Assembly (NCBI GenBank): GCA_937918935.1
Contig: CAKZSI010000035.1
Location: 1-32,624 of the forward strand
Direction of reading: 5' to 3'
Length of the DNA stretch: 32,624 bases
DNA from: an uncultured Chloroflexales bacterium
GTDB taxonomy: Bacteria > Chloroflexota > Chloroflexia > Chloroflexales > Chloroflexaceae
Each line of letters opens with the position of its first letter. The stretch's first letter is position 1. The translations under genes and the position numbers were made by a program. Below the pieces are notes generated by a model, which saw only the letters and a program-made list of their open reading frames with translations, was not told the DNA's origin and ran no database searches. Shown piece by piece: positions 1 through 32,624 of the stretch.

Positions 1-77
1 CTGGTGGCAGCAGGCCGCTGAGCACAGGCTCAGTAACGGTACAGCGCCTCGATCAGGTCGTGCAACCCGGGACCGCG

Positions 78-1136
78 CTAGATCACGAGGTTGAACAGAT
101 ACCCGATGGCGATGATCCCGAGTGCGACGACGCCGACGAAGACGGCGATCAGGCGCGGTTTAAGCACCCGGCGCAGAATAATCATCTCCGGCAGACTGAG
201 GGCCACCACCGCCATCATAAAGGCCAGGACCGTACCCAGCGCCGCGCCCTTGGCCATCAGCGCCTCGACGACCGGGATGATTCCCGCCGCATTTGAATAG
301 AGCGGCACCCCCAGCACCACTCCCGCCGGGACTGACCACCAGGCGCTCTTGCCCAGGATATCGGCCAGTGCGTCCTCCGGCACGTAGCCGTGGATGCCGG
401 CGCCCACTGCGATGCCGATGACCACGAAGAGCCAGACCTTGCCGACGATCTCGCGCGTGCTCTGCCAGGCCAGCGCGAAGCGCTGCGCCCACCCGGGCTG
501 CTCCGCGGCCACTGTGCCATCGCCGCCCTTGATCTGCCAGACGAAGTCCTCGACATAGCGCTCCAGCTTCAGACGACCGATCACGATCCCGGCCACAATC
601 GCGATGCTCAGCCCGGCCAGCAGGTAGAGTGCCGCGACACGCCAGCCGAAGATGCCGAAGAGCATCACCAGCGCCACTTCGTTCACCATCGGTGCGGCGA
701 TCAGGAACGAGAAAGTGACCCCTAGCGGAATGCCTGCCTCGACGAAGCCGATGAAGAGGGGCACTGCCGAGCAGGAGCAGAAGGGCGTCACGACGCCCAG
801 GCTCGCCGCGGCTATATTCCCGATCCCTTCGCGCTTGCCGCCGAGCAGTGCACGCGTGCGCTCCGGGCTAAAAAACGAACGTACCGTGCTGATAGCAAAG
901 ATCATGCCGGTCAGCAGCAGCAGAATCTTCGGTACGTCGTAGAGGAAGAAGGCAACGGACTCGCCAAGGTGCGAGCCGGGCGCCAGGCCCAGCAGCCCGT
1001 AGGCGAGCCAGTTGGCCAGGGGCTGGATCAGGTTGTAGGCGATGAGCCAGAGGACTGCGGCAGCGCCCACCAGCAGCCAGGCGCGGGTGGTAGCGCGACG
1101 GCTCGCAGCGGCAGGCGAGCGCAGAGTCTGTTCCAT
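78..1136 (-). CDS. ArsP/DUF318-type permease
   Basis: A 352-residue polytopic membrane protein with about eight hydrophobic segments. The signature TPFCSCSAVPLFIGF (about residues 116-130) is typical of the predicted permease family DUF318, which includes the organoarsenical exporter ArsP; the second half repeats a similar small-residue pattern (GVPLYSNAAGIIPVVEAL). The ATG at 1136 has an AGGAG seven bases upstream. It is the last gene of a three-gene minus-strand group behind an ArsR-type regulator and a CxxC protein, so export of an arsenic or other thiophilic compound is the favoured role. The substrate cannot be read from sequence; other DUF318 members have no proven substrate. Family assignment is confident, the arsenic link is inference from neighbours. 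Confidence 0.85.
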   Translation of the reverse strand: MEQTLRSPAAASRRATTRAWLLVGAAAVLWLIAYNLIQPLANWLAYGLLGLAPGSHLGESVAFFLYDVPKILLLLTGMIFAISTVRSFFSPERTRALLGGKREGIGNIAAASLGVVTPFCSCSAVPLFIGFVEAGIPLGVTFSFLIAAPMVNEVALVMLFGIFGWRVAALYLLAGLSIAIVAGIVIGRLKLERYVEDFVWQIKGGDGTVAAEQPGWAQRFALAWQSTREIVGKVWLFVVIGIAVGAGIHGYVPEDALADILGKSAWWSVPAGVVLGVPLYSNAAGIIPVVEALMAKGAALGTVLAFMMAVVALSLPEMIILRRVLKPRLIAVFVGVVALGIIAIGYLFNLVI

Positions 1137-1219
1137 TGGGAGCTCCTGTGATATGCAAGGAATTGAATATGATTGTGAACAAAGTGGGGTGGTGCACAGG
1201 CCCCACCCCGGTAGCGCGG

Positions 1220-1456
1220 CTATGTCGTCAGCCAGCCGGCGATCTCGTCCTCATTCGGGATGCGCCCCGCCGAGACCAGCACATCATTGACCACCAGGCC
1301 CGGTGTCGACATGATCTTCCAGCGCATCATCTGGGCATAGTCGGTGACCTTCTCGATCTCCACCGCGAGACCGCGCTCGCTCACCACCTTGCGGACGCGC
1401 TCCTCAAGGCGCTTGCAGTTGGCGCAACCGGAACCAAGGACTTTCACATTCAGCAT
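1220..1456 (-). CDS. Small thioredoxin-like redox-active disulfide protein
   Basis: A 78-residue protein with a minimal thioredoxin/glutaredoxin fold. It has the CxxC motif GCANCK at residues 10-15 and the cis-proline loop STPGLVVND near residue 51, as in the archaeal MTH895-type 'small redox-active disulfide protein 2' family. Its ATG lies inside the last codons of the arsR-like gene (7-bp overlap) and is preceded by GAGGAGG, so the two are translationally coupled. Proteins of this family commonly accompany DUF318 permeases. A role as thiol reductant or metal/metalloid carrier for the permease is inferred. Confidence 0.85.
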   Translation of the reverse strand: MLNVKVLGSGCANCKRLEERVRKVVSERGLAVEIEKVTDYAQMMRWKIMSTPGLVVNDVLVSAGRIPNEDEIAGWLTT

Positions 1457-1830
1457 GGGACCTCCTCACTGCACAGCATGGTTACAGTCGGCGCTGGCGC
1501 AGAGCGTGAACACGGGCATGTGTCGGAGCTGGCGACGGGCGACGCGGTAACCTCACCGACCATGGCCCGCGCCGTGTCGAGTATGGTCAGTACCTCGGGA
1601 CGGGTGATGCGATAGAAGCTATTCGGCCCATCACGCCGGTCGGCCACCAGGCCGGCCCTGCGCAGAATGGCCAGTTGCTGCGAGACGTAGGCCTGCCGCT
1701 GGCCCAGTTGGGCCTCCAGATGGCAGACACACTGCTCGCCGTTGCGTAGCAGATCGAGGATCTGCAGCCGGACCGGGTGCATCAGGGCTTTGAAGAGATG
1801 TGCGTGTCGCTCGGCGCTCGCGTTGTTCAT
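1450..1830 (-). CDS. ArsR/SmtB-family metalloregulator
   Basis: A 126-residue winged-helix repressor when started at the ATG at 1830 (MNNASAERHAHLF). The helix-turn-helix core runs from about residue 12 to 80 (HPVRLQILDLLRNGE, SQQLAILRRAGLV). EQCVCHLE at residues 32-39 carries the CVC pair in the recognition-helix region that binds As(III)/Sb(III) in E. coli-type ArsR; four further cysteines lie in the C-terminal tail (about 105, 107, 120, 126). A longer reading from 1899 exists but would run through the operator-like palindrome, so the shorter start is preferred although its ribosome site is weak. It heads the group with the CxxC protein and permease and probably represses it. Confidence 0.88.
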   Translation of the reverse strand: MNNASAERHAHLFKALMHPVRLQILDLLRNGEQCVCHLEAQLGQRQAYVSQQLAILRRAGLVADRRDGPNSFYRITRPEVLTILDTARAMVGEVTASPVASSDTCPCSRSAPAPTVTMLCSEEVPC

Positions 1831-1840
1831 AGAGCTATTG

Positions 1841-1858
1841 TATTCCATTTTCTGAATA
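1841..1858. promoter_or_regulatory. Possible ArsR operator
   Basis: TATTC and GAATA form an inverted repeat separated by eight bases, ten bases upstream of the chosen arsR start. AT-rich inverted repeats containing ATTC/GAAT are usual binding sites of ArsR/SmtB proteins. A related half site (GAATTGAATAT) occurs at 1160-1170 just upstream of the permease start. Autoregulation is inferred. Confidence 0.4.
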
Positions 1859-2135
1859 TTGCAATCGCACGGCTGACTTCTTTGGTAGCGATGCCGCAAC
1901 GTTGGCTAACAACTATTCGCATTACCAGGTCCTGCTTACCGGTCTATCCGCCAGATGCGCCACTCACACATTACAATGGCATAGAGGTGCGCCGACGCAG
2001 TTCCATGGTGTCCGCAACAATGGAAGGGGTTGAAGATTGCATGGAGCTAATAATAGCATAGCTGTGCGTGCAGGCAGGGGGGCAGGGGAGGCAACCAGGG
2101 TTCGCATCGGGGATAACGCGCCCCGCATTTTCGGG

Positions 2136-2141
2136 TACAAT
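2136..2141 (+). promoter_or_regulatory. Candidate -10 element of a leaderless transcript
   Basis: TACAAT ends seven bases before the ATG of the hydrolase gene at 2148. If used, transcription would begin at or next to the start codon, consistent with the lack of a ribosome binding site there. No convincing -35 element is visible. The gap 1831-2147 shows nothing else apart from the operator-like repeat. Confidence 0.3.
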
Positions 2142-2147
2142 CGTCGT

Positions 2148-3059
2148 ATGGGCCAGATCGCTACATTGCTACGCCTCGCCGGTGGGAGCGCACTGGCCGC
2201 CGCGGGCGGCTTGCTCGGGGCGGCCTGGTACGTCAGCACGCGCGTCAGCCCCGAGCCGCGCCGCACCTACCACGATGCATATTTCATGACTCCCTGGGAG
2301 TTGGATCTGCCGTTCGAGGAGGTGCGCTTTGCAAGTGCCGATGGCCTGCGGCTACGGGGATGGTGGCTGCCGCAGGAACGCCCCCGCGGAGTGATCGTCG
2401 GCTGCCACGGCCACGCCGGTCGCAAGGACGAGTTGCTGGGCATCGGCTCACGCTGCTGGCGCGCTGGCTACAGTGTGCTGTTGTTCGACTTTCGCGGGCG
2501 CGGCGACTCCGATCCCTGGCCGCAAACGCTGGTCAGCCGCGAGGTGGACGACCTGCGCGCGGCACTGGCGTTTGCCCGCAGACGCGCTCCCGGTTTGCGT
2601 CTGGCGCTCATCGGCTATTCCATGGGCGCCGCCGTGGCCCTGCTCGCCGCGCCTGCCGAAGCGGACGTGGCGGCGGTCGTCGCCGATAGTTCGTTTACCT
2701 CGGGGCGCGACATCGTGGCCCATGCCCTGCGCCAGCAGGTGCGTCTGCCGGTCGAGGCGCTCCTGCACGCGACCGACGAGGTGCTGTGGCGACGGCACGG
2801 TTACCGCTTCACGCAGGCCCGCCCCATCGAGGCCATCGGGCGCCTGGCGCCGCGTCCGGTGCTCATCATCCACGGCGCCGCCGATACGGTGACGCCCGTC
2901 GAGCATGCCCGGCGTCTCTACGCCGCCGCCGGCGAGCCGCGCGACCTGTGGATCGTCGAAGGTGTGGATCATTGCGGCGCCTACTTTGCCGACCGGCCGG
3001 AGTACTGCCGCCGCGTCGTGGGCTTTTTCAACCAGTACCTCGGCAGTATCGAGTCGTGA
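2148..3059 (+). CDS. Membrane-anchored alpha/beta hydrolase
   Basis: A 303-residue protein starting [14 protein letters not shown], with one N-terminal hydrophobic segment (about residues 5-25) that looks like an anchor or uncleaved signal. The alpha/beta-hydrolase core carries the oxyanion strand [10 protein letters not shown], the nucleophile elbow GYSMGAA (catalytic Ser), an acid in [13 protein letters not shown] and the final His in VDHCGAY, so the triad looks intact. The closest familiar group is the serine aminopeptidase/YqkD-like 'alpha/beta hydrolase' set; the substrate is unknown. The stop codon overlaps the GTG start of trmD, implying co-translation. There is an in-frame extension up to 2037 but it is not protein-like. 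Confidence 0.85.
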
Positions 3060-3808
3060 TCTTCGACATTCTCACTCTCTTTCCCGGCATGTTTACCGGG
3101 CCGCTCACCGAGAGCATCCTCAAGCGCGCCCGGCAGGCCGGGCTGATCCAGGTGCGCCTGCACAACATCCGCGATTGGGCCACCGACCGCCACCGCACCA
3201 CCGATGACGCGCCCTTCGGCGGCGGCCCGGGCATGGTGATGAAGCCCGAACCGCTGGCTGCCTGCATCCGCGCCGTGCTCACCCTTCCGCCCGAGGCCGC
3301 CACGCCTCCCCCGGTTATCCTGCTGACGCCCGATGGCGAGGTCTTTACCCAGGCCATCGCGCAGGAACTGGCCGCCACGGAACGCTTGCTGCTGGTCTGC
3401 GGGCACTACGAGGGGGTCGACGAGCGGGTGCGCGAGGCGCTGATCACCCGTGAATTGAGTATCGGCGATTATGTGCTCACGGGCGGGGAACTCGCCGCCA
3501 TGGTGGTGGTTGACGCCGTGGCACGGCTCGTTCCTGGCGTGATCGACGCCGAGTCGGTGGCCGAGGAGAGCCATAGCGATGGCCTGCTCGAATACCCGCA
3601 TTACACCCGCCCGGCGGTGTGGGAGGGCCGACAGGTGCCCCCGGTGCTGGTGTCTGGACATCACGGCGAAGTGGCGAAGTGGCGCCGGCGTGAGCGCCTG
3701 CGGCGCACCCTGCTGCGCCGGCCCGACTTGCTGGAGCGCGCCCACGCCGCGGGACGGCTGACGCCCGATGATCTGGCGTGGCTCGCGGGGTTGGGGTGGG
3801 CGCCTTAA
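3056..3808 (+). CDS. trmD: tRNA (guanine(37)-N1)-methyltransferase
   Basis: A 250-residue SPOUT methyltransferase that makes m1G37 next to the anticodon and so prevents +1 frameshifting. It begins with a GTG that overlaps the hydrolase stop codon (GTGA); the usual N-terminus (I/V)[11 protein letters not shown] follows at once. Family motifs are intact: [36 protein letters not shown] (the knotted SAM site) and EYPHYTRP, where the Asp and Arg of the active site are expected. Length matches the family. Unlike many bacteria, rimM, rpsP and rplS do not flank it here. A palindromic repeat begins 22 bases after the stop. Confidence 0.97.
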
Positions 3809-3830
3809 GGTGAACACAGGCGGTGGCGAT

Positions 3831-3909
3831 CCTCACCCGGCCCCCTCCCTCTCCACCACAGGTGGAGAGGGAGGGGGCGCTGAGCGCAGCGAAGCGGGGG
3901 AGGGTGAGG
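3831..3909. repeat. Cruciform intergenic repeat, family R1, copy 1
   Basis: An outer stem CCTCACCC/GGGTGAGG (3831-3838 and 3902-3909) encloses a perfect 17-bp inner hairpin (3841-3857 with 3861-3877, loop ACA) and a small CGCTGAGCGCAGCG hairpin. A second copy with the same layout lies at 18506-18590. Both start just after a plus-strand stop codon, so a terminator role is possible. Confidence 0.75.
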
Positions 3910-3949
3910 ACCGGCGCCCCCGCGCCGAATTGGCGCCTATCTCACGCCC

Positions 3950-5239
3950 CTATTTCTGCCAATCTGCCCAGAGAGTGGCGAAACTACCTTCAGGATCGTA
4001 CCAGTAGCGTTCAGGATCGAGGGGCAGCGCGGGCGGCCCGGCAGGCGCGGGCAGACGTCCGGCGCGCAGCCCGGACGCGAAGGCGCGCAGGGCCTCGACA
4101 GCCGGCTTCTCGCGCCCGCCAGGGGCGACCAGGCCCGTCGTGCGCGCCCACCAGGAGCGATCCAGCGGCGGAACGTTCCATACGTCCGGAGCGGGATCGG
4201 CGTACATCGGCAGCCACACCTCGGCCGCGCCGTCGCGGTACAATGCGGCAAGCGCCTCTTCGAGCAGGGTTGCCTGGCGCTCTTCGTCGAGCAGAGGATG
4301 TAGCACCGTGCGGCCAAAAATCTCGCTGACGACCAGGCCGTTCGACCCCGGCACGGTCGTGGGCACGCCCAGGTCGGCGACAATGACCGGCGCGGCCTTG
4401 CTGTCTTCTGCCCGTGCCAGGGCAGCGGTGAGGGCGTGCAGAAAACGAACGCGGCGCGTATCGTCGAGCCGTTCCGTAACGGGGGGCGCCCAGGCCGCCA
4501 CCGACACGGCCACCTGGCCCTGGTGGCGCACAATCTGCTCCGGGCGCAGGGTATCGCGGCGCTCCAGGCTCATGGCGCTCACAACACCGATGACCCGGCG
4601 CGCCCCGTGGTCGAGGGCGCGAGTGGCCAGGTCGCCCCACCACTCGGCGGCGGCCCGCGCCGAGGCCGGACGGCGAATGCGCTCCATGTCGGCGCCGATC
4701 TGCCAGGCGGCGGCAGCCGGGTGCGCGCTCAGGTTGCCAATGGTTTCATGAAGCACCTGCCGCTGCGCCGCAAGCAACTCCGGCTCGCCATAGAGATCGC
4801 GCGGCGGTTCGGCCGAGTACTGCTCTCCGGCCAGCACAACCGGCTGGTCGGGGGGAGCCATCACGACCGGCGGTCCGAGGCGCCGGGCGAGTCGCAGATC
4901 ATTGGGCAGCCGGAAGCCTACTGCCCACGCCGGCAGGTGCAACGCGCCCCCCAGGCTTGCGCCCAGTACGGCCACGACCGCCTGGAGGCCGTGATCCGCA
5001 GCCTGATCCAGTGCGCGTTCCAGTCCTCGCAAAGCGGCGGTATTGACGCGCAGGTCGGGCAGGACTTCAGCCCAGCGCAACTCGAAGCGCACCCTGCTGA
5101 ACCCCAGTTCGGCAATATGACTGAGTTCATCACGGAGGGCCACGCTGTCAGCGTCGCTCCACGAGCAGAGGATGCGTTCAGCGTAGCGCCGCCGTCGCGG
5201 CCAGTACGTAATGCCGAGAGAGAAGGTCTGTTCGCTCAT
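3950..5239 (-). CDS. TIM-barrel glycoside-hydrolase-like protein, altered active site
   Basis: A 429-residue protein resembling the clan GH-A barrels (GH42/GH5 style). The N-terminus SLGITYWPRRRRY, the strand FSRVRFELRWAEVLP and the NLSAHPAAAAWQIG segment match the usual barrel layout. The acid/base region reads QIGADMER (Glu186), without the usual Asn-Glu pair, and the strand where a nucleophile Glu is expected reads VIVADLGVP (Asp289). Catalysis is therefore doubtful, or the substrate is unusual. No signal peptide is seen. Start is taken at MSEQTF; a GTG seven codons upstream (5260) is an alternative and neither has a strong ribosome site. Divergent from the methyltransferase at 5557. Confidence 0.7.
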   Translation of the reverse strand: MSEQTFSLGITYWPRRRRYAERILCSWSDADSVALRDELSHIAELGFSRVRFELRWAEVLPDLRVNTAALRGLERALDQAADHGLQAVVAVLGASLGGALHLPAWAVGFRLPNDLRLARRLGPPVVMAPPDQPVVLAGEQYSAEPPRDLYGEPELLAAQRQVLHETIGNLSAHPAAAAWQIGADMERIRRPASARAAAEWWGDLATRALDHGARRVIGVVSAMSLERRDTLRPEQIVRHQGQVAVSVAAWAPPVTERLDDTRRVRFLHALTAALARAEDSKAAPVIVADLGVPTTVPGSNGLVVSEIFGRTVLHPLLDEERQATLLEEALAALYRDGAAEVWLPMYADPAPDVWNVPPLDRSWWARTTGLVAPGGREKPAVEALRAFASGLRAGRLPAPAGPPALPLDPERYWYDPEGSFATLWADWQK

Positions 5240-5415
5240 AGGTGCTTCTGAGTCAGTCACGTGGAGAGTGGTAGCGCAGGCTTACGGATTGCGTGCGACG
5301 CATCCTTCCGAGTTTCGCCACCTCATCTTCACCAGACAGGAAATGGGCAAAGCCGGGGCTGACGCCAGGTCCGCCTCCCGGTGGGGTTGGGGCAGCGTAG
5401 CCGACCAGCAAGGTC

Positions 5416-5523
5416 GTTTCTCGTTGGTCTGGACGGGGTGGCCGCCCAGACCAACGAGAAACCTGGAGTCCGGGGCTTGCCACAGAGACGTTACATCAAC
5501 CCTGGAGGGAAACTCGGCTTCCC
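5416..5523 (+). repeat. Composite intergenic repeat, family R2, copy A
   Basis: A perfect 17-bp hairpin (5416-5432 with 5446-5462) is followed by ACCTGGAGTCCGGGGCTTGC (5461-5480), a 19-base spacer, CCCTGGAG (5500-5507) and a GGGAA...TTCCC hairpin. The same order and spacing recur at 28914-29023. It fills much of the divergent 5240-5556 gap, which otherwise shows no gene. Confidence 0.75.
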
Positions 5524-5556
5524 CACACCTCTCTAAACGCCTATGGTTACCTCAGT

Positions 5557-6627
5557 ATGAACCATTATAACAAAGGACGCGGGCCACAACCCGATCAGCC
5601 GGGCCGGCGGCTGGAGATTGTGGTCGCTGAGGGGCTTGAGCCGCTGGCGCGGCGCGAACTGCGGCAGCTTCGTCGCGCCATGCATCTCGAGAACGATGAG
5701 CGACCCGGTGTGATCCGGGCGCGCTACACGGGCGACCTCCGCGCGCTGTCTGGCCTGCGCCTGGCCACGTCAGTGTACCTGGCGCGCCACTTCCCCGTGC
5801 CGCGGCCCCGCGCGCTGCTTGGCGACGAGCACCTGCGCCTGGCGCTGGCCGACTGCCAGACCGTGCTGCGCCTGTATCCGCACGGAACCTTTCACACGCT
5901 CTTTCTCAGCGCCGCGGGCGCCGACTCGGCGGTGCTGACACGTCTGAAAACCGAACTGGCGGGCCGTCTGGGATTAGCCGTCGGTGTTGATGACGGGGAT
6001 CTGCTGCTCCGCCTGCGCCGGGACGAGTCGCAGACAGGCTGGGAGTGGCTCGTGCGGCTCTCGCCACGCCCCCTGGCGACCCGTTCATGGCGCGTTTGGA
6101 ATATGGAGGGGGCCCTGAACGGCCCGGTCGCCTGCGCCATGAACCTGCTCACCGCGCCCACAGCGGGGGATGTGTATCTGAACATCGGGTGTGGTTCGGG
6201 GACGTTGCTGATCGAGCGGCTGCTGCTGGGGCCGGCAAAGCGGGCCATCGGCTGTGACATCGACGCGCAGGCCCTGGTCTGCACCCGCGCCAACCTCGAC
6301 GCGGCCGGGGTTCGCAAACGGGCCGAGGTACAACCCTGGGACGCCCGATCACTGCCCCTGCCCGATGCGGCCGTTGACGTAATCACCGGGGATCTGCCGT
6401 TCGGCCACCTGATTGGTTCACACGCGCAGAATCTCGAACTCTATCCCGCACTGCTGGCCGAGGCCGCGAGGGTGGCGCGTCCCGGCGCTCGCTGCGCACT
6501 GCTTTCGCACGAGGTGCGCCTGATGGAGCGCCTCCTGTACGGCTCGCCGGTCTGGAGGATTGAACGAACGATGCGTGTGGACCTCGGGGGCCTCTACCCA
6601 CGTATCTTCGTTTTGCGGCGCGCGTAG
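5557..6627 (+). CDS. THUMP-domain RNA (guanine-N2) methyltransferase
   Basis: A 356-residue Rossmann methyltransferase with an N-terminal THUMP-like RNA-binding region (about residues 18-165) and a C-terminal UPF0020/Trm14-type catalytic domain. SAM motif I is NIGCGSGTLLIE (about 207-218), the acidic motif II is AIGCDIDAQA, and the catalytic motif IV reads GDLPFGHLIG, the D-L-P-F form seen in Trm14/THUMPD3 relatives that make m2G in tRNA. RlmL-type 23S rRNA enzymes are the alternative, but the short single-domain layout favours a tRNA target. The exact nucleoside modified is not known from sequence. Between its stop and the convergent stop at 6727 only weak short hairpins are seen. Confidence 0.8.
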   Translation: MNHYNKGRGPQPDQPGRRLEIVVAEGLEPLARRELRQLRRAMHLENDERPGVIRARYTGDLRALSGLRLATSVYLARHFPVPRPRALLGDEHLRLALADCQTVLRLYPHGTFHTLFLSAAGADSAVLTRLKTELAGRLGLAVGVDDGDLLLRLRRDESQTGWEWLVRLSPRPLATRSWRVWNMEGALNGPVACAMNLLTAPTAGDVYLNIGCGSGTLLIERLLLGPAKRAIGCDIDAQALVCTRANLDAAGVRKRAEVQPWDARSLPLPDAAVDVITGDLPFGHLIGSHAQNLELYPALLAEAARVARPGARCALLSHEVRLMERLLYGSPVWRIERTMRVDLGGLYPRIFVLRRA

Positions 6628-6726
6628 GGGCGCAACAGCCGGGGACCGTCCCTGGAAGGTGAACGCGGGGAATGCGATCACCCCCAGGTCTCACCAGGAC
6701 ACCAGCTACGCCAATCCAAAAGCGTA

Positions 6727-7818
6727 TCACTGCTCACCCGTGGCTTCGCGTTGCGCGGCGTGGATGCGCTCCGTAACATCACGCACCGAGGCAAAGAGCA
6801 TGTCGAGGGCCAGCAGTTCGCGGCGCTCGAGTTCCAGGATGCGGGCGATGTGCAACTGTTGCGCATGCTCCAGGCGCGCCGTATCGCGGGTAAGGCGCTG
6901 CTCGAGTTCGCGCAGGAAGCTGTCGAGACGCTCGAGCCAGGTCGTGAGTTGGCGCAGGTGCTGCTCATCGGCCTCCTGAAGGGCGCTGATCTTCTCGTCG
7001 GCCTGCAAACGCACATCCTCCAGGCGTTCCTGGTTCATGAGGAAGCGCTCGGTGGAGATGCGTTCGATCCGCTTGATGTCCGCGACGATATCAGGCAGTT
7101 TCGCCGCGACCTCGCTGATCTGTTTGGGCAGGGCTTCGGCGAAAAGCTCGATGTGCTGGCGAATATCATCGAGGCGGGCGATGCGCGAGGCGTGCTCCTC
7201 CAGCACGCTATGCACGTCAGTGACCAGTTGCTGCGCCTCTACCGCCTGCCGTCGCAGGCTCTGCTTCTCGATCTGCAACTCTTCGGCCACGCGCCGCGCC
7301 TCCTGCACCGCCACCGCGTCAGCCTCACGCAGCCGGTCAAGCTGCAACAGCACCTGGCGCTGGCGATCATCCAACTCCTTGATCTGCGATTGGATCGTGG
7401 CGATCTGCCGTTCGGTCTGTTCAATACGCCCCAGCCAGGGGGTCACGAAGTCGCGATCCTGCTTGCGGGCCTCGGCCACTTGCTGGATCTGTGACTGGAG
7501 ATCACGAATAGGGCGAACGCCTTCCTCGATCTTTACCAGCGCCCCGGCCACCTCCTTGCGCAGGGCCACCACGTCACGCCGCACGCTCTCGCCGGCCTGG
7601 CGCGTCTCCTCCACATGGCGCTCGAAGAGGCTCTGCACCTGCCCCGCCAGCGCCTCGGTTTTGCGCACCTGTTCCACAACCAGGTTGTACTTGTTGGATT
7701 GCTCCTTCAACAACCGGCGCAGTTCGTCGATCTGGCCCTGCAAGTAGACCAGTTGCGACTGTTCGTGGACGCGCAGACGCTCCTCTTCGTATTTGGCGGT
7801 GAGATCAGGATTGGTCAT
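6727..7818 (-). CDS. Long coiled-coil protein of unknown function
   Basis: A 363-residue, highly charged protein that is almost entirely heptad-like helix: runs such as LVYLQGQIDELRRLLKEQ and AEELQIEKQSLRRQAVEAQ dominate, with few glycines or prolines apart from GVRPIRDL and FVTPWLGRIE. No transmembrane segment, signal peptide or enzyme motif is visible. The ATG at 7818 (MTNPDLTAKYEEE) has AGGAAGGAG upstream; an extension to 7869 is possible but unlikely. The gene lies about 200 bases downstream of hisA on the same strand, separated by a strong palindrome, so it is probably its own unit. A scaffold or cytoskeletal role is only a guess. Confidence 0.8.
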   Translation of the reverse strand: MTNPDLTAKYEEERLRVHEQSQLVYLQGQIDELRRLLKEQSNKYNLVVEQVRKTEALAGQVQSLFERHVEETRQAGESVRRDVVALRKEVAGALVKIEEGVRPIRDLQSQIQQVAEARKQDRDFVTPWLGRIEQTERQIATIQSQIKELDDRQRQVLLQLDRLREADAVAVQEARRVAEELQIEKQSLRRQAVEAQQLVTDVHSVLEEHASRIARLDDIRQHIELFAEALPKQISEVAAKLPDIVADIKRIERISTERFLMNQERLEDVRLQADEKISALQEADEQHLRQLTTWLERLDSFLRELEQRLTRDTARLEHAQQLHIARILELERRELLALDMLFASVRDVTERIHAAQREATGEQ

Positions 7819-7975
7819 CGAGCGCTCCTTCCTGTCCAGGCGGCTGCGCCGCACAACGATGAGATGCAAAGAACATGTTCTGGCACGGCGCAGCCCTCCC
7901 GGACACTTCCATCAACAAGGAGATGCGCGGCGTGTTCCTGGAAGGCCGCGGCCCTCCTGGCGCCCCTCGCTCAGC

Positions 7976-8010
7976 AGGGGTATGGGGAAACCAGGTTTCC
8001 CCATACCCCT
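7976..8010. terminator. 35-bp perfect palindrome after hisA (family R3)
   Basis: AGGGGTATGGGGAAACC and GGTTTCCCCATACCCCT are exact reverse complements around a single central A. It begins ten bases after the hisA stop codon and probably ends that transcript. The core GGGGAAACC-N-GGTTTCCCC recurs at several other gaps in the window, so it is also a dispersed repeat. Confidence 0.7.
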
Positions 8011-8020
8011 CGTGAAGCAC

Positions 8021-8737
8021 TTAAGGGCGCAGGGCGGCAAGGGCGGCAGCCAGATCGAGCGCCCCGCTATAGAGTGCCTTGCCGACAATCGCCCCCTCGA
8101 CCTTGAGGCGTGCCAGACGCTGCAGGTGCTCAATCCGTGTAATCCCGCCACTGGCGATAATCGCCGGACCGTTGAGGCGTCGCAGTTCCGCCAGCGCCGC
8201 GAAGTTTGGTTCGGTCAGCGTCCCGTCGCGACTGATGTCGGTGTAGATCACCCGGCGCACCCCGAAATCGCCCATGCGCGCCACCAGGTCAGTCGCAAGC
8301 ACCGGGGCCAGGCTGGTCCAGCCCGCGGTTGCCACCCGGCCATCACGGGCGTCAACGCCGACGATGATGCGCTCGGCGAAGCGGGCGACGAGCCGGGCCA
8401 CCAGTTCGCTCTGCTCCACGGCGGCGGTGCCCAGGATCACCCGGTCCACACCCAGAGCCAGCACGGCGCTGATGTCCTCTTCCCGGCGCAACCCTCCACC
8501 CAGTTGCACGGGAATGCCAACGGCCTGCATGATGGCGATGACCGCATCCGTATTGGTCGGGCGCCCATTGCGCGCTCCGTCCAGATCGACCACATGCAGG
8601 CGCGGCGCCCCCAGGGCTTCCCAGCGGCGCGCCACGGCCACCGGGTCCTCGCTATAGACGGTTGCCTGGGCGAAGTCGCCCTGGTAGAGCCTGACGCAGT
8701 GGCCATCTTTCAGGTCAATAGCGGGGATGATTTCCAT
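8021..8737 (-). CDS. hisA: Phosphoribosylformimino-AICAR-ribotide isomerase
   Basis: A 238-residue (beta/alpha)8 barrel that catalyses the Amadori rearrangement of ProFAR to PRFAR in histidine synthesis. Catalytic Asp8 is in PAIDLKDG and the second Asp, about residue 129, is in VGVDARDG. The phosphate-binding loops VQLGGGLRR and IIASGGITR, and [10 protein letters not shown], are intact. It follows hisH by three bases and is the last gene of the HDAC-hisH-hisA group. The remaining his genes, including the partner hisF, are not in this window. Confidence 0.97.
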
Positions 8738-8740
8738 TGA

Positions 8741-9406
8741 TTACTGTTCCTCGCCGCTTACAGTGGAAGCGGATGTCCGTGACAACGACCCGGCCAGAGT
8801 GACGAAGTTCCGCAGCAATTGCAGCCCGCAGCGGCCCGATTTTTCGGGGTGAAACTGCACCGCGGCCAGATGATCGCGAATGATCACGCTGGGGAAGGCC
8901 AGGCCATACTCGGTGCGACCGGCAACTACGGACGGATCGTCAACATCACAGTAGTAGGAGTGCACGAAGTAAAAATTGCTCCCATCGGGAATGCCGTTGA
9001 AGAGCGGATGAGAGGCGAAAGCCGGAGCATAGCGCACCTGGTTCCAGCCGATCTGAGGGATCTTGCCGGCCGCATCCGGGAGCCGGCGCACCGTTCCGCC
9101 GATGATGCCCAGACAGGCGTGCAACCCGAACTCCTCACTGACGCGCAGCAGCACCTGCATCCCCACGCAGATCCCCAGGAACGGCCGGCCCCGGGTCACA
9201 ACCTGTGGCAGCACGGCGGCAATGCCCAGCGCTTCGAGACTACGCATCGTGTCGGCGGTCGCTCCGACTCCCGGCAGCACCACCGCTTCGGCGGAGAGCA
9301 CCACCGCGGGATCATCGGTGACCGTCAGGTCGGCGCCTACGTGGTGCAAGGCGCGCACCACGTTGGGCAGGTTCCCCGCGCCATAGTTGATCACTGCGAT
9401 GCTCAT
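8741..9406 (-). CDS. hisH: Imidazole glycerol phosphate synthase, glutaminase subunit
   Basis: A 221-residue class I glutamine amidotransferase that feeds ammonia to HisF, which makes imidazole glycerol phosphate and AICAR. The nucleophile Cys80 lies in LGICVGMQ and the His186/Glu188 pair in [14 protein letters not shown] near the start is the family N-terminus. The C-terminus carries a short Ser/Thr-rich tail beyond the usual end. Its ATG overlaps the stop of the upstream deacetylase gene by four bases (ATGA), and three bases separate it from hisA, so all three genes are probably one message. Confidence 0.96.
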
Positions 9407-10461
9407 GCGACTCCTGCCGATTTCAGCAACGGATGCCGCTCCTGCAGCGTGGCAATCACCCGATTGACCTCCGACAGCGGTTCGAGGGCGGTCACTTCGC
9501 CGATCGGGTCCGGCCCGGCGTCCCGGCCAAGAAGCAGGCGCAGCGAGGCCACCACGCAGGCGCTCAGGGCCTCGAGGTTGTAACCACCCTCGAGCACCAG
9601 CACGATCTGCCCGCCGCAGAGTTCGTCGGCAAGACCGATCAGTGTCTGTGTAAGATGAGCAAAACCATGCACCGAGAGCACCATCGGGCCGAGCGGGTCG
9701 CTCCAGTGGGCGTCGTAGCCGGCGGAGACCAGGATGAGCTGCGGCTGGAAGCGCCGCAGCGCGGGCGCAATGACCTGCTCGAAGACCAGCGTGTAACCCT
9801 GATCGCCGGTACCGAAGGGCAGAGGCACATTCAGCGTCGCGCCGGGGGCCTTCGCGGCGCTGCCCATCTCACCAACGCTGCCCGTGCCGGGGTAGAACGG
9901 CGCCGCGTGGGTCGAGCAGAACAACACCCGCGGTTCTTCGTAGAAGATGTCCTGCGTCCCATTGCCGTGGTGCACATCGTAGTCCACAATGGCAATCCGT
10001 TGCAGGCCGAAGTGATCAAGGGCGTAGCGCGCGGCCACAGCGACGTTGTTGATCAGGCAAAAGCCCATGGCCCGTCCCGGGGTCGCGTGGTGTCCGGGTG
10101 GCCGCACCAGGGCAAAGGCGTTGTGCACCTGGCGCTGCAGCACCGCCTCGACCGCGTTGATCGCGCAACCGGCGGCGAGCACAGCGGCATCCCACGTGTC
10201 GGCGGTTACGTAGGTGTCAACATCGAACTGGCCACCGCCGTAGCTGGCAAACTGGCGGATCTTGCGGAGCAGATCGGCGGTATGGACGGCCAGAAGCGCC
10301 GCTTCGGGCGCCGGGCGCGGCGCCAGATGGTGCACGTGCTGGCGCAGGCCGCTGCTGTCCAGCGCGGCGCGAATAGCCTGGAGCCGCGCGGCCTGTTCGA
10401 CGTGCCCGTGCCAGGTATGGGCGTCGAATGACGGATCGGTCAGAACTGCTGTGGTGCGCAT
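9403..10461 (-). CDS. Histone deacetylase / AcuC family amidohydrolase
   Basis: A 352-residue zinc hydrolase of the arginase-deacetylase fold, removing acetyl or related acyl groups from lysine or polyamine-like substrates. Visible motifs: [20 protein letters not shown] with the paired catalytic His (124, 125), [13 protein letters not shown] with zinc ligands Asp162 and His164, [14 protein letters not shown] with the third zinc Asp, and the C-terminal [10 protein letters not shown]. The start [12 protein letters not shown] at 10461 is preceded by CAGGAG; the longer in-frame reading to 10584 is Arg-rich and unlikely. It overlaps hisH by four bases. Whether it acts on proteins, acetylpolyamines or a small metabolite cannot be told. 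Confidence 0.92.
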
Positions 10462-10564
10462 CGCTGCGAACTCCTGGCGCTGACGCGCTCCGCGCCGCCT
10501 GCGGCACGGGTCGCGGGACGGGATGCAGCGGCGCTCGCCAGCGCGAATGCATGAGATGGACCGT

Positions 10565-10570
10565 ATTGTA
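10565..10570 (-). promoter_or_regulatory. Candidate -10 for the deacetylase-hisHA message
   Basis: On the minus strand the hexamer reads TACAAT, about 100 bases upstream of the deacetylase start. No good -35 is present at the usual distance. It lies close to the tRNA promoter on the opposite strand, so the two start regions are divergent and nearly overlap. Confidence 0.3.
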
Positions 10571-10577
10571 CCGCAGT

Positions 10578-10606
10578 TTGACATCCGGCGCGTATGCTGC
10601 TACGCT
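10578..10606 (+). promoter_or_regulatory. tRNA-Pro promoter
   Basis: A perfect -35 TTGACA (10578-10583), a 17-base spacer and a -10 TACGCT (10601-10606) place the start of transcription a few bases before the tRNA at 10617. Confidence 0.65.
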
Positions 10607-10616
10607 AATGGCGTAA

Positions 10617-10693
10617 CGGGGCGTGGCTCAGCCTGGTAGAGCACCGCGTTTGGGACGCGGGGGTCGTGGGTTCAAATCCCTCCGCCCCGACCA
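10617..10693 (+). tRNA. tRNA-Pro (anticodon UGG)
   Basis: A 77-base cloverleaf with acceptor stem CGGGGCG/CGCCCCG, discriminator A and an encoded CCA end. The D-arm GCTC...GAGC, the anticodon stem CCGCG/CGCGG with loop TTTGGGA (anticodon TGG at 10651-10653) and the T-loop TTCAAAT are all present. One apparent T-T mismatch occurs in the T-stem (GTGGG/CCCTC). It reads proline CCA and, by wobble, other CCN codons. Confidence 0.96.
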
Positions 10694-10714
10694 TTATTCA
10701 GCCGCGCGGATCAC

Positions 10715-10758
10715 ACAACGCCGGACGCCAGCGCACGCAGCGCCGGCGACGGCGTTGT
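10715..10758 (+). terminator. Hairpin downstream of tRNA-Pro
   Basis: ACAACGCCG (10715-10723) and CGGCGTTGT (10750-10758) pair perfectly around a GC-rich 26-base interior that can itself fold. It lies 22 bases after the tRNA. There is no T-run, so its role as a terminator is tentative. Confidence 0.4.
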
Positions 10759-10924
10759 ATCACGTATGGGCGGTCTGGCGGCGCTGCCGCGCAATGCCAC
10801 GCCGACGAAACGACTTGTTCCTGGAAGGCGAAGCTTGCTTAGATACGCCCTTTCGTGCCTCCGTGGTGCACGCTTAACCTCAGGAGAAGGAGATGTGAGG
10901 TGTTGAGCCTCGCAAGGAGCGCGT

Positions 10925-11614
10925 ATGGCGACCATTCTGCTCGTCGAAGATGATACGACCCTCGCCGAAACCTTACGCTACAACATGGAGCGCGAAGGCT
11001 ACGGCGTCCTCGTGGCCTCCGACGGGGTCCAGGGGCTGGAACTGGCCCGGCGCGAGCGCCCCGATCTGGTGGTGCTCGATATTATGCTCCCGCGTCTCGA
11101 TGGCTTTTCGGTGTGCCGCATCCTGCGCCAGGAGAGCGACGTGCCGATTATGATGCTTACCGCGCGCCAGGATGAAGTTGACCGTATCGCCGGCCTGGAA
11201 CTGGGCGCCGATGATTATGTCAGCAAGCCCTTCAGTCTGGGGGAGATGCTCGCCCGCCTGCGGGCGATTATGCGGCGCAGCGAGCGGCAGCCACGCCCTG
11301 GCCGCGAAGTGCTCGAGGCCGGCGCGCTCCGCATTGATACCAGCAGTCGCCGCGCCTGGCGCGAGGGCCAGGAGCTGGCCCTCCCCCAGAAGGAGTTTGA
11401 CCTCCTCACCTGCCTCATCCGCAACCACGGCATCGCTCTCTCCCGTGATCTGCTGCTCGAGCGCGTCTGGGGATTGGATTTCGTCGGCGACAGCCGCACC
11501 GTTGATGTCCATATCCGCTGGCTGCGTGAGAAAATCGAACCGGACGCCAGTCGCCCACGCTACATTCAGACGGTGCGCGGGGTGGGCTACCGTTTTGAGG
11601 TCCCCGAAGCCTGA
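10925..11614 (+). CDS. OmpR/PhoB-family response regulator
   Basis: A 229-residue two-domain regulator. The receiver domain (1-120) has the acidic pair VEDD, the phospho-acceptor Asp52 in VVLDIMLP, the switch Thr in MLTAR and Lys in VSKPFS. The C-terminal winged-helix domain (about 130-226) has LPQKEFDLLTCLIRN, RTVDVHIRWLREKIE and the YIQTVRGVGYRFE hairpin. The ATG follows AAGGAG. The kinase gene begins two bases after its stop, so they form a cognate pair. The pair resembles PhoB/PhoR, but no phosphate-uptake genes are in the window, so the stimulus is not assigned. Confidence 0.95.
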   Translation: MATILLVEDDTTLAETLRYNMEREGYGVLVASDGVQGLELARRERPDLVVLDIMLPRLDGFSVCRILRQESDVPIMMLTARQDEVDRIAGLELGADDYVSKPFSLGEMLARLRAIMRRSERQPRPGREVLEAGALRIDTSSRRAWREGQELALPQKEFDLLTCLIRNHGIALSRDLLLERVWGLDFVGDSRTVDVHIRWLREKIEPDASRPRYIQTVRGVGYRFEVPEA

Positions 11615-11616
11615 GC

Positions 11617-12813
11617 ATGAGCACCCTCACGATTGCAATTGCGCTGGCGCTGGTAGCGAGCCTCACCCTTAGCGCCTGGCTCTGGCGCCGCCTGGCGCGG
11701 GCCACAACGACGCCCGCCCTCGAGACCACGCCACCTGCCGATCCGTTTTCCCCCCTGCAACATCCCCTCTTCCAGAGCGCCGTGGCAGCACTCGATTCGG
11801 GGCTGATCGTGGTTGATCTGGAGCGGCAAATCCGCCTGCTGAATCGCCGGGCCGAAGAGTTGCTCGCGCCGGCTGTTGACACCCCTGGCCAGGGCCTGAT
11901 CATGCTCCTGCGCGATCATCAGGCCGATGCGCTGGTGGCCGAAACGCTCCGCGACGGCGAGGCCCGCGAGATGGCGATGAAGCCGATCTCCAGCGGCCGC
12001 ACCCTGCGCGTGCAGTGTAGCCCCATCACCCCCAACGGCCAGACCATCGGCGCCCTCTTGCTGATCCGTGACATTACCCAGTTAAGTATGCTCGAGCGTT
12101 CCCGCCGCGACCTGGTGGCGAATGTATCCCACGAACTGCGTACCCCGCTGGCGTCCCTCAAACTTTTGGTGGAAACCCTGCAGTCAGAGCCGCCACCCGA
12201 GGTAGCGCGGCGCATGCTCGGCCAGATGGCCCAGGAGGTTGATGCCGTCACCCAACTGGTTGACGAGTTGCACGAACTCTCGCAGATCGAATCCGGCCGC
12301 GTAACCCTGAAGCTGACACCAACGCCGATCCGCCCGGTGGTGGAACGCGCCCTGGAACGCATCAAGCCCCAGGCCGATCGCAAGCAGATCGCCATCACGG
12401 CGGAGTTCCACGACGCGGCGTCGTGCGCCCTGATCGATGGCGACCGGGTCGGTCAGGTGTTGCTCAACCTGCTGCACAACGCGGTCAAGTTCAGCGCCCC
12501 CGGCGGGCACGTGACGATCCGTACAGCCCTCGTGAACCATAACGGCGATGCCGACCACGACGATGCCGCACCGGGCGGTCCCTGGCTCCAGGTGAGCGTG
12601 ATTGACACGGGCATCGGCATCCCCGCCCAGGAACTGCCGCGCATTTTCGAACGCTTCTACAAGGTTGATCGCGCCCGCACCCGCAACGCTGGCGGCACCG
12701 GCCTGGGCCTGGCCATCGCCAAGCACCTGGTTGAGGGCCACGGCGGGCGACTCTGGGCCAGCAGCGTCGAGGGCCAGGGGAGCACCTTCAGTTTCACCTT
12801 GCCCGCCGCGTAG
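11617..12813 (+). CDS. PhoR-like sensor histidine kinase
   Basis: A 398-residue kinase with one N-terminal membrane segment (about residues 4-24), a short Pro/Thr linker, a PAS-like domain (about 50-155: ALDSGLIVVDLERQIRLLNRRAEELL), a HisKA domain with His172 in NVSHELRTPLASLK and a HATPase domain with the N box NLLHNAVKFS, VIDTGIGIP and GTGLGLAIAK. There is no extracellular sensor loop, as in PhoR. It is the second gene of the operon with the response regulator at 10925. Its stop codon lies inside the hairpin shared with the convergent phosphatase. Confidence 0.94.
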   Translation: MSTLTIAIALALVASLTLSAWLWRRLARATTTPALETTPPADPFSPLQHPLFQSAVAALDSGLIVVDLERQIRLLNRRAEELLAPAVDTPGQGLIMLLRDHQADALVAETLRDGEAREMAMKPISSGRTLRVQCSPITPNGQTIGALLLIRDITQLSMLERSRRDLVANVSHELRTPLASLKLLVETLQSEPPPEVARRMLGQMAQEVDAVTQLVDELHELSQIESGRVTLKLTPTPIRPVVERALERIKPQADRKQIAITAEFHDAASCALIDGDRVGQVLLNLLHNAVKFSAPGGHVTIRTALVNHNGDADHDDAAPGGPWLQVSVIDTGIGIPAQELPRIFERFYKVDRARTRNAGGTGLGLAIAKHLVEGHGGRLWASSVEGQGSTFSFTLPAA

Positions 12814-12850
12814 GGCCGAAGCAGAGGTTGCGCCACTGCTTCGGCCCTAC
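12810..12850. terminator. Bidirectional hairpin between convergent genes
   Basis: GTAGGGCCGAAGCAG (12810-12824) and CTGCTTCGGCCCTAC (12836-12850) form a perfect 15-bp stem with an 11-base loop. The stem contains the stop codons of both flanking genes, the kinase at 12811-12813 and the phosphatase at 12847-12849. It lacks T-runs on either side but is well placed to end both transcripts. Confidence 0.7.
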
Positions 12851-14712
12851 ACTCCATCCGTTCGTTTCATGACCACCATGGTGATGTCATCCGCCTGGCT
12901 CTGGCCGCCGGCAAAATCGCTGACCGCGGCAAGCACGGCGTTGATGATCTCCTGCGGGCCGTGGTGGGCATTGGCTTGCAGGACGGCCGCGAGACGGTCA
13001 TCGCCGAAGAGTTCGCGCTCGTCGTTCATCGCCTCGGTGACGCCATCGGTGTAGAGCAGGAGCACGTCACCGGGGTTCAGGGTCAGGGCCATCTGTTCAA
13101 AGCGCGGATCGGGCACAATGCCGAGGACGATACCCTGAGCGCGCAGAGGGCGCACCTGGCCGGTGGCGGTTTCGTAGAGCAGCGGGTAGTTGTGACCGCC
13201 GTTGGCGTAGGTCAGGACGCCCGTGCGCGGTTCGAGCACGGCGTAGAAGGTGGTCACGAAGAGGCCGGCGCGCGAGTCGGCCAGAATCAGCCGGTTGGCG
13301 CGCTGGAGCACCTCGGCGGGCTGGCGGCCATCTATGGCGCTGGCGCGCAGCAGGGTGCGCGAGAGGGCCATGAACAGCGCCGCGGGCACGCCCTTGTCGG
13401 TCACGTCAGCGATCACCACGCCGAGGCGCTGCGCGATGGAGAGATCGGGCATCTCCGGGCCAGCCAGGCGCCCCCCGCGGAAGGTAACTTCGCGCCGGGG
13501 TGGATCGCTGGCCAGGGGCGGCTGCCCGTGGGCCGCGGGGAGGGCGATGAAATCGTAGAAATCGCCGCCGACCTGCCGCGCGGCGCGGTAGTAGGCTTCG
13601 ATCTGAAAGCCAGGCACGCCGGGGCAACTGTTGGGCAAGAAACTGGCCTGGATCTCGCGGGCCAGGTCCAGTTCCTGTTCCAGCTTCTTGCGGGCCAGGG
13701 CTTCCTGGTGGAGCCGTTCCCGCTCCAGAGTCTGCACCAGCAGATTGGCGAGGATGCCGAAGAGCTGGGCTTCGTCATCGAGGAACTGGCGCGGGCCGCG
13801 GGTGTTTACCATGAGGGTGCCCACAGGCACACCGCCCAGTTCGATCGCCAGGCCCATGTGCCCCTGAAAGCCCTGTTCCGCAAGCAGGGGCGGCAGGGCG
13901 CTGAGGGCCTCGAGCGGCAGGGTGGCGGCCCGTTCGGGCAGGTACCAGAGGTGCGGACCGGTCGGGTCGAGGGTTAGCGGCCAGGGCGCCGCGGTGGGAA
14001 GATGCCAGCCGTGGGCCGCGCGTAGCACGGCGCGGCCACCGGGTTCATCGGCCTCGACAAAGGCGCAGGCATCGGCCTCGAGCAGCCGCGCGCCGACGCG
14101 CACCAGGCGCTGCAGGGCCGGTTCGAGCGACTCGCTGCTCAACAGGTCCTGCGAAAGGGTCAGCAAGGCCCGTTGCTCCTGCACCCGGCGAACCCTGGCC
14201 TGCTCGTAGAACCGGGCGCGGGCGATGGCTATGCCGAGGATATCGCCGGCCACCGAGAGCAAGTGCAGTTCCGAAGGAGCGATGCGCGCCCACTGCGTCG
14301 TTGCCACGTTCAGGATGCCAAGCAGCTCGTCGCCACTGCACAGCCGCACCGAGGCATGCTGGGCCAATCCCCGTTTATCGCCGACCGCACCCCGCAGTCG
14401 CGAACAGCGCACCACTTGTATCGCCCTGTCCAGTTTGCCGTTGTCGCAGAGTTCCTGGCAATCACACTCGTGTTCCCACGCCGGGCCCGGGTAGGTGATG
14501 GCCGGTGGCAGGTTATGGCGCGCCGCAAGGGTATGGTGCCCACCCTCACCTTTCAAAAAGATCCACCCGCTGGCCAGGCCCATCAGGTCGAGGATGCGGG
14601 CCAGGGCGCCATCGAGCGTCTCGCGCAGATCAACGGCGCGATTGAGCGTCCGGGCAAGCGCGTTCAGCGTCGCCAGTTGGTGCATGCGCTGCTGGTTGTC
14701 ACCTGGCGGCAT
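12847..14712 (-). CDS. GAF-GAF-SpoIIE (PP2C) phosphatase
   Basis: A 621-residue signalling protein. GAF1 spans about 20-170 and GAF2 about 185-330; a coiled linker (EALARKKLEQELDLAREIQASFLP) leads into a SpoIIE/RsbU-type PP2C domain from about 360. Metal-site motifs are RQVGGDFYDF, VIADVTDKGVPAALFMALSRT, YANGGHNYPLL, LLYTDGVTEAMN and DDITMVVM. About 35 extra residues (390-425, Pro/Arg-rich) interrupt the domain between the first two motifs. GAF1 has four cysteines (83, 85, 89, 103) beside a His, suggesting a redox or metal site. Such phosphatases usually act on anti-sigma-factor antagonists; no partner gene is adjacent. Confidence 0.92.
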   Translation of the reverse strand: MPPGDNQQRMHQLATLNALARTLNRAVDLRETLDGALARILDLMGLASGWIFLKGEGGHHTLAARHNLPPAITYPGPAWEHECDCQELCDNGKLDRAIQVVRCSRLRGAVGDKRGLAQHASVRLCSGDELLGILNVATTQWARIAPSELHLLSVAGDILGIAIARARFYEQARVRRVQEQRALLTLSQDLLSSESLEPALQRLVRVGARLLEADACAFVEADEPGGRAVLRAAHGWHLPTAAPWPLTLDPTGPHLWYLPERAATLPLEALSALPPLLAEQGFQGHMGLAIELGGVPVGTLMVNTRGPRQFLDDEAQLFGILANLLVQTLERERLHQEALARKKLEQELDLAREIQASFLPNSCPGVPGFQIEAYYRAARQVGGDFYDFIALPAAHGQPPLASDPPRREVTFRGGRLAGPEMPDLSIAQRLGVVIADVTDKGVPAALFMALSRTLLRASAIDGRQPAEVLQRANRLILADSRAGLFVTTFYAVLEPRTGVLTYANGGHNYPLLYETATGQVRPLRAQGIVLGIVPDPRFEQMALTLNPGDVLLLYTDGVTEAMNDERELFGDDRLAAVLQANAHHGPQEIINAVLAAVSDFAGGQSQADDITMVVMKRTDGV

Positions 14713-14788
14713 ATGGAGGGATTCTCTGCGCGTTGGCGCCGGGCGGGCGGCTATGTGTTAGGGCCACGTCAACATTCTTGAAGGCTCT

Positions 14789-14874
14789 CATCTCCCTTCC
14801 CCTCTCGCTGAGCGCGGACGATCCCGCATGGGGCCTGATGCCTGCTCCCCCTCTCCGTCAAGCGGAGACGGGGG
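14789..14874. repeat. Degenerate relative of repeat R1 and a hairpin
   Basis: CTCCCTTCCCCTCTCGCTGA at 14795-14814 resembles parts of R1, and 14846-14874 forms a hairpin with TCTCCG/CGGAGA and flanking CCCC/GGGG. The 14713-14964 gap holds nothing else recognisable. Confidence 0.35.
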
Positions 14875-14964
14875 CCGCGGGGTAAGCAACCGGGGCGATG
14901 AGCAACGCTGACGTTGCCCTGGCCACGCAGCCCGGTGCACCAGACCGAGCGGCCAGACCTCAGC

Positions 14965-15615
14965 TTACTTCTTGCGGCAGATCGCCACCCCGTCACGCAA
15001 TGGGATAATCACCGACTCGAGTTGGGGATGGCTCATCAACTGGCGGTTGAACTGCTGGATGCCGCGTACCAGTGGCGGCGCGTCCTCTTCGAGCACCTGA
15101 GCGCTGCACAACACATTATCGGCGATCAACACCCCCCCGGAGCGCAGGTGCTGCACGCACAACTCCAGCGCCAGGGGCGCCTGGGCCTCATTGGCTGCGC
15201 TGCGCAGAATGTCCAGAAATACCAGGTCGAAGTCGGCATCCAGCGTAGGGATGATCTCCATCCACTCGCCCGGTATGATCGTAATGCGGTCTTGAAGACC
15301 CGCGTCACCAATCACCTTGGTCGCCAGAGCCACACGATCAATATGGCGCTCGATCGCCGTCAGGTGGCCACCGGTCTGTTCCAGCGCCCGCATAAGATGG
15401 ATGGCGGCGTAGCCAGTGGTAATGCCCACTTCCAGCACTTTGCGCGCCCCGAGGATCAACGTCTGCAAGTAGAGTAACTGGCCCTGTACCGGCCCGACCA
15501 GCGACAGACCGTGTTGCAGGGCACGGGTTTCCAGATCCGCCAGCACGGCCTCGCGCGGGGGCATCAGGGCCGTCAGGTAATCTTCGATGGCGGTATTGGT
15601 GATGTCGTAACGCAC
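14965..15615 (-). CDS. SAM-dependent O-methyltransferase (family 3)
   Basis: A 216-residue class I methyltransferase of the caffeoyl-CoA/catechol O-methyltransferase type (Methyltransf_24/OMT-3). Motif I is KVLEVGITTGYAA, the SAM-ribose acid is in LTAIERH, DFDLVFLDILRS carries the metal-ligand Asp (the family norm being D(A)DK), and IADNVLCSAQV holds the second metal ligand pair. The start is GTG at 15615 with AAGGA seven bases upstream. The natural substrate is unknown; these enzymes act on catechols, flavonoids and other small diols. Confidence 0.88.
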   Translation of the reverse strand: MRYDITNTAIEDYLTALMPPREAVLADLETRALQHGLSLVGPVQGQLLYLQTLILGARKVLEVGITTGYAAIHLMRALEQTGGHLTAIERHIDRVALATKVIGDAGLQDRITIIPGEWMEIIPTLDADFDLVFLDILRSAANEAQAPLALELCVQHLRSGGVLIADNVLCSAQVLEEDAPPLVRGIQQFNRQLMSHPQLESVIIPLRDGVAICRKK

Positions 15616-15699
15616 GGTGGTGTCCTTTCTGGTCTATGCTCTCGGCTCGGACAGTCGCGCGCCGCCGCAATATGCGCTGGTTGGCTGCAACCTGTGCAG

Positions 15700-15708
15700 A
15701 TTGTAGCA
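15700..15708 (-). promoter_or_regulatory. Candidate extended -10 for the O-methyltransferase
   Basis: On the minus strand the bases read TGC followed by TACAAT, an extended -10. It lies about 85 bases upstream of the GTG start. No -35 of note is seen, as is allowed with an extended -10. Confidence 0.35.
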
Positions 15709-15772
15709 CATCGAACCTCATCCACGTTTGCTTCCTGGCGCTTTCGCCTCACAAGGATGAAAGACCTCCTGA

Positions 15773-15857
15773 GAGGGCTGCGCCCTCCCAGGCCCTCGTG
15801 TCAGGCAGGTTAAGGAGCGGGACAGCCAGGTTCTCTCGCCGGGGAGGGCTGCGCCCT
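15773..15857. repeat. Two R4-type hairpins (GGGC-TGC-GCCC)
   Basis: GAGGGC-TGC-GCCCTC (15773-15787) and AGGGC-TGC-GCCCT (15845-15857) share the loop TGC with copies at 23049-23071 and 25335-25353. Between them lies a degenerate R3 palindrome (near 15820-15840). They occupy the 15616-16002 gap. Confidence 0.6.
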
Positions 15858-15890
15858 TCTCTATCCTCAGTATTTTCACCTCAGAGTCTC

Positions 15891-15920
15891 TGGTCATCTC
15901 GCCGGGTTCTATGGTATAGT
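15891..15920 (+). promoter_or_regulatory. Possible promoter of the ANTAR regulator
   Basis: TGGTCA (15891-15896) and TATAGT (15915-15920) are separated by 18 bases. The -10 is good, the -35 poor. It lies about 80 bases before the chosen GTG start. Confidence 0.35.
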
Positions 15921-16002
15921 TCTGAAGTATTGCAACGTGTAACATTACGGCCGGAGCGTGGCGCCCTCTGGTGACCTGCCGGTGCGCAACAAAGGTGCCG
16001 CC

Positions 16003-16587
16003 GTGGCTGCAATCAGAATCCTGATCGCCGAAGATAACGATCTGGTCTCGCTCACCCTTGAGGAGCAACTTAAGGGCCTGGGGTACGACGTCATCGGCAT
16101 CGCCCATTCGGGTGCAGAAGCCGTGAGTCTTGCCGGGCGCCTCCGGCCCGACCTGATCATCATGGATATTCGCATGCCCGAGATGGAGGGCACAGAAGCC
16201 GCCAATCGCATCCGCGAGATTTATCCCGTTCCGATCATCATGCTGACGGCCTATGCCGACAAAGAGACGATTAAAAAGGCCGAGGCCGCCGGTGCGCTGG
16301 CCTATCTGGTGAAACCGGTCAACGAGAACGAACTGCCCCCGGCGATCAACATCGCCCTGGCGCGCTTCCGCGAGATCCAGGCCCTGCGCCACCAGGTCAG
16401 CGAGTTGGAAGAGTCGCTGGAGGCGCGCAAGCTCATCGAGCGCGCCAAGGGCATTCTGATGCAACGCCTGGGCCTCAACGAACGCGACGCTTACGAGCGC
16501 CTGCGCCAGCGCGCCCGTGACAAGCGCGCCAAGATGAAGGATATCGCCCAGGCGATCATCGAAGCCGAAGAATTGCTGGGCCAGTGA
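16003..16587 (+). CDS. ANTAR-domain response regulator
   Basis: A 194-residue protein combining a receiver domain (1-120; acidic EDN, phospho-acceptor Asp55 in IIMDIRMPEMEG, switch Thr in MLTAYAD, Lys in LVKPVN) with a coiled linker and an ANTAR RNA-binding domain (about 138-192; LIERAKGILMQRLGLNERDAYERLR). ANTAR proteins such as AmiR, EutV and PdtaR bind paired RNA hairpins with hexanucleotide loops and prevent transcription termination. The GTG at 16003 with AAGGTG upstream is preferred; an in-frame GTG at 15958 is possible. Its target is unknown. It stands immediately upstream of the attenuator-like leader of aroH, though that leader shows no obvious paired six-base loops. Confidence 0.92.
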   Translation: MAAIRILIAEDNDLVSLTLEEQLKGLGYDVIGIAHSGAEAVSLAGRLRPDLIIMDIRMPEMEGTEAANRIREIYPVPIIMLTAYADKETIKKAEAAGALAYLVKPVNENELPPAINIALARFREIQALRHQVSELEESLEARKLIERAKGILMQRLGLNERDAYERLRQRARDKRAKMKDIAQAIIEAEELLGQ

Positions 16588-16590
16588 GCC

Positions 16591-16619
16591 TTGACGGAAT
16601 CCGCCGCCTGTGCTATAGT
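16591..16619 (+). promoter_or_regulatory. Promoter of the aroH-aroF leader
   Basis: TTGACG (16591-16596), a 17-base spacer and TATAGT (16614-16619) preceded by TGC (extended -10). This is close to the sigma-70 consensus. Transcription should start near 16626, four bases after the ANTAR stop has been passed by the -35. Confidence 0.75.
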
Positions 16620-16656
16620 CGCCGCAGCGAAGGGTAATAAAAGGGTCAGTCGCCAT

Positions 16657-16740
16657 ATGGCGCAGCGAGTCCAGAGCTTTTATCGCTACTTTTATTACTT
16701 TACCGGCCCACATATGGCCTGGTTGCTTCGCACTGTCTAG
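16657..16740 (+). CDS. Phe/Tyr-rich leader peptide
   Basis: A 27-residue frame, ATG to TAG, beginning MAQRVQS; codons 8-15 read FYRYFYYF (three Phe, four Tyr), and the end reads MAWLLRTV. It starts about 31 bases after the predicted transcription start. The ribosome site AAAGGG ends 11 bases before the ATG and is weak; the ATG lies in the palindrome CGCCATATGGCG (16651-16662). The position between a near-consensus promoter and a hairpin before aromatic amino acid genes marks it as a probable regulatory leader rather than a functional protein. No homologue can be named, as leader peptides are not conserved in sequence. Confidence 0.7.
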   Translation: MAQRVQSFYRYFYYFTGPHMAWLLRTV

Positions 16741-16772
16741 ACCTACCATCGGTTACTATAGACAACTCGTAC

Positions 16773-16805
16773 AGAGGGCGTGAAGCACCAGGCTTCACGC
16801 CCTCT
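16773..16805 (+). terminator. Terminator-like hairpin of the attenuator
   Basis: AGAGGGCGTGAAGC and GCTTCACGCCCTCT pair perfectly over 14 bp with the loop ACCAG. It lies 32 bases after the leader stop codon and 31 bases before aroH. The bases after it (CTGCTTGTGCG) are only mildly T-rich, so termination may be weak or helped by another factor. Confidence 0.65.
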
Positions 16806-16836
16806 CTGCTTGTGCGCCATAGCAGGGAGGCCAGCT

Positions 16837-17238
16837 ATGACCGTTCGGTGTCGCGGTGTCCGCGGAGCAACCACGTGCGAGGACAATACGCGTGAGGCCA
16901 TCCTTGCGGCCACCCGCGAGTTGCTCGAGTTGCTCATCGAGCGCAACGGGATTCACGTTGACGACGTCGCCAGCGCCATCTTCACTACCACCCCCGATCT
17001 GAATGCTGAGTTTCCCGCCGTGGCCGCCCGCGCCATTGGCTGGACGGACACGGCCCTGCTCTGTGGTCACGAGATGGATGTGCCCGGCAGCCTGCGCGGT
17101 TGTATTCGCGTGCTCATCCACTGGAACACCGAGCGCCGCCCCGACGAGATTGTGCATGTGTACATCAAGGGCGCCCAGAACCTGCGCCCCGATCGGAATG
17201 CCGCCATGGCGGCCTTTCAACCGCCGCCCGGGGTCTAA
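16837..17238 (+). CDS. aroH: Chorismate mutase, AroH class
   Basis: A 133-residue monofunctional chorismate mutase that converts chorismate to prephenate, the branch point to Phe and Tyr. It is of the trimeric Bacillus AroH type, not the helical AroQ type. Active-site residues of B. subtilis AroH have visible equivalents: Arg6 in [10 protein letters not shown], Arg65, Glu79 in CGHEMDV, Arg91 in LRGCIRVL, Tyr109 in HVYIKGA and Arg117 in LRPDR. GGAGG precedes the ATG by six bases. It is the first structural gene after the attenuator-like leader, followed by DAHP synthase. Confidence 0.95.
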
Positions 17239-17271
17239 ATCCGCAGTTTTCTTGCCTTCAGTTGGGTGCGC

Positions 17272-17347
17272 GGGCGTCCCGCCCACCCACGCGCCGAGGT
17301 AGGGGCGGTTCACGAACCTCCTCTACTGGCGGGCCTGCCACCCGCCA
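17272..17347. repeat. Intergenic hairpins between aroH and aroF
   Basis: GGGCG-TCC-CGCCC (17272-17284) and TGGCGGG/CCCGCCA with a seven-base loop (17327-17347). Between them is AGGTAGGGGCGG, similar to bases after holA at 22960. These may be repeats or partial terminators within the operon. Confidence 0.45.
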
Positions 17348-17482
17348 CAGCTACCATTGAGATGGATCCAGGGGAGGCATGTGATGAGTCCCCAACCAAC
17401 CACCACCAGGACTGTGCTGCGGCCGGTGTCGCCGCCCGTGCTCGACCAGCGCTTCGTTGTAACAGGAGAAGGAGTTGAGGCC

Positions 17483-18499
<1,017 letters not shown>

Positions 18500-18505
18500 G
18501 GTGAT

Positions 18506-18590
18506 CCTCACCCACCCCCCAACCCCTTCCCTCTCCACCTGTGGTGGAGAGGGAAGGAGCGCTGAGTGCAGCGAGGCGGGGAAAGGTGAG
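18506..18590. repeat. Cruciform intergenic repeat, family R1, copy 2
   Basis: Begins six bases after the aroF stop. CCTCACCC (18506-18513) opens it, the inner hairpin is CCTTCCCTCTCCACC/GGTGGAGAGGGAAGG (18525-18539, 18543-18557), then GCTGAGTGCAGCG and a closing GGTGAG. Layout as at 3831-3909, with substitutions that keep the inner stem paired. Confidence 0.75.
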
Positions 18591-18650
18591 AAATGAGGCC
18601 CCATTTGAAGGGGTGCGGGGCAACCAGGTCTCCTACCTCCCGATCTGTAA

Positions 18651-18680
18651 TTGACATTACATACGCCCGGCGGCTATAAT
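18651..18680 (+). promoter_or_regulatory. Consensus sigma-70 promoter
   Basis: TTGACA (18651-18656) and TATAAT (18675-18680) are both perfect hexamers, 18 bases apart. They lie 45 bases before the secreted PPC-domain gene, which is therefore expected to be strongly expressed. Confidence 0.85.
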
Positions 18681-18724
18681 ACGCGCGGTTTTGCCCTGCC
18701 TCTAGCCGGGAGACGCATATCCAC

Positions 18725-20221
18725 ATGAAGCGTCGTACTGCCCTGCGTAATGCCGCCCTTTCTGCACTTACCGTCCTGGTCATCGCCATCATTGCTTTGT
18801 ACCAGCTTCCTGTCACGGCTGCGCCGCCGCAGGCCCCGGCAAGCGCTCCTCTCGCACAGGTCAATTTTAGCTGGCTCACTACCAGCGGTACGCTTTCCAT
18901 CCAGCCCGGGCAGAGCGGCTTTTTCGTCTCAGACTTGCGAAACGCCGGCCCCGACGCTGATTTCACGCTGCGCGTCGATAATCTCCCCACCGGCTGGACG
19001 GCCGATTTCTCGCCCGCATCCAGTTTCCGGCTGGCCCAGAACCAGACCCAGCGCGTTACCGTGCGCATCAGCGTTCCTGCCAACACGCCGCTCGGCACTC
19101 CTCCGGCGAACCTGAATCTCGTCGCCCGGCGTGCCGCCGATAACGCTGAGACGACCGCGTTTATCACCGTCAATGTGGTAGCGCCCGCTACTCCCACGAA
19201 CACCCCTGTCGGCCCCACACCCACCCGTGGCCCTGTCTGCCGTGATGGGTTCGAAGACGACAACAATCCTGCCAGCGCCCGTAACATTGATATCAACACC
19301 GCCCAGGAACGGACCATGTGCCCGATCGGCGATGTTGACTGGCTGGTGTTCGGGGCCATTGCCGGCAAGGTATACACCATCGATATTACGCGCATGGATC
19401 CGGGGATCGATTTGACCCTGGAGCTCTTTGATCCGGATCTCAACAGCATCGCCTTCAACAGCGATTTCTTCAACCGTGACCCGGCCAATCCCAACCCCGG
19501 CGATACGCGCCCACGCATTACCATTCGTATCCCCCAGGATGGGCGCTATTTCATCCGGGTGCGCGACTCGGCCGGGCGCGGAGGAACAAACTTCTTCTAC
19601 GTTATCGCGCTGATCGACGAGAGTTACGGCCCCACACCCACCACGGCAGCCTCGGTCTGTCAGGATCTCTTCGAGCCGGATGGGCTGCCTGAACAGGCAC
19701 GTCTGATCACCTCCAATGAGATCCAGGAAAACCGCCGCCTCTGCCCTGATGGTGATGCCGATTGGGTGACGTTCTTCGGCAAAACGGGCAAACGTTACAT
19801 CATCTACACCGATACGCGCCGCTATCGTGGCCGCATCGAAGTGAACCGCGACACCGAGGCCGGCGCTGATACCGTGATGGTGCTCACCGATCGCGACGGG
19901 GTAAGCATTCTCGATTTTAATGATGACATCCCCGGCGGCGAGAGTCTTGACTCGCAAATCGAGTTTATCCCGGAGGTCGATGGCTTCTACTTTGTGCAGG
20001 TGAAGAACACCGGCGATATCGGCAACCAGTTCATCCGCTACGATCTGGTGCTCTTGCTCTGTACCCCTGGCCAGACCGATTGCGTCCGGGCAGACGTGCC
20101 GGGTCTGCCGGTGTCGCCGATTACCCCGGGGCCAGTCGGTACACCGGGCCGGGACTTTAGCCTGGATCTAACAGCTACGCCACGCCCATCCCCGAGCCCG
20201 ACGGCGACGCCGCGTCCGTGA
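18725..20221 (+). CDS. Secreted protein with two PPC domains
   Basis: A 498-residue exported protein. A signal peptide (MKRRTALRNA then a hydrophobic run to about 31, TAAPPQA) is followed by a NEW3/CARDB-like beta domain (about 46-152: LRNAGPDADFTLRVDNLPTGW), a Thr/Pro linker (TPTNTPVGPTPT) and two pre-peptidase C-terminal (PPC) domains. Each PPC domain starts with a Cys-containing module (VCRDGFEDDNNPASARNI at 171 and VCQDLFEPDGLPEQARLI at 311), has a second Cys before GDVDW or GDADW, and probably forms a disulfide. The tail is Pro/Thr/Ser-rich (LTATPRPSPSPTATPRP). No catalytic domain is present, so a structural or binding role on the cell surface is likely. Confidence 0.88.
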   Translation: MKRRTALRNAALSALTVLVIAIIALYQLPVTAAPPQAPASAPLAQVNFSWLTTSGTLSIQPGQSGFFVSDLRNAGPDADFTLRVDNLPTGWTADFSPASSFRLAQNQTQRVTVRISVPANTPLGTPPANLNLVARRAADNAETTAFITVNVVAPATPTNTPVGPTPTRGPVCRDGFEDDNNPASARNIDINTAQERTMCPIGDVDWLVFGAIAGKVYTIDITRMDPGIDLTLELFDPDLNSIAFNSDFFNRDPANPNPGDTRPRITIRIPQDGRYFIRVRDSAGRGGTNFFYVIALIDESYGPTPTTAASVCQDLFEPDGLPEQARLITSNEIQENRRLCPDGDADWVTFFGKTGKRYIIYTDTRRYRGRIEVNRDTEAGADTVMVLTDRDGVSILDFNDDIPGGESLDSQIEFIPEVDGFYFVQVKNTGDIGNQFIRYDLVLLLCTPGQTDCVRADVPGLPVSPITPGPVGTPGRDFSLDLTATPRPSPSPTATPRP

Positions 20222-20296
20222 TCGGTCGTGGAACCCGGAGCAGTTGGGACGCCTCCTGCGAGGAGATAGGGCGCGACACTCTCCCAAATCCTTGTG

Positions 20297-20565
20297 TTCC
20301 TCGATCGTCGGGAGAAGGGTCGGACAACCGGATTGCTCCTGCCGGAGGGGAGGGGCCGGGAGGGTGAACCTTTCCAGGAACTGGCCCTCCTCGGTTGTTT
20401 GGAAAGGTGTGGAGAAACCGGGTTTCTCCACACCCCTGCCCGCAGACAGGGTATGGGACGGTTGCGCCCTCTCAGGAAGCCGGGTTCCTCGATTGTTTCG
20501 AGGAGGATCGGGCAACCGGATTTCCTCAGTGCCTGCGGAGAGGGTATGGGATGGCTTCGCCTTCC
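20297..20565 (+). repeat. Three degenerate tandem palindromic units
   Basis: Units begin TTCCTCGATCGT (20297), TCCTCGGTTGT (20388) and TTCCTCGATTGT (20485), each followed by AACCGG(A/G)TT and CTC...TGC(C). Units 2 and 3 both end in AGGGTATGGGA(C/T)GG. Unit 2 contains a perfect R3 palindrome, GGTGTGGAGAAACC-G-GGTTTCTCCACACC (20406-20434). They fill the 20222-20605 gap, where no gene is seen. Confidence 0.65.
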
Positions 20566-20605
20566 CCGTACATCAGCGGACGCCCCGGGTCCGGATAGGC
20601 TCCTG

Positions 20606-21751
20606 ATGCACGCTGCTGCCAACGATGAGGCCACCGAGATCGAGATGCTGGTGGCCGAACTGGCCGAACGGATCGGGCCCCGCCGCCCCACCTCGGCCGA
20701 GGAGGCCCGGGCGGCGGCCTTCGTCAATGGCCGGCTGCGCCGGGCCGGGATGGGGGTGAGCGCCTACGAGTTGCGTGTGGTCTCCCGCGTGGGCACGACC
20801 TATGCCCTCTTTGCGGCCCTGGGGATGGCCGGCACGGCACTGGCGTTCTTTTTCCCCTGGCTCGGGCTGCTCTGGGAGTTGGGCCTGCTCGCCATCGCCC
20901 TGGCTGACGCCTTTGTGGCCCCCCTGCCGCCCCTGGGGCCACGCCGCATCAGCCAGAACATCGTCGGTGTCCGCGCCATCGCCGAAGCCGCCGGCGCACC
21001 CCCGGTCGAGCCGCGCTGGCGCGTGGTATTGCTCGCCCCGCTCGATACCCGTCCGCTCCAGCCCGGTCTCGCCGTCCTTGCCGGCTCGGGACGTAGCGCG
21101 GCCCTGGCGCGCCTTGCCGCAACCACGCTCCTGGCCGCTGGCGCCCTGGGGGCCATGCTGTTACCCGGACCATGGTGGCTGCTTCAGGGAGGCGCGGGGT
21201 TGCTTTTCGGCCTGATCCTCATCGGGGCCATGCGGCCCCTTATCCCCGATCCGTCCGACGGCGGCTGCAATGCGCTGGCGGCCCTGGTGAGCGCCGTGAC
21301 GCGCCTGGGCGCGCTGGAGCGGGCCGAGGTGTGGGCCGTGGCCGTGGGCGCCGCCAGCAGTGATCCATGGGGGGTGATCAGCCTGTTGCGGCGCTACCCC
21401 TTCGAGCCAGACCGCACCCTGGTCATCGCCCTGGAGTCGCTCGCCGCCGGCCAGCTCGTCTACGCTACCGCCGAGGGGGCGCTCCGCAGCCGGGCCGCCG
21501 ATGCGCTGCTGGTGCGCCTGGCCGCTGCTGCCGACGCCGCCGATCCGCATATTGACGCGGACCCCCGCTGTCTCACCACCGAAAGCGTCCTCACCGCGCC
21601 TCTCCGCCGCCTGGGGTATCGGACCCTCACCGTGACGGCCCATGCCGCGCCCGGCGCCGCACCACACGCTGCACCCGCCGATACGCGCCTGGTTGAACGA
21701 GCGGCGCGTCTCGTTGTCGGCCTGGCGCACCAGATCGATGCCGAGCCGTAG
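20606..21751 (+). CDS. Membrane protein resembling M28 peptidases, metal ligands missing
   Basis: A 381-residue protein (start MHAAANDEATEIEM; weak ribosome site). N-terminal RIGPRRPTSAEEARAAAFVNGRLRRAGM is typical of M28 aminopeptidase-like proteins. Two hydrophobic blocks (about 63-105 and 168-210) indicate membrane insertion. Where M28 enzymes have the zinc-binding AHYD-S strand it reads VVLLAPLDTRP, and SDGGCNALAALVSAV stands for the GADDNASG segment, so the first His and probably others are absent. It is probably a non-catalytic relative. It lies between the PPC protein and holA on the same strand, separated from both by more than 250 bases. Confidence 0.6.
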   Translation: MHAAANDEATEIEMLVAELAERIGPRRPTSAEEARAAAFVNGRLRRAGMGVSAYELRVVSRVGTTYALFAALGMAGTALAFFFPWLGLLWELGLLAIALADAFVAPLPPLGPRRISQNIVGVRAIAEAAGAPPVEPRWRVVLLAPLDTRPLQPGLAVLAGSGRSAALARLAATTLLAAGALGAMLLPGPWWLLQGGAGLLFGLILIGAMRPLIPDPSDGGCNALAALVSAVTRLGALERAEVWAVAVGAASSDPWGVISLLRRYPFEPDRTLVIALESLAAGQLVYATAEGALRSRAADALLVRLAAAADAADPHIDADPRCLTTESVLTAPLRRLGYRTLTVTAHAAPGAAPHAAPADTRLVERAARLVVGLAHQIDAEP

Positions 21752-21810
21752 CGTCACTTGCGTAACGCCCCTGAGCGTGGTAGGATCAGGCCATCCCTGA
21801 CCGCCCGTGG

Positions 21811-21885
21811 GTGGGTATGTGTTTTGAGCCAACACGGTTTCGATGGGAGCCTTGCTCTCACGAGTTGAGCTATGCGGCGGGCCGC
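21811..21885 (-). other. tRNA-like sequence fragment
   Basis: Read on the minus strand, GCCGCATAGCTCAACTCGTGAGAGCA looks like the 5' end and D-arm of a tRNA (GCTC/GAGC stem; the loop has CG in place of the invariant GG), followed by a GTGTT/AACAC stem-loop in the place of a T-arm. No anticodon stem or matching acceptor 3' strand can be drawn. It may be a decayed tRNA or chance; the 21752-22016 gap holds no gene. Confidence 0.2.
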
Positions 21886-22016
21886 AGATGCTCACAGGCG
21901 GGCACCCACCTGCGCTCCGCAGGTTCGAAACAGGCTCACTCACGGCGGGTCGGGGAGCACTGCGGTGTGGAACGGTCGGGCATTACAGCCCTTCGCACCG
22001 CCATCCGTCCATCGTC

Positions 22017-22964
22017 ATGCTCTACCTCCTCTTCGGCCCCGATGAGTTCAGCCGCAGCGAAGCCCTGGCCGCGATGCGCGCCGCATTGCCCCCCGATGTC
22101 GCCGAGATGAACAGCGTGCGCCTCGATGGGCGCCGGCTGAAGCTCGAGACCCTCGCCATCGCCTGCGAGGCCCTGCCCTTCCTTGCCGATCGCCGTCTGG
22201 TGATCGTGTTCGATGCGCTCAAACACAGCCGGGCAGGCAAGGAACGCGAGGAACTGCGGGCGTACCTTGAACGGGTCCCGGCGTGGTGCGATCTGGTCTT
22301 CGTTGAGAACGAGGACGTGGATCGGCGCAGTAGTCTCTTCACCTACCTGAAAAAGGCTGGCGAGGTACGGGAGTTTCCGCTACCCGAGGGTCCGGCGCTG
22401 CTGCGCTGGCTTGCCGAGCGCGCCACGGCGCTGCAGGCCCGTCTGGCGCCCGACGCCGCCGCCCGGCTGGTGGAACTGATGGGCAACGATACCCGCGCCC
22501 TGGCGACCGAGCTAGAGAAGCTCGCCACCTACGTGGGCCGGGGGAGGACGATCGATGTAGCGGCGGTACAGGTCCTGGTGGAGGATCAGCAGGAGCAAAA
22601 CCTGTTCGCCTTCATTGATGCGCTGAGCGCTCGCCGGCTCGGCCCGGCGCTGCAGGGGGCGCGCGCCCTGCTCGAAGACGGCCAGGCGGCGACTTACGTG
22701 CTCTTCATGCTGGCCCGGCAGATACGTATTCTGCTGGGGGTGCAGACGCTCGCGGCCCGGCGCCTCCGCCCCGATGCCATTGCCGCCGAGTTGAACCTGA
22801 AACCCTTCGTGGTGCGCAAGGCTATTGAACAGGCCCGTGGTTTCGGCCCCGGTGAGCTCGAACATCTGCACGACCGGTTGCTCGAACTCGACGTGGCCAT
22901 CAAGACGGGACGCATCCAGGCCGAGGTGGCCCTGGAACTGTTCGTCGCCGAGGCGTGCCGGTAA
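22017..22964 (+). CDS. holA: DNA polymerase III, delta subunit
   Basis: A 315-residue clamp-loader subunit that opens the beta clamp. The N-terminal AAA+-like domain starts MLYLLFGPDEFSRSEAL, with the degenerate P-loop region typical of delta, then DGRRLKLETLAIACEALPFLADRRLVIV and the CDLVFVENEDVDRRSSLFTYLKKAGEVREF segment. The C-terminal helical region has LVEDQQEQNLFAFIDALSARR and FMLARQIRILLGVQTL, as in HolA proteins. The ATG at 22017 gives the normal family N-terminus; reading continues upstream to 21843 but is not protein-like, and the ribosome site is poor. rpsT is close by on the opposite strand, a common association of holA. Confidence 0.93.
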   Translation: MLYLLFGPDEFSRSEALAAMRAALPPDVAEMNSVRLDGRRLKLETLAIACEALPFLADRRLVIVFDALKHSRAGKEREELRAYLERVPAWCDLVFVENEDVDRRSSLFTYLKKAGEVREFPLPEGPALLRWLAERATALQARLAPDAAARLVELMGNDTRALATELEKLATYVGRGRTIDVAAVQVLVEDQQEQNLFAFIDALSARRLGPALQGARALLEDGQAATYVLFMLARQIRILLGVQTLAARRLRPDAIAAELNLKPFVVRKAIEQARGFGPGELEHLHDRLLELDVAIKTGRIQAEVALELFVAEACR

Positions 22965-23119
22965 GGGGCGGTTCAAACCCGCCTACCGATGTATGTGGAG
23001 GTGTGGAGCCACGCTGACGTCGGAGTGGCCAACCTCGAACGGGAGGATCTGGGAGGGCTGCGCCCTCCCAGGAGAATCCTTTTTCAAGTCAACAGAGGTG
23101 GGGAAGAATCTGCTTCCCC
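22960..23119. repeat. Hairpin cluster after holA (R3/R4 types)
   Basis: An imperfect hairpin around the holA stop (22959-22988, CGGTA/TACCG ends), an R4 hairpin CTGGGAGGGC-TGC-GCCCTCCCAG (23049-23071) and GGGGAAG/CTTCCCC (23100-23119). These lie between convergent holA and rpsT and could terminate both. Confidence 0.55.
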
Positions 23120-23152
23120 TGCGCCCGGTAGAGGCGCGAGGCCGAGCGATGA

Positions 23153-23422
23153 TCACGCGCCCGCCGCCTGTGCGGCGTTGAACTTCTTCATCAGGCGCGA
23201 TTTGCGGCGCGCGGCGTTGTTCTTGTGGATAATGCCCTTGACCGCGGCCTTGTCAAGGGTGCTGAGCGCCTCCCGCACCAGAGCCTCGTCGGGCGTGCCG
23301 CTGTAGATCGACAACTCGGCCTTCTTAATCATCGTCTTGACACGCGAGCGATACATCAGATTGCGCTGGCGCTTGCGCTCATTACTGCGAATGCGCTTCT
23401 TCGCTGATTTCGTGTTCGCCAA
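23153..23422 (-). CDS. rpsT: 30S ribosomal protein S20
   Basis: An 89-residue, Lys/Arg-rich helical protein that binds 16S rRNA early in 30S assembly. The N-terminus [21 protein letters not shown] and the C-terminal [21 protein letters not shown] are diagnostic. The start codon is TTG (23420-23422), behind a strong GGAGGAAGG. A rare start on rpsT is known in E. coli (UUG) and relates to its translational autoregulation; the same may hold here. Monocistronic, convergent with holA and divergent from murJ. Confidence 0.97.
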
Positions 23423-23461
23423 GGGACCCTTCCTCCAGTATAATCTAGCACCGGTTGGAGA

Positions 23462-23490
23462 GGTAAGGAGACACCTGGTTTCCTCTTACC
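23462..23490. repeat. Imperfect R3 palindrome
   Basis: GGTAAG/CTTACC ends with an ACC-T-GGT centre, in the divergent gap between rpsT and murJ (23423-23670). It is followed by CCTGCCAG and AGGGTCTCACCCTCC, the same order of pieces as in unit 2 of the array at 20388. Confidence 0.5.
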
Positions 23491-23670
23491 CCTGCCAGTC
23501 TGAGAGGGTCTCACCCTCCCGGTAAACCCTCTTTGCCTGCCGTTATTGTGCGGCACAGCCGATGATTTGAGATCATGGGAACCGGCTTCCCAACTGGCCT
23601 TGCCGGCAGAGCGCCGGTGTTGCCGGTGCATTGTTGCCTGACGCTGAAGTATACCAGAAGGCCCACCGCC

Positions 23671-25290
23671 GTGCAACTTTCATCGCGGCTACGGCGCGTC
23701 TCAACGGGCGCCGCGCGCAACAGCCTGATCGTCATGGGCGGCTTTGTCCTGAGCCGGGTGACCGGCCTGGCGCGCGACATCGTGGCGACCTACTTCTTCG
23801 GCACCAGTGCGGCGGCGGCGGCCTACCGGGCCGCGTTTTCGATTGTCGATCTGCTGTACCTGATTATCATCGGCGGCGCCCTGGGCAGCAGCTTTATTCC
23901 CGTGTTCATCGAGGTCTGGGAACGGGACGGACAGACGCGGGCCTGGCGTCTCGCCAGTGCCGTGGTGACCTGGTCGCTGCTGGTGCTGGCCGTGGCGAGC
24001 ACCGTGGTCTTCGTCGCCGCGCCAGGGGTGGTAACACTGCTCTACGGCGGACGCGGCTTTGACGCCGCGACCCTCGACCTCACCGTGGCCCTGGCCCGTC
24101 TGTTCCTGCTATCCCCGCTCTTGCTCGGCCTTGGCGGGCTGGCCATGGCCGCGCTCAACGCGCGCGAGCACTTTGCCATGCCCGCCCTCGCCCAGTCGGT
24201 GTACAATCTGGGCATCACCCTGGGCGCCGTGCTGGGCGGATTGACAGGTCTGGGCATCTGGGGCATGGCCTGGGGAGTAGTGACCGGCGCGCTTCTCTAC
24301 CTGCTTGTGCAACTGCCGCCCCTGTGGGGCATGGGCATGCGCCTGCGGCTGACCCTGGGGCGGGGCATGGAGGAGGTGGGACGCATTGCCCGGCAGATGG
24401 GGCCGCGGGTGGTTGGCCAGGCCGCGGCCTACCTGAGCATCGTGGTCACCCTGGCCCTGGCTGCCCGCCTGCCCGCCGGGGATGCCAGGGTGGCCGGCCT
24501 GGGCTACGCCTACCAGTTGATGCTGCTGCCCTACGGCATCTTTTCGCTCAGCCTGAGCCAGGTGGCCTTTCCCCGTCTGGCCCGTCTGGTAGCCGAGGGC
24601 CGCTATGCCGATCTGACGGCCGATGTGCGCCGGACCCTCGCCATCATTCTCTGGTTGACCCTGCCGGCCACCACTGCTCTGCTGGCGCTTGGCTTTCCCC
24701 TGGCGCGGGCGCTCTTCGAACGCGGGGCCTTTGATGCCCGCTCGCTGGAGTACACCGTGCAGGCCCTGACGGGCTACGCCCTTGCCCTGCCTGCCTTTGC
24801 CGCCTCGGAGATCCTCATCCGCGCTTTCTTTGCCATGCAGCGCACCTGGACGCCGGTGCTGGTAGGGGTGTTCCAGGTCTCGCTGAACCTGACCCTCGGC
24901 GTGAGCCTGTTACGCGCTGGCGGGGATGTCGGCGCCCTGGCCTTCGCCTTCAGTATCGCCAATACCACCGAGGCACTCCTGCTCTTCGCGCTCCTGGGCG
25001 CGGCTCTCCCCGGCCTCTGGCGCGAGCGGCGCCTGTGGTGGTCGCTCGGCGCCGCCCTGATCGGCACGATCGCCCTGGGCGCACTCCTCACCACTCTGAC
25101 CGTGGCCTCACGCGGTCTCGTTCCCGCCGTGAGCGCCGGTTACGCCTACCAGTGGACCCGTGACCTGCCGCTGTTGTTGGTCTGGCTGGCAGGCGTGGGG
25201 GTGGCCGGCGCACTGACGTACCTGGCGCTCACCGTCGCGCTGGGTGCGCTACCGGCCCGCGTTGTGGTCGAGCGCCTGCGGCGAGGCTAG
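23671..25290 (+). CDS. murJ: Lipid II flippase MurJ (MVF family)
   Basis: A membrane protein of about 539 residues with some 14 transmembrane segments, of the MOP superfamily, which moves lipid-linked peptidoglycan precursor across the membrane. Family signatures: GGFVLSRVTGLARDIVATYFFG at the N-terminus, SIVDLLYLIIIGGALGSSFIPVF, LMLLPYGIFSLSLSQVAFPRLA and LARALFERGAFDARS. The start is uncertain: GTG at 23671 (VQLSSRLRRVSTG, AGAAGG upstream) fits the family length; an in-frame ATG at 23575 would add a hydrophilic stretch not typical of MurJ. Other MVF proteins transport different lipid-linked sugars, so the substrate is inferred. Confidence 0.9.
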   Translation: MQLSSRLRRVSTGAARNSLIVMGGFVLSRVTGLARDIVATYFFGTSAAAAAYRAAFSIVDLLYLIIIGGALGSSFIPVFIEVWERDGQTRAWRLASAVVTWSLLVLAVASTVVFVAAPGVVTLLYGGRGFDAATLDLTVALARLFLLSPLLLGLGGLAMAALNAREHFAMPALAQSVYNLGITLGAVLGGLTGLGIWGMAWGVVTGALLYLLVQLPPLWGMGMRLRLTLGRGMEEVGRIARQMGPRVVGQAAAYLSIVVTLALAARLPAGDARVAGLGYAYQLMLLPYGIFSLSLSQVAFPRLARLVAEGRYADLTADVRRTLAIILWLTLPATTALLALGFPLARALFERGAFDARSLEYTVQALTGYALALPAFAASEILIRAFFAMQRTWTPVLVGVFQVSLNLTLGVSLLRAGGDVGALAFAFSIANTTEALLLFALLGAALPGLWRERRLWWSLGAALIGTIALGALLTTLTVASRGLVPAVSAGYAYQWTRDLPLLLVWLAGVGVAGALTYLALTVALGALPARVVVERLRRG

Positions 25291-25334
25291 GAGGGGATAG
25301 GGCAGACCTCACAGGCTATCGCCTCGGGCGGCTC

Positions 25335-25353
25335 GGAGGGGCTGCGCCCCTCC
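25335..25353. repeat. R4 hairpin between murJ and the aldehyde dehydrogenase
   Basis: GGAGGGGC-TGC-GCCCCTCC is a perfect 8-bp stem with the TGC loop shared by other R4 copies. It lies between two convergent genes and probably serves as a terminator. Confidence 0.6.
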
Positions 25354-25408
25354 AACAACCTCTTGCGGTGGCCTGTGGACCCTGCCAGGACGAAGTCTCG
25401 CCGTAGTA

Positions 25409-26974
25409 TTAGAGCTTCTCAGCAATGACCCTGGGCTGGGTGAAAAGATGCAGATAATCTGGCCCGCCGGCCTTGCTGTCGGTGCCCGACATGTTGAAGC
25501 CGCCGAAGGGATGGACCCCCACCAGCGCGCCAGTGCACTTGCGGTTGAGGTAGAGATTACCTACGTGGAACTCCTCACGGGCGCGCTCCAGCCGTTCGAG
25601 CGAGCGGGAGTAGAGTGAGCCGGTCAGGCCATACTCGGTGCCGTTGGCGAAGGCCAGGGCCTCGTCGAAATCACGCGCGCGGGTAAAGGCCAGCACCGGG
25701 CCGAAGATCTCCTCCTGGCTGATGCGAGCCTCGTGGGGCACGTCGGCGAACACGGTGGGATTGATGAAGTAGCCTCCATCCTTGAGCAAGTCATGGTCCA
25801 CCACCTCACCGCCGACAACCAGCCGGCCCTCTTCCTGGCCAATGGCGATGTATTCGCTGATGGTATTGAAGGCCCGCTGGTCAATGACCGCTCCCACATC
25901 AGTTTCGGGCTGGGCCGGGTTGCCGAGGCGCAGGGCGCGGGTACGCTCAATCACCCGTTGCAACACCTGCTCGTAGACCTCCTCAACCACAATGGCCCGC
26001 GAACAGGCGCTACACTTCTGGCCCTGAAAGCCAAAGGCCCCGGCGACGATCCCGGCGGCGGCGGCGTCCAGATTGGCAGTTTCGTCTACTACCGTGGCAT
26101 CCTTGCCACCCATCTCAAGGATGGCGCGCTTGAGCCAGTTCTGACCGGGCTGGCGCACCGCCGCCCGCCCCATGATCCGCAGCCCCACCTGCTTCGAGCC
26201 GGTAAAGCCGATGAAGCGCACCTTCGGATGATCCACCAGGTAGTCACCAAGCACGGCATCATCGCCAGGCACATAGTTGACCACCCCTGGCGGCAGGCCC
26301 GCGGCTTCCAGCACCTCCAGCAGCTTCGCCGCCGTCACCGGGGCGCGCGGCGAGGGCTTGAGCACCACGGTGTTACCGGTCACGACGGGGGCGACGACCA
26401 GGGTGGTGACGATCGCCAGCGGAAAGTTCCATGGCGGAATGGCCAGCCCCGGCCCGAGGGGAACGTAGCGCAATTCGTTGTACTCGCCGGGGCAGGGTAT
26501 CAGCGGCTGCCGTTCCCCCTGCAGGCGCAGGGCCAGACGCGCGTAGTACTCGCAGAAGTCAATCGCCTCGGCGACATCGGCGTCGGCCTCGACCCAGGTC
26601 TTGCTGACCTCGTAGACGATCCAGGCGGCCAGGTCCTCCTTATTGCGGCGCATGATCGCCGCGGCGCGCAGGAGCACCTGGGCGCGAGCCTCCACCGGAA
26701 CGCGCCGCCACGTGTGGAAGGCAGCCTCGGCTGCCTCCAGCGCCTGGTTGGCCAGGGCCTGATCGGCCTTTGCGACGTAGCCGACCACTTTCTTCGGCTC
26801 GGCAGGGTTGATTGAGGTAAGCTTCTCCTCGCGCAGGATGCGCTCACCGTGGATCACGACCGGATAGGTTGCGCCGAACTGGCCGGCCACGTGGCGCAGG
26901 GCGCGCTGCATCGCCGCGCGCCGCTCCGAGGTGGAAAAATCGCCGAATGGTTCGTTCCGAAACTCTGGCAGCAT
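25409..26974 (-). CDS. L-glutamate gamma-semialdehyde (P5C) dehydrogenase
   Basis: A 521-residue NAD(P)-dependent aldehyde dehydrogenase oxidising glutamate semialdehyde/P5C to glutamate, the second step of proline and arginine breakdown (RocA/PutA-type). The N-terminal extension FRNEPFGDFS, IPPWNFPLAI, VVLKPSPRAPV, FTGSKQVGLRIM, ILEMGGKDATVV (general base Glu287) and FGFQGQKCSACSR (nucleophile Cys321) are family features, as are the C-terminal NRKCTGALVGVHPFGGFNMSGTDSKAGGPDYL. The ATG at 26974 has AAGGAG eight bases upstream. A proline dehydrogenase gene, the usual partner, is not in the window. Confidence 0.94.
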   Translation of the reverse strand: MLPEFRNEPFGDFSTSERRAAMQRALRHVAGQFGATYPVVIHGERILREEKLTSINPAEPKKVVGYVAKADQALANQALEAAEAAFHTWRRVPVEARAQVLLRAAAIMRRNKEDLAAWIVYEVSKTWVEADADVAEAIDFCEYYARLALRLQGERQPLIPCPGEYNELRYVPLGPGLAIPPWNFPLAIVTTLVVAPVVTGNTVVLKPSPRAPVTAAKLLEVLEAAGLPPGVVNYVPGDDAVLGDYLVDHPKVRFIGFTGSKQVGLRIMGRAAVRQPGQNWLKRAILEMGGKDATVVDETANLDAAAAGIVAGAFGFQGQKCSACSRAIVVEEVYEQVLQRVIERTRALRLGNPAQPETDVGAVIDQRAFNTISEYIAIGQEEGRLVVGGEVVDHDLLKDGGYFINPTVFADVPHEARISQEEIFGPVLAFTRARDFDEALAFANGTEYGLTGSLYSRSLERLERAREEFHVGNLYLNRKCTGALVGVHPFGGFNMSGTDSKAGGPDYLHLFTQPRVIAEKL

Positions 26975-27000
26975 TTTCGCGCTCCTTCGTGTATCGTAGC

Positions 27001-27095
27001 GCAAACCCGGTTTGCTGGTATCAAAAAGCGGGGAAACCGGGTTTCCCCGCACCCCGGCCCCGGTTGGGGCGCTGCCGGGGAACCGCGTTTCCCCG
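27001..27095. repeat. Three successive R3-type hairpins
   Basis: GCAAACC-C-GGTTTGC (27001-27015), GCGGGGAAACC-G-GGTTTCCCCGC (27028-27050, perfect) and CGGGGAA...TTCCCCG (27076-27095). They occupy the 152-base gap between the M61 peptidase stop and the P5C dehydrogenase start. Confidence 0.7.
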
Positions 27096-27126
27096 CGCCC
27101 ATCCAAACGTAGGTGGAAACCATGTC

Positions 27127-28866
27127 TTAGCCGAGTAACCCCATACCGAGCCACGAGCGATAGGTCCGTCGCTGCGCCTCGTCGGGCGCGGGGAGTGGCT
27201 TAATCACCGCGCGGTCAGGGGGCGCCTCGGCAAGGGTCACCGATGCCTCGATCAGCGCGTCGCCACGAAAGAGGCTCAGGCGGACGGTATCGCCAGGTTG
27301 CCGCTCCTCCAACCGCTCGGTGAGCCGCTCATCATTGACGCGCCAGCCGTCGAGGGCCAGCAGTTCGTCGCCGGCATACACGCCCGCTTCCCAGGCTGGA
27401 CCATCGGAACGCACGCTCTCGATGATTGTCCGCTCACCCTGCCGCTTGAGGTTGCACCCCAGCCACGCCCGCGGCCCTTTCCGCTCCCAGCGCAACTCCA
27501 GGCCCGCCACCGCCAGGGCGCGAGCATAGTCCAGTTCCGCCACGCCGGACACGTAGCGGGCGAAGAAATCGCGGAAGGTGCCCTGCCGATCGCCGGTCAG
27601 TTCCTCCACCGCAGCCAGCAAGGCCCCCTCTTCAGGTATGCCCGGTCCGGTGATGGGATAGGCGGCGTAGAGCTGGCGCATCAGGTCATCGAGTGAACGC
27701 ATGCCGCTGGTTCGCGCGCGGATCTCCATATCCAGCAGAAAGCAAACCAGGCCGCCCTTCAGATAGTAGGAAACACTGGAGTTGGCGCTGTTCTCGTCCG
27801 GGCGGTAGAACTTGATCCAGGCATCGAAGCTGCTCTGCTCCAGGCTCTGCAACAGGCGCCCGGGCTGGTTCTGAAGTTGCGCGACGGCCTCGCCCAGCCG
27901 CTCCAGAAAGCGTTCCGGCGCCATCAGCCCCGCCCGTACCAGCAGCAGGTTATCGTAATAAATGGTGGCGCCCTCCACCCACCAGAGCAGCCGGGTGTAA
28001 TTCTCGCGGCGGTAGTCGAACGGACCGAGGGGCGCCGGGCGCAGACGCTTCGCGTTCCAGACGTGGAACAACTCGTGGGAGGTGAGCGACAGGTACCGCT
28101 CGTAGTTGCGCTCCGGGCGGAACGTCCAGCGGTCAACCTGGTTGGTGACGCTGTTGCGATGTTCCAGCCCGCCGCCGCGCCCATCGAGCAGATGCAGGAT
28201 GAAGGTATAGTGGCGGTAGGGCAGAGCGCCAAAAAAATCACGCTGCACCTCAACAATGCGCCGGGTATCGGCGATCAGGCGCACCTCGTCCTCATTGCCA
28301 TACCCCCAGATAGCGATACGATGGGGAACGCCGTCCACCTCAAAGGCCAGCAGGCGGTGCGTGCCACACTCGACGGGACAATCCACCAGTTCGTCGTAAT
28401 CGGCGGCGAGAAACTCGTTGGGCCGATTTGCGGGTTCGAGGCCGGTCGTCACCTGCCAGCCCGGCGGTGGTTCGACCCGCAGGCGCAGCGGCTCGGCCTC
28501 GCGGCCCGGCACAAACACGAACACGCTGGCGCCGTTGAAATAACCGTGGGCGCCATCCAGGTGACTGGTGCGCACCGTCAGGTCGTTCGCATAGACCTGA
28601 TAGCGGACCTGGATGCGCTCCGCGCCCCCGGTTTCGACACGCCAGGCGTCCCTGGCGATCTTGCGCCAGGGCAACGGCGTATCCATTGCGGTGGTAAACG
28701 CGCCAAAGCCCTGCACGTGCCGCGCGTACTCGCGGATCATGTAAGAACCGGGCGTCCACGAAGGTAGAATCAGATCGACAAAAGCTCCATCCAGGCCATC
28801 CACTTCGACGGTGACGTGGAAGAGGTGCGTATGCGGCGCGGGCATGCTGATGGTGTAGGTGATCAT
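27127..28866 (-). CDS. M61 family metallopeptidase with PDZ domain
   Basis: A 579-residue protein of the glycyl-aminopeptidase family M61. The N-terminal beta domain (1-190, ILPSWTPGSYMIREYARHVQGF is characteristic) precedes the catalytic domain, with GGGLEHRNS, the zinc motif HELFHVWNAKRLRP (His264, Glu265, His268) and WWVEGATIYYDNL with the third ligand Glu298. SSVSYYLKGGLVCFLLDMEIR follows. A PDZ domain lies near 455-545 (LGCNLKRQGERTIIESVRSDGPAWEAGVYAGDELLALDG). No signal peptide is visible, so a cytoplasmic location or unusual export is implied. Substrates of bacterial M61 enzymes are poorly known. Its ATG lacks a strong ribosome site. Confidence 0.92.
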   Translation of the reverse strand: MITYTISMPAPHTHLFHVTVEVDGLDGAFVDLILPSWTPGSYMIREYARHVQGFGAFTTAMDTPLPWRKIARDAWRVETGGAERIQVRYQVYANDLTVRTSHLDGAHGYFNGASVFVFVPGREAEPLRLRVEPPPGWQVTTGLEPANRPNEFLAADYDELVDCPVECGTHRLLAFEVDGVPHRIAIWGYGNEDEVRLIADTRRIVEVQRDFFGALPYRHYTFILHLLDGRGGGLEHRNSVTNQVDRWTFRPERNYERYLSLTSHELFHVWNAKRLRPAPLGPFDYRRENYTRLLWWVEGATIYYDNLLLVRAGLMAPERFLERLGEAVAQLQNQPGRLLQSLEQSSFDAWIKFYRPDENSANSSVSYYLKGGLVCFLLDMEIRARTSGMRSLDDLMRQLYAAYPITGPGIPEEGALLAAVEELTGDRQGTFRDFFARYVSGVAELDYARALAVAGLELRWERKGPRAWLGCNLKRQGERTIIESVRSDGPAWEAGVYAGDELLALDGWRVNDERLTERLEERQPGDTVRLSLFRGDALIEASVTLAEAPPDRAVIKPLPAPDEAQRRTYRSWLGMGLLG

Positions 28867-28913
28867 TGTCCGGTCAGGGGATAGCTTGCGAATTGGGAGG
28901 GTACAGAATCATG

Positions 28914-29023
28914 TTTCGTTGGCGCTGGCGGCTATGCTGCCAGCGCCAACGAAAAAACCTGAAGTTCGGGGTTTGCGCCGACGACGCTGCCTCGGCCCTG
29001 GAGAGGAAACCTGGTTTCCCCTC
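28914..29023 (+). repeat. Composite intergenic repeat, family R2, copy B
   Basis: A perfect 16-bp hairpin (28914-28929 with 28939-28954), then ACCTGAAGTTCGGGGTTTGC (28957-28976; 17 of 20 bases as in copy A), a 19-base spacer, CCCTGGAG (28996-29003) and GGAAACC-T-GGTTTCC. Layout and spacing match 5416-5523 although the stem sequence differs. Confidence 0.75.
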
Positions 29024-29031
29024 TTCACACA

Positions 29032-30855
29032 TTAGTCTGTATACGGACGGAAGAGCCGCTCGAAGAGCAGATCGAAATTAGGCGACTCGGAGGAGATGCG
29101 CTCGTAGATCTCCACCACGCGGGCGGCCTGGTCACGGCGACGCCAGAGCGCCTCGGCGAAGCGTCCATCGTTGACCACCCCACGCTGCTGGAGAAAGGCG
29201 TAGAACTGCTTAATGGCCGTACAGATCTCGCGCACCTGGCGCGCCGAGGTGTTGCCCACACGATGCGGGTAGTAGTAAAACAGGCACTCATCGAGGGTGG
29301 CATAGTCGCCCTCGGCAAGGCTGCGCCCGTAGTACGACTCGAGGAAATCGGCGTAGATCGCCAGGGCGCGCCCGCGGGCGCGGGCCGTCGTGGCGCTCTT
29401 ACCCATTTCCAGCAGATAATCCTGGAACTGGCCTAGCAGATCATCATTGGCACGGCAGACATCATCCGGTTCATCGAGCTCGAGATCATCGTCGAAGTCC
29501 CCATCGAAATCTTCATCGAGATCATCCGGTTCGGTCCCTTCCCAGACCTCTTGCCAATCGCCAGCGCTAAGCACATCCAGCACCAGATCATCGTCGGCTT
29601 GCTCTTCTGGAGCGACCAGTTCGAGGCGCGGAAAGAGATCCGGAGCGCGCGCGAGCAAATCGTTCAGATGGCGAGCAATAATCAACTCAACTTCCTCGGG
29701 ACGCGCCGATTGCAGCCGCTCAACCGTTTCGGCGGGCAGCAGGGAGAGCATCCGATCGCGAGCGGCGAGGATGATCATGGGGTCATCCGGGTCAATCGTA
29801 TCACCATCGCCGAGGGCGTTGGTATCCCAGAACTCATCGTTCGACCAGTCGTCATCATCATCGTGGTTCAGGCGACTGAAAAACGACTGGCGACCAGGGT
29901 CGGCATGAGCCGCGCCAAAGGCCGAGGCCCGCTGCACCTGGCCGCTCCAGAGACCGGCCTCGGCATCACGCTGGCGAGCCTGGCGCAAGTCGCGCTGCAG
30001 GGCGTCAATCTCGACGAGCAGGGCCTCATCGCTGGAGTGGCGGTAGAGACCTTCGACTGGCGGTTCAAACACCTCGTCGGCGCCGAAGATGCGGAGTGCG
30101 CCGATCGGCTGAGTGGTGAGGAACGTATCGTCCAGCAGATGCACCCGGCCATCGCGGAGCACCAGATGCTGCCAGGGACTGCCGGGATACCCGGCGCGCC
30201 AGGGAGCGGCGGCAAAGATCGGCAGCAGCACCTCATTGCACGGCACCAGGGCCGCCTGGGCGCGACGCACCCGCTCCACGATGGACTCAATCAGTTCCGC
30301 ATCCTGCGCGGCGACAGCGGCGGCGCGAAAGGCTTCGCGGTCCTCGCGCTCGATCTCTACAACCAGCGGCTCGGCGCGAACCACGCGCATCAGGATGCTA
30401 TCGCCGGGAACGAAGCCGCTCTGCGCGTACCAGGCCCGCAAATTGAATGCCGGGAGCGTAGCCAGGTCCTCCTCGGCACCGGAAGAGAGCACGGCCAGGA
30501 GCGAACCGTCCGCGCCGCGCAACTCGCAGGTTCCGGGGCGCTGGCCAGCGAAGGGTTGCAAATGGGCCAGGGGCAACAAACCGGCCTCAATATCCCGCGA
30601 GCGCGGCAGGCACCGAAAGCGCAACCCCTCGAGCGCGACCCGCAGGGGCACCAGTTGGGTGCGACTCAAGCGCAACCACCCCAACTTCAACCCATCCCAG
30701 CGCAGGCGCTCGCGAATGGTCGCGTAGGGGTTCTTTGCGCTGCTCGGACGCTGCTCGAGCACCCGGTCGAGGATGCGGCGCTCCTCGACCGGGCCATCGT
30801 ATTCATGGGCCAGGCCCCGTAAAATGCTGGCAATTGTGGGCTCGTGCTGTGTCAT
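29032..30855 (-). CDS. Unrecognised acidic protein, HTH-like start and integrase-core-like end
   Basis: A 607-residue protein I do not recognise as a whole. Residues 5-65 (TIASILRGLAHEYDGPVEERRILDRVLEQ... NPYATIRERLRWDG) look like a winged-helix/HARE-HTH domain. The middle (65-325) is mixed alpha/beta with no motif. Two acidic, probably disordered stretches follow, DDDDDWSNDEFWD near 332-344 and DDLDEDFDGDFDDDLELDEPDD near 444-465. Residues 470-560 (LLGQFQDYLLEMGKSATTARARGRALAIYADFLESYYG) resemble the SAM-like core-binding domain of tyrosine recombinases, but no catalytic Arg-His-Arg-Tyr domain follows. Start at MTQHEP is favoured by GGAGCAGGGGG; five codons upstream is an alternative. Function unknown. 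Confidence 0.75.
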   Translation of the reverse strand: MTQHEPTIASILRGLAHEYDGPVEERRILDRVLEQRPSSAKNPYATIRERLRWDGLKLGWLRLSRTQLVPLRVALEGLRFRCLPRSRDIEAGLLPLAHLQPFAGQRPGTCELRGADGSLLAVLSSGAEEDLATLPAFNLRAWYAQSGFVPGDSILMRVVRAEPLVVEIEREDREAFRAAAVAAQDAELIESIVERVRRAQAALVPCNEVLLPIFAAAPWRAGYPGSPWQHLVLRDGRVHLLDDTFLTTQPIGALRIFGADEVFEPPVEGLYRHSSDEALLVEIDALQRDLRQARQRDAEAGLWSGQVQRASAFGAAHADPGRQSFFSRLNHDDDDDWSNDEFWDTNALGDGDTIDPDDPMIILAARDRMLSLLPAETVERLQSARPEEVELIIARHLNDLLARAPDLFPRLELVAPEEQADDDLVLDVLSAGDWQEVWEGTEPDDLDEDFDGDFDDDLELDEPDDVCRANDDLLGQFQDYLLEMGKSATTARARGRALAIYADFLESYYGRSLAEGDYATLDECLFYYYPHRVGNTSARQVREICTAIKQFYAFLQQRGVVNDGRFAEALWRRRDQAARVVEIYERISSESPNFDLLFERLFRPYTD

Positions 30856-30940
30856 GGCCCCCTGCTCCATCAGATGCGCATGCTACCACGCCAGGGCGTG
30901 TGGTCGAGTGATCCAGGGATAGATTCTTTGCATTAGTCGG

Positions 30941-30963
30941 GGCGTAACTCTTCGGGTTACGCC
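30941..30963 (-). terminator. Hairpin after the binding-protein gene
   Basis: GGCGTAAC and GTTACGCC pair around TCTTCGG, which can close further as C-TTCG-G. It lies 28 bases past the stop of the gene at 30992 on the minus strand. Confidence 0.6.
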
Positions 30964-30991
30964 TGCGGTGTTACCCATGCGCGCGCAACCT

Positions 30992-31927
30992 TCAAGGTCG
31001 CGCTGCAGTCTCTCCCAGCCGGCGCGCGCCCTCGGGCGGGCCCCAGCCGGCGAACAGATCGGGATGGATCAGGCGCGCCAGCAACTCAAGGCTATCAACG
31101 ACCCGCGGGCCGGGGCGGCTGAAGTAGCTATTGGCATCTACGGCAAAGACACGCCCGGCGCGCACCGCGGGGAGCGTATCCCAGCCGGGGCGCCGGGGCA
31201 GTACCGCCAGCGCCTCACTGGCGGTTCGCTCAAGGTCGAAACCGCACGGGGCCAGCACGATCACTTCGGGGGCAAACGCAACGACCTCGTCCCACGCGAC
31301 GCGCCGGGAAGGCTCACCCGGCGCGCCAAGGCCGGCGCGCCCGCCGGCAAGTTCGACCAGTTCAGGGAGCCAGTGACCGGGGCCGAAGGGCGGATCGAAC
31401 CACTCCAGGCATGCCACACGGGGCCGGCTGGTTGCCCGGGCCGCCCGTTCGCGCACCTGTGTCACCCGCGCGCGCAACCGTGCAACCAGTTCGGCAGCCT
31501 GCGCGCGCCGTCCGGTGGCGTTGCCCACGGCGAGCATTGTGCCGAAGATGCCTTCCAGATCGGTCGGCTCGAGCGAGAGGATGTGCGGAGCGGCGCTCAC
31601 CTGCGCCACGGCCCGTTCAACCACGCCAAACGAAACCGCGCAGACATCGCAGAGGGCCTGGGTAAGCACGAGATCAGGTTGCAGGCGTTCAAGCAGCGCC
31701 GTATCGAGATTGTAGATGGAGATGCCATTGCGCAACTGCCCGCGCACCGCCGCGTCAATCTCCGCGGACGTGGCGCGGTGATGGTCGAGGGCGCTGGCGG
31801 TAATCACGGGGCGTTCACGCGCCTCGGGCGGATAATCGCACTCGTGCGTCACCGCCACGACCTGATCCCCCAACCCCAGGGCGAAAGCTATTTCCGTGGT
31901 GCTCGGCAACAGAGAGACGATCCGCAT
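30992..31927 (-). CDS. Cobalamin/iron-type substrate-binding protein without signal peptide
   Basis: A 311-residue protein of the BtuF/FepB type III periplasmic-binding fold (MRIVSLLPSTTEIAFALGLGDQVVAVTHECDYPPEA; LQPDLVLTQALCDVCAV; DANSYFSRPGPRVVDSLELLARLIHPDLF). It begins directly with the first strand of the mature fold, with GGAGG just before the ATG, so it has no signal peptide or lipobox. An in-frame start seven codons upstream (31948) does not change this. Signal-less homologues labelled 'cobalamin-binding protein' occur widely. No permease or ATPase gene is adjacent. Ligand and location are uncertain. Confidence 0.85.
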   Translation of the reverse strand: MRIVSLLPSTTEIAFALGLGDQVVAVTHECDYPPEARERPVITASALDHHRATSAEIDAAVRGQLRNGISIYNLDTALLERLQPDLVLTQALCDVCAVSFGVVERAVAQVSAAPHILSLEPTDLEGIFGTMLAVGNATGRRAQAAELVARLRARVTQVRERAARATSRPRVACLEWFDPPFGPGHWLPELVELAGGRAGLGAPGEPSRRVAWDEVVAFAPEVIVLAPCGFDLERTASEALAVLPRRPGWDTLPAVRAGRVFAVDANSYFSRPGPRVVDSLELLARLIHPDLFAGWGPPEGARRLGETAARP

Positions 31928-31948
31928 ATCCACCTCCAACTCTTCCAC

Positions 31949-32330
31949 GGCTTACAGGGTAGCATCCGCGCGATGGTGTGTCAAGGCGCGATGGTTGGAA
32001 GGGATGCGACACAACGGTGTGCACGTGCCGCGGCCTGCGGCCCGCTCCCGGTAGAAGCTGATCCCAGACGGCAACCCGGCCTCCAGCCGCCAGCCGACCA
32101 GTTGGGCAACCTGGCAACGCCCTGCCTCGTGACGGTGATACTGATCGTCGGGCACAGGCCGGCTGCCATAGTATGGTCAACCTCGACGCACACCCGCGTA
32201 GCGATAAACGCCCGTTCAAAGGCCGCCTCGCTCTCGGCCACGTCATCGCGGCTGGGAAGAAAGCAATCAGGGGGATGAAAGGAAGGCCCTCACGGTCGAG
32301 ATCAGCCTACAATCCGCACATCTGCGAGCT
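31949..32330 (-). other. Gap with possible decayed coding sequence
   Basis: No intact gene is convincing in this 460-base gap. On the minus strand a frame from the GTG at 32241 (VAESEAAFERAFIATRVCVEVDH then TMAAGLCP) reads like protein for about 45 residues before becoming implausible, while another frame reads plausibly further on (QLVGWRLEAGLPSGISFYRER, near 32040-32105). A frameshifted remnant is possible; chance is not excluded. Confidence 0.2.
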
Positions 32331-32343
32331 GCAATCGCCCTGA

Positions 32344-32383
32344 CAGAAGAAGTGGGGAGAGCATCGCTCTCCCCACTCTTCTG
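32344..32383 (-). terminator. Strong hairpin after the small secreted protein
   Basis: AGTGGGGAGAGC/GCTCTCCCCACT with loop ATC, extended by CAGAAG/CTTCTG past a one-base bulge, gives about 18 bp. It starts nine bases after the stop codon at 32392. No T-run follows on the minus strand. Confidence 0.75.
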
Positions 32384-32391
32384 TGCTGGTC

Positions 32392-32613
32392 TTACTTACG
32401 AATGAATGGCGTGTACAGCCGTGACGGCGTTGAGGTAGGGGGAATTGGAGTAGAGCTAGGGGGAATTGGGGTAGACTGCTGGACAACAAATTCGGTGTCA
32501 TCACCGTCCTGGGCCTGAACGGTAAAGCTGTACATACTCGAGATCGCGAACCCCAACCCCAGAATCACTACGATAATACCCATTACGAACCAGGCCTTCA
32601 TACGACGAGTCAC
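32392..32613 (-). CDS. Small secreted or membrane-anchored protein with Pro/Thr/Ser tail
   Basis: A 73-residue protein starting with GTG at 32613 (GAGGTGG upstream). Basic MTRRMK is followed by one hydrophobic segment (AWFVMGIIVVILGLGFAISSMYSF) and AQDGDD, which could be a signal peptide cleavage site (VQA-QD) or a single anchor. The rest is a low-complexity tail with STPIPPSSTPIPPTSTPS ending in RLYTPFIRK. Similar short aromatic/hydrophobic ends after Pro/Thr-rich tails are familiar from secreted proteins of Chloroflexia. Function unknown. The gene may begin a longer unit upstream of the window edge. Confidence 0.7.
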   Translation of the reverse strand: MTRRMKAWFVMGIIVVILGLGFAISSMYSFTVQAQDGDDTEFVVQQSTPIPPSSTPIPPTSTPSRLYTPFIRK

Positions 32614-32624
32614 GATACCACCTC

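Follow-up and report, generated by a model that had tools for sequence, protein, structure and literature searches.

A type I chorismate mutase gene (aroH) in an uncultured Chloroflexales bacterium is preceded by a short reading frame crowded with Phe and Tyr codons and by an inverted repeat, which raises the question of how transcription of this gene and of the DAHP synthase gene downstream of it is controlled. The whole stretch of DNA that was analysed, called the window here, comprised 32,624 nucleotides (GenBank assembly GCA_937918935.1, contig CAKZSI010000035.1). A sequence-only reading of it had proposed attenuation of the aroH operon by a ribosome translating the short frame. It was concluded that the element very probably controls the aroH-DAHP synthase operon by ribosome-mediated transcription attenuation, with Phe and Tyr as the sensed amino acids; perhaps Trp is also sensed in some lineages. 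Translation of the leader, termination and the response to amino acids were deduced from the architecture of the element and its conservation.

Promoter, leader frame and genes of the aroH operon

The features of the locus are collected in Table 1. Direct reading of the window confirmed the near-consensus promoter that had been placed ahead of the leader, with TTGACG at -35 (16591-16596), a 17-nt spacer and TATAGT at -10 (16614-16619). It was the only promoter-like site found on the forward strand in 16400-17450. The promoter was also conserved upstream of related leaders: the strict pattern TTGAC-N16-18-TAT--T preceded 57 of 79 leaders (0.2 expected from shuffles), and a loose pattern preceded 64 of them (2.1 expected), with a spacer of 17 in 59 of these 64.

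Table 1. Positions of the promoter, leader segments and proposed regulated genes in the window.
Feature	Position	Strand	Basis
Sigma-70-type promoter TTGACG-17-TATAGT, TGC directly before -10	16591-16619	+	Read in the sequence; conserved in relatives
Putative transcription start (A), 7 nt past -10	16626	+	Deduced from promoter position
Segment A (GCGAAG), complementary to CTTCGC within B	16627-16632	+	Pairs with B in the predicted full-leader fold
GTAATAAAAG, perfect complement of CTTTTATTAC (16689-16698, in the Phe/Tyr codons)	16634-16643	+	Reading, predicted fold, alignment
Leader ORF, 27 codons, MAQRVQSFYRYFYYFTGPHMAWLLRTV	16657-16740	+	Phe/Tyr run at codons 8-15; similar frame in relatives
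Segment B CTGGTTGCTTCGC in the final leader codons, 5' half of the antiterminator	16719-16731	+	B:C pairing, swap test, codon bias
Segment C, terminator 5' arm AGAGGGCGTGAAGC	16773-16786	+	C:D covariation
Segment D, terminator 3' arm GCTTCACGCCCTCT, ending at 16805, followed by the first letters of the weak T-rich tail	16792-16810	+	C:D covariation, T profile
aroH, chorismate mutase type I, proposed regulated gene	16837-17238	+	Pfam PF07736, E 3.4e-46
DAHP synthase, proposed second regulated gene	17384-18499	+	Pfam PF00793, E 3.9e-82 on ORF 17357-18499

Two further elements of the sequence-only reading were found in the window exactly as it had described them. The leader frame runs from the ATG at 16657-16659 to the TAG at 16738-16740, its codons 8-15 reading FYRYFYYF. 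The hairpin before aroH consists of two arms (16773-16786 and 16792-16805) that are perfect 14-bp complements around the loop ACCAG. The weak ribosome site of the leader, which had been named as a caveat, proved to be real (-4.7 kcal/mol in the window). The median ribosome-site energy was -3.3 for leaders versus -8.6 for aroH, and sites at or below -5 kcal/mol were found at 31.6% of 79 leaders, 15.8% of control positions and 90% of aroH starts. The letters at 16634-16643, which are complementary to part of the codon run, were identical in the loci L002-L004.

The regulated genes had been taken to encode the two prephenate-pathway enzymes, and Pfam indeed identified chorismate mutase and DAHP synthase downstream of the leader. 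The start of the DAHP synthase gene was picked by eye as the ATG following AGGGGAGG, and the gene most likely begins there. Among the attenuator loci on named contigs, 39 of 42 had a DAHP synthase gene on the same strand within 3.2 kb after aroH, and in the remaining three the available sequence stops within 82, 618 and 1316 nt. These 42 loci were the called ones, or copies of called ones, among the best 80 of 241, with L091 (see below) excluded. In the distant member L062, the ORFs after aroH were a prephenate dehydratase, two DAHP synthases, one without a Pfam match and a prephenate dehydrogenase; those in L069 included a DAHP synthase, a prephenate dehydrogenase and an EPSP synthase.

Two observations of a different kind were made on gene structure. 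In L069 (4965-6413), aroH forms part of a 482-residue ORF, the other ~350 residues of which had no Pfam match (E<=0.001). In the window, a 6S RNA gene was detected at 21791-21960 on the forward strand (Rfam RF00013, 55.6 bits, gathering threshold 46.4). It overlaps the beginning of the ORF for DNA polymerase III delta as set mechanically (start at 21843). The Pfam match of this ORF begins only at residue 61, and the true start of the gene is therefore probably downstream of 21843.

Occurrence of the leader in Chloroflexota

The nearest aroH relatives of the window were found in Chloroflexaceae and in other Chloroflexota MAGs and isolates (best 80 of 241 loci), and a phylum-wide search detected the aroH family in 222 of 400 genomes. 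The loci compared were the best 80 of 241 on named contigs together with 80 stretches from the phylum-wide matches listed; the latter were chosen by eye, mostly one per genus, and were drawn from the better-scoring families. Removal of duplicates and of regions shorter than 150 nt reduced 188 aroH loci to 169, and then to 168 when L097 was dropped, an artefact in which the wrong stretch had been taken from a contig beginning at aroH.

The element was called where a leader ORF with at least five F, Y or W in 10 codons was followed by a GC-rich hairpin with a T-rich tail. This rule called an aromatic leader ORF with such a hairpin in 80 of the 168 aroH upstream regions, so that the Phe/Tyr frame, for which relatives were to be checked, was found to be kept in them together with the hairpin. 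The same rule called 0 of 507 dinucleotide shuffles and 1 of 504 when the shuffling was repeated, and on the reverse strands it called 0 of 168. The other 88 regions, many of them in other families or phyla, were without the element by this rule. Two regions with a leader recognizable by eye were missed, namely L011, in which the 5' arm of the hairpin is missing, and L021, in which the aroH start was set inside the hairpin. L091 was called, was judged by eye to be a chance match and was left out of the counts of 79. Since some loci are nearly the same (L035/L036, L007-L009), the counts do not represent independent events.

In the 80 genus-sampled stretches, the element occurred in 13 of 35 Chloroflexota families among the matches listed, with L160 as the sole, and weaker, call in family f43; the families in which it was not called included f5 (0/8) and f24 (0/10). 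When 61 genomes were searched at the DNA level, 22 had matches at E<=1.3e-8. A covariance model of 92 positions was built from 38 leaders, whose genomes it matches by construction. Within the order, 48 of 82 genomes had a match at E<=1e-7; within the family, the figure was 37 of 41. No second copy of the element scored below 5.7e-4 with this model in any of the 82 genomes.

The commonest residues of the 79 leaders were Phe (14.3%) and Tyr (10.6%). At least two F and at least one Y were present in 77 of the 79, and Trp occurred in the aromatic cluster of 30. Leaders of other genes were sought in close relatives, at fixed offsets first and then with starts located by tblastn. No comparable leader was found upstream of prephenate dehydratase in 29 close relatives at three settings or upstream of anthranilate synthase in 30 at two settings; at the loosest Trp setting, anthranilate synthase gave 2/30 versus 3/150 shuffles.

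The leader RNA might instead be bound by an ANTAR-domain response regulator encoded upstream, which would control the terminator in the manner of ANTAR antiterminators and make the Phe/Tyr frame incidental. The targets of ANTAR proteins are two hexaloop hairpins overlapping a terminator. A response regulator of this kind is encoded at 15958-16587 on the forward strand (Pfam) and ends 3 nt before the promoter, and an ANTAR homologue was found upstream of aroH in 14 of the best 80 of 241 loci. However, the leader was kept where the local stretch shows no ANTAR homologue, for example in L038 and L041 (named copies of L015 and L012, respectively), L047, L049 and L068, and the Phe/Tyr codon run was kept from Chloroflexaceae to distant families. 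Control by the ANTAR protein was considered very unlikely.

Pairing of the leader segments

Pairing was studied in an alignment of 38 Chloroflexales-type leaders, which did not include L025, L117, L118 or any of the divergent leaders found outside the order. The T and G of the leader start codon were invariant in all 38. The proposed check of C:D covariation in relatives gave a clear result, with the terminator stem covarying strongly: 98.6% of the cells were paired, and 8 of the 14 pairs were changed on both sides. Double changes were found in 49 cells versus 13.2 +/- 2.7 in shuffles, and 0 of 500 shuffles reached so high a number. The number of C:D pair types did not exceed that in shuffles (15 vs 15.1). 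Close to the end of the stem, 72 of the 79 leaders had at least five T within 8 nt, compared with at most four in the window, where the poor U-tract conceded by the sequence-only reading is real; a scan for consensus terminators called none at the window hairpin.

One leader, L011 (G001:C383), and its named copy L033 had the leader, the codon run and B; the terminator 5' arm and loop were absent, and the 3' arm remained. The gap may be a natural deletion, which would make expression constant, or may have arisen when the inverted repeat was collapsed during assembly.

The ability of B to pair either with A or with the 5' arm of the hairpin had been proposed, and both complementarities can be read in the window. 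B complements the terminator 5' arm and loop (16780-16791); this duplex contains one bulge and one G.U pair. The B:C pairing was above shuffles at p<=0.05 in 57 of 80 leaders, and 90.7% of its cells were paired across the 38 aligned leaders. Double changes occurred in 12 cells versus 5.7 +/- 1.6 in shuffles, and the number of B:C pairs with double changes was matched by 116 of 500 shuffles. Covariation of B:C within Chloroflexales is modest because B is nearly invariant and tolerates changes in C through G.U pairs.

The phylum-wide swap test was applied after omission of L067, L051, L103 and L160 as unusual leaders; the remaining 75 were thinned to 55 non-redundant ones by k-mer similarity. 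Matched B and C paired better than swapped ones (z -10.1), and six controls with shuffled B gave z from -2.2 to +0.5. In L160, the B:C pairing had p 0.33. The B:C stem, which was also to be sought in relatives, is backed by the pairing in 38 leaders and by the swap tests, with covariation itself being modest. A possible small hairpin (TGTCT ... AGACA) was observed between B and C at 16734-16766 on the forward strand of the window and was also visible in many Chloroflexaceae rows of the alignment. It would lie inside the antiterminator loop.

The same data bear on the explanation that the hairpin is an ordinary terminator or an RNA-processing site and that the product of the small frame is an aromatic-rich peptide with a function of its own, apart from attenuation. 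In favour of this explanation, an AWSLRTV-like peptide tail is conserved within the order, and the T-run is weak in the window. Against it, the hairpin lies downstream of the operon promoter and ahead of the first gene. Where the tail motif is present (36 leaders), the Leu codon was CTT in 32 and the next codon was CGC in 31; such near-fixed synonymous sites would be expected under selection on the RNA if B pairs with C. Outside the order, the Phe/Tyr run, the hairpin and the B:C complementarity remain although the peptide tail differs. This explanation was judged highly improbable. A T-box or an amino-acid riboswitch sensing tRNA or a metabolite directly was given next to no weight: a terminator/antiterminator pair upstream of amino-acid genes would suit it, but the conserved features are codons and simple stems, and none of the Rfam 15 covariance models, T-box included, reached its gathering threshold at the site (E<=10 gave two unrelated matches, at 7.8 and 9.4).

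A stem between A and B was also considered as a general feature of the attenuator. In the window, A:B pairing did not differ from that in shuffles (p 0.47), and only 10 of 80 leaders reached p<=0.05 in the shuffle test. Duplex tests by segment gave 4/63 for the first 25 nt, 12/78 for the 25 nt directly preceding the codon run and 12/78 for the whole stretch. The swap test gave z -4.6 for A:B versus -1.5 to -3.8 in six controls with shuffled A and -2.9 with reversed B; for the last 30 nt, z was -5.9 versus -2.0 to -3.5 in controls. The pairing was thus near chance against shuffles, and its swap excess was only partly above that of the composition controls; because this support is only partial, A:B is not claimed as general. 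In L058, L062, L065, L078 and L088, which lie outside the order, the segment just before the codon run was seen by eye to complement B, and a protector stem may exist in some lineages.

Proposed mechanism and relation to known attenuators

In the proposed mechanism, scarcity of charged tRNA-Phe or tRNA-Tyr would stall the ribosome in the codon run and leave B free. Free B would pair with C before D is made, and RNA polymerase would read into aroH. With an ample supply of these amino acids, the ribosome would reach the stop codon, 6 nt past B, and cover B; the C:D hairpin would then form and terminate transcription.

The mechanism was examined by folding the transcript to the end of the hairpin loop, i.e. 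before D, in 64 leaders with an assigned start. Ribosomes were represented in silico by masks of an assumed footprint, and B:C was counted as formed if the mean over the B core was >0.4. B:C was predicted in 40 of 64 leaders without a ribosome, in 52 with a ribosome on the Phe/Tyr codons and in 12 with a ribosome at the stop codon. The difference between the latter two values fits the earlier proposal that a stalled ribosome favours the antiterminator and a ribosome at the stop codon favours the terminator. Exceptions were found on both sides: in 12 of the 64 leaders, including L024 and L069, B:C remained <0.4 despite the stalled ribosome, and in 12, including L062 and L142, B:C was still predicted with the ribosome at the stop codon. 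B ends 22 nt before the stop in L062 and 13 nt before it in L142.

The part of the earlier proposal in which A:B makes termination the default without translation was not generally supported: A:B was near chance in the shuffle tests, and without a ribosome the fold gives B:C in the 40 leaders mentioned above. B was paired with upstream sequence at >0.4 without a ribosome in 13 of 64 leaders. Because B:C is so often predicted without a ribosome, termination probably needs active translation of the leader and not an A:B protector.

In the trp attenuator of Escherichia coli, the stalled ribosome chooses between a 2:3 antiterminator and a 3:4 terminator, and B:C and C:D correspond to these two structures. 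Unlike in the trp attenuator, B lies inside the leader ORF just before the stop codon (in the window and most close relatives), and a general protector stem of the 1:2 type is not established here. The enteric pheA and pheST leaders, which control Phe biosynthesis, have a short Phe-rich leader peptide with a terminator and an antiterminator. The aroH leader shares the short Phe-rich peptide and the terminator/antiterminator pair with them but differs in its mixed Phe/Tyr codons (with Trp in 30 of the 79 clusters), in its targets aroH and DAHP synthase, in its occurrence in Chloroflexota and in having no Rfam match.

Classical attenuators have been predicted in Actinobacteria for trp, trpS, leuS, ilvB and cys targets (PMC1262725). 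They likewise combine a leader peptide with a terminator outside Proteobacteria, and aroH and DAHP synthase are not among the targets named in its abstract (PMC1262725). In a 2010 survey, leader peptides were stated to have been shown, to its authors' knowledge, only in Proteobacteria and Actinobacteria, and Firmicutes were added; for the histidine leader peptides of Firmicutes, the authors consider a convergent origin (PMC2965389). These histidine leaders also represent leader-peptide attenuation but concern another amino acid, other genes and another phylum, and the available portion of the text contains no mention of Chloroflexus, Roseiflexus, Herpetosiphon, aroH or aroF (PMC2965389). A 2013 survey that included a Chloroflexi group relied on Rfam models among which no Phe leader was yet present, and its authors suggested that amino-acid attenuators had originated in gamma-proteobacteria (PMC3766115). 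Two structured RNA candidates obtained by comparison are the pheA motif of Actinobacteria and the Chloroflexi-1 RNA of Chloroflexus aggregans (PMC2864571). The pheA motif is near a Phe gene judging by its name and has no Rfam accession in the table of that source; Chloroflexi-1 is given there as RF01698, and no such match was obtained at the aroH site.

In the literature searched, no attenuator of this kind was found for Chloroflexota; novelty is provisional, since the 2010 survey of Lopatovskaya and colleagues could list one. On this provisional basis, and judging from sequence comparison, the element appears to be a new family of a known kind, a well-conserved Phe/Tyr leader-peptide attenuator in a phylum with none found described. 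As a tentative suggestion, which may well prove wrong, a pooled-aromatic attenuator could have arisen within Chloroflexota itself, with no sequence relationship to the Phe and Trp leaders of Proteobacteria. A single peptide would then read the charging of the Phe, Tyr and, in some lineages, Trp tRNAs together and set entry into the whole aromatic pathway, with termination dependent on leader translation and without a protector stem.

The attenuator proposed here would extend classical leader-peptide attenuation to Chloroflexota. Its breadth, 13 of 35 families among the matches listed, is wide enough to reveal which parts of such an attenuator are retained in evolution: this holds for the codon run, B:C and C:D but not clearly for A:B. 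The proposed mechanism also provides a testable prediction of how the synthesis of aromatic amino acids may be controlled in Chloroflexus and its relatives.
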